DNA from: Convivina praedatoris
GTDB taxonomy: Bacteria; Bacillota; Bacilli; Lactobacillales; Lactobacillaceae
DNA length: 64,000 nt
Assembly (NCBI RefSeq): GCF_933208495.1
Contig: NZ_CAKOET010000004.1
Span: forward strand, 1-64,000
Reading direction: 5' to 3'
The position numbers and the translations under genes were made by a program. Shown piece by piece: positions 1-64,000 of the stretch. Below the pieces are notes generated by a model that saw nothing but the letters and a program-made list of their open reading frames with translations, made no database searches and was not told the DNA's origin. Within the stretch, counting starts at the first letter, position 1. Each line of letters begins with the position of its first letter.

Positions 1-1271
1 CTGGTTGATTCACTGATACTCTGAGCTAGCGCATTTGCTGTGCTAGTTGAAGCACTAGCACTTTGGTCAACTATGCTTTGTGAGGCACTAGCACTGTTAA
101 TTACTGAATCACTTTGACTAACAGCTTGACTGGTTGATTCACTAATACTTTTAGCTAGCGCATTTGCTGTGCTAATAGAATCACTGGCACTTACTAACTG
201 ACTTTGAGACAAACTATGTGAATTAGATGTCGAAGAAACTAAGCTGGCACTCACCGAATCAACTACGCTTGTTTCTACTGACTTATATTCAGAATTACTT
301 TGGCTTTCTTGAGTGCTAAGCCGATCAGCCTGACTGGTCGAAGAAACTCCACTAATCAATGTAGAATTAGCTACACTAAGGCTAATTGATTGTGAATCAA
401 CAGTGTTTTGACTATTCGATGGACTAGTTGGATTAATTGCACTATTAGATGTACTGGTCTGAGAACTAATGCTCTCAGTCGATGCCACACTTTGACTTAC
501 TGAAATACTAGGTTGTTGGCTAGTGCTGTCAGTCGGCATCACACTTTGACTTACTGAAATGCTAGGTTGTTGGCTAGTGCTGTTAGCCGGCATCACGCTT
601 TGACTTACTGAAATACTAGGCTGTTGACTAGTGCTGTCAGTCGGCATCACACTTTGACTTACTGAAATACTAGGTTGTTGGCTAGTATGGTTCGAAACCG
701 ATTGGCTAGTGCTTACAATTTGGTTTGTTGAAGCACTAAAACTAGTCGGATAATTAGGTGCTACAGTCGTACTAATCGGATTGATACCCGACGACGTAGT
801 TTCCGAATTGGCCTGGGCAATCCCACCTTCAAAGGCTGAATTATTGGTCGTTGAAGATTGATCACGATCAATTAGCGGTTGCTTATTTCCAGCGCTGTAA
901 CTCAATACTTTATGTTGCTGACCCAAAGTATAACCAGCCCAAATCAAATCTCGGTTTGGGATTTGATAACGCTGTACTAAATCATCAACTGAAAGGTGAT
1001 AGGCTGTAGCTATTGTTGTTAATGTATCTCCCCAACAAACCACATAATTATCCATATCTGTTTGCTTATTTTGGTTAGCAATTTGCTGCTGAACCTGATT
1101 CAGAGAATTCGCTTGCCAATAATGGCTATCATAACTCTGCAGTGGGGCTAAACTAGTCTCATTTGTTGAGGCACTAGCCTGCGCCGACATAATAAAACCA
1201 GTTGCTGACACCGCAACTAAAGTATTAACCAGCAAACTACCGACTTTAATCAGTTTCCACCGTTTTTCCAT
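1..1271 (-). CDS. Serine-rich LysM surface protein, C-terminus cut by window edge
   Basis: The start codon is at 1271, with GGGAGG just upstream, and the frame stays open to position 1, so about 423 codons are visible. The N-terminus has a signal peptide (MEKRWKLIKVGSLLVN, hydrophobic core to about residue 30, then AQA). A LysM domain follows at about residues 76-120 (YVVCWGDTLTTIA, then AGYTLGQQ). The rest is low-complexity Ser/Thr/Gln sequence with 18-residue repeats. The LysM module closely resembles residues 80-124 of the GH25 protein at 16489-18933, so the two are paralogues. The protein is probably secreted and bound to peptidoglycan through LysM. The missing C-terminus could hold an LPXTG anchor, a GH25 domain or another enzyme domain, so no catalytic role can be given. 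Confidence 0.85.
   Translation of the reverse strand, partial: MEKRWKLIKVGSLLVNTLVAVSATGFIMSAQASASTNETSLAPLQSYDSHYWQANSLNQVQQQIANQNKQTDMDNYVVCWGDTLTTIATAYHLSVDDLVQRYQIPNRDLIWAGYTLGQQHKVLSYSAGNKQPLIDRDQSSTTNNSAFEGGIAQANSETTSSGINPISTTVAPNYPTSFSASTNQIVSTSQSVSNHTSQQPSISVSQSVMPTDSTSQQPSISVSQSVMPANSTSQQPSISVSQSVMPTDSTSQQPSISVSQSVASTESISSQTSTSNSAINPTSPSNSQNTVDSQSISLSVANSTLISGVSSTSQADRLSTQESQSNSEYKSVETSVVDSVSASLVSSTSNSHSLSQSQLVSASDSISTANALAKSISESTSQAVSQSDSVINSASASQSIVDQSASASTSTANALAQSISEST
485..690 (-). repeat. 54-bp tandem repeats coding the Ser-rich region
   Basis: About 3.8 near-identical 54-bp units, each encoding 18 residues (STSQQPSISVSQSVMPTD type). A second, longer repeat of roughly 60 bp recurs at 1-60 and about 130-190 in the same gene. 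Such in-frame repeats extend the stalk of surface proteins and can change copy number by slippage. Confidence 0.85.
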
Positions 1272-1340
1272 TGTAACCTCCCACAAGGTGTATATAAATC
1301 CTAAACCAAAATAATTCTAAATGGGCTTTTGCTAGCAATC

Positions 1341-1346
1341 ATTATA
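1341..1346 (-). promoter_or_regulatory. Extended -10 promoter of the LysM surface protein
   Basis: The minus strand reads TGGTATAAT, an extended -10 box, about 70 bp upstream of the ATG at 1271. No good -35 is visible, as expected for an extended -10 promoter. Confidence 0.55.
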
Positions 1347-1502
1347 CCATTTTATGTTTTACAAATTATAATAAAAACGTCAGTAATCAAAGCATTTACA
1401 TTTTTACTTTCATAAATTTAAGCCGTTATTTATGTTGAGACTCCTAGTATTAAATAACTACCTATAAATATTGCAACAATACCAATTTGAATAATCAATA
1501 AT

Positions 1503-1532
1503 AAAAAGCAGACCGATATTGGTCTGCTTTTT
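1503..1532 (-). terminator. Rho-independent terminator after the SDR gene
   Basis: Stem AGCAGACC/GGTCTGCT with a 6-nt loop, flanked by A and T runs, directly after the SDR stop codon. Its near symmetry means it could also work on the plus strand. Confidence 0.85.
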
Positions 1533-1543
1533 ATTATTGATTA

Positions 1544-2329
1544 TTAACCGCGGCCGCCTTGAAAATTAGCATACAGGGTCATACCGCCATCAACAAACAA
1601 TGTCGTTCCAGTAACATACTTAGCTTGATCAGAAGCCAGCCAAGCAGCTGCATCAGCAACATCCTCAGGATCGCCGATTTTTTCCATCGGAATCATCGAC
1701 TGAGTTAACGCATATTGTTTAGGGTCAGCAAATTTTTCGGCATTAATTGGTGTGTTAATTGCACCAGGTGCAATCGCATTAACCCGAATTTGCTGTGGAG
1801 CGTATTCCATAGCAATTGTTTCCGTAAACAACTTCACACCACCTTTAGCAGTTGCATAACTAGCAAAAGTTGGCCAAGGAATTTGTTGATGAACCGAAGA
1901 CATGTTAATGATATTACCAGTCTGATGTTTGGATAACCAGTAATTTAAAGCCGCCTTGGCCCCCATAAACACGCCGGTCAAGTTGACATCCAAAACCTTA
2001 TTCCAATCGGCCAAACTCACTTCATGGGTCGGCTTTTGAATTTCCATACCAGCATTATTGACCCAAACATCAAGTCCACCAAAGTTTTCGATGGCTGCAT
2101 CTAGTAATGCCTGTACGCCTTCTTCTGTAGAAATATCAGCTTGAACTGCGACCGCTTGTCCACCATTAGCTTGGATGTCAGCCACGGCATCATGAGCTCC
2201 CTGGGGATCATCATGATAGTTAATAACTAATCTCATGTGTTCCTGAGCATATCGATGGGCAATCGCCCGACCAATTCCTCTTGAACCACCGGTGATTACC
2301 GCAACTTTTTGATTTAAATCTGTATACAT
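1544..2329 (-). CDS. SDR oxidoreductase, glucose 1-dehydrogenase-like
   Basis: A classical short-chain dehydrogenase of 261 residues when started at MYTDLNQKVAVITGG. The start at 2329 is preferred over an upstream ATG at 2356 because AGGAGG lies 7 nt before it and the N-terminus then matches glucose 1-dehydrogenases in sequence and length. It has the Rossmann motif TGGSRGIG, the NNAG motif, and the catalytic Ser with YATAK. The C-terminus YANFQGGRG also resembles that group. It is cytoplasmic and NAD(P)-dependent. The substrate is not certain: glucose is suggested by similarity, but a 3-oxoacyl-ACP reductase or another polyol/ketone reductase cannot be excluded. It is a single gene with its own terminator. 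Confidence 0.85.
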   Translation of the reverse strand: MYTDLNQKVAVITGGSRGIGRAIAHRYAQEHMRLVINYHDDPQGAHDAVADIQANGGQAVAVQADISTEEGVQALLDAAIENFGGLDVWVNNAGMEIQKPTHEVSLADWNKVLDVNLTGVFMGAKAALNYWLSKHQTGNIINMSSVHQQIPWPTFASYATAKGGVKLFTETIAMEYAPQQIRVNAIAPGAINTPINAEKFADPKQYALTQSMIPMEKIGDPEDVADAAAWLASDQAKYVTGTTLFVDGGMTLYANFQGGRG

Positions 2330-2417
2330 AAACATGCCTCCTAGCAGATACTTCAATTGCTAAACCGGATTTATCATAGCACAGCTTCAGTACCGATTGC
2401 CTTAAAACGAGTATATT

Positions 2418-4181
2418 TTATGACCGATTAGATTGAATCGCTCGCACAATCTTCTGAGCTGCTCGGCGAGCATAATCATCCCCACTCCGTGGACAAACAT
2501 TAGTTAACCAGCGTTCCCCTTCGTTTAACTGACTGAAGACAAATAAGCTTTCGACTAACTGACCATCTTTGTTAAAAACCTGATAATTTTCATTGATATG
2601 TGGACATGCTAGAGCAATTTTTTGATCATTAACTTTTAGAATGCGATGGGTTAACCATCCCTTTGCCAATAAATTTTTAATCAAAGGATTGTCACTATCA
2701 GTTAAATTACGACTTGGTTGACGAGCTTCAAATAAGTAGTTAGCACTAAACTTATTATTGACAGTCAAGCTAGAAAATGCCTGAAATTGTCCGCTGATTA
2801 ATTCAACTTCCATCTTAGGTGGCAGTAACTCCACTACTCCAGCTCTAATTAAAGCCGATAACTGCTCCAGTCGAAAACTGGGCGCTCCTGAAATTAAGAA
2901 GGTAAAATGACGAGCAAAGTCTGTTAAAAATTGATTTTTAAAATTATCATCACTAATAATTGGATCAATATAGATATCACGAATCGTATTGTAAAGTCCC
3001 CGAATCGTATCCAATCCAGTTAATAGAAAACCATTACGACTACCACGATTAGCATCGGCTGTTACCTGGTCCAGCCACTTCAAAGCATGAGATTGGTAGT
3101 TATTATCGACAACATTTTGCAATGGGTTCAAAACTGCCGACCAGTCTAACGGCGATAAATTATACTCAATTGGCAGGCCAGCTTGGGCCACAAAATCTTT
3201 TTCAAACTGAACACAATCAACATCGCCTTTCATTTTAAGTTGGCGCTTATAATAAGACAACTCTACTTCTAAACGAATCAATTGATTAAAAGCTTGATAA
3301 TGCGAACAACCTTTTGCAGCTGCCCATCTTTTAACTTTTTCAACCGACAAAAAACGTCCCGGTCTCTCACTATCCGACCCGTCCTGATTTAATGGACGCG
3401 GATAATGAGGTAAACCACTGCGTGAGCCAACAATCAATTGTTGCTCTTTTCCACTAGATTGGTATTGTAGTAAATTTTCTTGATTGCGGTAAAAACTACC
3501 CTGCCAGTGTGCTAAAAATTGTGCCAAAATGTCATAAAAATTCAATCCCAATCCACGTATAATCACATTTTCACTAGCTGGTATAGTCGCAATTAATCCC
3601 GTGGGCATCTGAACACTTGGCACTTGATAAACTAAGTTATTTCGTTGAGCACCCTCAAACAATGCCTTCGTCTGGTCACGCAACCCTTCTCGACCGCTAC
3701 TGATGGTAATGACCACTTGGTCAAAGTCTTCCTGATACGATTCCCAACTTAACCACCATTGTCCATCTTGTTGCTCAATTTTAGAAACTAAACTTTTTTC
3801 TACCTTTAGATGCTTAGTAACTGGTAAAGTTTGGAAACAAAACTTCAAATAGGCACCAAATAACCGACGAGTTGGATAATCATTCCCAGCTAACCCACGT
3901 AAATCTTGAAGTAGATCATCACTAATAGACGGTTCACTTTTAATAAAATCCTCGGCTTGTTCTTGACTCCATTCAAACAAATTAGGCACAAAATCAAATT
4001 CTTGTACTTGTTCAGCTGGCGTATTCATAATTAAATTAGCTGGTTGAGCAGTCTGCCAAGTTTGTCCTCCAATGGAAAATGGGTCAAACAGTTTAACCTG
4101 AGCCTTAGGCAATTGCGCTAAGACCTGTTGGACAATCAAAAGTCCCCGCGGACCCGCACCAATTATTGCTATTTTCATCAT
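2418..4181 (-). CDS. FAD/NAD(P)-binding protein (COG4529-like)
   Basis: A 587-residue flavoprotein-like protein. The N-terminal KIAIIGAGPRGLLI is a dinucleotide-binding GxGxxG motif. It is followed by LFDPFSIGGQTWQT and NTPAEQ, typical of the NAD_binding_9 family. A second nucleotide-binding region probably lies near IIRGLGLNFYDIL. Two start ATGs are adjacent (4181 and 4178); AGGAG is 4 or 7 nt upstream, so the second may be used. No substrate is known for most members, which resemble N-hydroxylating or amine-oxidising flavoenzymes. It is transcribed away from the LRR gene and shows no operon partner. Confidence 0.75.
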   Translation of the reverse strand: MMKIAIIGAGPRGLLIVQQVLAQLPKAQVKLFDPFSIGGQTWQTAQPANLIMNTPAEQVQEFDFVPNLFEWSQEQAEDFIKSEPSISDDLLQDLRGLAGNDYPTRRLFGAYLKFCFQTLPVTKHLKVEKSLVSKIEQQDGQWWLSWESYQEDFDQVVITISSGREGLRDQTKALFEGAQRNNLVYQVPSVQMPTGLIATIPASENVIIRGLGLNFYDILAQFLAHWQGSFYRNQENLLQYQSSGKEQQLIVGSRSGLPHYPRPLNQDGSDSERPGRFLSVEKVKRWAAAKGCSHYQAFNQLIRLEVELSYYKRQLKMKGDVDCVQFEKDFVAQAGLPIEYNLSPLDWSAVLNPLQNVVDNNYQSHALKWLDQVTADANRGSRNGFLLTGLDTIRGLYNTIRDIYIDPIISDDNFKNQFLTDFARHFTFLISGAPSFRLEQLSALIRAGVVELLPPKMEVELISGQFQAFSSLTVNNKFSANYLFEARQPSRNLTDSDNPLIKNLLAKGWLTHRILKVNDQKIALACPHINENYQVFNKDGQLVESLFVFSQLNEGERWLTNVCPRSGDDYARRAAQKIVRAIQSNRS

Positions 4182-4360
4182 TTGGCTCCTAACTATTTAG
4201 ACGTTTAAAACACTGAGTATTCACATAAACAATTATAGTTTTTTTAGTTATAAAAAACATAAATAAGATTGGTCTACTTGTTATATTACTAATTTAGAAT
4301 TATGATTTAATTAGTATTGTAATATTTAGTTTTTACGTAAAAGAAAATGAGGGACCTCAA

Positions 4361-7300
4361 ATGGAACACTTTAAACTATATAAATCTGGTAAACAATGGG
4401 TTGTTGCCGGCCTTAGTTTGGCTAATGTCGCCTTACTAATCAGCCTTAATCCAACTCCTGTGTCCGCTGACGTAACGTCAAATAATAGTGTCACTACAGT
4501 TCAAAACAGTGAGACTAAACCACAATCCCAAGATACCTCGACTTCAACTGCCCCTATTGTTGTTGAAAGTCAATCCATCAATTCCACCAACACAAGTACT
4601 GCCGGATCTGAATCGACTCTATCGCAATCAACTATTAGTACAACGGACAGCGATGCTAAACAAATAAACGATATCAATCAATGGATGCCGGATACTAAGT
4701 TGCAAAAGGAAGTTGCTAACCAATTGAAAAGCTCACAATTTACTCAGGAGCAAATGCAACAACTGACGGATTTAAATCTTCGAGCTAGTGATATCACTAA
4801 TTTAACTGGCTTACAATATGCAACTAATTTAAAGACGTTAGATATTAGTTTTGATAAAATCAGTGATCTTAGTCCATTAGCTAACTTACATCAGTTAGAA
4901 AAGTTAAGCTTTACGCTTAATAAAAGTGATCAGTTACCTGATTTAGCTGTATTAAAAAATCTAACCAATCTAAAAGATTTATCTCTAGCTGGAAATAACT
5001 ATGGCAGCCAAGCCGAACAATTACAAATTATTAGTAATTTAACCGGATTAGAATCACTTGACCTGCAAGATACAAAATTAACCGCCGTACCTGATTTAAC
5101 TAAACTAACGCAATTACATAGTTTAAGTTTAATGTCCAACAAAATTGCTGATTTGAGTCCCTTAAGTCAGTTAACGCAGCTTACCAGTCTAAAAATTTCC
5201 AAAAATACTTTTAAAAGCATTGATTCCTTGGCTAGTTTAACGAATTTACAAGAACTTCGGGTTGGTTTAAACCAAATTCAAGACGTTTCCGCCTTGAAAA
5301 ACATGCCCAATTTAACTCTTTTATCGCTTAGTCAAAGTAACGTCGATAATGATAGCTTGAAGGTTGTTGGTCAATTAACTAAATTAGAAAGTTTATCTTT
5401 AGACTTCAATTACAAGATTTCCGATTTAACGCCACTAGCTAATCTGTCTCAACTAAAAGTCCTTTATTTGGATAAAAATAGCATCGTTAAGTTAGATTCC
5501 CTAGCCAATTTAACTCATTTACAAGAGCTGACTCTTAGTAACAATCAAATTCAAGATTTAACACCGCTAAAGAACTTAACTGAATTACAAACCTTAAATC
5601 TTTTAAAAAATCAAGTAACTGACTTGAGTCCTTTGCAGAATCTAAGCCAACTCCAAAGTTTAAACGTTCGTAATCAGAATTTAACCTTACCTGAGTTCAC
5701 TTTACAAAACGGTACAAAACATATTCAAACAATTCCCATTAAAGATATCAATGGACAAATTATTACCTTGGTACCAGCTAGTGACACTAAAGCAACCGTT
5801 GGCCCAGATAATAAAATTATTTATGACAATATTACTAAAACACAAGATGCTCACTTTTCTTGGAGCAATGCCAAAGGACTTAGTGCCCTAACGCAACGTT
5901 TTACTGGCTCAATTACCCAACCAATCCAAGTAAAATCTAACTCAGACAATCAAACTAAAACGATTAAATTGGCAGTTTTGAAAGGCGATGGTAGCAATCA
6001 GACTTCGGTGGCCAGTAACTTTATTAGCCCTCTTGCTCAATTGACTGATTTAGGCGAGCAAAAGTATCAATTAGACGTTACGGTTACTGTCCCTGAAAGT
6101 TATGGCACTGACAGTATCACGTTCCAAAATGGTAAAAAAGTTCAAACCAGCCAGGTTGGCCAGCAATATATTATCATTTATCGTTTCCCACTAACTAGCC
6201 AGGACGTCCAAAGCAGTAACTTGTATGAAAATATGCACGTTAATATTACAAGTATCGGTTATAATCATGAATATGGTGTTTATTTCAAACTTGGATCAGA
6301 TGATACCCCTTCAAGTGACAGCACTTCTACCAGTACCACACCAGATAGTACTTCAACTAAGAGCGAATCTACTAGTGTTGCACCGGACAGTACTTCGACT
6401 AAGAGCGAATCTACCAGTGCTGCGCCGGATAGCACTTCCACTAAGAGCGAGTCAACTAGTGTTGCATCGGACAGTACTTCGACTAAGAGTGAATCTATTA
6501 GTATTACACCGGACAGTACTTCGACTAAGAGTGAGTCTACTAGTGTAACGCCGGATAGTACTTCAACTAAAAATGAATCTACCAGCGCCACACCAGATAG
6601 TACTTCAACTAAAAATGAATCTACCAGCGCCACACCAGATAGTACTTCAACTAAGAGCGAATCTACTAGTGTTGCACCGGATAGTACTTCGACTAAGAGC
6701 GAATCTACTAGTGTAACGCCGGATAGTACTTCAACTAAAAGTGAATCTACCAGCGCTGCACCGGACAGTACTTCAACTAAGAGCGAATCTATTAGTGCTG
6801 CGCCGAATAGTACTTCAACCAAGAGTGAATCTACTAATGTGACGCCGGATAGTACTTCAACGAATAGTGAATCGAATAGCGTGACACCAGATAGTACTTC
6901 CACTAAGAGTGAATCGAATAGTGTTACGTCGGATAGTACTTCGACTACGATCCAGTCAACAAATTCTACATCTAGCAAAAATCGTCCTGATTCTGATTCA
7001 ACTAATTCTCAATCAGGTAACACTTCAACAGGTACTTCTACTGCTAGTCAGTCAACCAACTCAACATCTCATAAAGCTCGTCCAAACGCTGATTCAAGTG
7101 ATTCTACATCAAATAGTGGCTCAACAGGCACAGCATATAACAGCACTTCTGCTACCAGTCAGTCATCAACTTCAACAGATAGGAAGAATCGCCCCGCTGC
7201 TGATGCAACTGATACCTCAACCAGCATGACATCAAGCCGTAGTGCTGTACGTCCAACTACCAGTCATCCCAATCAGCTTTCAGCCACTAATTATGATTCA

Positions 7301-7438
7301 ACTAATTCAGCGGTTCAAGCTAATTCAGCTTTACCTAAAACGAGTCAACATTCTTCGACAACAAGCACTGTTGGTTTGTTAGCCTTAGCTGGAGTTAATG
7401 CCGCCCTATTCTTTGGTATTAAGAAAAGTAAACATTAA
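4361..7438 (+). CDS. Cell-wall anchored LRR / NEAT-like surface protein
   Basis: A 1025-residue surface protein. Residues 1-37 form a KxYKxGKxW-type signal peptide (FKLYKSGKQWVVAG, cleavage near VSADV). A Ser/Thr-rich linker follows. About residues 130-445 are internalin-type 22-residue leucine-rich repeats (LxxLxxLxLxxNxIxDLxPL). Residues about 532-645 resemble a NEAT domain: IKLAVLKGDG at the start, an internal beta-rich stretch, and IGYNHEYGVYFKL at the end, with Y634 and Y638 in the YxxxY position used for heme in IsdA-type NEATs. A 14-copy 42-bp-repeat stalk (about 661-856) leads to a sorting signal, LPKTS at 991-995, then a hydrophobic segment and KKSKH. Likely roles are host or matrix adhesion and, if the NEAT call is right, heme or hemoprotein capture. 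GGGACC lies upstream of the ATG. Confidence 0.85.
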   Translation: MEHFKLYKSGKQWVVAGLSLANVALLISLNPTPVSADVTSNNSVTTVQNSETKPQSQDTSTSTAPIVVESQSINSTNTSTAGSESTLSQSTISTTDSDAKQINDINQWMPDTKLQKEVANQLKSSQFTQEQMQQLTDLNLRASDITNLTGLQYATNLKTLDISFDKISDLSPLANLHQLEKLSFTLNKSDQLPDLAVLKNLTNLKDLSLAGNNYGSQAEQLQIISNLTGLESLDLQDTKLTAVPDLTKLTQLHSLSLMSNKIADLSPLSQLTQLTSLKISKNTFKSIDSLASLTNLQELRVGLNQIQDVSALKNMPNLTLLSLSQSNVDNDSLKVVGQLTKLESLSLDFNYKISDLTPLANLSQLKVLYLDKNSIVKLDSLANLTHLQELTLSNNQIQDLTPLKNLTELQTLNLLKNQVTDLSPLQNLSQLQSLNVRNQNLTLPEFTLQNGTKHIQTIPIKDINGQIITLVPASDTKATVGPDNKIIYDNITKTQDAHFSWSNAKGLSALTQRFTGSITQPIQVKSNSDNQTKTIKLAVLKGDGSNQTSVASNFISPLAQLTDLGEQKYQLDVTVTVPESYGTDSITFQNGKKVQTSQVGQQYIIIYRFPLTSQDVQSSNLYENMHVNITSIGYNHEYGVYFKLGSDDTPSSDSTSTSTTPDSTSTKSESTSVAPDSTSTKSESTSAAPDSTSTKSESTSVASDSTSTKSESISITPDSTSTKSESTSVTPDSTSTKNESTSATPDSTSTKNESTSATPDSTSTKSESTSVAPDSTSTKSESTSVTPDSTSTKSESTSAAPDSTSTKSESISAAPNSTSTKSESTNVTPDSTSTNSESNSVTPDSTSTKSESNSVTSDSTSTTIQSTNSTSSKNRPDSDSTNSQSGNTSTGTSTASQSTNSTSHKARPNADSSDSTSNSGSTGTAYNSTSATSQSSTSTDRKNRPAADATDTSTSMTSSRSAVRPTTSHPNQLSATNYDSTNSAVQANSALPKTSQHSSTTSTVGLLALAGVNAALFFGIKKSKH
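6341..6928 (+). repeat. Fourteen 42-bp tandem repeats (stalk)
   Basis: Fourteen in-frame units of 42 bp, each encoding 14 residues of type PDSTSTKSESTSVA, with small substitutions (V/A/T, K/N). More diverged repeats containing RP dipeptides continue to about 7260. The array probably spans the peptidoglycan and is prone to copy-number change. Confidence 0.95.
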
Positions 7439-7446
7439 TTACGAGA

Positions 7447-7477
7447 AACGTTAGTCACACGACTAACGTTTTTTTAT
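7447..7477 (+). terminator. Terminator of the LRR/NEAT gene
   Basis: Perfect 10-bp stem AACGTTAGTC/GACTAACGTT with an ACAC loop, followed by seven Ts. Confidence 0.9.
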
Positions 7478-7502
7478 TAAAAATATACTTTTACGGTATA
7501 AT
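7474..7502 (+). promoter_or_regulatory. Promoter of small membrane protein
   Basis: TATAAT at 7497-7502 with a weak TTATTA 17 bp upstream (7474-7479). The start codon is at 7538 with GGAGAA before it. Confidence 0.45.
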
Positions 7503-7537
7503 TTAGGTGTAAAAAGAACGCTAATTGGAGAATCATC

Positions 7538-7741
7538 ATGAAAAAGATTACCATCATTTTAGCTATTACATCTTGGTTATTAGCCTTGTTTACACTAATC
7601 CAGGCATATTTAACAGATAACTTACTATCTTTATTACCAATTTATGCTTACAACAGTCCACAAGGACGATTGGGCTGGTCATTAACCGTGGCAATAATAC
7701 TATCCATATTGAGCTTTATTTTAAAACAATCTAAAAAATAA
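7538..7741 (+). CDS. Small two-helix membrane protein
   Basis: 67 residues with two predicted membrane helices (about 5-25 and 48-62) joined by a polar loop (YNSPQGRLGW), ending in KQSKK. A clear RBS (GGAGAA) and a TATAAT box support real expression. I do not recognise the family. It lies alone between the LRR/NEAT gene and the CPBP protease gene, on the same strand, with about 120 bp before the latter. Confidence 0.6.
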   Translation: MKKITIILAITSWLLALFTLIQAYLTDNLLSLLPIYAYNSPQGRLGWSLTVAIILSILSFILKQSKK

Positions 7742-7865
7742 TAACGAAGTCGAATTGTCAGATAGTAAAGATATACAGTTCATTTATTTCCTAAACTCTA
7801 TTACTCACGATATAGTATAGTTTTTAACGGTAATAATATCGTAAAAATTTTGGAGAATAACAGCT

Positions 7866-8606
7866 ATGACCTTGATCAAAAGCCATAACTATCTGATTCC
7901 TAAACTATTTCTAGTCTACAGCATTTATTTAATTTGGATGTTGGTTCCAATCCCATTTAGCCGAGGTTCCTTACTAGCACCCACACTAACTACTCTGCTA
8001 CTTCTTGGTTTAAATCACTTTGTAACCAAACAAAAGATTAATTGGTCGTGGAAACTCTCCCGTAAATCATTCATTGCCGTTAGTATCTTAACGGCTATCC
8101 TAATTTTGTTGACCATTCCCCGTCAGCAACCATCGTTTTTAATTTACCTACAGTCGCTAGATGCTGGTATTAATGAGGAGCTACTCGACCGTGGAATTGT
8201 TTTGGCTACCCTATTAATTTTATTTAAAAACAGTTCCAATCCAAAGGCGCAATTACTGTGGCCAATCATTCTTTCCTCATTAATTTTTGGACTATCCCAT
8301 TTTATGAATTTAAGCTGGCAAGATCCACTATCAACATTATTTCAAGTCACAACCGTATCAGGTACCGGATTTTTATTGGCTTGTATCTACCTTAGAACCC
8401 ATAATATTTTACTAGCAATGTACTGTCATTTTTTCATCGATGCCTATCTTGGTTTAATTTCAAAATTTGATAGCTTAGATTCTGGTAATTCCATCGTCAC
8501 AATAGAAATGATTCCTTTAGAATCACTAAGTACCTTGATTCATATAATTATTGAGGTTGGCATCGGCCTCTTCCTCATTCGCAAGCAACTAAAAAGTCGC
8601 GGTTAA
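7866..8606 (+). CDS. CPBP family intramembrane metalloprotease
   Basis: 246 residues with about seven membrane helices. It carries the CAAX-protease/Abi motifs: EE at residues 104-105 with R109 (NEELLDRG), H145 (FGLSHFMN) and H188 with D191 (CHFFIDA). These residues form the glutamate/histidine active site of the family. In lactic acid bacteria, members are often linked to bacteriocin immunity or processing, but no bacteriocin gene is next to this one, so its target is unknown. GGAG lies 8-12 nt before the ATG. Confidence 0.85.
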   Translation: MTLIKSHNYLIPKLFLVYSIYLIWMLVPIPFSRGSLLAPTLTTLLLLGLNHFVTKQKINWSWKLSRKSFIAVSILTAILILLTIPRQQPSFLIYLQSLDAGINEELLDRGIVLATLLILFKNSSNPKAQLLWPIILSSLIFGLSHFMNLSWQDPLSTLFQVTTVSGTGFLLACIYLRTHNILLAMYCHFFIDAYLGLISKFDSLDSGNSIVTIEMIPLESLSTLIHIIIEVGIGLFLIRKQLKSRG

Positions 8607-8621
8607 TTAACCACGACTTTT
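8592..8621. terminator. Bidirectional terminator between CPBP and dtpT
   Basis: Stem AAAGTCG-C-GGTT/AACC-A-CGACTTT with an AATT loop and one mismatch, A/T-flanked on both sides, between two convergent genes. Confidence 0.8.
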
Positions 8622-8630
8622 CTTATTCAA

Positions 8631-10106
8631 TCAATTGACATCTAACATTAACTTCTTAATCTTAGGAATGAATAACGCCAAAATAACAGCCAGCAAGACA
8701 CATAGTCCACCAAAACTGCTAAAGTAAGTAACTTCGTGTTGCGGACTGTACAATTTAACAAATTGGGCGTTCAGAGCCGAACCGGCCGTACTACTCAAAA
8801 ACCACATGGCCATCATCTGCGCCATAAAGGCTTTGGGTGCCAGTTTCGTCGTTACCGACAAGCCAACCGGCGAAATCAACATTTCACCGATAATCACCAA
8901 AGCCCATGAACCAATTAACCACCATGGTGATACTTTAACTGTAGTACCGTATAAAATCCCTGGCAAAGCCATTAACAAAAATGATAAGCCAGCAAAAATC
9001 AATCCTACCGAAAATTTAGTCGGTGTTGAGGGCTGTTTTTTACCCCAATATTGCCACAAAAAGGCAAAAGGTGCACTATACAGCATAATAAACAGAGGGT
9101 TTAAAGATTGAAACATTGCGGGTGTCACAAAGTTCAAAGTATGGCTATAATCAATGCGATCAGCCGCAAAGGTTGCTAAAATAATTGATCCCTGCTCTTC
9201 AATTGCCCAAAAGAGCGTGGCCGCGATGAACAGCGGAATATAGGCAATTACCCGTGAACGCTCGATTTTTGTTACCTTAGTGCTAGAAATCATCCAAACA
9301 AAATACGAAATTGGTAGCAAGACACTAACTAAGGTCAATAAATTAATGAAATCAGTAATTGAATCCATCCTGTTGACAATCATCAAGACCACAACCACAA
9401 TCGCACCAGCCACCCCTGCACTGATTTTTAAGGCCAGGGGCTTAACTTCTTCAGGTTTCACTGGGTCAGGAGCAATATCTGACACCTGAGCCAAATTCTT
9501 ATGCCCCAAAACTAGTTGTACCAAGCCTACAAACATCCCAATCGCTGCTAGTGAAAAGGCTAAATGAAAACCGTATCGATTTTGCGTCCAGCCTACCAGA
9601 ATTGGTGCAATAAAGGCTCCTAAATTAATTCCAAAGACAAAAATTGAAAAACCCGCATCCCGCCGTGAATCATCTTTAGCATACAAAGAACCAACCATCG
9701 AAGAAACATTTGGCTTTAAAAAGCCTGTTCCGGCAATAATAAAAATCATCGAACCAAACAATCCTAAAGCACCAGCCGGTAATGATAGGCAAATATGTCC
9801 TACCATGATGGCCACACCACCAATCAACACTGTCCGATACTCACCCAAAAAGCGATCGGCAACAAAACCTCCTACGACTGAGGAAAGATAAACTAGCGAG
9901 GCATAAATAGCCATAATCGAAGCAGCAGTTGGTTTATCAATTGCTAATTGGCCAGTATCCATCAAATGCCAGAGATAAAAGAGCAAGATTGCCCGCATAC
10001 CGTAGTAACTAAAACGCTCCCACATTTCAGTTTGAAATAAATTCCTTAATCCCCAAGGCTGGCCTAGAAAGGTCTTCAGATTTACTTCTGTTCGCTGCTC
10101 ATTCAT
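8631..10106 (-). CDS. dtpT: Di/tripeptide:proton symporter, POT family
   Basis: 491 residues and about 12-14 membrane helices. The POT signature [15 protein letters not shown] (ExxERFxYYG) lies at about residues 27-41, and the second family region ([18 protein letters not shown]) is present. The family imports di- and tripeptides with protons, and lactic acid bacteria depend on it for nitrogen. GGAGAT precedes the ATG by 6 nt. It is transcribed alone, from a promoter just upstream, toward a shared terminator. Confidence 0.92.
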
Positions 10107-10139
10107 AATCGCATCTCCACAATGTTAAGTTATCTGATA

Positions 10140-10145
10140 ATTATA
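10140..10145 (-). promoter_or_regulatory. -10 box of dtpT
   Basis: The minus strand reads TATAAT 34 bp upstream of the dtpT start. The -35 region is weak (TAACTT). Confidence 0.45.
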
Positions 10146-10205
10146 CTCGCAATTCACACGGAAAGTTAACCATTTTATCAGATTAGTATAGGATTATTTT
10201 TAGAT

Positions 10206-10242
10206 AAAAAGAGAACCAAAATTAAATTTTGGTTCTCTTTTT
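10206..10242 (-). terminator. Terminator of pnuC-NUDIX operon
   Basis: 12-bp stem GAGAACCAAAAT/ATTTTGGTTCTC with a TAA loop and A/T runs on both sides. Confidence 0.9.
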
Positions 10243-10244
10243 AT

Positions 10245-10769
10245 TCACATTAATTTTAAGTAAAGTAAGGCCACGTGAGATGCGGCTCCATCCGTTTGAG
10301 TTAGAGCATCATCAATGCTAACCCACTTTCGATTACGGATATCTTCATCTTGATCAAAATTTTGATCCACCAGCTGATAATGTCCAGCAACCAGACGGGC
10401 TAGATAGATATTGCTGAATTCGGATAGAATGCCGTTGGACAAACTTATTCGGTCAACACTATGCAAAAATTCTGATTCAATCAAATAACCAGTTTCTTCG
10501 GCTAGTTCTCGTTGAGCTGTAACAGCGGGATCTTCATTACTATTCACCCGCCCAGCCGGTAATGACCAAGAAAAACTAGCAATTGGCGCTCGAAATTCAT
10601 TTACAATTAAAACTTGATGCGCTTCATTAACTAGGGCAATAGTAATTGAATCGCTGGTCATAACGCTTTGTCGATCAATCGATTGGTGTTGATTTTCTAA
10701 ATCAATGACTTGATCCTTAACTTTAAAAACCGCCCCTTGATAAACGGTTTTATCCTTTAAAATTCGCAT
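10245..10769 (-). CDS. NUDIX hydrolase (ADP-ribose pyrophosphatase-like)
   Basis: 174 residues with a complete Nudix box from G73 (GRVNSNED then REL-AEETGY; R87, E88, E91, E92, G94). The preceding SWSLPAGRV is typical of ADP-ribose/nucleoside-diphosphate-sugar pyrophosphatases (NudF group). It is 13 bp downstream of pnuC in the same transcript. Together they suggest NAD salvage and turnover: uptake of nicotinamide riboside and hydrolysis of ADP-ribose. AAAGGAAAACG precedes the ATG. Confidence 0.88.
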   Translation of the reverse strand: MRILKDKTVYQGAVFKVKDQVIDLENQHQSIDRQSVMTSDSITIALVNEAHQVLIVNEFRAPIASFSWSLPAGRVNSNEDPAVTAQRELAEETGYLIESEFLHSVDRISLSNGILSEFSNIYLARLVAGHYQLVDQNFDQDEDIRNRKWVSIDDALTQTDGAASHVALLYLKLM

Positions 10770-10782
10770 CGTTTTCCTTTAA

Positions 10783-11547
10783 CTAGCTAGCTAACTTTGA
10801 TTTTTCATCGACCCGAGCTTGTAAGTGTTTTTGACTGATCCAAGAAACACCCGCCATCACTGAATTAATAATGTAATAAACATACTTCGCCACATTTGCC
10901 CAATTTCTGAGGCTAATTGTCTTCCCTAACTGCGCCAAATTATAGATGGCCCAAAATGACCACTGCGATGGTAATTTAAGCACATTTAAAACATTAGCAA
11001 CTAGGGATAAAGAAAAAGTGACTGAGGCGAAATAGTACAAAAGATTTAAAGGCCAGTGAGCCAACCATACATAGGCAATCCAATTTAAACCAAATCCAGC
11101 AGTAAAAGCTACCAAAATCAAGCACACTAAGAATATACCAAACCTTTTGTGATGACCAAAGCCATCCTGATATTTCTTAGCCCAATTTTGCCCCGCCTTC
11201 CAATTAAGATAAACAGAGACTGGATAAGTAATAATCGCACCGACATTTCCTAAAAGGAAATCAATTAACCCTGAAAAAATAGTGTTAATCCAACCGACGA
11301 GATTACCAATATTATTAACTTTGGCAACTAATCTGGTCGACATAACTGAAGCAATTGATGAACAGGTTGAAACAATTCCTATTAATGGAAGCTGATACCA
11401 CCAGCCTTGCTGTCCCTTAAACAGCCAGGAAGCGCTCAGCGGCGTACGGTAGTAGCCCATTACCCCAACAGTTGTTAAGATAATTAAAATTCCAACCAAG
11501 TCGAACAATTTTGACTCGGCAACTCTCTCCAATCTAGTGTTATACAT
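10783..11547 (-). CDS. pnuC: Nicotinamide riboside transporter PnuC
   Basis: 254 residues with about seven hydrophobic segments. It matches PnuC by conserved aromatic and asparagine positions (LPSQWSFWAIYN near the end, NVGAIITYPVSVYLNWKAGQNW in the middle). PnuC facilitates diffusion of nicotinamide riboside, which is trapped by phosphorylation and made into NAD. GAGGAG lies 6 nt before the ATG. A structured 84-nt leader precedes it and may be a riboswitch. Confidence 0.88.
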   Translation of the reverse strand: MYNTRLERVAESKLFDLVGILIILTTVGVMGYYRTPLSASWLFKGQQGWWYQLPLIGIVSTCSSIASVMSTRLVAKVNNIGNLVGWINTIFSGLIDFLLGNVGAIITYPVSVYLNWKAGQNWAKKYQDGFGHHKRFGIFLVCLILVAFTAGFGLNWIAYVWLAHWPLNLLYYFASVTFSLSLVANVLNVLKLPSQWSFWAIYNLAQLGKTISLRNWANVAKYVYYIINSVMAGVSWISQKHLQARVDEKSKLAS

Positions 11548-11631
11548 TATTTTCTCCTCATTGTTTTTATCGTCCCGTGTTCGGAAGCAACGGACGGTAT
11601 TGAGAGGGGATTCCCCCCTTCAACATCATTA
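11548..11631 (-). promoter_or_regulatory. Structured pnuC leader, candidate NAD+-II-type riboswitch
   Basis: TATAAT at 11638-11643 (minus strand) predicts a leader of about 84 nt. It can fold into hairpin A (AGGGG/CCCCT, near 11604-11620) and hairpin B (CGTCC/GGACG, 11571-11596). A CCCCTCTC stretch could partly pair with the GAGGAG RBS. Known NAD+-II (pnuC-motif) riboswitches are about this size and lie directly upstream of pnuC in Lactobacillales. I cannot confirm the consensus from memory, so the class is a guess. Confidence 0.4.
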
Positions 11632-11653
11632 ATGTTTATTATAGCTAAAAATT

Positions 11654-11690
11654 AAAATAAGAAAACTAGCACATCTAGCCTTCCTATTTT
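11654..11690 (-). terminator. Terminator of DUF805 gene
   Basis: 16-bp hairpin centred on CTAG/CTAG with a 5-nt loop and several G-U pairs, ending in TTATTTT on the minus strand, directly after the stop codon. Confidence 0.65.
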
Positions 11691-12056
11691 TTACTGCCAG
11701 CGATTACGTTTTGATGAGAACAAGAGCAATATAATCAACCAAATTTCACCAAAAATTGGTAAGAATTGAATGAAAATCCACCAGCCAGAATGATCAGAAT
11801 CGTGCAAACGACGAACCTTTACCGATAAATTCCCCAACCAAACCACGAGGGCAATTACCTTGGCGACCAAATTAACACTTAAATCAGTCAAATTATAAAT
11901 AGTTTCAATTGAGTGACCTGAGTTCTTCGTAACAATACTGACTAAAAGAACACCGAGGAAGTAGTTGATAATGGTAGGCCACCAGAAATCACTTCGGGAT
12001 GCAGTGCCCGAAAAGTTCAAAATATTCTGCCAAAATCTCCGATATGATTCAATCAA
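11691..12056 (-). CDS. DUF805 membrane protein
   Basis: 121 residues. The N-terminal motif RRFWQNILNFSGTASRSDFWW and the C-terminal VRRLHDSDHSGWW are diagnostic of DUF805. Three to four membrane helices lie between and after them. The start is TTG at 12056, supported by AAGGAG 8 nt upstream. The function of the family is unknown. A second, longer member is at 46960-47460. Confidence 0.85.
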   Translation of the reverse strand: MIESYRRFWQNILNFSGTASRSDFWWPTIINYFLGVLLVSIVTKNSGHSIETIYNLTDLSVNLVAKVIALVVWLGNLSVKVRRLHDSDHSGWWIFIQFLPIFGEIWLIILLLFSSKRNRWQ

Positions 12057-12276
12057 AAGAAGGCTCCTTTGTTAGCTTTTAACGTCGATCATATTTGGAC
12101 GTATCATGCTATTTTTAAATTTTCAGCTAACATTCCCATAAGTACATAATCAGAAAGGTTAAAATAAGAATCTATTAATTTCGATTTCATGTCCTTTTGA
12201 ATCATTGTAAAATAGAAATGTGGCTAATTTCGATTAATCCTAGCAAAATAATACTACAGTATCTATCAAAAATTAT

Positions 12277-12675
12277 ATGAAACATAAAAATAAATATTTT
12301 TTCAAAATAATTTTAATATTAATTATCCTAATTATAGTTATTCTAGCGGGCATTTTTTGTCATCCTACTGAACTCAAGCATGCCAAATATCAATCTCAAA
12401 CTGGTCGTTATGAAAAACAAATCGTCGCTAATATTGCTGATACTTTCCAGGATATTCATAGCATCACCTTTAAAAGCTATAAAATTTCAGCTATGAATCC
12501 AAGTTTAATTGAAGTCACGATTGCCATCAATGACGAACAAACGCCTGAACAATTACTCACCTATTCAATTGTCCCCTATGACGATCAACCGCATTTAACC
12601 AAGTACCAAAAATTACCAACCACCAAAGGTAAAAGCAATCGTAATCAAATTAAAATTCAAAATACTTCGGAATAA
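12277..12675 (+). CDS. Hypothetical membrane-anchored protein
   Basis: 132 residues: a lysine-rich start (MKHKNKYFFK), one strong helix (about 11-27), then a roughly 100-residue extracytoplasmic domain rich in Ile/Thr with alternating hydrophobic residues, and a basic tail. I do not recognise the family. No clear Shine-Dalgarno sequence precedes the ATG, so expression is less certain than for its neighbours. The 220-bp gap upstream, shared with the divergent DUF805 gene, is AT-rich and shows nothing else. Its stop codon lies inside the terminator at 12669-12699. Confidence 0.55.
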   Translation: MKHKNKYFFKIILILIILIIVILAGIFCHPTELKHAKYQSQTGRYEKQIVANIADTFQDIHSITFKSYKISAMNPSLIEVTIAINDEQTPEQLLTYSIVPYDDQPHLTKYQKLPTTKGKSNRNQIKIQNTSE

Positions 12676-12699
12676 AAAGTATTAAACCGTTTTTATTCC
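12669..12699. terminator. Bidirectional terminator overlapping two stop codons
   Basis: Perfect 10-bp stem GGAATAAAAA/TTTTTATTCC with an 11-nt loop. The stems contain the last codons of both convergent genes. Confidence 0.7.
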
Positions 12700-13796
12700 A
12701 AAGTGAATTCTAATTTAACTGGATTATGATCGGCATAACGGAACTCAGTATCAATGTCAGTGGCCGTTGCTTTAACATTATTCGAAACAAAGAAACCATC
12801 ACAAACTGTCATATAGTTAACCTTGGGATCATACTTCATTTCGGCGCCACGAACAGTTGGTACCGTTTCACGGTTTTGTGCTTTCACCATGGTAATACCT
12901 TCTGGTAACATGCTCTGATCAATATCTGAAACCCAATCAGGACGTTTTTCACCGTGGGCAAAGTGCATAATCATATCTTGACCAAGAGCAAAATTGAAAT
13001 CACCACCAACAATCACATAATTACCAGCTTGGTACTCTTTTTCCATGATACCGTTTAATAACTTCATCTGAGCCTTGCGCATCTTACCACCCTTGTCATA
13101 GGCCGACATATGGCTGTTGAGCATAACCAAATCTTTTCCATCTTTAACTGGCATACGCATTACAGAAAAACAGCGATCTAAATCAACAAACTTTGAAATA
13201 AATGAGCTACTAACAGGATACTTACGGCGCTCAGCATTATCAATTTGATAACGACTCAGACTAAGCAAACCAGAATTGGCAATCCCATGAGGATCATAGA
13301 TTGGCACCGCAATAAAGGCAGTATGGAAGTTTACCGCAAAGGTACTGGCGTAATGGTTAAATGCCTGTTCCAACATGCTGACCTGTGGTACATGTTTGCT
13401 ACGGGTTGAATCAGTATCAATCTCTTGAAAAAACATGAAATCTGCATTCTGCGCCTTCATGGTATTGATGACGCCATTGGTTGAATCTAAGACCGCCTGC
13501 TTAGAAATAGCGGTTCCACGATGTCCCTTAACTTTAGTACCGTCTTTTAACTCTCCCGTGTCCATGAAGAAATCAAAATCATGGTTATAGGCACCAAAAC
13601 CAACATTATAGGTCGTAGCCGTATACTGCTTTCCTAGTTGTAACTGGGTACTTTGATTGTTATGAACTGTTAGCTGTTTATGGTCGGCGATTCGATAATA
13701 ATTAGCCTGCATATAGCAACCATAAGCAAAAATAAGAACGATTAATAGAGCCACTAAAATCCCTATACCAATTCCTATTTTCTTCAAGATTTTCAT
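12693..13796 (-). CDS. Membrane-anchored endonuclease/exonuclease/phosphatase family protein
   Basis: 367 residues with an N-terminal helix (about 7-28) and then an EEP-fold domain. Family motifs are visible in order: TTYNVGFG, FFQEIDTDS (metal-binding Glu), LNSHMSAYD, VGGDFNFA and YADHNPVKLEF (catalytic His). The fold covers DNases, sphingomyelinases and inositol-phosphate phosphatases. The anchored, extracellular topology suggests action on external nucleic acid or phospholipid, but the substrate cannot be told. AAAGGAAA precedes the ATG. Confidence 0.82.
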   Translation of the reverse strand: MKILKKIGIGIGILVALLIVLIFAYGCYMQANYYRIADHKQLTVHNNQSTQLQLGKQYTATTYNVGFGAYNHDFDFFMDTGELKDGTKVKGHRGTAISKQAVLDSTNGVINTMKAQNADFMFFQEIDTDSTRSKHVPQVSMLEQAFNHYASTFAVNFHTAFIAVPIYDPHGIANSGLLSLSRYQIDNAERRKYPVSSSFISKFVDLDRCFSVMRMPVKDGKDLVMLNSHMSAYDKGGKMRKAQMKLLNGIMEKEYQAGNYVIVGGDFNFALGQDMIMHFAHGEKRPDWVSDIDQSMLPEGITMVKAQNRETVPTVRGAEMKYDPKVNYMTVCDGFFVSNNVKATATDIDTEFRYADHNPVKLEFTLE

Positions 13797-13910
13797 TATG
13801 TAGTTTCCTTTCTAATACAACATAATAATATTAAACCAAAATCAAAGATAAACCAATTAAAATATCATAAGCGTATATATTTAACATTAGATTCACATTT
13901 TTTATCAAAT

Positions 13911-13943
13911 AAAAAAGTCCGGTGTTAACTACCGAACTTTTTA
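13911..13943 (-). terminator. Terminator of P-type ATPase gene
   Basis: Stem AAAGTCCGGT/ACCGAACTTT with one C-A mismatch, a GTTAACT-type loop and T runs. Confidence 0.8.
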
Positions 13944-13960
13944 TTCTATGTGAAAAAAAC

Positions 13961-16300
13961 TTATCCATTTTGTTTTCTATGTTCATTCCATAGTAAAAAT
14001 CTTTGAACAGTTCTGCCAACTAACCAATAAACTGGGAAAGTCGATACAATCAATGGGCAGTAAATTAACGCCAAATGCCAATCAAAAATATTCACAAACG
14101 AGAATGGTCGATGCAAAACCGTAAAGACCACCACAGTAGCTACCGCACAGGCAGCCAGCATGAAAATTTTATACGAATTATAGGGCTTTGATACCGACAA
14201 CAAAACATTAAAAGAAACCACAGCAATCAGAATCGAAGACATGGTAGCAGTTGTGTTATAGTCTAACCCCATTAACTTTGAAAGTAACGTCAAAAATAAG
14301 TTATACAAGACGACACTAATAGCTGCTGGCGCAGCCACCGACAAAGTTGAGTGCATAAAATTACCACTTACTCGTTGGAAATTAGGCTCCAAAGCCAAGA
14401 AGAACGATGGTACAGCAACTAATACCGCCGAAATTGGCGTTAAATTAATTGGAATAATTGGGTAATCCAGCATTAAACACAAATAGATAATCGAAAGTAA
14501 AACCGAATAAATCGTTTTAACCAAATACATTGAAGCAACACGCTGAATATTATTGATGACCCGGCGCCCTTCATTAAGAACCCCAGTCATTGCTTCAAAA
14601 TTAGAATCTAACAAGACAAACTCAGCAATTGAACTAGCTGCTTCAGAACCACTAGCCATGGCGACACTACAATCAGCTTGCCTTAGAGCAGGAACATCAT
14701 TAACCCCATCTCCGGTCATGGCAACCGTGTGGTGTTGCTCTTGTAATGCCATAATCAAATGCCTCTTTTGCTCGGGTGTTACTCGGCCAAACACAGTATT
14801 TTCACGGGTTAAGGAGACAAAGTCAGCCTTTTCACCAACTTTACTCATATCTACGTAGCTATCAGCATTTTCAATTTTAGCTCGTTGCGCAATACTAGCA
14901 ACTGTGGCCGGATTATCCCCAGAAATCACTTTTAGCGTTACATCTTGGTCTTTGAAAAAAGCAAAAGTGTCAACAGCTCGAGGACGTAACTCATCAGTAA
15001 TTAAAACCAAACCCATTAAAGTCATAGCTGGCAATGGATGACTCAAGCCCTTAGTACTTTTGGCAATTACCAAAACTCGATAACCTTGGTGGGTATAATT
15101 TTCAGCCTGCTTAGCCAACTGATCTGGTAAACCATCTGGGAAAACAAATTCTGGAGCCCCCAACACAAGCCCTTGGCCACTGATGACAATCCCAGACCAT
15201 TTATAGGCTGAGTCAAACGGGAAAGATGCTTCCACCGGCTGACTTTTAAAATCAGGTACGGCATCTTTCAAAGCTAGCGCAGTTTCATTATCGTCATTTA
15301 GGGCATAAACAATCTGCGCAGCAGCTTGTTTAACTTCATCCTTGGTAAACGAATCAGCAGTGACAATATCAGCTAATTTTAGTTTACCGCTTGTAATTGT
15401 TCCTGTTTTATCTAGGCACAAAACATCTACTCGAGCCAAAGATTCAATGGCTGGCAGTGAACGAACTAGTACCCGCTTTTGCGCTAAATTCCGTGCAGAA
15501 ACTGCCAAAGCTACGTTGGTCAATAGAACTAATCCCTCTGGAATCATCCCCAACATGGCCGCACTGGCACTTAAAATTGCACGATTATAGTCCCCTCGTT
15601 TAAGCATTGAAACCATAAAGAGTGTAATTCCTAACGGAATCAAAATATAGGTTAATACTTGGATAATTCGATTAATCGTTTTGAGTAATTGACTATTGTT
15701 TTTCTTTTCTTTTTTGACAGAAAGAGCAATTTTAGAAACCGACGTATCTTTCCCAACTGCAGTAACTTCCATAAAAGCTTTTCCAGCCAAGATAAAAGAA
15801 CCTGAAAATACTTGGTCACCGTTTCCTTTTTCAATCGGAATTGATTCACCAGTTAACTGACTTTCATCACAGCTTAAACCATCAGTAATTGTGATCCTAC
15901 CATCGACTGGAACCTGATCGCCTCGACGAAGCACAATTACATCACCCAAAACGATTTGTGATTGATCGATTTCATCTTCTTGACCATCACGAATGACCTT
16001 GGTTTTTGCTGTCGCTACCAAGGATAGTTTATCAATTTGGTGTTTACTACGTATTTCTTGAAAAGTACCGATGACAGTATTAATTACCGCAATGAACAAA
16101 AACAATAAGTTGCTTAAACGCCCGGTGGTGATAATCAAAATACCAATGACAAAGTTGACAACGTTAAACAAGGTCAAGGTGTTATCTTGAATAATCTGTC
16201 GCACTGTCCGAGTTAACGGCTTTAAAGGTAAATTATGGTGGCCTGCATCAAACTGGGCCTGTACTTCTGCTTGGGTTAACCCCATCGGTTTTTTTGTCAT
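13961..16300 (-). CDS. P-type cation ATPase, CtpE-like
   Basis: About 779 residues from the ATG at 16300 (GGAG 5 nt upstream). A TTG eight codons earlier is less likely. All P-type motifs are present: TGES in the actuator domain, DKTGT (phosphorylated Asp near residue 297), and TGDGVNDVPALRQAD in the hinge. About ten membrane helices are seen and no N-terminal metal-binding domain. The short N-terminus (LTQAEVQAQFDAGHHN) and PEGLVLLTNVALAVSA helix 4 fit the CtpE group of cation exporters, for which calcium uptake has been reported in mycobacteria. Ion specificity here is not established. Confidence 0.85.
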   Translation of the reverse strand: MTKKPMGLTQAEVQAQFDAGHHNLPLKPLTRTVRQIIQDNTLTLFNVVNFVIGILIITTGRLSNLLFLFIAVINTVIGTFQEIRSKHQIDKLSLVATAKTKVIRDGQEDEIDQSQIVLGDVIVLRRGDQVPVDGRITITDGLSCDESQLTGESIPIEKGNGDQVFSGSFILAGKAFMEVTAVGKDTSVSKIALSVKKEKKNNSQLLKTINRIIQVLTYILIPLGITLFMVSMLKRGDYNRAILSASAAMLGMIPEGLVLLTNVALAVSARNLAQKRVLVRSLPAIESLARVDVLCLDKTGTITSGKLKLADIVTADSFTKDEVKQAAAQIVYALNDDNETALALKDAVPDFKSQPVEASFPFDSAYKWSGIVISGQGLVLGAPEFVFPDGLPDQLAKQAENYTHQGYRVLVIAKSTKGLSHPLPAMTLMGLVLITDELRPRAVDTFAFFKDQDVTLKVISGDNPATVASIAQRAKIENADSYVDMSKVGEKADFVSLTRENTVFGRVTPEQKRHLIMALQEQHHTVAMTGDGVNDVPALRQADCSVAMASGSEAASSIAEFVLLDSNFEAMTGVLNEGRRVINNIQRVASMYLVKTIYSVLLSIIYLCLMLDYPIIPINLTPISAVLVAVPSFFLALEPNFQRVSGNFMHSTLSVAAPAAISVVLYNLFLTLLSKLMGLDYNTTATMSSILIAVVSFNVLLSVSKPYNSYKIFMLAACAVATVVVFTVLHRPFSFVNIFDWHLALIYCPLIVSTFPVYWLVGRTVQRFLLWNEHRKQNG

Positions 16301-16460
16301 TAGTTCTCCATTGCGTCTGATCAATCAAATCCTATGATATGAATGATGCCATAATGATTAAATTATTAATTTACATATGGTTTTATTTTACTAAATTTCA
16401 TCTTTAAAATCAGGTATTTTACTCAAATAACTTAGAAAGTTATGAGTTTATTTTCATAAT

Positions 16461-16484
16461 AAAAAACCCTAAAAAGGGTTTTTT
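16461..16484 (-). terminator. Terminator of GH25 muramidase gene
   Basis: AACCCT/AGGGTT stem with an AAAA loop and flanking A and T runs, just after the stop codon. Confidence 0.85.
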
Positions 16485-16488
16485 AAAT

Positions 16489-18933
16489 TCAGGCATGATT
16501 CCAAGCTTTATTAGCATCAAACCAAACAATCCCAACTCCTTCAGGATAGTCGATACCGATGGCATTGCTAGCAGTATCATACTTACTAATATTACCACGT
16601 TGGTATTGAGCCTTAAATTTAACCTGATCACCCACCTTGAAACTATTGGAACCATTGGTATTTTCCAAAAGCACGGTTGGAATACCATTATCAGTCCAAT
16701 CAAATGGATCGGCAGTCAATTCACTGATCCGAACCTGTTGCAGTCCATTAACATTTTGGACTTCATTGACAGTCATCGTTCCTTCCAAAATGTAGTGATT
16801 TCCTTCATCTTGAAATTTCTCAATGCTTGTTGTTACGGCCTTATGCAAGTTCCCACCAGTTGTAGAAATGCCACTACCGTTAAATAGGGATGGATTATAA
16901 AGAATTGAACCGTCAAATTGACCAGTTACACCGGCAAAAGTAGCTGAACTTGTCCATTGCCACATACCGTTTTCACCATGACGCAAATCAGATGAACTTG
17001 GATAATATGGGTATTGTGCCATCCAAACTCGGTCATTACCAACAAAGCTTAGGTTAATACCCGTTTCCTTTTGGTAAGTTGGATTTAGATAAATCGAAGT
17101 ATTGTAATAACCACGATCCTTTAATGTCTGATTAAAGTTAGCAGCATCAGCTGTCACTGTTGATGATTTAGTATCATTTTCTTCCAAATCATTAATCATC
17201 AATGTATCTTTGTTCAAACCATATTTAACCGCTGCATCAGCAAAATAATTTGCTTCGTTTTGAGCCATTTGACCATTATTGTAATGTGAATAGTGGTAAG
17301 CACCGACTGCTAAGCCAGCAGCTTGGGCATTATGAATTTGCTCTTGCGCATATGGATTTTGGTAATTGGTACTTTCCGTTAGCTTAACAATGACAGCCTT
17401 GACCCCTTGCTCTTTCATTCGAGTAAAGTCTTGAACACTCAGATGTCCGTTATGAGAGGAAATATCAACAACATCAATGGCTGGCGTTGAACGATGATTT
17501 TTAATATCAGCTAATGAAGCTGAGACGGAACTACGATAATCATTAACTGCTGTTTGAGATTCTTGTTCGTGCTTTTGTTGATCAGCAACGCTCAGACTAG
17601 TACTTTCAGAACTTTTTTGTGAAGCCCACTTAACATCAGCTTGGCTTTGACTGATTGAATCTAACTGTGATTGTTGCTGGCTAGCACTTTGACTAACACT
17701 CAATGAAGCTTGTTGACTAGCAGCAGTACTTTGATTCATCGAATCAACCTGATTTTGTTTCTCAGACGTCTGTTGGCTAGCAGCAGTACTTTGGTTCATT
17801 GAATCAGCTTGAGTTTGCTTTTCAGAAGCTTGTTGGCTAGCAGCAGTACTTTGGTTCATTGAATCAACTTGAGTTTGCTTTTCAGAAGCTTGTTGGCTAG
17901 CAGCAGTGCTTTGGTTCATTGAATCAGCTTGAGTTTGCTTTTCAGAAGCTTGTTGGCTAGCAGCAGTGCTTTGGTTCATTGAATCAGCTTGAGTTTGCTT
18001 TTCAGAAGCTTGTTGGCTAGCAGCAGTACTTTGGTTCATTGAATCAGCTTGAGTTTGCTTTTCAGAAGCTTGTTGGCTCATCACTGTACTAGTACTCTGA
18101 GAAATGGTTGCTTGACTATTAGAATCAACAATACCAGTACTTTGTGTTTTTGAATCAATCATAGTGGAAGAATCTAAAACAACTTGTGATTGTTGAGTGG
18201 ATGTCTTTGTACTTTCTGTTGAATGGTCCGGTTGAACTGGTGCTAAGGATTGACTAACAGGCTCTTGAGGCTGAGTTGAAGTTTGATTGCTCCTGGTACT
18301 TTCACTCTGTGCATTAGTCGATGTTTGAACACTATTGGTATTCGTCGCGGTTGATTGAGACTCTAACTGAGACTGAGTAGTTTGGCTACTTGACTCTGTT
18401 TGCTGGCTAACGGTGTCGGTCATTGGTATCACCGTATTCCCCATCACATGGTCAGTAGTATCAGCAACGGTCTGTGGCAATGCCACTGCCACAGTAGTTC
18501 CGGGCTTAGTAGTATTTGCCACTGTCACACTAGTTTGTGTCAACTTAGCTTGGAAAACTGCCTGTTGTCCTAAGGTATAACCAGCAAAAATCAAATCTGG
18601 ATTGGTCAAATGATAACGAGTAACTAGAACATTAGTATCGACCCCGTAGGCTAAGGCAATAGCATTGAGTGTGTCGCCCCACTGAACTACATAATGATCC
18701 ATGTCATGGCGCATCCCCTGAGCATCAATACTAGTTTGAATTTGTTCAGTAGAATTAGCGTGCCAAACTTGGTTCGTAACCATAGCTTCCCCATGATCAC
18801 TTTTAGTGGTTGCCTGGGCCACATTGGCCCCTAAGGGAGCAACAGCAGCCAACACAGAGAAAGTTGCTCCGATATTAACTAGATATTTCCCAGCCTTAGC
18901 TAAGTGCCACTTTGTATTTTTTGAATGTTTCAT
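16489..18933 (-). CDS. Secreted LysM - GH25 muramidase with Ser/Gln repeats
   Basis: 814 residues. A signal peptide (WHLAKAGKYLVNIG, cleavage near VAQA, residue 41), a LysM at about 80-124 (YVVQWGDTLNAIA, AGYTLGQQ), a long Ser/Thr/Gln linker with six 20-residue repeats, then a GH25 domain at about 480-685. GH25 features are IDVVDISSHNG at its start, TESTNYQNPYAQ, and INDLEEND (acidic catalytic pair, near residue 579). The C-terminal ~130 residues are a beta-rich module with a DWTDNGIP segment, probably a wall-binding or SH3-like domain. It should cleave the MurNAc-GlcNAc bond and act as an autolysin. AAGGAG lies 11 nt upstream. It shares its N-terminal module with the gene at the left edge. 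Confidence 0.9.
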   Translation of the reverse strand: MKHSKNTKWHLAKAGKYLVNIGATFSVLAAVAPLGANVAQATTKSDHGEAMVTNQVWHANSTEQIQTSIDAQGMRHDMDHYVVQWGDTLNAIALAYGVDTNVLVTRYHLTNPDLIFAGYTLGQQAVFQAKLTQTSVTVANTTKPGTTVAVALPQTVADTTDHVMGNTVIPMTDTVSQQTESSSQTTQSQLESQSTATNTNSVQTSTNAQSESTRSNQTSTQPQEPVSQSLAPVQPDHSTESTKTSTQQSQVVLDSSTMIDSKTQSTGIVDSNSQATISQSTSTVMSQQASEKQTQADSMNQSTAASQQASEKQTQADSMNQSTAASQQASEKQTQADSMNQSTAASQQASEKQTQVDSMNQSTAASQQASEKQTQADSMNQSTAASQQTSEKQNQVDSMNQSTAASQQASLSVSQSASQQQSQLDSISQSQADVKWASQKSSESTSLSVADQQKHEQESQTAVNDYRSSVSASLADIKNHRSTPAIDVVDISSHNGHLSVQDFTRMKEQGVKAVIVKLTESTNYQNPYAQEQIHNAQAAGLAVGAYHYSHYNNGQMAQNEANYFADAAVKYGLNKDTLMINDLEENDTKSSTVTADAANFNQTLKDRGYYNTSIYLNPTYQKETGINLSFVGNDRVWMAQYPYYPSSSDLRHGENGMWQWTSSATFAGVTGQFDGSILYNPSLFNGSGISTTGGNLHKAVTTSIEKFQDEGNHYILEGTMTVNEVQNVNGLQQVRISELTADPFDWTDNGIPTVLLENTNGSNSFKVGDQVKFKAQYQRGNISKYDTASNAIGIDYPEGVGIVWFDANKAWNHA
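17719..18078 (-). repeat. Six 60-bp tandem repeats
   Basis: Six units of 60 bp encoding SQQASEKQTQADSMNQSTAA. Several copies are identical at DNA level, which points to recent duplication. Confidence 0.95.
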
Positions 18934-19047
18934 ATGTAATTTTTCTCCTTACTCCAACACACATTTTAAAATCAATTATAGCAGACTTAGAACAAAGTAA
19001 AATTTAATTCTAATAAATCTATTATAAACCAACTAAAATGGTAATTA

Positions 19048-19692
19048 TTATACAATTTCGTCTTTAAATTCTTGCAAAAATTTTTGCATGTAATCGGTCC
19101 GGCGGATGGCTTCATGGCGACCAGCCTGCGTGTTCATCAAATCTTTTAATTTTAAAAGTTTTTCGTAAAAATGATTAATGCTGGTGCTAGGATGATTACG
19201 ATAAGCACTTTTATCCTGAATTTCAATCGGCTGAATTTCAGGGTCATAAATTACTTGCTTATGCGCTCCACCATAAGCAAAAGCGCGCGCAATCCCAATT
19301 GCCCCGATGGCATCTAATCGATCCGCATCTTGCACACATTGCCCAACTAAAGAAAGGGGCTGTTTTTGTCCCAAATTAGCTGAAAATGACATATGCTCAA
19401 TAATGTATAAAATTTCAGCCTGGTTTACCTCGCTAATTCCCTCCTGCCCCAGTAAACTTTTCACTTCTACAATAGCCTGATTTGGATCACCGACTAACTT
19501 ATCATCGATAGTATCATGCAAATAAGCCGCCAAGATTAGCATTTCCTGATTATCTATCTCATCTTGAATTTGTTCCTGTTGATATAGCCCAACTGCCAAA
19601 TTGACCACTCGCTGAGCATGCCAATAATCATGCCCCGTAACATCTCCATCCATTTTTTGATGAACAAACTCTTGAATATGACTTAATTGCAT
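19048..19692 (-). CDS. HD-domain phosphohydrolase
   Basis: 214 residues. HD motifs are visible: H in GHDYWHAQRV, then AAYLHDTIDD (the HD pair), and QDADRLDAIGA (distal Asp). This arrangement matches the YedJ/YpgQ group of metal-dependent phosphohydrolases, some of which act on nucleoside di- or triphosphates. The start overlaps the end of the CHY zinc-finger gene by 10 bp, so the two are co-transcribed and probably translationally coupled. Confidence 0.85.
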   Translation of the reverse strand: MQLSHIQEFVHQKMDGDVTGHDYWHAQRVVNLAVGLYQQEQIQDEIDNQEMLILAAYLHDTIDDKLVGDPNQAIVEVKSLLGQEGISEVNQAEILYIIEHMSFSANLGQKQPLSLVGQCVQDADRLDAIGAIGIARAFAYGGAHKQVIYDPEIQPIEIQDKSAYRNHPSTSINHFYEKLLKLKDLMNTQAGRHEAIRRTDYMQKFLQEFKDEIV

Positions 19693-20000
19693 GATGACTC
19701 CTTAAAATAAATATTGCGATGCACACTACATTTGGGATTAAAGGCGGCCTGACAAGACGGACAGGCCCCAGCGACATACTGATTATAATTCATTAATCGC
19801 TGACAAACACCACATAACACTGGTAAATCGTTGGGATCACAGGCAACAAATAAATGCTCTACCAAGGCATCATGGCATTGATAACAGGCATAGTATTGTT
19901 GACACTGCCTACATTTTAAAGCCGCAATATCATTGGGCTGATGATAATGACGACAGCGCCCCTGTTGATCTATATCTAAACCATAAATTGTTTTATCCAT
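19683..20000 (-). CDS. CHY zinc-finger protein
   Basis: 105 residues with many Cys/His pairs: GRCRHYHQPND, ALKCRQCQQYYACYQCHD, LCGVCQRLM and CPSCQAAFNPKC. The pattern fits the CHY-type zinc finger found in small bacterial proteins (and fused in eukaryotic E3 ligases). Several Zn2+ ions would be bound. The role in bacteria is unknown. It is the first gene of a two-gene unit with the HD hydrolase. Confidence 0.82.
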   Translation of the reverse strand: MDKTIYGLDIDQQGRCRHYHQPNDIAALKCRQCQQYYACYQCHDALVEHLFVACDPNDLPVLCGVCQRLMNYNQYVAGACPSCQAAFNPKCSVHRNIYFKESSCN

Positions 20001-20140
20001 TCTTATGCCTCAATTACATGCCAAAAATCGTACAGTAACTAACTGGCATCGAACTGAATTAAATTTTCAAGCCCGATAGCTTATGATACGTATTGAAAAA
20101 ATTTTATTCACATGTTAACTTTACCAAACTGATTCTAGTA

Positions 20141-20171
20141 AAAAAAGCCAGGAAAATTTCCTGGCTTTTTT
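20141..20171 (-). terminator. Terminator of the five-gene biosynthetic operon
   Basis: AAAAAAGCCAGGAAA/TTTCCTGGCTTTTTT type stem, immediately after the ATP-grasp stop codon. Confidence 0.9.
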
Positions 20172-20172
20172 A

Positions 20173-21210
20173 CTATTCACCATCCCATTCAATATCATAG
20201 ACCGTCGCTTGTCGTAAATTAATACCTTCTTGGTGAGCATAACGCCACCAATCATACATCTGAACAAACTGTAAATAATAAGGATGGGCAATCGCCATAC
20301 CATTAAAGATATCTTTAGAATGCCTAAAAGCATGACTCGTTAAAATTGGATGACGCCAAAACAGCGGTAGTAAGGCCAAGCTAGCACGACGATCAGATTT
20401 CAAAGAAACCCTTTCTCCACGCCAAAAATTGGCATTTAAAAGCACCAAACCACTCGTTCCACGGGGATTAATATCAATGAAATATAGCCTTTGATCCGCA
20501 TCACTTTCAATAAGATCAGCACCAATCAACCCCGTATAATTAGTGGATCGCATTAGTTTAGCAAATTCAGCTAAAATGTCTGGCCTTTGCTGATCAGCAA
20601 AATAAACACTCGATGATCCCCGAAAATTAAAGGCCTTGTCATAGACAATCCCCGCCTGGATTTGACCATCTTGGGCGATCACAGTTATACACCATTCCTT
20701 ACCCGTAATTTTTTCTTGGTAAAAATATGGTTGTCCTTGATCCACCTCACCAACACCAGTAAATCGTGAGTAATCATTTTTAATAATTCGATCTGGTCCA
20801 GGTTCATTAAAACTTCTAGGAACTGATAAACCTGCTCCTTGTAATAATTTGCCATAGTTACGTTTATGGTGTAATTGACTAATAACCGAAAAATCACCGG
20901 CAAATAATGGCACAATTAAATCTTGGCGTTGTCGACTAAGCCAAAAAGTTTCTTCATTACTAGGTAAAATCCAATCAATATCATGTTTTTTAACAATCGC
21001 ATTAATATCAGCAATATATTGATTAGGCTGAAAGCGACAAGGGGCTGTGGTTTCAAAACCTTCTAATTTTTGAAAATGACGACCTAAGGCAAAATCAACA
21101 CTGTCAGTAGCCCAAACCTTGAAATTAGCTTCGACCAATTGGCTCATCAAGGCTACCGCAATTGGAGCCCGCGCACCCGTTACTAATACCCGTGATCCTT
21201 GGATCCGCAT
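20173..21210 (-). CDS. ATP-grasp domain ligase
   Basis: 345 residues. An N-terminal Rossmann-like lobe (RVLVTGARAPIAVALMSQL) resembles carbamoyl-phosphate-synthase/PylC-type ATP-grasp enzymes. The ATP-grasp core follows, with YFYQEKITGKEW (ATP-binding) and YFIDINPRGTSGL (Mg-binding Asp/Asn). Such enzymes join a carboxylate to an amine or thiol through an acyl phosphate. Its ATG overlaps the stop of the upstream ligase gene by 1 bp, so it is the last of five coupled genes. The partner amine and acid are unknown; the acyl product of the upstream KAS III pathway is a plausible substrate. Confidence 0.8.
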   Translation of the reverse strand: MRIQGSRVLVTGARAPIAVALMSQLVEANFKVWATDSVDFALGRHFQKLEGFETTAPCRFQPNQYIADINAIVKKHDIDWILPSNEETFWLSRQRQDLIVPLFAGDFSVISQLHHKRNYGKLLQGAGLSVPRSFNEPGPDRIIKNDYSRFTGVGEVDQGQPYFYQEKITGKEWCITVIAQDGQIQAGIVYDKAFNFRGSSSVYFADQQRPDILAEFAKLMRSTNYTGLIGADLIESDADQRLYFIDINPRGTSGLVLLNANFWRGERVSLKSDRRASLALLPLFWRHPILTSHAFRHSKDIFNGMAIAHPYYLQFVQMYDWWRYAHQEGINLRQATVYDIEWDGE

Positions 21211-22511
21211 TACACCTTCCCTTTCTGTTTTTCGCGAATAATTTTACGCCGCTTACCATTTTTAAAATCATAATGATACGCCACAAAATTCACTGCGGGC
21301 ACTTCTAAATGATGCGTTTGCAAGAATTTAATTAAATTATCCATAACCGCTTGTTGGTAGGTTTCTTCTTCTAATGCAATTGTTAAATGGTGTGGATCTT
21401 GCTGAATAATTTGATAGTTTTGAATATTGGCATTAGCTTCCAAAACAACCTTCCGCAAGAAATCTGGAAAGACTTTTTGGAATCCTTGCTTATTCTCTTG
21501 AGCAAAAATCAGCAGATCATCTTCACGCCCAATAATTCGTTCTAGCGCTAAGTAAGGCGAGCCACAAGGACAGGGCGTCACTTTTTCTTGTAAAATATCA
21601 TTTAAACGATATCGAATTAAAGGTTGTGAATGTCGATAAAAATCAGTAATGATTGGGACGAACAGATGCTGTTCTTCATCAATGACATCTTTTTCCACTA
21701 ATAAATTGTCTTCATTAAGATGCAAAGTCCCATAAGGACAGGTTGCGCCTAAGAATCCCTCAGTTGCTTGGTAAACTTGATGAATAATTTGACCAGTTTG
21801 CCTTTCCAACCAGCTTTTATCTTCTGGTTCCAAAGTTTCCGCAATTGAAATAATTTTCTTAAAACCAAAATCAAGATTGTGTTCTTGGTAATAACCAACA
21901 ATCTCTAGCAACATGGTTGGTGGCGCGATTAAAATTGTGGCATCAAAAGGTACCAAATCAACCAAGTTTTTTTGAGGATCACGCATTAAATCAAAAAATT
22001 TAAATTTTAAAAATCGCGACCCAGTTGATTCATAGAGATTATTATTAGCCCGCATAAAAAAGGCTACCCGTTCTTGATGCTTTGGTATTTTAGGTAATAA
22101 TTTACCGATAATAGCCCCAGCCCATAGTCCGCGTTCCCGTCGACTGGTAATAAAAACGCCTTGATTCCCTGAGGTTCCGGTAGACAAACCAACACTAATA
22201 CCGGGTCTAATTTCAGCATCAAACTGCCGCGTTTCTTCTTGATGGCGGGCAAAATTACGAGTTTGGTCAAAATCCAATCCCAGCGTGTTCACTTGATTAA
22301 AGCTCCCCATCCAATGTGCTTTATCACTAATTGGAATTTGCGACCAGGAACCATTTTTATAATCAGAATAATAATGACCAGCAGGTAACCACCTTAATAA
22401 ACGTTGCAAACGACGCTGTTGGACCTTTTCTAGTTGAGCACGAGAACGCAAATGTTTCATATCCCAGCGCGTTTTAGTATAAGAACCCAAAAAATCAAAA
22501 ACTAAAACCAT
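21210..22511 (-). CDS. Adenylate-forming ligase, F390-synthetase/PaaK-like
   Basis: 433 residues. The AMP/ATP-binding motif GLSTGTSGNQG is at about 108-118. QATEGFLGATCPYG and PCPCGSPYLALERIIGREDD follow; the Cys cluster is typical of coenzyme F390 synthetase/phenylacetate-CoA ligase relatives. The family activates a carboxylic acid as the acyl-AMP and passes it to a thiol or amine. Lactic acid bacteria lack F420, so F390 synthesis is not its role. AGGGAAAG precedes the ATG. It overlaps the MBL gene by 10 bp and the ATP-grasp gene by 1 bp. Confidence 0.82.
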   Translation of the reverse strand: MVLVFDFLGSYTKTRWDMKHLRSRAQLEKVQQRRLQRLLRWLPAGHYYSDYKNGSWSQIPISDKAHWMGSFNQVNTLGLDFDQTRNFARHQEETRQFDAEIRPGISVGLSTGTSGNQGVFITSRRERGLWAGAIIGKLLPKIPKHQERVAFFMRANNNLYESTGSRFLKFKFFDLMRDPQKNLVDLVPFDATILIAPPTMLLEIVGYYQEHNLDFGFKKIISIAETLEPEDKSWLERQTGQIIHQVYQATEGFLGATCPYGTLHLNEDNLLVEKDVIDEEQHLFVPIITDFYRHSQPLIRYRLNDILQEKVTPCPCGSPYLALERIIGREDDLLIFAQENKQGFQKVFPDFLRKVVLEANANIQNYQIIQQDPHHLTIALEEETYQQAVMDNLIKFLQTHHLEVPAVNFVAYHYDFKNGKRRKIIREKQKGKV

Positions 22512-23299
22512 TGACTTTCCCTACTTTCATGCGCTAACAAAATTTTAACCCCTTGCTGGTAATAATCATGTACCTTTTGAATACTTTTTTGGTAGAGCGG
22601 CCATGAATACATCATCATATGGGCTAATTTAGCTGGTCCATTATCTGGATCCTGGACCTCAGCTTGACTCCAAGCAGCATCAGCGGCTAGTAAAATATCC
22701 TGATTGGATTGTTGATCTTGGAATTTCAAGCCAAACATAGCCCGACTATGTCCAGATAACTCGACTAATTCCAAACTATCAGCTCCAAATAAACCAACTG
22801 GCGCAGCTACCTGCACACTTTTCCCTTTTTGAGCAACCGGTTCCAACAGATACTTCAAATACCCATGACGAACTTGGGTAGTCCCCTTAAGGTTTTGAGC
22901 GTAATCCAATTCAGCCGGTTCAATTAAAATTTGACTCTGCGGAAAAGCTCGCAAATCGCCGATATGATCGGCATGCAAATGTGACAAAATAATAATTTTA
23001 ATATCAGTCGGCTCAATACCATGTTTTTTTAGTTGGGCAATCACACTCTGATTTTCTCGCATTTTCACTGGCGTTACCCAGCGATAAAATCGGGCTGGGA
23101 AACCTTGAGTGGCCGTCAAAAACTCCTTGCTATAACCGGTATCTACCATGATATAACCCAAATCATCATGATGGAGTAAAAAAGTTAAAGCCGGGATTTT
23201 TTTAATTTTTAAACTTTTATGATGTCGGTTAATCACAAAACTAGGAGCAATCGTAAAACCGGTATCTAAAATAGCTACTAATTTAATTTTGCTGGGCAT
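22502..23299 (-). CDS. MBL-fold metallo-hydrolase
   Basis: 265 residues from the ATG at 23299, chosen because GGAG lies 7 nt upstream. The longer reading frame to 23443 only runs antiparallel-free through the previous gene. The metal-binding motif SHLHADH is at 106-112 (H107, H109, D111, H112), with later ligands in LSGHSRAMFG and LLAADAAW. The fold fits lactonase, thioesterase or glyoxalase II-type hydrolysis. Inside this operon it may hydrolyse a thioester or lactone intermediate. Overlaps its upstream neighbour by 17 bp. Confidence 0.82.
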   Translation of the reverse strand: MPSKIKLVAILDTGFTIAPSFVINRHHKSLKIKKIPALTFLLHHDDLGYIMVDTGYSKEFLTATQGFPARFYRWVTPVKMRENQSVIAQLKKHGIEPTDIKIIILSHLHADHIGDLRAFPQSQILIEPAELDYAQNLKGTTQVRHGYLKYLLEPVAQKGKSVQVAAPVGLFGADSLELVELSGHSRAMFGLKFQDQQSNQDILLAADAAWSQAEVQDPDNGPAKLAHMMMYSWPLYQKSIQKVHDYYQQGVKILLAHESRESQWF

Positions 23300-24287
23300 C
23301 AACAAACTCCTGAATTCCTTGATTTGTTGTCTTAATCGGCTGATAGTTAAGTAATTCTTGAGCCTTATTAATTGACAACGTTTGCGTATGGCCCAAAACA
23401 CTGGCCACATAACGCGTAATTTGTGGTGTCTTTCGGGTGCCAATCACTCGGTGAATAGCTTCATCAAGGGCTCCGGCGGTGAAAAGTAGACCAAAGGGGA
23501 TTGGCTTAATCTTTAAAGGCACATCTAATCGTTTAGTTAGGTAAACTAATATTTCATGCATATTACGTGGTTGCCCATCCGTAATATTATAAATTTGATT
23601 TAAAGCCGCGGGATTATTGGTTTCTAAGGCTAACCGAATGGATTCAACCACATTCGAAACATTGGTAACATCAATCCATTGCGACTTACCGTACTTAGGT
23701 AAAGGAATTCCTCCCTGGGCATTTCGATCCAAAAGGGGCTTTAAAATCGTCTCATCATTTGGTCCGAAAATAGCTCGGGGACGAATAATAATATAAGGGA
23801 TGGGATTTCCCATGACTAATTGATCGGCTTTAGCCTTAGTTTGAGCATAATAATTCGCAAACTTTTTAGGTAAAGGATAATCTTCAGTAATCATATGTGC
23901 GGTCTCGTAATGGAAATAAACCGAGGGCGATGAAATTTGGATAAAGCGTTTAACCTGAGCTAAATCGGCAACTTTCAAGATGTTAGCTGTACCAACCACA
24001 TTGGCTTGATAAAACCATTCTTTGGGTCCCCAATATTCTGAACGGGCCGCCCCATGTACAATGGCATCCGGCGCTATATCCACCAAAGTTTGAATTTGAG
24101 CTGACGATAATTGTGCTAAATCCATTGGCAAAAACCGAATGCCATACTGATCCACTAATTGTTGCCCTATCGTTTGGTTGCGACCAATCCCATAAATTTC
24201 ATATTTTTGCGCTAAATCAGCAACAAATTGACGTCCTAATAAACCAGTCACACCTGTTAGTAGAATTTTTTTCATTTTAGTACTCAA
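23283..24287 (-). CDS. NAD-dependent epimerase/dehydratase (extended SDR)
   Basis: 334 residues with GVTGLLGRQF (GxxGxxG), IQISSPSVYF (catalytic Ser), and Y147-x3-K151 (YYAQTK). This architecture is shared with 3-beta-HSD/OleD-type reductases as well as sugar epimerases. Start: TTG at 24287 has AAGGA 7 nt upstream; an ATG at 24275 (MKKILLTG) follows the KAS III stop directly and could be used by coupling. Next to a KAS III enzyme, reduction of a beta-keto acyl product is the most economical role, but this is inferred from context. Confidence 0.8.
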   Translation of the reverse strand: MSTKMKKILLTGVTGLLGRQFVADLAQKYEIYGIGRNQTIGQQLVDQYGIRFLPMDLAQLSSAQIQTLVDIAPDAIVHGAARSEYWGPKEWFYQANVVGTANILKVADLAQVKRFIQISSPSVYFHYETAHMITEDYPLPKKFANYYAQTKAKADQLVMGNPIPYIIIRPRAIFGPNDETILKPLLDRNAQGGIPLPKYGKSQWIDVTNVSNVVESIRLALETNNPAALNQIYNITDGQPRNMHEILVYLTKRLDVPLKIKPIPFGLLFTAGALDEAIHRVIGTRKTPQITRYVASVLGHTQTLSINKAQELLNYQPIKTTNQGIQEFVDAQQN

Positions 24288-25281
24288 AAATTAGTCCTTG
24301 CATGGTCAAACCAGCGGCAGTTCCAATTAACAAGACTTTATCGCCTCGTTTGATATCACCACGGTCAATGGCCATTGCCAAAGTTGTTGGAATTGAAGCT
24401 GAAACCATGTTTCCATGATCTTCAATGATTGAATAAAACTTATCATCAGGAATACCGAGGTGCTTTTTCATAATTTTCATGGCTAAACCACTTGCTTGAT
24501 GAGGAACAACCATGTCGATGTCCTTTAAGTCCAAGCCAGCTTCTTGAAGTAATTCATCCACAAAATCAGGTACCTTACGCATCGCTAAACGGAAAGTAGC
24601 CTGCCCATCCATATGGAACATAAAATCAGTCTTAGGTTGTTGTGCATAAACCTTAGGTGGAATAGCACTACCACCACCACGAATTTCAGTGTCGTGGGCC
24701 CCGCTACCATAAGTTGCCATTTTATTGGCTAATACGTGAACGGCCTGATTATCATCCACGCCCAAAATAGCAGCAGCTGAACCATCACCAAACAGTAAGG
24801 CATTCTTAGGTTCATCAAAATTTAATGACAGTGAAGGCAAGTCGGTACTGACGATGCCAACTCGTTGGTATTTACCCAAACTAATCATATTGGCCATCAA
24901 ATCAAAAGCTGTAACAAAGCTAATGCAAGTTGCGTTAATGTCAAAGGCCGGAATACCAGCTGCTTCCTCTCCATAAGCTGCTTGTAGTAACGGTGCTGTC
25001 GCCGGAATAGCTTGGCTAGGCACAGCTGAAGCACAGATAATAACATCTAAATCATTAATCTTAAGATCAGCACGTTGTAAGGCTTGATCCAAAGAGGCTT
25101 TGGCAAGGCGAATTCCTTCATCATTGACCCCTTCAACGGTTGTATGACGCCGTGAATGGATACCAGTAACTCGCTCCGCCCACTTAGGATCCACACCCAT
25201 CCGCTCGGCCAAATCCTTGGTGTAAACAATGTTATCTGGCTCTGCCAGTCCCATACTGATTAATGTGGCTGTTTGTGTCAT
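24277..25281 (-). CDS. KAS III (FabH/OleA-like) ketoacyl synthase
   Basis: 334 residues, full length for KAS III. The catalytic triad is visible: C119 (INATCISF), H261 (VPHQASG) and N291 (EDHGNMVSAS). The N-terminal LAERMGVDPKWAERVTGIHSRR is the usual start of the fold. It condenses an acyl-CoA with a second acyl thioester to make a beta-keto product. It is unlikely to be the housekeeping FabH, because no fab genes are near and it heads an operon with an epimerase, MBL hydrolase, adenylating ligase and ATP-grasp enzyme. GGAG lies 8 nt before the ATG. Confidence 0.85.
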   Translation of the reverse strand: MTQTATLISMGLAEPDNIVYTKDLAERMGVDPKWAERVTGIHSRRHTTVEGVNDEGIRLAKASLDQALQRADLKINDLDVIICASAVPSQAIPATAPLLQAAYGEEAAGIPAFDINATCISFVTAFDLMANMISLGKYQRVGIVSTDLPSLSLNFDEPKNALLFGDGSAAAILGVDDNQAVHVLANKMATYGSGAHDTEIRGGGSAIPPKVYAQQPKTDFMFHMDGQATFRLAMRKVPDFVDELLQEAGLDLKDIDMVVPHQASGLAMKIMKKHLGIPDDKFYSIIEDHGNMVSASIPTTLAMAIDRGDIKRGDKVLLIGTAAGLTMQGLIFEY

Positions 25282-25432
25282 TCTTTTTGCTCCTCTATGT
25301 CATTAGCTTTATTTATCATTATGTAGAAAACATATTGATATATTAAATCTATCTATGTTTCCCCTATAACGCAACTTTGCTATAAATATAACGAATTCTT
25401 GATACAAAAATAACGAAATATATACCATAAAA

Positions 25433-25464
25433 AAGGCCAGGACAATTGTCCTAGCCTTCTTTTA
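25433..25464 (-). terminator. Terminator of gshA
   Basis: AAGGCCAGGAC/GTCCTAGCCTT stem with one mismatch and an AATT loop, then TCTTTTATA. It separates gshA from the KAS III operon. Confidence 0.75.
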
Positions 25465-25467
25465 TAA

Positions 25468-26850
25468 TTAGCGAATTTCAGCTGGATACTCAACATGATG
25501 CCAAGGTTGATCAAAAAGAATTTCTCGTAACTTTTGATCTGAGACATACTGACCGTCCACTGACATTTTATAAATACGACGACTTTGAATCTCTTCAATG
25601 GCAGCATCTTGATACATTTGGGCTTGCCGAATTGCATACTCAACCAATGAATCGTCAACAATCATCGTTTCTAATTGAGCCGAAAGGGTCGTAGCTGGAT
25701 TGACAACCCGTTGATATAACTCTTTCAAAGTTCTTTGCACGTTAACCGATAGACCCACATCGGCCACAAATCCTTGAAGTTTATCCATAAATTCTAAGGC
25801 TTGCGTCTGATAGCTAGTCATCGAAGTCGCGGGTTCTAACGCGACCTGTTCATTCATTTCTTCAGCTAATTGCTGAGAATGTGCATTCCAAGTACTTTCC
25901 GTCATCATAAAGTACATCACTAATAGCCGCACAAAACGAACAGTCGAATCACGAACCCCAATCGAAGAAGTTGGATCCAAATCCAACATCCTTAACTCCA
26001 AGTAGTCCAAGCCCCGTTCAGCCATCCCTTCTAGTCCACCAACGGATTTCAAACGAATTGGGCCATGGAATTCGGATTCTCCCTGAATCTGTCCGGAATC
26101 AATCGCAGCCAAAATAGCCTTTTCATAAGCAGCAACGCTAGTGTAATCGCCACGAAATTCACTAAAAAGCCCAAAGTTACGCGAAGAACGTAAAGAACGA
26201 ACCGGGTGGTCTGGTCGAGTATCAGTATAGTAATTTTTTTCTGTAATGGGTGCGGCGCCAAACAAATAAGTCAACAACCAGCGATACTGGACAAATCCGT
26301 GGACCACCTTATCAAACATGGCATTTTTTAACTTAGCTGGTGTATCATATTCATCTTTTAAATAGGCAAACAAAGATTCCGTCAGCGCATCATCAAAACT
26401 CAAGTTAATGTGTACCCCAGTTGGCACGGAACGACGGATATCATGACGACTCAACCAATTCCGGTAATACTCAGCCTTTTCAGGGGTGACATGTGAAATC
26501 TCCAAAGTACTTAAATCTTCAGGCAAAATTGGTGGCATTGATAGTGGCCAGAGCAAATCATCATCCTGGCTCAACGAAGCCCGTAGCGTATGATTTAAAG
26601 CTGTCAAATCACGTACTGCTTCAGCTGAGTTATCCGCCGTTGGGGTAATCAACTCACTTTGGCTATTCAAAAAATCGTTTTTAATATGACGATTTTGCTT
26701 TTGATCACCCAATTCTTCTGGAAAATCATGAGTTGTTAAACGCCCATCTTTTTCCACCCGATGCATTTCGACTTCCAGACCCATTCGAACATCCATCATG
26801 GTGGCCTCTAGGTCTTGATTTAAAATTAGCTTTCCAATTTCTCCTAGCAT
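25468..26850 (-). CDS. gshA: Glutamate-cysteine ligase
   Basis: 460 residues. The N-terminal GLEVEMHRVEKDGRL and PPILPEDLSTLEISH, plus the internal GVHINLSFD and LELRMLDLDP, match the gamma-glutamylcysteine ligase domain of Gram-positive GshA/GshAB proteins. It joins Glu and Cys using ATP. The length corresponds to the ligase half of bifunctional GshAB only; there is no C-terminal ATP-grasp glutathione synthetase. The cell therefore makes gamma-Glu-Cys, or needs GshB from elsewhere. It has its own terminator and is upstream of, but separate from, the KAS III operon. Confidence 0.88.
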   Translation of the reverse strand: MLGEIGKLILNQDLEATMMDVRMGLEVEMHRVEKDGRLTTHDFPEELGDQKQNRHIKNDFLNSQSELITPTADNSAEAVRDLTALNHTLRASLSQDDDLLWPLSMPPILPEDLSTLEISHVTPEKAEYYRNWLSRHDIRRSVPTGVHINLSFDDALTESLFAYLKDEYDTPAKLKNAMFDKVVHGFVQYRWLLTYLFGAAPITEKNYYTDTRPDHPVRSLRSSRNFGLFSEFRGDYTSVAAYEKAILAAIDSGQIQGESEFHGPIRLKSVGGLEGMAERGLDYLELRMLDLDPTSSIGVRDSTVRFVRLLVMYFMMTESTWNAHSQQLAEEMNEQVALEPATSMTSYQTQALEFMDKLQGFVADVGLSVNVQRTLKELYQRVVNPATTLSAQLETMIVDDSLVEYAIRQAQMYQDAAIEEIQSRRIYKMSVDGQYVSDQKLREILFDQPWHHVEYPAEIR

Positions 26851-27004
26851 CTTCCTATCCTCTTGCTTGTATTCTGACAGTTAAATTATCAACTATATCA
26901 TCCTCTTTCTCCATGGAAAAAGAGCTTCATTAGATAATTAGATTATAGTATATTGGGTTCTATAAAGGAATACTAATGATTTTTTAATTTTATTCTTATT
27001 TAAC

Positions 27005-27033
27005 TTGACAAAATAAAATCTATTCCATAAGAT
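27005..27033 (+). promoter_or_regulatory. Promoter of the argCJBD leader
   Basis: TTGACA (27005-27010), 17-bp spacer, TAAGAT (27028-27033). A consensus-like sigma-A promoter predicting a start near 27040. Confidence 0.75.
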
Positions 27034-27039
27034 AATAGC

Positions 27040-27327
27040 TAATAAACATTAGATTTTAATTAATATTAAAAACTATGATTGGAAATTTTAGTTAAATTTG
27101 TTTTTACAGAAAAGCTGGATGTTAATTCGTGAGAACCGGCCAAAAAAATTAACTAGATCGTGCCCATGAGTTGACCCCTGAAGTGATTAGGGGGTTCCGG
27201 TTACTAGCCCGTTATGCTAAAAGTTTTTTAACTTTACAAGCTAAAAGTGTCATTACTTTTAGAAATTGAGGTGGTACCACGTTATTGACGTCCTCTTGGA
27301 TTTAATTATCCAGGGGGACGTTTTTTA
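27040..27327 (+). promoter_or_regulatory. T-box leader of argCJBD
   Basis: The T-box motif GAGGTGGTACCACG lies at 27268-27281. The terminator ACGTCCTCTTGG/CCAGGGGGACGT plus TTTTTT lies at 27288-27327. Upstream, CCCCT-GAAGTGATT-AGGGG (about 27174-27192) may be the terminal hairpin of stem I, and AACCGG/CCGGTT encloses it. Uncharged tRNA should favour antitermination. I could not place the usual AGUA loop-E motif or assign a specifier codon with confidence; a CGT near 27159-27161 is one possibility. The 586-bp gap before argC holds this leader plus AT-rich sequence and nothing else obvious. Confidence 0.85.
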
Positions 27328-27436
27328 TTTTCAGAAAGCGAAGTATTAGTAATGTACACCAAACGACGACGGGGATTCCCCGCTATAAATTAACAACACA
27401 CAAACAACCCAATAATCAATATAAATTAAGGAGTCT

Positions 27437-28471
27437 ATGATGAAAATCGCTCTCGTTGGTATTACCGGCTATGCCGGTATGCAACTTTACCAATTATTAC
27501 AAGACCATCCCAATGTGACCCAAATTAACATTTATCAACATGATTTATCACAAAAAACGCCCCTTTGGCAGGTAAACGATCGGTTAGATTACCAGCATCA
27601 AGTCACGGCGCTTCCCTACGATAGTCAACAAATTATGGTTGATAATGACGTGCTATTTTTAGCAACAAGTGCCGGTATCGCCACCCAGTTAGCTCAGCCC
27701 TTTTTAGATCAAGATTTTCCAGTAATTGATCTATCAGGCGATTTTCGTTTGAAAGAGCCCGAAACTTATCAAAAATGGTATCACAAAGACGGCCCCACCA
27801 GCCAAAATCTGGCACACTCCTACTACGGATTAGCTGATTTAAATTACAACAATCAACATCACTACATCGCTAATCCCGGCTGCTATGCTACAGCTACTTT
27901 ATTAGGATTAGCTCCCTTAATCCAAGCGGATTTAATTCATCCCGATAGCATTATCGTTGATGCTAAATCTGGCTTATCCGGTGCTGGTAAAAGTCTAAGT
28001 ACTTCATCCCATTATCTACGAGCCAATGAAAATATGCAGGTTTATAAAGCTAATCAACATCAGCATATCCCTGAAATTTTAGCGCAACTACAAGCCTGGA
28101 ATCCGACAATTCCCCATCTGCAATTTATGACTTCACTGATTCCCATTGACCGTGGCATTATGGCTTCAATTTATACCAAGGTGAAACCTGGAATTAGTCA
28201 AACTGACATTAAACAAGCCTATCAAAAACAGTATCAAGATGCCCCATTTATCAATTTATTTGATGAGGATTTACCGGACATTAAAAGCGTTGTTGGTAGT
28301 AATAATTGCAATATTGGCCTCGCCTTTAATGAAAAAACCGGCTACCTTTTAACAGTCTCAGTGATTGATAACATGCTCAAAGGTGCCGCCGGTCAAGCTA
28401 TTCAAAATATGAACCAACTCTTTCATTTGAGCGACACCAGCGGATTACCACTCCATTCCAATACTTTTTAG
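27437..28471 (+). CDS. argC: N-acetyl-gamma-glutamyl-phosphate reductase
   Basis: 344 residues. NAD(P)-binding VGITGYAGMQL at the N-terminus and the catalytic C149 in ANPGCYATA. It reduces N-acetylglutamyl phosphate to the semialdehyde, the third step of arginine synthesis. First gene of argC-argJ-argB-argD. AAGGAG lies 3 nt before the first ATG and 6 nt before a second, adjacent one, so the true start may be 27440. The operon is under T-box control. Confidence 0.95.
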   Translation: MMKIALVGITGYAGMQLYQLLQDHPNVTQINIYQHDLSQKTPLWQVNDRLDYQHQVTALPYDSQQIMVDNDVLFLATSAGIATQLAQPFLDQDFPVIDLSGDFRLKEPETYQKWYHKDGPTSQNLAHSYYGLADLNYNNQHHYIANPGCYATATLLGLAPLIQADLIHPDSIIVDAKSGLSGAGKSLSTSSHYLRANENMQVYKANQHQHIPEILAQLQAWNPTIPHLQFMTSLIPIDRGIMASIYTKVKPGISQTDIKQAYQKQYQDAPFINLFDEDLPDIKSVVGSNNCNIGLAFNEKTGYLLTVSVIDNMLKGAAGQAIQNMNQLFHLSDTSGLPLHSNTF

Positions 28472-28481
28472 GAGGAACATT

Positions 28482-29666
28482 ATGGAAATTAAATTTACTT
28501 GGCCACAAGGCTTTCAATCCGGTGCCACTCATGCTGGTTTTAAAGCCGAACAAGACCTAGATTTTGGTTGGTTGGTTTCTGATGTACCGGCAGTTGCCGC
28601 CGGTGTATACACTAAAAATCAATTCCAAGCTGCCCCCACTCAATTTACTAAAAGCTTAATTCAAAAAGGACAAACTTTACAAGCTCTTGTGATTAATAGT
28701 GGTAATGCTAATTCTTTTACTGGGCAACTTGGTTTAGATAATGTTGCCCAAAGTGGTCAGTTAGTCGCTGAAAAACTCAATATCAGTCCTAACTTAGTGG
28801 GAGTGGCCTCAACTGGGGTTATTGGTAAGCAAATGCCGATGGATAAATTTAAGGACGGCCTTGCAAAACTCACATTAACAGCCCAATCGCAACTGCCAGA
28901 AGCCATTCTTACCACTGATACTCATAGTAAAAAAACTTGTCAGGCGCTAACCATTGACGGAAAAACTGTCACGATAACTGGCTTTGCCAAGGGTTCAGGT
29001 ATGATCCATCCCAATATGGGTACCACCCTGGGCTTTATTGCCACAGACGCTAAGATTGAAGGCCCCTTACTCCAAGATTTACTGCGGGAACTAATTCAAA
29101 GCTCTTTTAATCAAATTACCGTTGATGGCTGCATGTCCACCAACGATATGGTAGTAGTGTTAGCCAATGGTCAGGCCCAAAATCAAACACTAACCAGCGA
29201 GCATTCTGAATTCGTTAGCTTCAAAAACGCCTTGCAAACAGTTTTAATTAATTTGGCAAAAATGGTTGCGGCTGATGGTGAAGGCGCCAATAAATTAATT
29301 GAAGCACAGGTTCAAAATGCAGCCAATCCAGTCGAAGCCAACCAAGTTGCCAAGGCAATTGTCGGTTCAAATTTAATTAAAGCCATGATTTTTGGTGAAG
29401 ATGGCAACTGGGGACGAATTGTCCAAGCCATTGGCCAAACCCAAGCGCAATTAAATCCCAACCAACTAGACATCCAAATTGGTGGCATCCCCTTAGTGGA
29501 GAACAGTTTGACTGTTCCTGTTAATCAAAGTGCCCTTCACCAAATTTTAGCGACTGACAAAATTATCATTACTGTCAATTTACATTGTGGTGAGGCGCAA
29601 GGTATGGCTTGGGGCTGTGATTTAACCTATCAATACGTTGAAATTAACGCTGCCTATGAGGGATAA
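28482..29666 (+). CDS. argJ: Glutamate N-acetyltransferase / ornithine acetyltransferase
   Basis: 394 residues. The autoprocessing site is in KGSGMIHPNMGTTLGF, with nucleophile T181. The residue before it is Gly where most ArgJ proteins have Ala. ArgJ recycles the acetyl group from N-acetylornithine to glutamate, so no separate ArgE is needed. It may also use acetyl-CoA, which would explain the absence of argA here. AGGAGG lies 6 nt upstream; 10 bp after argC. Confidence 0.95.
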   Translation: MEIKFTWPQGFQSGATHAGFKAEQDLDFGWLVSDVPAVAAGVYTKNQFQAAPTQFTKSLIQKGQTLQALVINSGNANSFTGQLGLDNVAQSGQLVAEKLNISPNLVGVASTGVIGKQMPMDKFKDGLAKLTLTAQSQLPEAILTTDTHSKKTCQALTIDGKTVTITGFAKGSGMIHPNMGTTLGFIATDAKIEGPLLQDLLRELIQSSFNQITVDGCMSTNDMVVVLANGQAQNQTLTSEHSEFVSFKNALQTVLINLAKMVAADGEGANKLIEAQVQNAANPVEANQVAKAIVGSNLIKAMIFGEDGNWGRIVQAIGQTQAQLNPNQLDIQIGGIPLVENSLTVPVNQSALHQILATDKIIITVNLHCGEAQGMAWGCDLTYQYVEINAAYEG

Positions 29667-29670
29667 AGCG

Positions 29671-30378
29671 ATGATTATCATTAAAATTGGTGGCAATGCC
29701 ATCCATCAACTTACCAACGATTTTTTTAAGCAAATCCAAACTTGGTTGGACCAACAAAAACAAATCATTATCGTCCATGGGGGCGGTCAACTAATTACTG
29801 CTACTAGTGAATTTTTTGATTTACCGGTACAAAAAATTGATGGCATTCGCAAGACCTCATCGGCTGAAATGTTACTAACTCAGGGACTTTTATCAGATGT
29901 CATCCAGCCCTATTTTGCTCAATTATTTCAGCAACATGGCATCGACTGTCAGCCCCTAAACCTTAACGGGCAAACCCTCTTACAAGGTCAATATGGTCAA
30001 GTCGGCCAGGTAACCAGCATTCAAACTAAGTTATTGGAACAGATTCCAAACGACAGGGTGATTTTAATTAATTCACTGGCCCAAACACCTCAAGGACAGC
30101 TATTAAATGTTAATGCAGATCAGGCTGCCCAAGCTTTGGCAGTGCTAACACAGGCACAACAATTAATTTTACTGACTGACGTACCTGGTATTTTAGTTGA
30201 CCAAGAACTTCAAACTAAGTTAACGCCAATCTTAGCCCAGCAATTTATTCAAGCAGGACAAATTACCGGTGGCATGGTTCCTAAAATTAAAGCTGCTTTA
30301 GCTAGTTTGAACGACGGCGTCCAACAAATTACAATTACCAACCAACTTAATCATCTTGGTACTACAATTACTCATTAA
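29671..30378 (+). CDS. argB: Acetylglutamate kinase
   Basis: 235 residues from the ATG at 29671 (MIIIKIGGNA). This start is chosen over one at 29638 because GAGGGA precedes it and the family begins directly at the IKIGGNA strand. Amino-acid-kinase motifs: IKIGGNAI, IIVHGGG, and PGILVD near the phosphate site. It phosphorylates N-acetylglutamate, the second step. It begins 4 bp after the argJ stop. It lacks an N-terminal extension of the kind linked to arginine feedback inhibition in hexameric forms, so regulation may rest mainly on the T-box. Confidence 0.92.
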   Translation: MIIIKIGGNAIHQLTNDFFKQIQTWLDQQKQIIIVHGGGQLITATSEFFDLPVQKIDGIRKTSSAEMLLTQGLLSDVIQPYFAQLFQQHGIDCQPLNLNGQTLLQGQYGQVGQVTSIQTKLLEQIPNDRVILINSLAQTPQGQLLNVNADQAAQALAVLTQAQQLILLTDVPGILVDQELQTKLTPILAQQFIQAGQITGGMVPKIKAALASLNDGVQQITITNQLNHLGTTITH

Positions 30379-30398
30379 AAATGACGGAGGAATCTTAT

Positions 30399-31556
30399 AT
30401 GAATGCAACCATGTCAACCTACCAACGCTTTCCCATCGAACTTATTGGTGGTCATGATTTTCACTTAATTGATCAAAATGGTAAGAGCTACGTTGATCTT
30501 ACCGCCGGAATTGGCGTTTGTAACTTTGGCTATAGTAACTGTGCCATCCAACAAGCAGCGACTCAGCAAATTAGCCAATTATGGCATATCTCCAATCTCT
30601 ATCAAAACCCCTTAGCCGAAGAAGTCGCGGAATTACTTTGTCCGGCTGATTACCAAGCTTTCTTCTGTAATTCTGGTACGGAAGCCAACGAAGCAGCCCT
30701 TAAACTAGCCTTTAAAGTTGCCTCCGATAAAGCTACTAATCATCCCAAAGAAATTGTAGCTTTTAATTATGGCTTCCATGGTCGCACAATCGGCTCTCTG
30801 TCCGTAACTGGTTATCCCCACATTCAAGAAGGCTTTGACCCCCTGCTCCCCCACGTTAAGATGGTTGATTATAATCAGGAACAGGCCTTAACAGCTATTA
30901 ATGAAAATACGGTGGCGGTTATTTTAGAAGTCATCCAAGGTGAAGGCGGCGTTAATGTCGGTCATCAGCAGTGGCTACAGGCTGTCCAAGCTCAATGTCA
31001 AGCAACCCAGACACTACTAATCGTTGATGAGGTACAGACGGGTATGGGCCGGACAGGCTATCAATTTGCTTACCAGCAATTTGGTCTGGAGCCTGATATT
31101 ATCACGGTGGCCAAGGGGCTGGCCAATGGCTTACCCGTCGGGGCGATGTTAGCTAAAAAGAATGTTGCAAAACACTTTAAAATTGGTGACCATGGAACTA
31201 CTTTTGGTGGCAACTTAGTCGCTATGGCGGCGGCTAAGGAGGTTTTGAAGCAGCTAACTCCTACTTTTTTGACCAGTGTACAAAATAAGGGGGCATTCTT
31301 AATGAAGCTATTACAGCAGGAAATCGCCCCCCTTGCCCAGGTAAAGACTATTAGTGGCGCTGGTTTAATGATTGGCATTCATCTGACCGAAGCAGTACCA
31401 GTTAATCAAGTAATTACTACCCTTCAAAACGCTGGTTATCTGACTCTATCGGCTCGGGAAAACACACTCCGGCTCCTACCGCCCCTGATAATCGATGAAA
31501 ACCATTTAAGACAAGCAGTTGATGCCATTAAACTTGCGATTGCAACGCAAGCATAA
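30399..31556 (+). CDS. argD: Acetylornithine aminotransferase
   Basis: 385 residues from ATG 30399; GGAGG lies 8 nt upstream, inside the longer frame that starts at 30381. A class III PLP aminotransferase: CNSGTEANEAALKLA, FHGRTIGS, IVDEVQTGMGRTG and the PLP lysine K239 in VAKGLANG. It converts N-acetylglutamate semialdehyde to N-acetylornithine. Last gene of the operon, followed by a terminator. Confidence 0.94.
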   Translation: MNATMSTYQRFPIELIGGHDFHLIDQNGKSYVDLTAGIGVCNFGYSNCAIQQAATQQISQLWHISNLYQNPLAEEVAELLCPADYQAFFCNSGTEANEAALKLAFKVASDKATNHPKEIVAFNYGFHGRTIGSLSVTGYPHIQEGFDPLLPHVKMVDYNQEQALTAINENTVAVILEVIQGEGGVNVGHQQWLQAVQAQCQATQTLLIVDEVQTGMGRTGYQFAYQQFGLEPDIITVAKGLANGLPVGAMLAKKNVAKHFKIGDHGTTFGGNLVAMAAAKEVLKQLTPTFLTSVQNKGAFLMKLLQQEIAPLAQVKTISGAGLMIGIHLTEAVPVNQVITTLQNAGYLTLSARENTLRLLPPLIIDENHLRQAVDAIKLAIATQA

Positions 31557-31557
31557 T

Positions 31558-31597
31558 AAAAATCCCCGTTAACAATGACGTTAACGAGGATTTTTTT
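31558..31597. terminator. Bidirectional terminator after argD
   Basis: AATCCCCGTTAAC/GTTAACGAGGATT stem with one mismatch, then seven Ts. It serves argD and the convergent MFS gene. Confidence 0.9.
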
Positions 31598-31600
31598 GAT

Positions 31601-33076
31601 TTATTTTACAATTGTCCGCTTTTTATCTGATAGATTCAGAATAATAACCAGAACAAACAAAATCAAGGTAACTATAAAAACCGCATGCATACCCGACAAT
31701 ACTGTCTGAGCTAAAACATCAAAATTTTTACCAACCATGGCGCTGGTATGATTATTACTGCTAATGAATTGATTTACCATATTTTCACTGATTGCAGGTT
31801 GCTGGGAAATCTCATGATGAATGGTTAAATTAAATATCAAACCAAAAATACCTGTCGCAATCGTTTGTCCCAACGTTCTACCTAAGGTAATCATGGAAGA
31901 AGCTGTGCCGAGGTCTTTTTGTGATACCACATGCTGGGCAATTAAAGTATTCATAGTAATCACAATTCCCAAGACAAAACCAGTTATAGCGGAAATAACA
32001 TAGAATAAATGCTCTGGAAAATGAATCGAAACAAAAATCAGTGGTAGATAGGTTAAGGCCATGATAATAATTAACGGTAAGGCAATATATTTTGGCGCAA
32101 ATTTTTTAACTAAGCTTCCCACCAAAAATGATGAAAATAACCACAAAATCGGACTAGGCGTCACAGCTAACCCCGCCAGTGAGGGACTGGCATGATAAAT
32201 CGATTGGAGCCACATCGGAAAATAAGTTTGAAAACCAATTTGAATGGCACTGAGCGCTAAGGTCGTAAAAATTTGAACCAAAAATAATTGATTCCTAAAT
32301 AATTTTAGGGGCACGATAGGATCAATTGCCTGATGTTCAATTTTCATTAAAACTAAAGTTGCTAATAGGATTACTAGCGTTAAAAAGGCCATTAAAACCC
32401 AATTAATTTTAGAAACTGATAAGCATTGAAATAACAACAAGACCGATACAAGTAAAATGGACAAACTAGCAATTCCTAGAAAATCCATCTTTAATTTTTC
32501 ATGAGCTAGTTTTGAATCATGGTAAGTAGTAAAAATAATTAAAAAGACAATCACTCCAAGGGGCACATTAATAACAAATACCCAGTGCCAGCCCAAATTA
32601 TCGACAATATAGCCACCCATCAAAGGCCCAAGTAATGCCGAAATTCCCCAAGCAGTATTGTTGAGTGCCAACATCTTAGACCGTTCTTGATAGGTAAATA
32701 AATCAGCAATCATCGTAAAGGTAATCGGCATAATGGCTCCGGCACCCAATCCTTGAATCGCTCGAAAGATAATCAAACTTAACATATTACTGGCTAGTCC
32801 GCACAGAGCCGAACCAGTTGTAAAAAGGACTAAACCAATTAAAAAAACTGGTTTTCGGCCAATTTGATCGGCTAGTTTACCATATATTGGCGTCGTCAAG
32901 GCCGTGGTTAAGAGATACATGGCAAAAATCCAACTTTGATAGGATAAACCATTTAAATCACTGACAATCGTGGGCAAAGCAGTTGTAATAATCGTCGTTT
33001 CCACGGAAGTCATAAAGGTCGCAATTAAAATGGCCGTTAGTATAAGATTTCTTGTAAGTCCTTTTTTTATGTTCAT
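31601..33076 (-). CDS. MFS multidrug-type transporter, DHA2 (EmrB/QacA) family
   Basis: 491 residues and about 14 membrane helices. Motifs: GKLADQIGRKPVFL (motif A) and the proline/glycine-rich motif C region WGISALLGPLMGGYIVDNLGWHWVFVINVP. The family exports drugs, dyes or toxic metabolites by proton antiport. It is 54 bp downstream of an ArsR-family regulator gene on the same strand, so it is probably controlled by that regulator. GGAGAG precedes the ATG. Confidence 0.88.
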   Translation of the reverse strand: MNIKKGLTRNLILTAILIATFMTSVETTIITTALPTIVSDLNGLSYQSWIFAMYLLTTALTTPIYGKLADQIGRKPVFLIGLVLFTTGSALCGLASNMLSLIIFRAIQGLGAGAIMPITFTMIADLFTYQERSKMLALNNTAWGISALLGPLMGGYIVDNLGWHWVFVINVPLGVIVFLIIFTTYHDSKLAHEKLKMDFLGIASLSILLVSVLLLFQCLSVSKINWVLMAFLTLVILLATLVLMKIEHQAIDPIVPLKLFRNQLFLVQIFTTLALSAIQIGFQTYFPMWLQSIYHASPSLAGLAVTPSPILWLFSSFLVGSLVKKFAPKYIALPLIIIMALTYLPLIFVSIHFPEHLFYVISAITGFVLGIVITMNTLIAQHVVSQKDLGTASSMITLGRTLGQTIATGIFGLIFNLTIHHEISQQPAISENMVNQFISSNNHTSAMVGKNFDVLAQTVLSGMHAVFIVTLILFVLVIILNLSDKKRTIVK

Positions 33077-33130
33077 TTTCTCTCCTTTTTATTTCTATAA
33101 TTATCGAACTAAAAGGCAAAAATAAAGGAT

Positions 33131-33415
33131 TCATAAAGAATCTAAGAATCCGGGTAAATATTTATTAAAAGTTTCCTGATTTAAAGACAAATACTTACTT
33201 TGTGCTTCTTTTCTCGTGTTAGTTAATCCGACTGCTCTAAGGGCCTTAAAGTGATAAGAGACAGTGGATTTACTAATAGATAGCTGGGCACCGACTTCCC
33301 CACAAGTCATTTCCCGATTACTAGCCTGCAGAGTGCGAATTATTTTTAAGCGATTTGCATCCGATAAAGTTTTAAATATTTCAGCTCTTTTTTGATCTTC
33401 TAGTTCGATTTCCAT
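33131..33415 (-). CDS. ArsR-family transcriptional regulator
   Basis: 94 residues with a winged helix-turn-helix: IFKTLSDANRLKIIRTL, then LSISKSTVSYHFKALRAVGL as recognition helix. The classical metal site ELCVCDL is not present: it reads EMTCGEVG, with a single Cys, so arsenic/cadmium sensing is unlikely. Small-molecule or redox sensing is more plausible. It is encoded directly upstream of the MFS exporter, which it probably represses. Confidence 0.88.
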   Translation of the reverse strand: MEIELEDQKRAEIFKTLSDANRLKIIRTLQASNREMTCGEVGAQLSISKSTVSYHFKALRAVGLTNTRKEAQSKYLSLNQETFNKYLPGFLDSL

Positions 33416-33506
33416 AGAACTACCTTATCACATTATTTGGAAATCAATCAAATTTTGTCATAGGGAATTTTTAAAATACAAAGTTAAAACTAAACTAAAC
33501 ACAAAA

Positions 33507-33537
33507 AACCCACTTAATTTGATTAAGTGGGTTTTAA
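33507..33537 (-). terminator. Terminator of the ABC-argGHF operon
   Basis: 12-bp stem AACCCACTTAAT/ATTAAGTGGGTT with a 3-nt loop, directly after the argF stop. Confidence 0.9.
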
Positions 33538-33540
33538 TAT

Positions 33541-34596
33541 CTATAATAAATCCAAATTCCCTAACGTAGCTGCCATAATCGCCATAATCGCTGGTTTCCG
33601 GTTTTCAGCCTGTTGGAAATGGCGAGCTTGCGCCCCCTTAAAGACGGCATCACTCATTTCAATACCCGTAGTATCAACTAAACCAGGATATTTCGCATGC
33701 AGTTCTTGCGCTACTTGAGTTTGATCATCATGATAAGCCGGTAGGCAGTGCATAGTAATCAAATCGTGCCCATAGTGCTTTGATTTTTGTAACAGGGTCT
33801 CATTAATTTGGTAAGGCATCAACGCTTCTAACCGTTCTTGCCAATTATTTTCACCCATACTAACAAAAACATCGCTGTAAAAGACATTGGCCTCAGCGGC
33901 GCCTTGATCTAAATCGTCAGTAATCAAAACCTGACTACCTGCTGCTTGAGCGTATTTTTGTGCCAGTTCAACCGTTTCTTGGTCAGGTTGCAAACTTTGT
34001 GGCGCAATAATATTGACATTAATCCCCACCATAGCTCCGGCCACCAAAAGTGAGCGAGCAACGTTATTGCGCCCATCCCCAACATAGGCCAGCGTAATCT
34101 GATTATCCAACTGACCAAACTCACTTTGCAAAGTCATAAAATCAGCAATCATCTGGGTCGGATGCCATTGATCACTCAAAGCATTCCAAACTGGCGCATG
34201 TTTACCATTCGTATCATAAGCATCGGCGGCCATCTCTTCAATATCAGCCTGACCAAAACCACGATAGGCAATCCCGTCGGCAACACCGGCCAAGACATGC
34301 GCCGTATCGGCAACAGACTCTTTCTTACCGAATTGGCTCGAGGCAGGATCCAAAAAGACCGTGTTAGCCCCCATTTCCTGGGCTCCAAGTTCAAAGGCCA
34401 AACGGGTTCGTGTTGAATTCTTGGCGAAAAGTAAAATGACATTTTTACCTTTTAAAAAGGGTTGGAGAGTCTGATTCTGTTTGGCGGTCTTAATTTCTTG
34501 ACCAAACTCAACCAATGCTTTTAACTGCGCTGGTGTAAAATCAATTTCCTTAAGATAGGATTTCCCTTGGAAACTGGCTAGTATTTGTTTATCCAT
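33541..34596 (-). CDS. argF: Ornithine carbamoyltransferase
   Basis: 351 residues. Carbamoyl-phosphate site STRTR at 61-65 and the HCLPAYHDD ornithine-binding motif near residue 288. It makes citrulline from ornithine. The operon position (argG-argH-argF behind a transporter, no arcA or arcC nearby) argues for an anabolic rather than arginine-deiminase role. AAGGAT precedes the ATG; 6 bp after argH. Confidence 0.94.
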   Translation of the reverse strand: MDKQILASFQGKSYLKEIDFTPAQLKALVEFGQEIKTAKQNQTLQPFLKGKNVILLFAKNSTRTRLAFELGAQEMGANTVFLDPASSQFGKKESVADTAHVLAGVADGIAYRGFGQADIEEMAADAYDTNGKHAPVWNALSDQWHPTQMIADFMTLQSEFGQLDNQITLAYVGDGRNNVARSLLVAGAMVGINVNIIAPQSLQPDQETVELAQKYAQAAGSQVLITDDLDQGAAEANVFYSDVFVSMGENNWQERLEALMPYQINETLLQKSKHYGHDLITMHCLPAYHDDQTQVAQELHAKYPGLVDTTGIEMSDAVFKGAQARHFQQAENRKPAIMAIMAATLGNLDLL

Positions 34597-34602
34597 CGTA
34601 TC

Positions 34603-35994
34603 TTATCCTTTCGTCCGTTGATTTAAAATTGCTTGGTCGCGTTGACTCTCCTTAATAACGTTGGCCACCGCGGTACCACCCAAAGAAGTCCGTCGGTCAA
34701 CGGCGACCTTAGGATCCAGCACTTGATAAACATCGGCTTCAATCTTGTCTGAATGTTCCTGTAATTCAGTTAATGACATGGCCGTCAAAGACCGCTTTTC
34801 CTGCAATCCTTTGAGCACCAAAGCCCCAACAATGGCATGTGCCTGTCGGAATGGAATACCCTTATTGGCTAAATAATCAGCTAATTCAGTGGCATTGGAG
34901 AAATCATTTTCCAAGGAAGCTGCCATCTTTTCTGGATGAATTTTTAAAGTAGCCAGCATCCCATTAAAGACCTTCAAAGCTGCTAAAACCGTATCCATGA
35001 CTGCAAAAGTCCCGGCTTTATCTTCTTGCATATCCTTGTTGTAGGCCAAAGGCAAACCCTTCATAACCGTCAATAGGCCCATCAAGTTTCCATAAACCAT
35101 CCCCGACTTACCCCGAATTAATTCAGCAAAATCAGCATTCTTCTTCTGGGGCATGATGGAAGAACCAGTGGAGAAGGTGTCATCAAGTTCGACATAGTTA
35201 AATTCATAAGACGACCACAAAATTAATTCTTCGGCCATCCGTGATAGATGCATAATCAAAATCGACGCATTACTTAGAAATTCCAAGGCAAAATCTCGGT
35301 CAGAAACTGCATCCAAACTATTGTGATAAATCGCATCAAAACCCAATTCATCGGCCACTGTCTGTCGGTTAATCGGAAAAGTGGTACCCGCCAAGGCTGC
35401 GGCTCCTAGAGGTAAAATATTGGTATGTTTCTGGTTAAATTCAAACCGTTCATAATCCCGCTGGAACATTTCAAAATAAGCTAACAAATAGTGGCCATAA
35501 CTAATTGGTTGGGCGTGTTGCATATGGGTATAACCCGGCATAATTACGGCTGCATTTTCTTTAGCTAGTTTCACCAAAGTGCTTTGTAGGGTGGTCAATT
35601 CCGCCATCACCACTGGCAAACGATGCTTCACCCAGAGATGAAAGTCAGTGGCAACCTGATCATTTCGAGAACGGGCAGTATGCAATTTACCCGCTACTGG
35701 ACCGATTTTTTCAGTTAGCAAGGCTTCCATATTCAAATGAATATCTTCGTTTTTTACAGTAAAAGTTAATTGACCAGCGGCTAATTCTTCCTGTAATTCT
35801 TGCAAACCAGCTTCAATGGCTTGGGCATCAGCAGGCGGAATAATTCCCTCTTGGCCAAGCATTTTGACATGGGCCAGCGAACCTTCTAAATCTTCAGCCG
35901 CCATTTGATAATCAAAGCCAATTGAAGCACCAAATTCATCAACCCATTCCGCCGCTTCCCCAGTGAAACGACCACCCCACAATTTATCACTCAT
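34603..35994 (-). CDS. argH: Argininosuccinate lyase
   Basis: 463 residues. Fumarase/aspartase-superfamily signature [12 protein letters not shown], where most homologues read NPD, plus TAMSRN-type HTARSRNDQ near the active site. It splits argininosuccinate into arginine and fumarate. Its RBS (GGAGGATT) overlaps the 3' end of argG, so the pair is translationally linked. Confidence 0.95.
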
Positions 35995-35997
35995 ATT

Positions 35998-37227
35998 TTA
36001 ATCCTCCAGCTTGTCCGAGTGGACGTGATTAACTTGCTCGTAAACCATGGTTGGCAAACTCCACAACTTGATAAAGCCAGCTGCTGCAACCTGATCAAAG
36101 CTATCAGCAGCAGTATAAGTCGCCAATTGCTCATTATACAATGAGTTTTGCTCTGACTGCCGGGCTACAGCTTGAACAGAACCCTTATACAACTTCAACT
36201 TTACCTTTCCATTGACAACTGCTTGCGTCGTAACCACAAAGGACATCAAGGCATCAAACAAAGGTGAAATCCACATACCGTTATAAATCAAATCCGTAAT
36301 TTGGTGCTCCACGATTGGCTTGTAGTGGGCCACATCACGTTCCAAAGTCAAATCTTCCAAATCCTTGTGAGCGGTCATAATAACTGCAGCAGCGGGCGCC
36401 TCATAAACTTCACGCGACTTAATACCCACCAACCGGTTTTCAATCTTATCAATCCGGCCAATCCCATGCTTACCGGCAATAACATTTAATTCTTGAATCA
36501 AAGCACTTAATTTCATAGCTTGGCCATCCATGGCAACAGGTAAACCGTTTTCAAAGTCCAAATCAATGAATTGCGCTTCATCGGGCGCATCTTGTGGATC
36601 AACCGTCATACCCCACGCATCATCTGGAGCTTGGTTCCAAGGATTTTCCAAAATACCAGCCTCATTAGCCCTACCCCATAGATTAGCATCAATTGAGTAA
36701 GGGGAAGCCTTACCGATTGGCACTGGTACTCCGTGATCCTTGGCATAATCAATTTCTTCTTCCCGCGACCAGTGGAAGTCACGAATCGGTGCTTCAATTG
36801 CTAGGTTCGGATCAAGGGCATGAATTGCTGCTTCAAAACGAACTTGATCGTTTCCCTTACCTGTTGATCCATGGGCAATGGCATGGGCATCATTTTCATG
36901 AGCAATTTCAACTAATTTTTTAATAATAAGTGGCCGGGACAAGGCAGAAACCAAAGGATAACTACCTTCATACAAAGCATTAGACAAAATAACCGGAGCC
37001 ACATATTCATCAGCAAATTCATCTTTGGCATCAACCACAATTGACTCAATCGCCCCAACAGCCAAGCCTTTTTTCTGGATGGCATCCAAATCCTTACCAC
37101 CTTGACCAACATCCAAAACAACGGCAATCACATCGTAGCCCTTATCCATCAACCATGGAATTGCCACCGAAGTGTCCAAACCACCAGAATAAGCCAATAC
37201 AATCTTTTCTTTAGTACTTTTTGTCAT
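35998..37227 (-). CDS. argG: Argininosuccinate synthase
   Basis: 409 residues. ATP-pyrophosphatase motif AYSGGLDTS at 13-21, and [14 protein letters not shown]. It condenses citrulline and aspartate. It starts 25 bp after the ABC-transporter ATPase gene, with GGAG, and no promoter or terminator is evident in the gap. argG is therefore most likely expressed from the Arg T-box transcript that begins upstream of the transporter. Confidence 0.95.
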
Positions 37228-37252
37228 AATATTTCTCCTTTATTTTCACCTT

Positions 37253-37996
37253 TTAAATAGTTAATACTTTTTGAATAAAGTCCTGGGTTTTCGCCTCTTG
37301 AGGATGATTGAAGAGTTCATCCGGCGTATTTTTCTCTTGAATAACGCCATCGGCCATGAACCAAATTTGATCAGCGACCTTGCGAGCAAAGTTCATCTCG
37401 TGGGTGACAATCACCATCGTCATTTTTTCGTTAGCTAGTTCTTTAATAACTGCTAAGACTTCACCAACCATTTCTGGATCAAGGGCACTGGTAGGTTCAT
37501 CAAAGAGCATGACTTGGGGATGCATGGCCAAAGCACGAGCAATCGCCACCCGTTGTTTTTGACCACCAGACAAACTATCTGGATAAGCAGCAGCTTTTTC
37601 GGCCAGACCGACACGGGTTAAATATTGCATGGCCGTGGTCTCAGCATCTTGTTCATTCATCTGCTTCACACGCATCGGCGCTAATTTTATATTTTCCAAA
37701 ACGGTCATATTTGGAAAAAGATTAAAGCTCTGAAAGACCATTCCAATTTCTTCACCCAGCTGTGATAAATCTTGGGCGGTAGCCTGAGTTAAATCCTTGT
37801 CTTGGAAGTAGACGGCACCACTAGTTGGTTTTTCCAACTGATTGATACAGCGTAACAAGGTACTTTTCCCTGATCCAGATGGACCAATTAAGGCAATCAC
37901 CTCACTAGGTTGAACCTCGCCATTGATATCCTTTAGCACCAAATTATCTTGATACTTTTTTTGTAAGTGTTCAATTTTAATTAATGGCTCATTCAT
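37253..37996 (-). CDS. Polar amino-acid ABC transporter ATPase
   Basis: 247 residues. Walker [11 protein letters not shown]-loop (FQSFNLFP), signature LSGGQKQR, Walker [13 protein letters not shown] and H-loop VTHEMNFA. It is a GlnQ/HisP-type ATPase for polar amino acids. Overlaps the permease gene by 8 bp. The Arg T-box and argGHF neighbours suggest arginine or another basic amino acid as substrate. Confidence 0.92.
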
Positions 37997-39455
37997 ACTT
38001 CATCTTCCTCTCTAGGTAATTTAAGCCCCGAGTTAGGGCGAAGGTCATGAGGAAGTAAACCACCATAACCACAATAATTGGTGCGACTCCCCGGTAAGTA
38101 TCAGCCCGAACTACGTTCAATTCGTAGACTAGGTCAGTAACACCGATAATTGACACAATTGAACTTTCCTTAATGATGGCAATAAATTCATTACCCAAAG
38201 CCGGCCAAATATTTTTAAAGGCCTGTGGTAAAATCACAAACCGCATGGCATCTTTGTGGTTTAAGCCAAGACTTTGACTGGCTTCGCGCTGGCCCTTATC
38301 TACCGATAAGATACCACCCCGAATAATTTCACTAATATAAGCGGCACTGTTTAAAGTAACAGCGATAATACCGGCCGTTAGCGCTGGCAAGTTCACCACC
38401 ACGCCCAGTCCAAAGTAGACTAGCAAAACCTGTACCATCATTGGGGTTCCCCGAACAATTTCAATATAACTAATTGCCGGCCAACTCAAAATCTTAAAAT
38501 GACTCATCTTCATCAAGGCCAAAACGACACCCAGGATGACACCACCCATCACGGCCAAGATTGAAATTAGTAAGGTGTATTGGAAACCCTTAAAGAAGTA
38601 ATTCCAGTAGTGCAGCATAGAAGTATCAACCGTGTTGGTCTTCATATCCTTAGCAGCATCTTTCATATATTTACTAATCAAATGCTCTTTTTTAATTTGA
38701 TCAATCGACTGGTTCATAGCTGCAATCAAACTAGTACTACCCTTGGGAGCAGCGATGGCTGTTCCAGTTTCATCACTACTCAAATCATAATCTGATTGGA
38801 ACATAACCAAGTCTGGATCATTTTGTACATAAGCTTCAGCAACCGGCTTTTCGACTCCCATTGCTTCAATTTTATTGGTCTTCAAGGCTAAGACTAAGTC
38901 CGATCCCTTATCCATACCAACTAGCTTACTCTTGGTATACCGTTGCTTGGCTAAATTGTATTGTAAGGTTCCGGTTTGAGTACCAATCGTATGACCATTT
39001 AACTGCTTGGCACTCTTCAGTTGCTTATACTTGGCCTTCGTAACCAAGAAGGCTTGACCGCCATTGTAATAAATATTAGAAAAATCAACACTTTGTTTAC
39101 GTTCTGGCGTTGGATTAATTCCCCCAATAGCAATATCTGCTTTGCCAGTTTCTACAGCAACTAAGACTGAACTAAAACTCATATTTTCAATTTCTAATTT
39201 AACGCCCAAATCTTTGGCAATTTTTTTAATAATGTCGATATCCAGACCGACATCTTCTTCTCCCTGACCATGATTAACTTGAAATTCAAAAGGAGGATAG
39301 TCGGGCGATAAGGCCACCCGTAAGACACCCTGATCTTTAATTTTTTGCAAATTATCATCATCAGCACTGGCTGAGGTCGATGTAAATACTCCCAACATCA
39401 GACCAGCCACCATCACGGCTAATATTTTCTTAAAACACTGCTGCCATCCTTGCAT
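37989..39455 (-). CDS. Amino-acid ABC transporter: binding protein fused to permease
   Basis: 488 residues. A signal peptide (ending STSASA) precedes a periplasmic-type binding domain (about 35-265; [15 protein letters not shown] at the start, [16 protein letters not shown]). A HisM-type permease follows (about 285-488), with the EAA loop around [20 protein letters not shown]. Binding-protein/permease fusions are common in lactic acid bacteria (GlnPH-like). It is the first gene after the Arg-specifier T-box, so arginine import is the best guess. AGGGAAAG precedes the ATG. Confidence 0.9.
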
Positions 39456-39491
39456 ATCTTTCCCTCTCTTTGCGGCGCTATTAATAACAAA

Positions 39492-39738
39492 AAAGCGCCC
39501 CTTAGTTCTATGAACTAAAGGACGCCTGGACGCGGTACCACCTTATTTGTGCCATTAAACAATGACACCTCTCACGATCTAACAATCGTTGGCTCGGTAA
39601 TGGGAGCATCCAGCATGTGTTTGACGCATACACTCATAAGATACGTTCAACTTTCTAACAAGAATGTTTCACACTAACCAACATTTCACTGACTTGTCTG
39701 ATAAGTTTACTACTTCTTAATCAACGTTTTATTATTAA
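39492..39738 (-). promoter_or_regulatory. T-box leader, CGU (Arg) specifier
   Basis: The minus strand carries the T-box AAGGTGGTACCGCG (39531-39544) and a terminator GCGTCCTTTAGTTC/GAACTAAGGGGCGC then TTTTTT (39492-39528). Stem I is recognisable: AGAAGTA (loop E), a distal hairpin with AGTG, and the specifier side GAA-CGT-A. The following TCTTA pairs with upstream TAAGA. By alignment with the glyQS T-box, the specifier is CGT at 39643-39645, so the RNA should sense uncharged tRNA-Arg and control the transporter and argGHF. Confidence 0.9.
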
Positions 39739-39744
39739 TTACTC

Positions 39745-39750
39745 ATTATA
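39745..39750 (-). promoter_or_regulatory. -10 box of the Arg T-box operon
   Basis: TATAAT on the minus strand. TTGTAA lies 19 bp further upstream as a possible -35. Confidence 0.5.
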
Positions 39751-39797
39751 CTACCACGTATTTTTCAGATTACAAGTACTTTCTTAAAAATAATTAA

Positions 39798-40622
39798 TTA
39801 TGAAAAGGGGTTCCAATAACGACTATGGTTAATCATCATTAGGCCAATTCCTAATACTAAGAATCCTAAAGCTAATATTAAGGCAATGGCATCTAGTTTA
39901 CCAAAGGATTGTTCATAGTACCAAGAACGTTTTTTCCCTTTACCAAAGCGCCGTAGTTCCATGGCCTGGGTAACTTCATCAATTTGATCTAGAGTAGAAA
40001 AAATTAAAGTGGTTAAAATTCTAACCACCCCGGTAATCTTTTGTGTCCAGGATGATTTTTTAGAAATATTATAACCACGGGCCTCTTGGACCTTTTTAAT
40101 CATGAAAAATTGGCGTTGAGTATTAGGAATATAGCGCAAAGTAATCGTAACGGCGTAGGCCACGGAATACGGCACCCCAATCCGATTTAAACCGGCGGAA
40201 AACTGACTGGGGTTAGTGGTAAATAAGAAAATCAAAGCTAGTGGCAAGCTAAACAAGTACTTTAACAAAACCATGGCTTCATAGAGTAACTGCTCTTGGG
40301 TCAAAGCGTAAGGTCCACTGCTCAAAATAAAGTGCTGACTACCAAATAAATGCACCCCGTACTGGGGAGCAAAAACATAGATCAAAATTAGATTTAACAG
40401 GGCAAAAATAACTGTCAAAATCACAATGACTCGAATTTGCTGCCAACTGATTTGAGCCTGCCATAAGCCCAATAAGGCGATTACCGTTAAGAGAAGTAAA
40501 TACCGAATATCAAAACTCAGCACGCCACTAATCGTTAATAGTAAGAAAATAATTAACTTCGCACTGCCAGTTAAACGATGAAAGACGGTTTGTCCGGTTT
40601 GATAACCAAATAAATTATCCAC
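39798..40622 (-). CDS. ECF transporter T component
   Basis: 274 residues with about five to six membrane helices and the coupling-helix motifs of EcfT (VQEARGY and MELRRFGKGKKR). The start is a GTG at 40622 with AAGGGGGG 5 nt upstream; the upstream TTG in frame would overlap the RBS. It overlaps the ATPase gene by 8 bp. It joins the S component and ATPases of the same operon into a dedicated group I ECF importer. Confidence 0.85.
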   Translation of the reverse strand: MDNLFGYQTGQTVFHRLTGSAKLIIFLLLTISGVLSFDIRYLLLLTVIALLGLWQAQISWQQIRVIVILTVIFALLNLILIYVFAPQYGVHLFGSQHFILSSGPYALTQEQLLYEAMVLLKYLFSLPLALIFLFTTNPSQFSAGLNRIGVPYSVAYAVTITLRYIPNTQRQFFMIKKVQEARGYNISKKSSWTQKITGVVRILTTLIFSTLDQIDEVTQAMELRRFGKGKKRSWYYEQSFGKLDAIALILALGFLVLGIGLMMINHSRYWNPFS

Positions 40623-42294
40623 GTTTTCCCCCCTTTCCAACGGTTACACCCAAACGTTGGGCCAAAATATAGTCAGTTGGCTGACACAACTCAGCGAGGG
40701 CTACCAACTCTTGATTAGCTAACAGTTCTCCCGGAGTCGTATCAGCGATTAGTCTTCCCTGATGGAAAGCCAGGACACGACTGGTCCATTCTTGCATAAT
40801 ATTGACGTCATGGGTCACCATCACAATCGTCATTCCGGATTGATTTAACTTTTGTAGCAGGGTCATTAATTGTTGAGCGTGTTGATAATCTTGACCAGCC
40901 GTGGGTTCATCTAAAATCAAAATTTTAGGTTGTAAAATGGCAACACTTAAAATTGATAAACGCTTTTTTTGACCAAAACTCAAAACATTAACTGGCCAAT
41001 TACGAATCTCATATAGGTTGGCCCATTTTAAATATTCCTGAACTTCGGCAGTAATTTTATTATCATCAACTCCGCGTAGTCGTAAACCAGCCGCAACTTC
41101 ACCAAAGACCGTTGTTTCAATCAACATTTCAACCGGATTTTGGGCAACATAACCGATATAATCGGCCCGTTCCTTCAAAGTCACCTGACTTAAATCAACT
41201 TCTGGCTCCTGATTTAACCTAATTTCACCCGTTTGCATTGGTAAAAATCCAGCTAGTAAGCGACTTAAAGTCGACTTACCAGCACCGTTAGACCCTACCA
41301 AGGATAACCATTCTCCTTGGTGTAAAGTAAAGTTAATATTGCTAAAGACGGTATGATTTTGATATTGATAGCTCAAATCTTTAATAGTAAGAATCGGACT
41401 AGTTGTCTCGACCGACTGGCTCATTTGGCGAGCTAAATCCCGCTCCAGATAGTTTTTAAGATTAGGACCGGTGACCTTTTGAACATCATCAATCTGTTCT
41501 AACTCGTCTAAAGGATAACCTAAATCTTGTAAGGATTGAATATACTTGGGATTAGCTAACCCATAATCTGGCAAAATTGACCGTTTTAGTAATTCAGCTG
41601 CCGATCCTTGATAGGCAACTTCTCCCTCTTGGAGTACTACAACTTGATCAACAGTGTGTCGCAAAACATCTTCAACTCGATGTTCAATAATTACAACGGT
41701 CAATCCCAACTCTGCCTGTAACTCATCTAACAGGGTCAACATTGCCTGTCCACTGGCCGAATCCAAACTGGCCAAAGGTTCATCAAAGAGCAAGATGGGG
41801 CTGTCGCCGGCTAAAACCCCAGCCATAGCAACGCGTTGTTTTTGACCACCTGACAATACCTGCGGCGCTAAATCTAATAATTCTTCCAAACGTAAACGCT
41901 GTGCCCATTCTTTTACCTTAGTAACCAGCTGATCATGGCTGTCGTTATCATTTTCCAAGACAAAAGCAATATCTTCAGCTACCGTCATCCCGACAAACTG
42001 CGTATCTGGATTTTGTAAAACTGTGCCAATCTTTAAAGACCGATCAAAAATACTATCTTTATTACTTAAATGTCCGTCAATGTAAATTTCGCCCTGTACT
42101 TCACCGGGCTCCGAATTTGGAATAACACCATTCAGCAAAGCTGCCAGGGTGCTTTTTCCGGAGCCCGAAGGGCCAACAATTAGTGTCCGACTCCCCTTTG
42201 GAATCGTCAGGGAAATATTTTCCAGCGTTGAATTTTGCTGAACATCGTATTTGAAAGTAACTCCTTTAAATTCTAATGCCGCTGCTACCATCAT
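40615..42294 (-). CDS. ECF transporter duplicated ATPase (A-A')
   Basis: 559 residues with two ABC cassettes in tandem. Cassette 1 (about 5-245): [34 protein letters not shown]. Cassette 2 (about 305-530): GSNGAGKST, VLSFGQKKRLS, ILILDEPTAGQD. Fused EcfA/A' ATPases are typical of dedicated ECF systems such as YkoD and MtsU. AAGGG lies just before paired ATGs. Confidence 0.9.
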   Translation of the reverse strand: MMVAAALEFKGVTFKYDVQQNSTLENISLTIPKGSRTLIVGPSGSGKSTLAALLNGVIPNSEPGEVQGEIYIDGHLSNKDSIFDRSLKIGTVLQNPDTQFVGMTVAEDIAFVLENDNDSHDQLVTKVKEWAQRLRLEELLDLAPQVLSGGQKQRVAMAGVLAGDSPILLFDEPLASLDSASGQAMLTLLDELQAELGLTVVIIEHRVEDVLRHTVDQVVVLQEGEVAYQGSAAELLKRSILPDYGLANPKYIQSLQDLGYPLDELEQIDDVQKVTGPNLKNYLERDLARQMSQSVETTSPILTIKDLSYQYQNHTVFSNINFTLHQGEWLSLVGSNGAGKSTLSRLLAGFLPMQTGEIRLNQEPEVDLSQVTLKERADYIGYVAQNPVEMLIETTVFGEVAAGLRLRGVDDNKITAEVQEYLKWANLYEIRNWPVNVLSFGQKKRLSILSVAILQPKILILDEPTAGQDYQHAQQLMTLLQKLNQSGMTIVMVTHDVNIMQEWTSRVLAFHQGRLIADTTPGELLANQELVALAELCQPTDYILAQRLGVTVGKGGKRG

Positions 42295-42316
42295 TTTTCC
42301 CTTCGTCCTTATTTAC

Positions 42317-42874
42317 TCAATCTTCTTTAACTAGGTGCCCTTTTTGAACTTTATTTTTCGTATAAATGCCCAGTAAAGCGGTGCCAATTACAGCAGTTGA
42401 AATAATGTTAATCACAGTACTCAGTAATCCCTGCACAATTACTTTGTTGGCTGGTTCGCTATAAATGAAAATATCAAGAACTGGGGCGACTACCGTCCAA
42501 GCAACGATATTGGCTCCCGCTTGCCCTAAGTTGAAGTACCAAGCTTTACGCGTTGTTAATTTTCCTTGTAATAATTGGGCTTTTTTAATGAGCAAACCAA
42601 AAATCAAAGCATAAATACCATCCGCAATCACCCAAGACCACCAAATCGAACCATAAGAAATGGCATCGTTTAAGCTATGACCAATTACTGCGACTAGAAA
42701 ACCAACTAACGGACCAAAAATTACCGTCAACAATGACAGCCAAGATTGGGCCACATTGACCTGGGTATTGGGAATTCCAGTCGGAATGGCAATAAATTTA
42801 AAGAGAATCAGAAATACTGCCGCCCCAATTCCAATTGCAACCACACTCCGTGTCGATAGCTTATTTTTTTTCAT
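42317..42874 (-). CDS. ECF transporter S component (methionine-related, MtsT-like)
   Basis: 185 residues and about five to six helices; an ECF substrate-binding subunit (VNVAQSWLSLLTVIFGPLVGFLVAVIGHSLNDA). This subfamily (COG4720-like) has been predicted to transport methionine-related compounds in lactobacilli. The AUG-specifier T-box in front of the operon and the SAM-cleaving enzyme upstream support that prediction. The exact ligand (methionine, methylthioribose or adenosine-type) is not determined. Confidence 0.8.
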   Translation of the reverse strand: MKKNKLSTRSVVAIGIGAAVFLILFKFIAIPTGIPNTQVNVAQSWLSLLTVIFGPLVGFLVAVIGHSLNDAISYGSIWWSWVIADGIYALIFGLLIKKAQLLQGKLTTRKAWYFNLGQAGANIVAWTVVAPVLDIFIYSEPANKVIVQGLLSTVINIISTAVIGTALLGIYTKNKVQKGHLVKED

Positions 42875-42876
42875 CC

Positions 42877-43722
42877 TTATCGCTCCTTTTCAATTTCAAT
42901 TGTCCAATTTTGACCGGCTGAGACGTGATTTTCACCAGCAAAACTTCCCATACGAATGGCTACTCCTAAAGTATAAACGGAATTAATGTAAAGGAGTGAT
43001 TCCCCAGGCTTAACGTCTGCAAAAGTTTTGACATATGGGAGAACTTCTTCGTGTTGCAAGACGTTTTCATGATAAACGCGAATGCGATAAATTTGACCGT
43101 ATTGAGCCTTTAACTGATCATCCCATAATTCCTGACTAATGTTAGTCCAAAGCGAACCAAAGTTGACATCGGTAATATCAATGTTAGCTTTCAAGACCCC
43201 ATCGGTTACCTGAGGTAGATTTAGTGGTAAGGTCACGATTTTTTCTACCGGTAGTACTGCGCCCACATCTTCAAACTGAATTTGTCCAGCAGCCAAACGA
43301 GCACCGTTATAAACGTAGATATCACGACCATGGAAGGTTGAAGATTTTTCTGAACCAGGTAAACGATCAATGGACTCATCAATTACCCGTACTGCTTCAA
43401 TGCCATACAAATTATTTAGATGAGTTAAAGTCCCATTATCAGGAGTTACCACAAAGTGTCCGGTATTAAGCTTTGCGACTAAAGACAGGCGTTTTGAACC
43501 AACACCTGGATCAACTACTGATACAAATACAGTTCCTGGACGCCAGTATTTAACCGTCTGGGCTAGACGGAAGGAAGCTTCAAAAATATTAAAGGGGGTA
43601 ATCCCATGGGTTAAATCAGCCACCTGCAGATTGTGGTCAACTTGGTCCGCCACCCCATACATGGTCGAAACTGCCCCATCATTTAAACCAAAGTCCGTTT
43701 GTAATACTACGTGTTTTGCCAT
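42877..43722 (-). CDS. SAM hydroxide adenosyltransferase (SAM hydrolase, DUF62)
   Basis: 281 residues from the ATG at 43722 (GGAG 7 nt upstream). Family motifs: QTDFGLNDG at the N-terminus, SVVDPGVGSKR, and VVTPDNGTLTHL. The family hydrolyses S-adenosylmethionine to adenosine and methionine. It is the first gene behind the Met T-box and only 2 bp upstream of the ECF S gene. One reading is that starved cells recover methionine from SAM while importing a related compound. Confidence 0.88.
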   Translation of the reverse strand: MAKHVVLQTDFGLNDGAVSTMYGVADQVDHNLQVADLTHGITPFNIFEASFRLAQTVKYWRPGTVFVSVVDPGVGSKRLSLVAKLNTGHFVVTPDNGTLTHLNNLYGIEAVRVIDESIDRLPGSEKSSTFHGRDIYVYNGARLAAGQIQFEDVGAVLPVEKIVTLPLNLPQVTDGVLKANIDITDVNFGSLWTNISQELWDDQLKAQYGQIYRIRVYHENVLQHEEVLPYVKTFADVKPGESLLYINSVYTLGVAIRMGSFAGENHVSAGQNWTIEIEKER

Positions 43723-43764
43723 ATTTTTTCTCCTCATTGCTCTTCCTTGATAATTACAACCAAT

Positions 43765-44048
43765 AAAAAACCCGAGGACTTCTAGAAGAAATCCCCGGGA
43801 CGAATAATGGTCGCGTTACCACCCAGTTTTAAAGTGACATCACTGTCACCCACTCATTAAGTACAGCTTTACAGCGATACCTGTCCGCGATAACGGGCGT
43901 TCCCGAGTTCTGCTTGCTACACAATTGCAACTCACAAAACTAAAAGCTCCAAGACCATTTTCTAAGATGTTAGTTGGCTGAATTGCACCAATCATCAGCT
44001 CGCTAGGCAACTTTCATCAAATACTTATCTTTTCTTCACTTAAATAAT
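43765..44048 (-). promoter_or_regulatory. T-box leader, AUG (Met) specifier
   Basis: T-box variant GGGTGGTAACGCG at 43812-43824 (minus strand). The terminator CCCGGGGATTTC/GAAGTCCTCGGG then TTTTTT lies at 43765-43799. In stem I, AAGTA faces GAAA-ATG-G followed by TCTT, which can pair with upstream AAGA. The specifier ATG is at 43956-43958. The RNA should sense uncharged tRNA-Met and switch on the SAM hydrolase-ECF operon. Confidence 0.88.
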
Positions 44049-44054
44049 ATATTT

Positions 44055-44083
44055 ATGATAAAACACTTATTTTTAATTGTCAA
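44055..44083 (-). promoter_or_regulatory. Promoter of the Met T-box operon
   Basis: Minus strand TTGACA (44078-44083), 17-bp spacer, TATCAT (44055-44060). Confidence 0.8.
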
Positions 44084-44097
44084 ACAATTTGTGAAAA

Positions 44098-45261
44098 TCA
44101 AATCATTTCTAAGTGCAAAGCCCCCGACTTAATCCAGCCAATCTTACGCATAATCCGATAGGCAATAAAGGAAACTATCACTGGAATCGCTACACCACAG
44201 GCCATATAGGCAATAAACATGTTCATACTCTTACCAAATAAAGCTAAAGGAACAATGAAAGAGTTAAAGCCAATCCCAGCCATTGCAAACGGTACAGAGA
44301 CATGGAACATGATGGTTGCCATCGGTGCGGCAATCGCTGCGCCAATCATTGGTGGAATTAATAACATTGGATTTTTAATAATGTTAGGGAACTGAATTTT
44401 AGGGGTCACAATTCCTTGGGCAATCGTTGCTCCAATTTTGTTTTCTTGGAATGACATTGCTGGATAACTAACAAAAACAGCCGTAGTTCCAATCAAAATT
44501 GCACCCGATGCAGCTGAGGAAGTCACCCCTGTAGCACCAATTGCTACTGCTAAAGCAGCGGCTGAAGCCGGTGTCATCGTCATTGCCCCAAAGACCATCG
44601 CCACACAGGCAGTGCCTAGAATCGGATTGACATTGACGCTAGCGGTAATCATCTCCCCCATGCTAACCAAGATGGGCGTCGTAACAATTGCTAAATAATA
44701 ACCAGCAACCGTCCCAACAATCGTCGTCAATGCCGGGACAATCACCATGTCCAAGGGTGTTTTCCCACTTAACCAGTTACCAAACAAAACGGCAATCAAG
44801 CCGGCCATTACCGCTGAAATCGGCTGTCCGGTGGTCATAATTGCTGATCCAGGAATCTGAGTGCCAGCAAAACCAGTCGCCGTTACCGCTTTTAAGCTTT
44901 GACTAGTGAAAAAAACGGCATTGGCACCAACCGTTGAAGCGGCCATCGCTGAAAACATGACCATCGTATTGGACTTCATTTGTGAGGCAATCGCAGCGCC
45001 AAAGGCCGCTGGCAACATTATTTTAGTAATCGCACCCAATTGAATCATTGGTGCCCAGTGAATAAAACCGGCGATAGTTTGCAGCAACAATCCCATCCCC
45101 AAAGTCACCAAAATGGCATTGGAAACTGCGGCCGAAACGTTATAAACGATTTCACGCACTGATTCTTTTTTAGGTGCAACAGACCCGATAGCAGTCTTAG
45201 TCGCTTCTTCAAAATCCTTAATATCAATGTTTTCAGTTACTGGTTGTCGTGTATTATCCAT
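44098..45261 (-). CDS. PTS EIIC-like membrane protein (PfoR/COG3641 type)
   Basis: 387 residues and about ten hydrophobic segments. It matches the PTS_EIIC_2/PfoR family (LGMGLLLQTIAGF, MTPASAAALAVAIGATG). Despite the name, no EIIA, EIIB or HPr-phosphorylated domain is encoded nearby, so phosphotransferase activity is not supported. The transported compound is unknown. AAGGAG lies 6 nt before the ATG. It is preceded by a strong promoter, a 23-codon leader peptide and a terminator, which suggests control by attenuation. Confidence 0.75.
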   Translation of the reverse strand: MDNTRQPVTENIDIKDFEEATKTAIGSVAPKKESVREIVYNVSAAVSNAILVTLGMGLLLQTIAGFIHWAPMIQLGAITKIMLPAAFGAAIASQMKSNTMVMFSAMAASTVGANAVFFTSQSLKAVTATGFAGTQIPGSAIMTTGQPISAVMAGLIAVLFGNWLSGKTPLDMVIVPALTTIVGTVAGYYLAIVTTPILVSMGEMITASVNVNPILGTACVAMVFGAMTMTPASAAALAVAIGATGVTSSAASGAILIGTTAVFVSYPAMSFQENKIGATIAQGIVTPKIQFPNIIKNPMLLIPPMIGAAIAAPMATIMFHVSVPFAMAGIGFNSFIVPLALFGKSMNMFIAYMACGVAIPVIVSFIAYRIMRKIGWIKSGALHLEMI

Positions 45262-45291
45262 CTGTTGCTCCTTTTTCTTACCCTTACCATG

Positions 45292-45494
45292 AAAAAAGCC
45301 CTAACAAGCGAACTTGTTAGGGCAAAAAATTTAAGCTACCTAACCAGCTGCTAAGAATTGAATTCCTAGCAACCGGCACAAAAACCAACTTACTAGGAGT
45401 TACCGAGCAAGCTGAGCAAGAGGTTGATTGACTTAGTTGATGACACTACTTTAAATGTTGACATAACAATTCCCCCTGCTTGTTTTTTTATGAT
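45292..45494 (-). promoter_or_regulatory. Transcription attenuator with leucine-rich leader peptide
   Basis: Elements on the minus strand: the leader ORF (45393-45464); region 1 TCCTAG at its stop; region 2/3 GCTAGGAA/TTCTTAGC (about 45350-45371); an antiterminator GTTAGG-GC/GC-CCTAAC (about 45316-45344); and terminator GCCCTAACAAG/CTTGTTAGGGC with a TTCG loop then TTTTTT (45292-45323). Region 1 can pair with CTAGGA of region 2, which would free region 3 for the antiterminator. This is the classical layout of ribosome-mediated attenuation. Confidence 0.75.
45393..45464 (-). CDS. Leader peptide (23 aa), Leu-rich
   Basis: A 23-residue ORF with a strong RBS (AGGGGG, 7 nt before ATG) between a consensus promoter and a terminator. 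The second half reads INLLLSLLGNS, with five Leu codons in six (CTC TTG CTC AGC TTG CTC), followed by TAG. The position, RBS and Leu run are typical of attenuator leader peptides. No function of the peptide itself is implied. Confidence 0.7.
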   Translation of the reverse strand: MSTFKVVSSTKSINLLLSLLGNS

Positions 45495-45500
45495 GACTTC

Positions 45501-45529
45501 ATTATATAAATTAGAATTTAATTAGTCAA
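45501..45529 (-). promoter_or_regulatory. Promoter of the PfoR-type gene
   Basis: Minus strand TTGACT (45524-45529), 17-bp spacer, TATAAT (45501-45506). Confidence 0.85.
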
Positions 45530-45558
45530 TACTTATTTTTTAATTTTATTCTCATAAT

Positions 45559-45725
45559 AAAAAACGTACCGACTTTGTCGATACGTCCGGACTGCGAACA
45601 ATATTCGCAGACACTTTCCGTGGCCGAGGCCATCAGATCTGTGTCGCCCTTGTTTCCTTTACAAGGGCGACACGATCTGTTGAGTATTAAATTCTAACAA
45701 ATCGTATCACCCCCTTTCCTAGAAT
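45559..45725 (-). ncRNA. Multi-hairpin RNA ending in a terminator, unknown class
   Basis: On the minus strand, AGGAAAGGGGG is followed by a possible 13-codon ORF starting with TTG (45659-45700). Then come a 19-bp hairpin with one bulge (CAGATC-GTGTCGCCCTTGT paired to ACAAGGGCGACAC-A-GATCTG, 45634-45679), TGGCC/GGCCA, CTGCGAA/TTCGCAG, and a terminator ACGTATCGAC/GTCGGTACGT plus Ts (45559-45586). A TATAAT box sits at 45732-45737. It could be a small RNA, a riboswitch remnant, or a second attenuator stacked before the PfoR gene. Confidence 0.55.
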
Positions 45726-45731
45726 ATAGAT

Positions 45732-45737
45732 ATTATA
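45732..45737 (-). promoter_or_regulatory. -10 box for the multi-hairpin RNA
   Basis: TATAAT on the minus strand, about 10 bp before the G-rich RBS-like stretch. No clear -35. Beyond it, 45741-46056 is AT-rich and shows nothing else I can name. Confidence 0.45.
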
Positions 45738-46056
45738 CACCATAATGACGATTGAAAGATTATAAATCATATGTGAAAATAAACATAAAAGAATGTATAG
45801 TTGCTGCATTTATATTGAATTTTTTGTAACTACACTACTAATTAAATCAAGCCCCATCCATTAGATTAACAACGACTATATACAATAGTTCACGAGCGTG
45901 CTCGTACTAATTTTATGAATTTAACAACTGTGATAAACATTGGCCATTAAAAAATATGCTGGCCTAAAAATAAATTGAATACATTGCTAATCATTTCAAT
46001 ATTTGAATGAATGTCCAATTGACTGATTAACATTAAAAGCTGTTGGGAGAAAGGAT

Positions 46057-46889
46057 TTGAAACAAGATGAACGTAAGTTTCTAGGAGTTTTAACAATTGT
46101 ATTTGGTGGAATTGGCTTAGCTTTGTCATGGATTCCGATTTTTGCGATGTCGACTTCAATCGTTGATTTGGTTGCAAATACCTTCGCTTTGTCATGGATT
46201 CCAATTATTAGGAACGTTGCTTTCTTCTTTGGAATAGTAGCTTTAATTTGGGGGATTATTGCACTATTCATTAATAGAAAGAACAAGAAGACACTAGCTC
46301 TAGCTATGATTGGAACTATTATAGCTGAAGCTTCTATTTCACTAGTATTAATCAGCACTAGTACTACTGCTGATTTTGCTTGCGTTATTTCTATCACTTT
46401 TTTAACAGTAGCATTAGGCACTCAGTTCACCTATTCTCACGCTTTGAATAAGGCTACTGATCAGATTAACAGGTCTACTGATAGTTCAAGCAAATCAAAA
46501 AAGATATAAAAACATATCATGTCGGAGATACTGTTGCTTATGAGAACGCTGAATATAAGGTCAACAAAGTTGATATAATTGATGGTGCCCAATATACAAA
46601 GCCTGATAACGGTAAAAATATGTAATCGTTAATATTACTACTACAAACAAATCAGATAGTAAGACAGATTATAACCCTACTTACTTTGCTATTGATAAAA
46701 ATGGTAAACAACCTGATGGTACTATCAGTGGTCCAACTAGCGTTGAAAAACATCATAGTGGTTCATTGGATCTAATGCTAGTGTTACCGGTAAACTATGG
46801 GCGAGACTTCGCCAGAAAGTAAATTAGCGCTTGTATATAACGAATCTTCTAAGGACACAGATGGTGCGTTTAAGATTAATTTGAACTAA
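46057..46889 (+). pseudogene. Frameshifted membrane protein with DUF4352 domain
   Basis: The intact part is a 150-residue frame (TTG start, GGGAGAAAGG before it) with about four helices and an RKNKKTLALAMIG loop. After its stop at 46507-46509, a DUF4352-like domain continues in pieces: YHVGDTVAYENAEYKVNKVD to a stop at 46623; YVIVNITTTNKSDSKTDYNP in another frame; then NASVTGKLW; then ETSPESKLALVYNESSKD to a stop at 46887-46889. About four single-base shifts are needed to restore one protein of roughly 275 residues. The N-terminal part also repeats ALSWIPI 66 bp apart. It is either a decayed gene or a cluster of assembly indels. Confidence 0.75.
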
Positions 46890-46915
46890 ATAAAAAGTCC
46901 CACGGGGCCTACATA
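46887..46915. repeat. 29-bp repeat, copy 1
   Basis: TAAATAAAAAG, then a GTCCCACGGGG core, then CCTACATA. Copy 2 at 47454-47482 differs at only two positions. The pair flanks the DUF805 gene. Read on the minus strand, the GC core is followed by a T-run, so each copy resembles a terminator pointing left. Confidence 0.8.
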
Positions 46916-46959
46916 CGTGCCGCATTCACGTTAAAAGGCATCAAATAGAGAGGTATTGT

Positions 46960-47460
46960 ATGATCTCAATGACACAGGCATTTAAGAACTTTTGGAAGAA
47001 CTATGTCAAGTTTATGGGGACCGCTACAAGAGCAGAATACTGGTGGATGGCTCTTTGGGCTGCCATTACTACTGTAATTTGGATTATTATCACTACTATC
47101 CTAGCTGTTATAGCAGTCAGTTCCGGCAGTAAGGATATTAACGACACCAATACATTTTTTGAATTTATTGGGCAATTTCCAGTTACCCTAATTATTTGGG
47201 GATTAATTAGTCTCATATTTTGGTTATCTATTTTAATTCCTAGTTGGTCATTATCTATTCGCCGGTACCGTGATACTGGTTTAAATGAGATTCTAGTTTG
47301 GATTATCTTTGCAGTAGGATTGGGAACTTCTTTCTACTCCCATGGAAACAGTTATGAAACATTCATTGCACCCGGGCTAGTAAGTCTCGTCCAGTTAGTC
47401 ATCACGCTACTTCCGTCAGGAACACTTACTGATATCAAATTCATCGGTAGAAATAAATAA
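46960..47460 (+). CDS. DUF805 membrane protein (long form)
   Basis: 166 residues. DUF805 features are an N-terminal FWKNYVKFMGTATRAEYWW and SIRRYRDTGLNEILVW before the last helices; about four helices in all. The family's function is unknown. GAGAGG lies 6 nt before the first ATG. It is bracketed by two 29-bp repeats, follows a decayed DUF4352 gene, and precedes a SHOCT miniprotein. This is a small island of membrane/stress-type accessory genes. Confidence 0.85.
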   Translation: MISMTQAFKNFWKNYVKFMGTATRAEYWWMALWAAITTVIWIIITTILAVIAVSSGSKDINDTNTFFEFIGQFPVTLIIWGLISLIFWLSILIPSWSLSIRRYRDTGLNEILVWIIFAVGLGTSFYSHGNSYETFIAPGLVSLVQLVITLLPSGTLTDIKFIGRNK

Positions 47461-47482
47461 AAAGCCCCGCGGGGCCTACATA
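47454..47482. repeat. 29-bp repeat, copy 2
   Basis: TAAATAAAAAG, then a GCCCCGCGGGG core, then CCTACATA. It overlaps the stop codon of the DUF805 gene just as copy 1 overlaps the stop of the pseudogene. Confidence 0.8.
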
Positions 47483-47572
47483 GAGATCAAGTATCAAAAC
47501 TTCAAAATATTATTTTTTACAACGTGACCTTCTCACACCGTATCTTTAATATTTTAGTTACAATAAGAAAGA

Positions 47573-47734
47573 ATGGTTCACATAGAAAACATGTTAAACA
47601 AGCAAACACCCCAAAACCACGACAGCTGTACTACCAGTTACAATGAGCTCCTAAAACTCAAACAACTCTTAAACGATGGTGTTATCACCAAAGAAGATTT
47701 TGAAACTAAGAAAAATCAAATTTTAGGTGTATAA
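47573..47734 (+). CDS. SHOCT-domain miniprotein
   Basis: 47 residues from ATG 47591, or 53 from ATG 47573. The C-terminal half, LLKLKQLLNDGVITKEDFE and the KKNQILGV tail, matches the SHOCT domain (leucine, GVITxEEF, KKxxLL pattern). No strong RBS precedes either start, so the choice is uncertain. SHOCT domains usually end larger membrane or PH-like proteins; here it stands alone. It could be a leftover C-terminus of a lost gene, or a genuine oligomerising small protein. Confidence 0.6.
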   Translation: MVHIENMLNKQTPQNHDSCTTSYNELLKLKQLLNDGVITKEDFETKKNQILGV

Positions 47735-47750
47735 TCCATCTTCTAGCCAC

Positions 47751-47779
47751 TAAAAAACGCCCTCACTGGGGCGCTTTTT
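47751..47779. terminator. Terminator overlapping the menE 3' end
   Basis: CGCCC/GGGCG stem with A/T runs on both sides. The stem includes the last codons and stop of menE on the minus strand. Confidence 0.8.
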
Positions 47780-49217
47780 TCATATTTTGATATTCAGTCA
47801 CTAAGCGATAACGCTGAATTTTACCACTGGCCGTTCTAGGCCAATCATTTGAATATTCAACAAAATCACGGGGTACCTTATAGTGGGCCAATTGTTCTCG
47901 ACCATAATTTCTTAAGTCAGCCGCCGATAAAAAGGCATCTAACTTAAATTTAACCAAGGCCACCGGCACCCTGCCCCACTGGGTATCTGGCACACCGACC
48001 ACGACAATATCTTCAACTTCTGGTAAATTACGATAGACGGCTTCGATTTCCTGGGGAAAGACATTTTCTCCACCTGATGAGATCATATCCCCCTGCCGAC
48101 CTTTAATATAGATGAATCCCTCATCATCCTGCCAACCTAAATCACCGGTTTTAAACCAACCGTCATCAAAACTAGCCTGATATTTATCGGCTTGATTCAA
48201 ATAGCCGACCGCAATATTAGGCGCTTTGACTTCTAATTGGCCAAGACCCTCACCATCTTGTTGGACAATTCGCAAGCTAACTGGAAAAAGCGGTTTACCG
48301 ACCGAACCTAATTTTCTTTGGGCATCGCGGGGGCTCAAAGCAATGATTTGAGAAGCAGTTTCGGTCATGCCATAACACTGAGTAATTGAGATACCACGAG
48401 CTTGACTAGCAACCAAGGTCTCTTGTCTAACCGGTCCGCCACCGAGTAAAACTTGGCGAAAGCTGGTTGGATAAGACTGATTTCTTGGTAAATCCGCCAA
48501 CATTTTTTCTAACATAACTGGTACTAGGGAAATAATCGTTCCTCGGCCAGCTAGCAAATCCGCATTAATCTGATGGGCATCAAAGTGATCATATAATCGA
48601 ACCGGTATGCCATAAATCAAGGATCGCATCATAATCGAAAAGCCACTAATATGAAAAATCGGTACAGCTGCCAGCCAACAGTCATCTGGTAACAACCCCA
48701 AGTTCAAAACTGATCCCATGGCTGAATAAAAATGATTGCCAAAGCTTTGTTGAACTCCCTTTGGCCGACCAGTTGTCCCCGAAGTAAACATGATGGAAGT
48801 AACCTGGTCCTCGTTAAAATCAGCCAAAATCTCTGCTGGCTGCCCCTCTAATTGGCTTAGATTCTTAAAAGAAAATTGCTGCGTTCCGTTTAAATTGATA
48901 TCAAAAGCATCATCTTGGACAATTTGAGTCAGCTTTGCTTGTTCAATTTGATCCTCTAGTTCCGGTTTAGCCAAACGACGGTTTAATAAGACCAACTGCC
49001 GGCCTAACTGTTGTAGAGCCAAAATTGTTACATAGCCAGCCAAACAATTCGTAGTTAAGACTCCAACTCGCGGATTCTTATCTAAGATACTTATTAATTG
49101 TTGAGCTCGTTCAATCACAATCTGTTCTAATTGCGCAAAGCTATACTGTTTATTATCAGCAATTAAAGCTAATTGATTCGGTTTCAAATCAGCTTGTTTA
49201 TGTAACCAGTTTTCCAT
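47763..49217 (-). CDS. menE: o-Succinylbenzoate-CoA ligase
   Basis: 484 residues of the acyl-adenylate family. The AMP-binding motif MFTSGTTGRPKG is at 143-154, with YGMTETASQ, WFKTGDLG and the C-terminal TASGKIQR lysine. Pairing with menB identifies it as MenE, which activates o-succinylbenzoate in menaquinone synthesis. AGGAAA precedes the ATG. The gap to menB is 59 bp and contains no terminator, so the two genes are probably co-transcribed. Confidence 0.88.
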   Translation of the reverse strand: MENWLHKQADLKPNQLALIADNKQYSFAQLEQIVIERAQQLISILDKNPRVGVLTTNCLAGYVTILALQQLGRQLVLLNRRLAKPELEDQIEQAKLTQIVQDDAFDINLNGTQQFSFKNLSQLEGQPAEILADFNEDQVTSIMFTSGTTGRPKGVQQSFGNHFYSAMGSVLNLGLLPDDCWLAAVPIFHISGFSIMMRSLIYGIPVRLYDHFDAHQINADLLAGRGTIISLVPVMLEKMLADLPRNQSYPTSFRQVLLGGGPVRQETLVASQARGISITQCYGMTETASQIIALSPRDAQRKLGSVGKPLFPVSLRIVQQDGEGLGQLEVKAPNIAVGYLNQADKYQASFDDGWFKTGDLGWQDDEGFIYIKGRQGDMISSGGENVFPQEIEAVYRNLPEVEDIVVVGVPDTQWGRVPVALVKFKLDAFLSAADLRNYGREQLAHYKVPRDFVEYSNDWPRTASGKIQRYRLVTEYQNMKKAPQ

Positions 49218-49276
49218 GAATATTTCCTAACTAAAAAATCTCCGCCACATTGGCCAGAGATTCTAATAACACACTT

Positions 49277-50098
49277 TTAAGGGAAAGTTGGGAATTGACC
49301 AAAATCAGGATTACGTTTTTCCAAAAAGGCATTCCGCCCTTCCTTCCCTTCATCCGTCGTGTAAAAGAGCATGGTGGCATCACCAGCTAACTGCTGCAAA
49401 CCGGCCACGCCATCAGTATCAGCGTTCATCGCAGCCTTGATAAAACGCAAGGCCGTGGGTGACTTTTTCAATAATTTGTTCGCCCACTCCAAGGTCGCTG
49501 TTTCGACCTCAGCCAAAGGTACCACACGATTAATCCAACCCATTTCTAGGGCTTCTTGAGCAGAATAGAATTCATCTAAGAACCATACCTCTTTGGCTCG
49601 CTTATGCCCAATCACCCGAGCTAAATAAGCCGAACCATAACCTGCATCAAAGGAACCAACCATTGGACCAGTTTGGCCAAATTGAGCGTTATCAGCAGCC
49701 ACCGTTAAATCACATACTAGCTGCAAGACATTCCCACCACCAACAGACCAACCACGTACCATGGCAATCACGGGCTTAGGAATAATCCGAATTAGGCGTT
49801 GCAAATCCAAAACGTTCAAACGCGGAATTTGGTCTGGTCCTAAATATCCCCCATTTCCCCGAATTGATTGATCGCCACCGGAAGAAAAGGCCAAATCACC
49901 GGCACCGGTCAAAATAATAACGCCAATGCTAGCATCATCACGACAAAAATTAAAAGCATCAATCATTTCTGATACCGTTACCGGCGTAAAGGCATTGCGC
50001 TTTTCAGGACGATTAATTGTAATTTTAGCAATCTTGCCCGTTCGCTCAAATAAAATTTCGGCATATTCTTTAATCGGTGTCCATTCAACCGTGGTCAT
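49277..50098 (-). CDS. menB: 1,4-Dihydroxy-2-naphthoyl-CoA synthase
   Basis: 273 residues of the crotonase family. MenB-specific features: [33 protein letters not shown] and [11 protein letters not shown], plus the C-terminal [13 protein letters not shown]. It cyclises o-succinylbenzoyl-CoA to DHNA-CoA. First gene of menB-menE. GAGGAC precedes the ATG. menA, menC, menD and menF are not in the window. Confidence 0.95.
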
Positions 50099-50219
50099 TG
50101 TTTGTCCTCACTTTTGCGTTAATTTTCAAAGAAAGTTAATATAATTGATAATAGTTTTATTCTAACATTTTTCATTAAAGCATGTTTAAATGGGCGCTCA
50201 ACCCTAGAAAGAGAAAAAT

Positions 50220-50621
50220 ATGTCTGTTGCCACTGCTCTAGGTATTAAAATTATTAAAGTCAGTCCCAAATTAGTTGAACTAAAATTACCAATCACGTCC
50301 GCTGTTCAACAGCCTTACGGCGTGGTTCATGGCGGGATCAACGCCCTTTTGGCCGAAGAAGCAGCTAGCCTGGGTGCTAATGCTGTTTTACAAGCAAATC
50401 AACGTACTAAGGAAGCCGCCGTGGGTGTTGATTTAAATGTTAACCAGTTACAAGCAGTCAGCTGGGGAACTTTAATCGCCCAAGCAATCCCACTGCATTT
50501 AGGCTACCGACTCCAAACTTGGCAAGTTAAAATTTATGAACAAGACAGTCAAATCACGACCGCCTTTGCCACCCTCCGCTTGACCAGCCAAACAATTTCT
50601 CAAGAAAAGCCCTCCAAATGA
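50220..50621 (+). CDS. menI: Hotdog-fold thioesterase, DHNA-CoA thioesterase-like
   Basis: 133 residues. YGVVHGGINALLAEEAAS carries the HGG motif and catalytic Glu of the PaaI/YdiI hotdog family, and VGVDLNVNQLQAV is the usual next strand. Divergent from menB with a 121-bp gap. The genomic link makes hydrolysis of DHNA-CoA to DHNA the best-supported role, closing the step after MenB. AAAGAG precedes the ATG. Confidence 0.82.
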   Translation: MSVATALGIKIIKVSPKLVELKLPITSAVQQPYGVVHGGINALLAEEAASLGANAVLQANQRTKEAAVGVDLNVNQLQAVSWGTLIAQAIPLHLGYRLQTWQVKIYEQDSQITTAFATLRLTSQTISQEKPSK

Positions 50622-50635
50622 AGTGCTTTTTTTAA
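50604..50635. terminator. Weak bidirectional terminator
   Basis: AAAGCCCT/AGTGCTTT imperfect stem with a T-run, between the convergent menI and P-type ATPase genes. Confidence 0.45.
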
Positions 50636-53412
50636 TTTTGATTAAGTTTTAGGTAGTACTTGCGAACAATCCACTTTCGTAATTCTTCCAACAAAATCAA
50701 AGGAATCGGAATAGCTAGCAGGAATAGCCACTCTTGTAATCCTAGTGCATGAGTATTAAAGACTGACTGTAAGAATGGTAAGTAAATAATTAACGAGATT
50801 AAGGCAATCTCAAAGACAAGCCCAGTAATAATATGACGATTACTAAAAATACCAATCTTGAAGACTGACGTATATTTAGTCCGCGCATTAATGGCAGCTG
50901 CTACCTGACAAAAGACAATCGCCGCCAAGGTAATCGTCGTTGCTTCAGCATAAATGGCGCCAGAACTAGCTAAAGCGTGTTTTGGCCAACCATAGGCATA
51001 GTTAACAAAGAAATAAGCCGCCGTCGATATCAAAGAAGCTATTAAACCATACAGACCAAAGGCTTTCCAGATAATTGATTTATTAAGTAAGTGGGCTGAA
51101 CGAGAACGAGGGGGTTGCTGCATAACGCCTGGTTCACTCTTCTCCGAGCCAAGCCCTAGCGCTGGCAGCATATCAGTCCCCAAATCAATGGTTAGAATCT
51201 GCATAACCGTCAAGGGAAGTGGGATAAAACCGCCAGAAAAGAGAAATAACACTGATGGAAAAGCCTCTGGCACATTGCTATTCAAAATATAAAGCAAAAA
51301 CTTTTGAATATTACTATAAACAGTCCGCCCCTCTTCAATCGCAGCAATAATTGAAGCAAAATTATCATCGGTTAAAATCATGTCGGCGGCATCTTTGGCA
51401 ACATCTGTTCCAGTGGCCCCCATGGCAATCCCGATATCGGCCTGCTTTAGGGCTGGGGCATCGTTAACCCCATCGCCAGTTGAAGCCACAATTTCGCCAT
51501 TGGCTTGATTGGCCTTCACAATTCGATATTTTTGCTCAGGAGCAACCCGAGCAAAGATAACTTCGCCCTTAACAGCCTGACGCAAATTCTCATCTGACAT
51601 GGCCGTTAACTCATCGCCAGTAATCACACGGGCCTGATCAGAAACCAAACCAATTTTAACCGCGATACTTTTCGCCGTAATTGGTCCGTCCCCAGTCACC
51701 ATGATAATTCGAATTTGAGCCTGATGAGCCTTTTTCACGGCTTCATAAATTTCTGGTCGAGGAGGATCAGCCATAATGGTTAGCCCAACAAAGGTTAAAT
51801 CTTTTTCAGTATTAGCAATGGTACAATCAGCTAGATTTTGGCTAGTTTCAGCGGGCAAATCACGCACTGCAATTGCTAAAGCCCGCAAACCTTGGGCCGC
51901 ATATAGCTCATTAGCCGCCTGAATTTTTTGGATATCATTGGTCGTAATTGCCCGCACCTGCCCATCAACTAAAATTGATTGACTAATGGCTAAAATACCA
52001 TCCAAGGCCCCCTTGGTGTACAGGGTCAATTTTCCATTACTAGCTTGGTTAATTGTTGACATCCGCTTACGATCTGAATCAAAGGCCAAAGTCTTCAGTC
52101 GTGGATTAGCGTCTTTGAGAGTGGCGCTAGCCAGCTGATATTTTTCAGTTAAGATGACCAAGCCGGCCTCAGTAGGCGTCCCTACAATTTGAGCCTGTCC
52201 ACCTGGTTGACTGATTGGCTTAACCGTTGTGTCATTATTTAAAGCAATCGCCTGCATTAACAAATCTAGATCTGGATTTTGTCCAGGTTTTACAACTTGT
52301 CCCTGATCCAATACTTGACCATTGTCCACATAGCCTTCGCCACTAACCGCATAAACCTGATCTGGCAACCAAATGTGATTAATCGTCATTTGATTTTGTG
52401 TTAAAGTACCAGTTTTATCCGAAGCAATGACCGTTGTTTCTCCTAGAGTTTCCACGCTATTCAAATTTTTAACCAGCGCATGTTTTTTGGCCATCCGTTG
52501 AACCCCTTGGGCCAACGACAGGGTAACCGTTGGTAGCAGACCTTCAGGAATAAAGGCCACAACCATCCCTAAGGCAAAAATAAAGGACTGGACTACCGGA
52601 TAATGAACAATAAAAACAGCCGTTAAGAAGAAAGAAATCCCAATCAAAATAGCAATCATGGATAATTGACGAGTTAGACGGTTTAACTCTATTTCCAAGG
52701 GAGATGGCTTAGACGTTTGGCTTTGTGTCAAACGGGCAATCTTACCAAATTCAGTATTCATCCCTGTCTTTAAAGCAACTGCTTGTGCATTACCAGAACT
52801 AGCCACGGTTCCAGCAAAAATGATATTATCCTCATCGAAACGACCGGAACCACGGTGATAGGTCGCTTTTTTATCACGCAAATCAGACTCACCGGTCAAC
52901 GCTGATTCATCAACCTGAAAAGAATCAGAACTAATAATCCTAGCATCAGCCGAAATACTATTCCCAGCGGCAATTACTATAAGATCTCCCGGTACAATGT
53001 CAGCCGTATCAATTTGAACCGACTTCCCATCCCGAATAACGGTCGCCTGAGTAGGTAACATTTTTTTCAAGGCATCCGAAGCTTTTTGAGCTTGATCTTC
53101 CTGCCAGTAACTAAAAAGCCCATTAATAATATTAACGGTCCAAATGGCAATCCCTAATTCAGGCATCTTGGCAAAAATCGCAATAAAACCACTCACCCAG
53201 AGCAAACCCGCCATCAGGCTCGTGAAATTTTTAAAAAACTTCCATAAACGATTACCAGTTTTAGTCGCTGTAATAACATTAGGGCCGTATTTACTGCGCT
53301 GCTGCTGAACCTGATTAGCATTTAAACCAGTAGGGCTACTGTCGACTGCTTGATAAAATTCGTCTAACGGTAACTGAGCGAACTGATCATTAGTTTTGTT
53401 TTCTTCGATCAT
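50632..53412 (-). CDS. P-type cation ATPase, P2 type
   Basis: 926 residues with an N-terminal cation-ATPase domain (LPLDEFYQAVDSSPTGLN), TGES, DKTGTLTQNQM (Asp near residue 334), and TGDGVNDAPALKQAD. Ten helices are expected, with four after the hinge. Helix 4 reads AFIPEGLLPTVTLSLA. The PEGLL form is closer to Na+,K+/H+,K+-type pumps than to Ca2+ pumps, which usually read PEGLPA, although prokaryotic assignments from this motif are not firm. Monocistronic by appearance. Confidence 0.85.
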   Translation of the reverse strand: MIEENKTNDQFAQLPLDEFYQAVDSSPTGLNANQVQQQRSKYGPNVITATKTGNRLWKFFKNFTSLMAGLLWVSGFIAIFAKMPELGIAIWTVNIINGLFSYWQEDQAQKASDALKKMLPTQATVIRDGKSVQIDTADIVPGDLIVIAAGNSISADARIISSDSFQVDESALTGESDLRDKKATYHRGSGRFDEDNIIFAGTVASSGNAQAVALKTGMNTEFGKIARLTQSQTSKPSPLEIELNRLTRQLSMIAILIGISFFLTAVFIVHYPVVQSFIFALGMVVAFIPEGLLPTVTLSLAQGVQRMAKKHALVKNLNSVETLGETTVIASDKTGTLTQNQMTINHIWLPDQVYAVSGEGYVDNGQVLDQGQVVKPGQNPDLDLLMQAIALNNDTTVKPISQPGGQAQIVGTPTEAGLVILTEKYQLASATLKDANPRLKTLAFDSDRKRMSTINQASNGKLTLYTKGALDGILAISQSILVDGQVRAITTNDIQKIQAANELYAAQGLRALAIAVRDLPAETSQNLADCTIANTEKDLTFVGLTIMADPPRPEIYEAVKKAHQAQIRIIMVTGDGPITAKSIAVKIGLVSDQARVITGDELTAMSDENLRQAVKGEVIFARVAPEQKYRIVKANQANGEIVASTGDGVNDAPALKQADIGIAMGATGTDVAKDAADMILTDDNFASIIAAIEEGRTVYSNIQKFLLYILNSNVPEAFPSVLFLFSGGFIPLPLTVMQILTIDLGTDMLPALGLGSEKSEPGVMQQPPRSRSAHLLNKSIIWKAFGLYGLIASLISTAAYFFVNYAYGWPKHALASSGAIYAEATTITLAAIVFCQVAAAINARTKYTSVFKIGIFSNRHIITGLVFEIALISLIIYLPFLQSVFNTHALGLQEWLFLLAIPIPLILLEELRKWIVRKYYLKLNQN

Positions 53413-53500
53413 TACATTAATCTCTTTCTACTTTATTACCAACCTTTACTTCCATTTTAATACTTTAGCTTGTGAATAAAACTTTAATCTAAAAATAAAA

Positions 53501-53522
53501 AAACAGCCACAGCTGTTTTTTG
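53501..53522 (-). terminator. Terminator of the citrate operon
   Basis: AAAAACAGC/GCTGTTTTT stem with a 4-nt loop, directly after the transporter stop. Confidence 0.85.
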
Positions 53523-53524
53523 TT

Positions 53525-54844
53525 TTAATGCATTAGAGCAACTAAGATTCCCGAAACAACCAGTACCAAGGCTCCACCAATTCGGTTTCCCATCTGAGCA
53601 AAGGCAATCAAGTTCATCCGGTCGGAAGCAGCCAAAACTGAAACATTTCCTGTGCCACCCATACTGTTGTTAGCAAGACCAGCAGCAATCACTGACTCAA
53701 CTGGATATAGGCCAAAGAGCTTACCCAAGAAACCACTAGCAAGTGAAATAGTAATAATACTAGTTAAGCAAAGGACCACAAACTGCCAGTTCAAGGCGCT
53801 CATCAACTGGTGTACGTCCAACAAGGATAGTCCAACCCCAGTCAACAAGGCATGCGTCATGTTCTTAACAATTAATTGACCAAACATAACAGTGGCATCT
53901 TCATAATACTTAGGTAAAATACCAGCAGCCTTAGCCAGCACAATCAACAAGATAATAAAGGCATAGGCATTAACACCAGGCACGACCTTATTCAAAATTG
54001 TACCCAACATGAAGAAAGAGATTGAAACCATCATTCCAACACCCATCTGCATGTAATCGGGTACCAATTCAGCAGCTGGCTTTTTTTGCTGACTTTCTAG
54101 GTCATTTAGGATTTCCCCGTGACCATTATACTTACTATTAGCAAATAACTTAGAAATCAAACCAGCACTGATAATGGCTAACAAGTTACCCAAAACAACG
54201 GCTGGGAAAAGCTGTGACAAAATCCCATTGGCTGAAACGCCCAAGGCCTTGGCATAAATACCAGACATAGGTACGATTCCAGCACCCACACCACCAGACA
54301 TAATTGGCAATGATACATACAAAATCGAGTGGTTAAAGCCAGCGCCGATTAGCATACCTACTAAGCCGACTACCAATCCAGTCACAGCCATTGAAATGAA
54401 GGCCACTGGCAAGAATCGAACGGCAGCTTTTAGCAGTTCCTTACGATCCATTTTAAAAATCGAAGAAGCAATCAATGAGACGATATATAGTCCCAAGAAA
54501 TCCATCTTATTAACAAAGGTTGAAGCCGTAACTACTACTGAATGTGGTACGACACCGGTTGTGGCCAAAATAGCAGCCCCTAGGATAGTGAAAACCGCCC
54601 CACCACCTAGATAAGAACGAAAAATTGGTAAGTTCGCTCCCAAGTAGTACAAAATGTGCCCCATTAATACTAGGGCAAAAATCGCCCCAATCATGGTCTT
54701 GGGTAAGACGTTATATCTAATCGCAATAATGAGCAATATACCCATCAAGAAATATGCAACTAGACCAATGCCACTGACCCGAATTTTATCCCATTTGCTC
54801 AAAAGCGCCTTAAACCCGCTCTGAGCCTCCTGATTATCCGTCAT
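53525..54844 (-). CDS. citP: Citrate transporter, 2-hydroxycarboxylate family
   Basis: 439 residues and about 11 helices. It carries the two signature reentrant-loop motifs of the 2HCT family: SGGVGAG and NNSMGGTGNVSVL, the latter followed by the conserved Arg of ASDRM. Family members CitP, CitS and MleP exchange citrate or malate. As the last gene of a citrate lyase operon, this is most likely a citrate-lactate or citrate-proton carrier. AGGAGG precedes the ATG. Confidence 0.92.
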   Translation of the reverse strand: MTDNQEAQSGFKALLSKWDKIRVSGIGLVAYFLMGILLIIAIRYNVLPKTMIGAIFALVLMGHILYYLGANLPIFRSYLGGGAVFTILGAAILATTGVVPHSVVVTASTFVNKMDFLGLYIVSLIASSIFKMDRKELLKAAVRFLPVAFISMAVTGLVVGLVGMLIGAGFNHSILYVSLPIMSGGVGAGIVPMSGIYAKALGVSANGILSQLFPAVVLGNLLAIISAGLISKLFANSKYNGHGEILNDLESQQKKPAAELVPDYMQMGVGMMVSISFFMLGTILNKVVPGVNAYAFIILLIVLAKAAGILPKYYEDATVMFGQLIVKNMTHALLTGVGLSLLDVHQLMSALNWQFVVLCLTSIITISLASGFLGKLFGLYPVESVIAAGLANNSMGGTGNVSVLAASDRMNLIAFAQMGNRIGGALVLVVSGILVALMH

Positions 54845-54923
54845 ATTTTCCTCCTAATGACACAGCATATAAGTTATACACGTCGCTCATTTTATCACAT
54901 AAATGTGCAAAAAAGAACAACTA

Positions 54924-55724
54924 TTATAACTTTATTAACTGTAAAAATCTAACCACTTCTTCATCAAAAACAGCTGGACACTCTAAATGAATTAAATGCC
55001 CACTAGTTGGCACTAACACCATCCTCGAATCGCTGTTTAACAAGGGCTTAATCGCCTCTTGATAGCCAGTCCGCCACAGTGGTGATTGCCCCCCTACCAT
55101 AAATAACTGAGGCAGCGTCACATCATACAAGGTTCCACGCCAGTCCTGACACAAATGATTCACTAGCAACGGATAAACCAAGTCCTCATTGAAGGGATGC
55201 AATTTTTTTTGCTCAATCAATTGTTTCTTTAAATCGGCACCCACTGGCAAGACGGTCATTTTATGATGCATAATAGTTGGCGCCAACAGTGGTAAATTCT
55301 CCCAACTAATATCAAACAAACCATTTGGCCAATCTGGTGCATTTAATAACTGCGGTGATTCGTCAACTGCCACGACTGCTTTGATTTTAGCTTGCCCAAA
55401 CAAGGACAGATAGGCCCAGATAACACTAGCACCCATCGAATGTCCAATCAAGACCACCTGATCCAGTTGTAAGTAGGTTATTAATTCTTCTAAATCAGCG
55501 GCTAAGCGACTAATGCGTAAATTTTTGCTGGTTCGTGTCGACTGACCATGGCTACGCCAATCCATTGTCACCACTCGATAACCCTGTTGACTAAAAAATT
55601 CAACTTGCTCCTGCCATTCCAACTGTGTACCAGAAAAACCAGCCCCAAAAATTAAAACTGTTCCCGTCCCACCGGTATCTTGATAGGACAAGGATACGCC
55701 ATCGTTTGTTTTAAAACGCATCAT
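54924..55724 (-). CDS. Alpha/beta hydrolase inside the citrate operon
   Basis: 266 residues. Nucleophile S96 in GHSMGAS, an oxyanion-region GAGFSG, an acid near VGGQSPLWR, and His in SGHLIHLECP. The cap is short. Its start overlaps the citXG stop by 4 bp (ATGA), so it is translationally coupled to citrate lyase maturation genes. The substrate is unknown. It occupies the place where citR lies in the described Weissella paramesenteroides citMCDEFGRP operon. A role as esterase or thioesterase on lyase acyl groups is possible but only inferred. Confidence 0.85.
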   Translation of the reverse strand: MMRFKTNDGVSLSYQDTGGTGTVLIFGAGFSGTQLEWQEQVEFFSQQGYRVVTMDWRSHGQSTRTSKNLRISRLAADLEELITYLQLDQVVLIGHSMGASVIWAYLSLFGQAKIKAVVAVDESPQLLNAPDWPNGLFDISWENLPLLAPTIMHHKMTVLPVGADLKKQLIEQKKLHPFNEDLVYPLLVNHLCQDWRGTLYDVTLPQLFMVGGQSPLWRTGYQEAIKPLLNSDSRMVLVPTSGHLIHLECPAVFDEEVVRFLQLIKL

Positions 55725-57121
55725 ACTACTCCTTGTAAACGAGCCAAAAAGATGGTTAAGACCAAAGTATCGGCAGCCCCGCCTAGGCTTAAATTACGTT
55801 TAATAAAGTCTTGATCTAGGTTAGCCAAGAAAGTACGGCCAGCTTCACGCTGACTGCCTCCTAAAGCAAAATATTCAGCCGACCATGCCCGCATTTCTGC
55901 TAAAATTGCTGGGCTTCCAGCCCTTTTTATTAGCGTTGAATCAGCTAATTGACCAGCAATTAGCATTAAAGTATCTAAATAACGTTGATTATCAGCACCG
56001 GTTGCCTGACCTAAAAATGGTAGCGCCAATTCAAAAACCATCGGAAAGGCCTGGGCTGCCTCTCCCCGAATACCAGTCAATTGATAACGCTGATATTGCT
56101 GCTGACCAGCGGTCAAAGCTTTTTGCTCTGCTAAGCCCTGCTGCAAATCAGTTGCTACCAAATTAGCGGTCATCGCCTGAATGGTCTGACGTAATTTACC
56201 AGCATGACTTGGTCCAGTCCGAGTAATCTGGGCTAAAGCCGCAATCATAATACCTAAGGAAAAAATTAAACCCTTATGGGTGTTAACGCCCTGCGTTGCT
56301 AAATACATCGCCTGTTCCGCCTGTATACCAGCTTGGCGGACTTGTTCAAATAAACTTGTTAAATCCGTTCCTTGAAAATTATGTCCCAGCTCAAAAGCTT
56401 GGACAAAGTACGGCCTTAAGGCCAAACTACTTTCAATAAAGGTAAAAGCCGTCATATCCTGATGAGAACCATTACTAGCGGGATCAACCAAACCTGGTTT
56501 AGGGGTCACGGTCACCTCATCCAGTAGAGCCGTCAAAGCCGCATTGATAACTGTATCCTCTCCCCAGTTAAATAAATAAAAGTTCTCTTGGTAGTAATTA
56601 GCATAAAGACTGTTGATGACCTGGTAAGCCTCCATCAAGGAATGGCGCTGGATTTTAATACAACTTTTAGCATCTTGATTACAAATCAAACAGGTCCGAG
56701 GCGCAAAGCCCAAATCTTGACGTGATAGTTGATATTTTTCATCCTGACCAGCCATCAAATCCACATCAAACAAACGCCCCAGTGGAAAATTATCTTCAAA
56801 TTTAATGGTCAATTGTTTTAGCGCAGATAAGTTACCTGTAACCACCAAAAAGGCTTCCGGCCCAGTATTTAAGTTGGCTTCCATCCGACTATGTTCAATC
56901 ACTTGGCCAGTCAACTGACTCAGTAAAACTCGCCATCCGGTTTGAAAAATACGTGCCAAATAATCGTTATTTTTAATCGGACCCGGAATATTTAACTTAA
57001 AGCTGATGACAATCTTATTAGGATAGCGCTGTTCTAATTGATTTTGATAATGACTCCGCTTTTCACGCTGTAATAAAACAGCACTTAAATCAGTGGATTT
57101 GCCCTTAGAAAAAATATTCAT
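55721..57121 (-). CDS. citXG: CitX-CitG fusion (lyase ACP prosthetic group assembly)
   Basis: 466 residues. Residues about 10-180 are CitX (GRLFDVDLM, RTCLICNQDAKSCIKIQRHS). About 180-466 are CitG (LDEVTVTPKPGLVDPASNGSH, THKGLIFSLGI). CitG makes triphosphoribosyl-dephospho-CoA; CitX attaches it to CitD. Start 57121 is preferred over 57127 because AGGA lies 5 nt before it. The fused form is known in other bacteria. Confidence 0.9.
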   Translation of the reverse strand: MNIFSKGKSTDLSAVLLQREKRSHYQNQLEQRYPNKIVISFKLNIPGPIKNNDYLARIFQTGWRVLLSQLTGQVIEHSRMEANLNTGPEAFLVVTGNLSALKQLTIKFEDNFPLGRLFDVDLMAGQDEKYQLSRQDLGFAPRTCLICNQDAKSCIKIQRHSLMEAYQVINSLYANYYQENFYLFNWGEDTVINAALTALLDEVTVTPKPGLVDPASNGSHQDMTAFTFIESSLALRPYFVQAFELGHNFQGTDLTSLFEQVRQAGIQAEQAMYLATQGVNTHKGLIFSLGIMIAALAQITRTGPSHAGKLRQTIQAMTANLVATDLQQGLAEQKALTAGQQQYQRYQLTGIRGEAAQAFPMVFELALPFLGQATGADNQRYLDTLMLIAGQLADSTLIKRAGSPAILAEMRAWSAEYFALGGSQREAGRTFLANLDQDFIKRNLSLGGAADTLVLTIFLARLQGVV

Positions 57122-57183
57122 AAACATCCTATAAAATTATGTACCCAGGCCACTAAATGGCCCGACTGTTGCATCAATAACAA

Positions 57184-58722
57184 TTAATCTTTGACTTGCT
57201 TAATGACATCAATCAAAGTACCATCACGATATTCTGCCAAAGCAACTACTCGATCAGTAAACTGCAATGGTTCTGGGGTTCCCACAATCTTTTGGGCCCG
57301 TTCTTGCAGTTCTTCAATCGTATAGATTGGCAAACCAGGTACCTTCGAGAGAGCTTCGATCAAGTCAGTACGCTTAGGATTAATGGCTAATCCAATTTCA
57401 GTCACGACTACATCAATTGAATCACCTGGTGTAATTACAGTGGTCACATCTGGCACGATAGTCGCAATTCGACCACGAACCAATGGAGCTGAAATAATTG
57501 TCAACTTAGCGGTAGCAGCATCTTGATGGCCACCAATGGCACCACGAATAACACCATCTGACCCTGACATAACATTAACATTGAACTTGGTATCAATTTC
57601 CAAAGCTGACAAAATAGCAACGTCCAACTTATCAACCATTGCCCCCTTGTTAGCTGGATCAGCATACCAAGAAGCATCGATTTCTTGTTGATTAGGGTTA
57701 GACTTCATTGAAAAAGCAGCGCCCTTATCAAAGTCTTGGACATCCATAATCTTTTTAACAAGACCTTCTTCCAACAAATCAATGGTTGGCTTGGTAATAC
57801 CACCCAAAGCAAAGGAAGCTGTAATGTGATTATCCAACATGGCTTGACGCAAGAAACGCGTAACCGCCAAAGCTGCTCCACCTGAACCAGTCTGGAATGA
57901 GAAGCCTTCCTTAAAGTACGGTGAATGGATGATGACATCATTTACCATCTTAGCGATTTGAAGTTCTTTAGGATCCTTAGTAAAACGAGTGGCACCTGAA
58001 CCGATTTTATCCGGATCACCAACCTTGTCGACCTTAACAACATAATCAACTTGCGTTTGCTTAATTGAGGCTGGAGTATTTGGATAAGGCTTCAAATCAT
58101 CAGTAATCAAGACCAAAGTATTGGCATATTGGGCATCCATCAAAGCATAACCCAAAGAACCAAAGGCAGTCTCACCATTCATTCCGTTAGCATTTCCCAT
58201 TTCATCGGCGTTTGGTACACCCAAGAAAGCCACGTCAATCTTGATATCACCATTTTCAATGGCTCGGGCACGACCACCATGCGAACGGAAAATTACGGGA
58301 TTCTTCAAGGCACCGTGAGAGACAACATCTCCTAAACTACCACGCATTCCTGAAGAAGTAATGTTGGTAACAACCCCTTTTTCAATAGCTTCAACCACAA
58401 TATCATTCATAACATTGGTCAAAGAAGAAGGCGCAAGTGTTAGGTCCTTTAGGCCATGGTCAATAATACTACGCATTACCATGTTGAAAACAAAGTCTCC
58501 CTCACGGAAATGATGGTGGAATGAAATCGTCATGCCATCGCGGACAGTTTCTTCCACAATTTTATCAATTGATTCAACAACCTTATTTGGACCAGTGGTT
58601 GCTTGAACTTTCGGTGCCACGCGTTGGTTAACTTGGTGACCATATTCAACGCTTTCAAAGGGCTTGTAACCAGTGCTGGCTAAAATTTCATCTGGTATTT
58701 CGCGATTCACTTTATTTTTCAA
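57184..58722 (-). CDS. citF: Citrate lyase alpha subunit (citrate CoA-transferase)
   Basis: 512 residues, the family's length. It starts with TTG at 58722 (GGAGGG upstream) and overlaps citE by 11 bp. Conserved stretches: [38 protein letters not shown], and [16 protein letters not shown]. It transfers the ACP from acetyl- to citryl-thioester in the citrate lyase complex. Confidence 0.94.
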
Positions 58723-59623
58723 TGTAGTTTCCCTCCGAATCCACTAAATTGTTAGCCTTAGCTAACCGCATTACACGTTCTGCCCGCAAAACGACTGGTC
58801 GATCAACCATCTGACCATTCATAGCGATAACACCAGAACCCTTACGACGGGCTTCCTCAATGGCAGCAATCACGTTTTGAGCATTCAAAATTTCCTTAGC
58901 AGTTGGTTGATAAACTTCGTTAACCATCGCGATTTGGCGAGGATTAATCAAAGACTTACCATCAAAACCAAGTTGGTGAATCAAGCGTGTTTCACGATAG
59001 AAACCTTCAGTATCATCCAAATTAGTAAAGACCGTATCAAAGGCGGCAATGCCAGCTGCTCGGGCAGCATGTAAAATTACATTACGGGCATATAGCAATT
59101 CTTGACCATCAGGGTAACGATGAGTCTTCATGTCAGTGGTGTAATCTTCAGCTGAAAGAGCGATACCAATCATCCGATCTGAAGCAGCCGCAATTTCATT
59201 GGCGTTTACAACACCCTGAGCTGATTCAATCGCTGCCATCAAGTGAGTTGAACCAACTTCACGACCGAATTCCTTTTCGGCAGATTCAACTAACTGCTCC
59301 AACTCTTTAATCATTTCAGCGGATTCAACTTTAGGCAAACGAATGACATCAATATTAGCCTTAACCATGGCCTTAATATCATTTTCATAAAAAGGTGTGT
59401 CCAAACCGTTGATTCGAACGACCAATTCAGCATTACCATAATCAACAGTTTTTAAAGCTTCATAAACTAGATAGCGGGCAGCGTCTTTTTCGGTAATTGA
59501 CACAGCATCTTCCAAATCAAACATGATTGAATCAGCACCGAAAATTCCAGCATCTTTGACCATAGCCGGGTTATTACCGGGCACAAACATCATTGTCCGA
59601 CGTAAACGTTCTTCAGCAACCAT
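58712..59623 (-). CDS. citE: Citryl-ACP lyase, beta subunit
   Basis: 303 residues from ATG 59623, which shares one base with the citD stop (TAATG). HpcH/HpaI-type fold: [26 protein letters not shown] (metal-binding Glu/Asp), [10 protein letters not shown]. It cleaves citryl-ACP into acetyl-ACP and oxaloacetate. An upstream in-frame ATG at 59638 lies inside citD and is unlikely. Confidence 0.95.
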
Positions 59624-59916
59624 TAAATCACCTTCCAATCTGGCTCATCAGCCATGTCCAAGGCCCGTTGTACAACCGTAATTGCTCGAGCCTTAACCAC
59701 CATATCCAAGGCCCCCTTGTCAACAACTTTAACCTTGGCATCATGGATATCATAGGTATTCAATACATCAGTAATGGTGGCTTGAATAGCCTTTCCAAAC
59801 TGTTTAGCGACATCAGAAACCAAATCAAATTCTAAGCCATTACTACCTTGGCTCAGCATAATTTGGATATCTGAGGATTCTAATGTTCCCGCCATAGCGG
59901 TTTTCTTAATTTCCAT
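59623..59916 (-). CDS. citD: Citrate lyase acyl carrier protein, gamma subunit
   Basis: 97 residues from ATG 59916 (MEIKKTAMAGTLESSD). The conserved Ser in TLESSD is the attachment point for phosphoribosyl-dephospho-CoA. Starting at 59937 instead would add seven residues not seen in the family. Overlaps citC by 11 bp and citE by 1 bp. Confidence 0.94.
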   Translation of the reverse strand: MEIKKTAMAGTLESSDIQIMLSQGSNGLEFDLVSDVAKQFGKAIQATITDVLNTYDIHDAKVKVVDKGALDMVVKARAITVVQRALDMADEPDWKVI

Positions 59917-60970
59917 TAATCTGCTGTCCTTTCTCAATTCGCGCCTGTAATTGGGCTAAGTGTCCGGTGATAAATTGCCCAGTGGTAGCTGGTACAAGGT
60001 TTTCCCAACCAGCTTGATTGCCCTGAGCAATGGCCTGCCGAACGTCCCGGGCGGAGACAGTTGCTTGATTGCCATCTGCTGCCAAACGGGGCACGATAAT
60101 CACATCGACTGCCGGTGGCAATTCTTTTTGCAACGTTTCGTTATAAATATTAGTTGTATGAGATTGTGGCTCACTGCCCAGATAGCGACGATCAATCCGC
60201 AAAGCTGGCGCAATGTTATTTTTAAATAATCGTGCATCCAAAGTTGTCTGATAGCCAATCACTTGATCCGGATTCTTAATGAAATACGATGGAAAGCTCA
60301 AGAAACTAACCATATAATCGCCACCATTAACAACCACTACATTTGATAAATCAGCACAACCAGCGATAACTAAGTCCATTCGTTCTTGGGTTGTAAAGAG
60401 TGAGGCATCCTGATTAACCACAAAGACATAAACAAAATCATTGGCTTGAGCGGCCTGTTCTACTAAGTAACGATGGCCCTTGGTAAAGGGATTCGCATTC
60501 ATCACAATACTAGCAATATTTTGAGCCTGTTGGGGTGCCTGAGGTAAATTAGCTAGGTAATCATCAATATTGGGCGTTCCTCGTTCTAATATGACACCGG
60601 TTGGACTATCTGCTAGGCTTTTAAACCCAACGTGTTCGAAACTAACCCGATATTCTGGCTTGGTGAAAACAAAAGCATGAAAGCGTCCCCATTGGGCCAT
60701 TTGATTTAATAAGGCCGTAATCAAAGTGTTAAAACGAGCTCCCTTTTGGTCACTCCCCTTATCACATACTGCGATGTATTTGATTACTTCGTTGGCAATG
60801 GAACCTGTACCGACTAAGTTTTCCGACTCGTCATACATCCCCAAAGTAATCTCTATTTGAGCTAACTCCTCGGGCACAAAATTATCAACCCCACGAGCAG
60901 TTAGAAAATTTTCCCAAACCTTTTTTAAACGTGATTGTTGCAAATAAATCGGCCGAATAACTGCTGTCAT
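59906..60970 (-). CDS. citC: Citrate lyase ligase
   Basis: 354 residues. An N-terminal GNAT-like part (about 1-140) and a nucleotidyltransferase-fold part with NANPFTKGHRYL (HxGH-type). It acetylates the CitD prosthetic thiol with acetate and ATP, activating the lyase. 6 bp after citM. Confidence 0.94.
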   Translation of the reverse strand: MTAVIRPIYLQQSRLKKVWENFLTARGVDNFVPEELAQIEITLGMYDESENLVGTGSIANEVIKYIAVCDKGSDQKGARFNTLITALLNQMAQWGRFHAFVFTKPEYRVSFEHVGFKSLADSPTGVILERGTPNIDDYLANLPQAPQQAQNIASIVMNANPFTKGHRYLVEQAAQANDFVYVFVVNQDASLFTTQERMDLVIAGCADLSNVVVVNGGDYMVSFLSFPSYFIKNPDQVIGYQTTLDARLFKNNIAPALRIDRRYLGSEPQSHTTNIYNETLQKELPPAVDVIIVPRLAADGNQATVSARDVRQAIAQGNQAGWENLVPATTGQFITGHLAQLQARIEKGQQINGN

Positions 60971-60976
60971 AACTGA

Positions 60977-62128
60977 TTAACCTTGAGCCTTAGCGTACTC
61001 AACCACCTTTTGGCTAACCGCAGCCACAACTCCTTCGCTAAAGACACCAGGAACGATATCATCAGCTTTAGGATTTTGAACCAAGTCGGCTAAACCTTGA
61101 GCAACGTTAACCTCTAAATCCATGTCAACATGCTTCAAATCAGTCGCTAACAATCCCTTAAACAAACCAGGGAATACCAAAACATTGTTAACTTGATTAG
61201 GCCATTGTGATGAACCTGTTGCTACAACTGCCGCTCCACCAGCTTGTGCCTCTTCAGGCAAAATTTCCGGTACGGGATTGGCTAAGGCAAAAACAATCGC
61301 CTGATCCGCCATTTGGGCCACTTGCTCACTAGTCAAAACATTGGCATCGGACAAACCGATGAAGACATCTTGTCCAGCAATTACTTCATCTAGAGTTGAT
61401 CCTGGCGTTTGAACAACTTCTTGGGCAATTTGACGTTGGAATTCGTTATAACGCATATCGTCAATATGCACGACCCCGTGGATATCAACCAAGGTTAACT
61501 TTTTAGCACCAGCAGCTAACAAAATCTTAGCTGTAGCAACACCGGCAGCCCCCATCCCATTAATTAAAATGTTCATATCACTGAGATGCTTACCAACCAC
61601 CTTAGCCGCATTAATTAAAGCAGCCAATACAACAATGGCGGTTCCGGTTTGATCATCGTGATAAACCGGAATATCCAATTCTTCGCTTAAACGCTTTTCA
61701 ATGTTAAACACCCGTGGAGCTGCAATATCCTCCAAATGGATTCCAGCAAAAGAAGGAGCCATATTTTTAACGGTATTTACAAATTCATCTTCACTCACCT
61801 GATTCAAAGCCATTGGAATCGCGTCTACGTTGGCAAAGTTCTTGTAAATCAGCGCTTTTCCTTCAACAATGGGCAATCCGGCCGCTGGTCCAATGTTTCC
61901 TAGCCCCAAGACAGCCGATCCATCAGTAATGATTGGAATTAACTTCCCACTCATAGTATATAGCTTCTTTTTTTCAGGATTAGCAGCGATTAACTTTGCT
62001 AAACCTGCTACTCCAGGAGTATAAGCCTCCCCTAAATCAGTATTTGTCTTAATATCGAATTCGGATTTGATGTCCAAAACCCCTTGATGGGCTGCGTGAA
62101 TATTAAGGACTTCGTCCATATCTACCAT
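60977..62128 (-). CDS. citM: Malic-enzyme-type oxaloacetate decarboxylase
   Basis: 383 residues. Malic enzyme motifs: YTPGVAGL, TDGSAVLGLGNIGP, HDDQTGTAIVVLA, and the NAD-binding INGMGAAGVATAK. In Lactococcus/Weissella-type citrate operons this protein (CitM) decarboxylates the oxaloacetate released by citrate lyase to pyruvate. Malate oxidation is the alternative. It is the promoter-proximal gene of the operon. AAGGAG lies 8 nt before the ATG. Confidence 0.9.
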   Translation of the reverse strand: MVDMDEVLNIHAAHQGVLDIKSEFDIKTNTDLGEAYTPGVAGLAKLIAANPEKKKLYTMSGKLIPIITDGSAVLGLGNIGPAAGLPIVEGKALIYKNFANVDAIPMALNQVSEDEFVNTVKNMAPSFAGIHLEDIAAPRVFNIEKRLSEELDIPVYHDDQTGTAIVVLAALINAAKVVGKHLSDMNILINGMGAAGVATAKILLAAGAKKLTLVDIHGVVHIDDMRYNEFQRQIAQEVVQTPGSTLDEVIAGQDVFIGLSDANVLTSEQVAQMADQAIVFALANPVPEILPEEAQAGGAAVVATGSSQWPNQVNNVLVFPGLFKGLLATDLKHVDMDLEVNVAQGLADLVQNPKADDIVPGVFSEGVVAAVSQKVVEYAKAQG

Positions 62129-62179
62129 GCATTTTCTCCTTACTTTTTTCTAATCAATGTAACCCGCTTCACAATTATT

Positions 62180-62208
62180 ATTTTAGTTGGATTGCAGCCA
62201 AAAGTAAA
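62180..62208 (-). promoter_or_regulatory. Candidate cit operon promoter
   Basis: Minus strand TTTACT (62203-62208), 17-bp spacer, TAAAAT (62180-62185), about 52 bp before citM. The -35 is weak, as expected for an activator-dependent promoter. Confidence 0.5.
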
Positions 62209-62288
62209 GGTAACTTTTTGAAAAATTAGATTAAATAATCTTATTTTTAAAAATTAAAATGAATTTAGCTGAATTAAAAATCCCAATT

Positions 62289-62320
62289 AAAAATAAAGTG
62301 ACTTATATCACTTTATTTTT
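62289..62320. promoter_or_regulatory. Inverted repeat, candidate CitI operator
   Basis: Perfect 13-bp inverted repeat AAAAATAAAGTGA/TCACTTTATTTTT with a 6-bp spacer, in the citI-citM intergenic region. Its right arm touches the citI -35. A CitI binding site is more likely than a terminator, because no gene ends here. Confidence 0.55.
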
Positions 62321-62347
62321 GCTTGTTAAAAAATGTTAGTTTATACT
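62319..62347 (+). promoter_or_regulatory. Promoter of citI
   Basis: TTGCTT (62319-62324), 17-bp spacer, TATACT (62342-62347). Confidence 0.55.
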
Positions 62348-62384
62348 ACTTTATAAATGAATTTAACGGGATGGAGATTCTTAC

Positions 62385-63329
62385 ATGGTAACCACTAATG
62401 TCCTAGCTCAAATCGCTGAGGACTACTACTTAAATAAAAAATCTTTTGGTCAAATTGCTGAAAAATATGACCTCAGCCGCTATTTAATTAATAAATATCT
62501 CAATGAGGCGGTCAAAACTGGCGTAGTGAAGATTGAAATCACCGCCCTAGCCAGCCGTAATCCTCAACTTGAACAAGTCTTTAAAGAGGAATTCCTGCAA
62601 ACTAATTGCTATATCATTCAAGATAGCACCACTTCAACAGCTACCGAGGAATCTCTATCTAAGTATGCTGCTAACCTCTTGGTTAAACATTTACTGGATA
62701 ATGATCATATTGTTGGGGCAGCTTGGGGTGATACCATGCTTAGCCTAGTCGAAAGTATTAGTACTGCACCATTGGATCAAATTAAGTTCACCCAATTTAT
62801 TGGTGATAATATGAAATACAATTCTATGGCCGGAGCCATGCCAATTGTCGAAAAAGCGGCCAAAAAAGTCGCCGGTGAGTTCTTAACCTTACCAGCACCA
62901 CTGTATTTAGCCAATGATGACTTGCGTCAAAACCTGACTCAGGAACCTTCTTTAGCTAATACGCTCAACATGGCGGCTAAGATGGATACACTCATCACTG
63001 GAATTGGCACATTGGCCTCTTTACAATCAATTCCAATTTGGCATGATCATATGGACCAACTCTTTCCGAATTTAGCTAGCAAACAAATTGCCGGTATGAT
63101 TTATGGTCGGCCATTTGATAGTCAAGGACGTATCCTTAATCCAAACCAAGATAAGGTTTTTGGTCTATCACTTGATCACATTTTACAAGTTCCTAAACGA
63201 ATTTGTTTAGTTCGGAGTAAATCCAAGTCCCAAGCAACCTTAGGCGTTTTACGGGCTGGCCTCGTCACTGATTTAATTTTTAGCGAGTCGCTCGCCTACC
63301 GGATTTTAAATGAAAATGATTATATTTAA
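62385..63329 (+). CDS. citI: SorC-family citrate operon regulator
   Basis: 314 residues. N-terminal HTH: YYLNKKSFGQIAEKYDLSRYLINKYL (about 13-38). The rest is a SorC sugar-binding-like domain (VGAAWGDTMLSLVE, LITGIGTLASL). Divergent from the cit operon. In Weissella, CitI activates both promoters when citrate is present; the inverted repeat between the genes would be its site. GGGATGGAG precedes the ATG. Confidence 0.9.
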   Translation: MVTTNVLAQIAEDYYLNKKSFGQIAEKYDLSRYLINKYLNEAVKTGVVKIEITALASRNPQLEQVFKEEFLQTNCYIIQDSTTSTATEESLSKYAANLLVKHLLDNDHIVGAAWGDTMLSLVESISTAPLDQIKFTQFIGDNMKYNSMAGAMPIVEKAAKKVAGEFLTLPAPLYLANDDLRQNLTQEPSLANTLNMAAKMDTLITGIGTLASLQSIPIWHDHMDQLFPNLASKQIAGMIYGRPFDSQGRILNPNQDKVFGLSLDHILQVPKRICLVRSKSKSQATLGVLRAGLVTDLIFSESLAYRILNENDYI

Positions 63330-63359
63330 AAGCCGTTCAATTAATTGAACGGCTTTTTT
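63328..63359. terminator. Bidirectional terminator after citI
   Basis: AAAAGCCGTTCAATT/AATTGAACGGCTTTT perfect stem, T-runs on both sides. Confidence 0.92.
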
Positions 63360-64000
63360 AGTAGATATGAAATAAGATAATACTAGCGGGCCAAGCCAGG
63401 CTAACCACAATAATAATAAGCCAGCCAAAAGGCCAGTATGGATATAAACGATAATGAGAACGTTGGCCCCCTTCTTGGAAACCACGGGCCGTCATCGCCA
63501 TTGCTAGACTTTCTGACCAAATTAAAGCTTGAATAATCGCTTTAAAATATAAGGTTGGCGAAAAAATTGATAGAGACTGCCCCCGCATCAAGCCGGCCGC
63601 TCGAATACTTTGTAAGGCCTGTTTAAAACGAGGAATAAAACTTACTGCCCCTAAAATACCATAGACAAAAGTCGTCGAAAGTCGTAAATTTTGCTCTAAA
63701 GAAGCCATTAACTCGTAAACATCTAATCGGTAACTGAACCAAGCACCAACATAGACAAAAGTTAAAATTCGACTGGCCATAACGCCACCAAAATGAAAGT
63801 TTTGGCTGGAAGTGCCAGAGCCATAAAAATAAAAGGACAAAAAGGTACCAGCCATGGGAATTGCCGCCAACAGTAAATAACCCAGTAGCCGTTTTACAGA
63901 AATCCGACGCCATAATAGTGAAAGAATACTTAAGAATACTAGCAAGAGATTGGCCCAAATCGACTGCGTAAAGGCCACTTCCAATGAAATAGTCAATGAA
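63358..64000 (-). CDS. ECF transporter T component, N-terminus cut by window edge
   Basis: At least 212 residues with about five helices and T-component motifs (IRAAGLMRG, AMAMTARGFQ). The frame stays open to the edge; a TTG at 63996 is the first possible start seen. The sequence there (ISLEVAFTQSIWANLL) matches a point 15-20 residues inside YkoC/ThiX-type proteins, so the true start is probably outside. Its S and A partners should lie beyond the right edge. It differs from the T component at 39798-40622. Confidence 0.8.
   Translation of the reverse strand, partial: SLTISLEVAFTQSIWANLLLVFLSILSLLWRRISVKRLLGYLLLAAIPMAGTFLSFYFYGSGTSSQNFHFGGVMASRILTFVYVGAWFSYRLDVYELMASLEQNLRLSTTFVYGILGAVSFIPRFKQALQSIRAAGLMRGQSLSIFSPTLYFKAIIQALIWSESLAMAMTARGFQEGGQRSHYRLYPYWPFGWLIIIVVSLAWPASIILFHIY

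Follow-up and report, generated by a model that had tools for sequence, protein, structure and literature searches.

A putative leucine leader-peptide attenuator upstream of a PTS_EIIC_2 (PF13303) membrane protein gene in Convivina and its relatives

Background

Why would a gene whose product is annotated as a sugar phosphotransferase (PTS) component be preceded by a leader encoding a run of leucines, and what does such a leader say about the function of that product? The question is raised by the window analysed here, a 64-kb (64,000 nucleotide) stretch of DNA from Convivina praedatoris, in which an element at positions 45292-45529 (minus strand) lies upstream of the gene for a 387 amino acid membrane protein (44098..45261, minus strand). 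The protein belongs to the PTS_EIIC_2 or PfoR-type family (PF13303; E = 3.8e-65), which it matches over its full length with 220.6 bits, against a curated cut-off of 28.9. A sequence-only reading of the window had interpreted the element as a leucine attenuator and proposed that the protein handles a leucine-related or peptide compound rather than a sugar. No published function for the PF13303 PTS_EIIC_2 or PfoR-type proteins was found in the literature searched, the protein has no match to a solved structure by sequence or profile, and the structure predicted for it from thirteen sequences (pLDDT 41) is not interpretable.

Attenuators with leucine leaders have been described in Gram-positive bacteria, and the kind of mechanism considered here is therefore known as well. 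The ilv-leu operon of Staphylococcus aureus has a Leu-rich leader attenuator, with reporter data consistent with a leucine response, and the leader resembles that of the window in its short Leu-rich open reading frame (ORF), intrinsic terminator and proposed alternative pairing (PMC5794164). Its target is branched-chain amino acid (BCAA) biosynthesis, however, whereas that in the window is a PTS_EIIC_2 membrane protein, and the two are likened by layout. A BCAA leader peptide has also been predicted before the biosynthetic operon of Lactococcus lactis (cited in PMC5794164); as described in that citation, it shares with the window leader its origin in a lactic acid bacterium and its BCAA codons, but belongs to another bacterial family and has another target. 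Nothing relevant to Leuconostoc leucine attenuation, PfoR or PTS_EIIC_2, and no attenuator of the present family on PTS_EIIC_2 genes, with Leu and Ile/Val paralogue versions, was found in the literature searched. Both the RNA family and the functional assignment thus look new.

The promoter and leader ORF

The element has a sigma-70 type promoter, TTGACT-17 nt-TATAAT (45501..45529, minus strand), which matches 11/12 consensus positions and is top-ranked among ten in 3 kb. A Shine-Dalgarno sequence, GGGGG (45472..45476, minus strand), is located 7 nt 5' of the leader ATG, and the corresponding ribosome binding site (RBS) in Convivina intestini is AGGAGG. The leader ORF, MSTFKVVSSTKSINLLLSLLGNS, comprises 23 codons (45393..45464, minus strand), has homologous leaders at related loci, and includes the leucine cluster CTC TTG CTC AGC TTG CTC, followed by GGT AAC TCC TAG. 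The consensus promoter, the RBS and the 23-codon leader with its leucine cluster are all present as the sequence-only reading had described them.

The leucine run is beyond chance. It has a probability of P = 0.001 for a random 23 amino acid peptide of the same composition, and of the 156 short ORFs in the window that follow an RBS, this is the only one with at least five leucines in six residues. Three of the five leucine codons in the cluster are CTC, the rarest leucine codon in the window (3.9 % of Leu). The element thus has what is typical of an attenuator: a short ORF served by an RBS, in which codons for the amino acid presumed to be sensed are clustered.

Competing helices of the leader RNA

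The 205-nt leader folds at -71.3 kcal/mol, compared to -43.3 ± 3.5 kcal/mol for shuffled sequences (z = -8.1), and four helices (P1 to P4, all on the minus strand) can be distinguished. The first, P1 (45364..45398), pairs 45398-45385 with 45376-45364 in 13 bp with one bulge and overlaps the stop codon, its first strand being located at and after that codon. The second, P2 (45343..45377), pairs 45377-45362 with 45358-45343 in 16 bp and is mutually exclusive with P1, with which it shares the second strand of the latter. The antiterminator, P3 (45311..45349), is an interrupted helix of 12 bp between 45349-45335 and 45323-45311; it overlaps the 3' arm of P2, extends beyond it, and is exclusive with the intrinsic terminator, P4, the 5' arm of which it occupies. 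The terminator, GCCCTAACAAG-TTCG-CTTGTTAGGGC followed by T6, is located at 45298..45323 and has a stem of 11 bp. The pairings claimed in the sequence-only reading are all recovered as parts of these longer helices, with TCCTAG/CTAGGA forming the core of P1, GCTAGGAA/TTCTTAGC that of P2 and GTTAGG/CCTAAC a part of P3, while the TTCG-loop terminator is found as proposed (45323-45298).

Comparison among related leaders shows that P1 is paired in 93 % of cells, compared to 20-59 % in slid controls, with both bases changed in four pairs, and that the P1 pairs beyond P2 (columns 44-86 and 45-85) vary on both sides. Similarly, P2 is paired in 94.5 % of cells, with five pairs changed on both sides (slid controls 4-53 %), and P4 is kept in relatives with compensatory changes. 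The columns of P3 are unalignable across genera, and this helix was identified by folding only, with counterparts folded in 22 aligned leaders. The leader thus incorporates mutually exclusive anti-antiterminator, antiterminator and terminator helices, with covariation in all but the antiterminator. Competing pairing was further scored as the capacity of one strand to pair well both upstream and downstream, against 100 shuffles per leader. The score of the window leader was reached by 0/100 shuffles, and all 36 leaders compared scored above their own shuffle mean, with 30/36 reached by 0/100 shuffles and the remaining six by between one and ten.

No Rfam family matches the element at gathering score, the weak matches being to unrelated small RNAs, snoRNAs and microRNAs. 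It is therefore distinct from the amino-acid leaders in Rfam and from the T-box (RF00230), which are likewise amino-acid-responsive 5' leaders. A T-box on the window leader was considered and rejected, as neither a T-box sequence nor a stem I specifier loop was matched. T-box leaders do occur elsewhere in the window, before an operon coding for a SAM-hydrolase-like protein and an ECF transporter (43793-44045, minus strand), before a glutamine-type ABC transporter (39515-39733, minus strand) and before argCJ (27066-27298, plus strand).

Two further features were observed near the element. Just upstream of the leader, positions 45554-45735 (minus strand) have strong structure with long hairpins and their own promoter-like and terminator-like sequences; this region is 95 % conserved in C. 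intestini and 80 % conserved over 105 nt in one other genome, and is possibly a small RNA. At 46057-46889 (plus strand), small ORFs of no known family occur beside a DUF805 protein and look like decayed or fast-evolving genes.

Conservation of the leader among relatives

Orthologues of the PTS_EIIC_2 gene in Convivina, Fructobacillus, Leuconostoc, Periweissella and other genera are preceded by homologous leaders, with the helices and the terminator. The closest comparison is with C. intestini DSM 28795, where the protein shares 97 % identity with the window protein and the leader peptide is identical. Across the aligned leaders, leucine occupies 91/92 of the Leu positions in the peptide core (LL-x-[N/S]-LL), while the codons switch among TTG, CTC, CTT and CTA, and identity in the core is 85 % versus 20 % in the N-terminal part. 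Since leucine is kept while its codons alternate, selection appears to act on the amino acid and not on the nucleotides. The distance from the last leucine of the cluster to the first base of P1 is 9 nt in every aligned leader apart from those of two species, where it is 10 nt, even though the position of the stop codon varies, between 4 nt before that base and 3 nt beyond it. The leader at locus L003 has one extra leucine, 3 nt from P1. The spacing between codon cluster and switch helix is thus fixed, as would be expected of an attenuator.

In nearly all leaders (e.g. window 45393-45425, minus strand), two branched-chain groups are separated by a polar residue, usually N or S, and tRNA-limited stalling alone does not explain why it is kept in both Leu and Ile leaders.

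Covarying pairs and conserved Leu codons, the features to be looked for upstream of homologues, were both found. An attenuator would have been contradicted by homologues in which the ORF, its Leu run or the stem competition was missing; in the genera of the Leuconostoc group all three are kept and the stems covary. Beyond this clade, sampling of PF13303 genes turned up neither such a leader nor a T-box, either in other families or in most of the remaining Lactobacillaceae, so that most sampled members of the PTS_EIIC_2 or PfoR-type family differ from the window gene in this respect. The leader is clade-specific and its association with leucine should therefore not be extended to the PfoR family as a whole.

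Energetics and proposed mechanism

In 22/22 leaders the antiterminator is stronger when P1 is enforced than when P2 is enforced, with values for the window RNA of -6.0 and -0.9 kcal/mol, respectively. The equilibrium energies favour P2 over P1, by approximately 6 kcal/mol in the window RNA and in most relatives by several kcal/mol, and the combined energy of P1 and P3 in the window RNA is similar to that of P2 alone. The lock is only partial, as formation of P2 in the window RNA still leaves room for a 6-bp core of P3. On average, simulation of the ribosome at the leucine cluster versus the stop codon agreed in direction with the prediction (+0.17; p = 0.0009, with sequences that are not independent), while for the window RNA the direction was opposite at equilibrium (0.42 vs 0.73). 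Considering that P2 outcompetes P1 in equilibrium energy, the switch must act co-transcriptionally, and would need P1 to form first as the RNA is made, which is plausible because the P1 strands are the first to emerge.

The direction of the switch and its response to leucine are what we infer from this layout. When charged tRNA-Leu is plentiful, the ribosome would pass the leucine cluster to the stop codon and cover the 5' arm of P1, whereupon P2 could form, the antiterminator P3 would be weakened and the terminator P4 would end transcription. When leucine is short, the ribosome would stall in the leucine cluster, at least 9 nt upstream of P1, leaving P1 to form on the emerging RNA and to take the strand needed by P2; with P2 blocked, P3 could sequester the terminator's 5' arm, and transcription would continue into the gene. 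The element is thus very probably a ribosome-mediated leucine attenuator, judging by its parts and their conservation, and the gene downstream would belong to a BCAA regulon.

A leader class shared with other BCAA genes

A covariance model of the leaders was searched in 398 genomes of the family, with matches of E > ~1e-5 in other genera taken as chance unless a leader was seen. One such match (L077; E 2.4e-5) was on inspection not a leader and was discarded, and another (L078; E 2.9e-5) is the leader of a leuA gene. Besides those of the PTS_EIIC_2 genes, the model detected leaders before leuABCD in Leuconostoc (e.g. MRNQASVQMNKTNSALLLNLLRQTLAS) and in one further genus. The leuABCD operon of the window genome is preceded by the leader MQTAQMNIINNQSSALLSLLRYS in the same position and with a similar RNA; this leader was unreported by the covariance model and its pairing score is reached by 10/100 shuffles. 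The presence of the leader class on leuABCD anchors it to leucine and, together with the conserved ORF, Leu run and covarying stems, supports the attenuator proposed in the sequence-only reading.

Related leaders with other codon runs were also found. A second PTS_EIIC_2 protein, approximately 43 % identical to that of the window, is encoded in Convivina, Leuconostoc, Periweissella, Fructobacillus and others, and its gene has an Ile/Val-run leader (MKTLSKSQLNQIIVISPIVIII in the window genome, MKSLSSTNFTQVIKINVVIII in Leuconostoc and MSYLNANNFTAIIVVNIIVIII in L. fallax). A branched-chain aminotransferase gene, identified with NCBIfam, adjoins this Ile-type or a mixed-type paralogue at ten loci. 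The Leu-type gene is duplicated in tandem in Fructobacillus, and one copy has an Ile leader, MNKLMQMNQAQSQIIIISLQTN, whose P1/P2 part resembles that of the Leu leader. BrnQ is a recognised family of BCAA transporters, and brnQ of the window genome is preceded by an Ile-run leader, MYNYLANHTEIIISIIIP, while ilvD of C. intestini is preceded by MQVLIVLIIVILVVILQRFCVDN. In the protein tree the genes with Leu leaders form one group (support 85/97), and leader type tracks the tree. The proposed regulon would include leuABCD and the window PTS_EIIC_2 gene under Leu-type leaders, and the second PTS_EIIC_2 gene and brnQ under Ile/Val-type leaders. The literature searched yielded no account of such a regulon, built on leader peptides, for the Leuconostoc group.

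Two further sets of leaders were observed in Leuconostoc. Ile/Val/Leu leaders with the same RNA layout (L074 874-1025 and L093 ~850-1005, both on the plus strand; MKITIKKSNNFAIVNLLLIC and MQKNIENSNYSIIINLLLR) are found ahead of an HTH-type regulator and an Fe-S assembly (suf) operon, as though the Fe-S supply of LeuCD and IlvD were governed by BCAA. Downstream of leuABCD, a Leu-run leader (MHKTMKQVNHSLLYLLLN) and a terminator (L080 6084-6225, L075 4427-4568 and L076 6866-7013, all on the minus strand) are located ahead of a gene for a NiCoT-like transporter with the motif FGLRHAFDVDHIAAIDN.

The PTS_EIIC_2 proteins and their probable substrates

Given its place in the BCAA leader regulon, the window protein is most likely a membrane transporter and not a sugar IIC, its cargo being either leucine itself or one of its precursors (e.g. 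2-ketoisocaproate or 2-hydroxyisocaproate). The Fructobacillus, L. fallax and Periweissella genomes sampled lack LeuA and IlvD, yet the Leu leader is still present; the response there can therefore serve only uptake or salvage. Considering the leaders shared with leucine synthesis and BCAA uptake, the split between Leu and Ile/Val versions and the retention of the system without LeuA and IlvD, the simplest reading would be that these PTS_EIIC_2 proteins import BCAA or their precursors. Of the earlier proposal, the leucine-related and non-sugar part is strengthened by the Ile-run leaders of the paralogue and of brnQ and by the adjoining aminotransferase genes, while nothing points to a peptide.

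The possibility that PTS_EIIC_2 stands in for a missing BrnQ was rejected, as BrnQ is encoded in 155/201 genomes of the family, including that of the window (two copies), and PTS_EIIC_2 is therefore no simple replacement for known BCAA uptake. The presence of BrnQ, together with the genes that neighbour some PF13303 genes, makes branched-chain 2-oxo and 2-hydroxy acids serious alternatives to the amino acids themselves. As a refinement of the attenuator rather than a rival to it, the proteins could tentatively be regarded as carriers of these acids, which would be transaminated to BCAA, and we rate this at somewhat short of an even chance. It fits the amino-acid uptake already covered by BrnQ, the persistence of the system in genomes without LeuA and IlvD, and the aminotransferase gene found after the Ile-type paralogue and also after one PF13303 gene of another family (L174). 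In some other Bacilli, PF13303 genes adjoin genes for a D-lactate/2-hydroxyacid dehydrogenase, a PanE-type reductase, an L-LDH or a 2-oxo-acid dehydrogenase. Such neighbours occur at 10/30 of the best-scoring loci, which were picked by score and are not independent, but at only 1/20 loci drawn one per genome from other taxa, so that the association is lineage-specific and a universal link between PF13303 and these enzymes was rejected, the neighbours being given little weight. The Leu-type gene of the window itself has no such neighbour.

A third PTS_EIIC_2 gene of the genome (L161 386-2595; G000:C2:276153-277235), for which no leader was found, follows a D-2-hydroxyacid dehydrogenase gene, and members of both families are likewise neighbours in some other Bacilli.

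Allowing for both kinds of substrate, we lean, with moderate confidence, towards a clade of PTS_EIIC_2 proteins that would transport BCAA or branched-chain 2-oxo/2-hydroxy acids, in which Leu and Ile/Val paralogues can be distinguished and the codons of the leader name the branch.

Alternative interpretations

The kept N or S could also point to nascent-peptide arrest, whereby the conserved [BCAA]3-[N/S]-[BCAA]3 peptide would stall the ribosome on a small molecule and not on uncharged tRNA-Leu. This residue lies between the hydrophobic groups in 23/23 Leu leaders and in most Ile leaders, for which codon counting is insufficient. However, the third core position accepts Leu, Arg or Gly, the swap from Leu to Ile/Val in the paralogues and brnQ changes the residues while the RNA layout is kept, and the leucine biosynthesis genes bear the same leader, which fits better with amino-acid sensing. 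Arrest is thus considered improbable as the basis of the switch.

It appears equally doubtful that the names PfoR and EIIC are to be taken literally, with the protein acting as a regulator or as part of a sugar PTS and its BCAA control reflecting general starvation signalling. PF13303 is indeed named for a PTS EIIC, and one sampled relative also has a weak match to PF02378. Nevertheless, no EIIA or EIIB partner genes are present among the flanking genes scanned, as had been stated in the sequence-only reading, and leucine versus isoleucine/valine is read before different paralogues, which a general starvation signal would not need.

That the helices arise by chance from a GC-rich terminator and repeats, around an ORF without a regulatory role, is highly improbable, for even though P1 and P2 share a strand, so that their conservation is partly coupled, and the sequences are related, P1 pairs beyond P2 change on both sides, the peptide core is conserved at the amino acid level and the same layout recurs in 36 leaders in several gene contexts.

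Conclusions

The leaders described here outline a BCAA regulon in the Leuconostoc group that would be governed by leader peptides and not by T-boxes, and would include leuABCD, two PTS_EIIC_2 genes, brnQ and probably ilvD, with the suf operon and a NiCoT-like gene as additional members in Leuconostoc. Used as a functional label, attenuation ties an uncharacterised membrane family to leucine and, through its paralogue, to isoleucine and valine. If this is true, leader peptides would provide a readable clue to the substrate in a family annotated as sugar PTS, and their codons may offer a concrete and cheap substrate test for the widespread PF13303 family.
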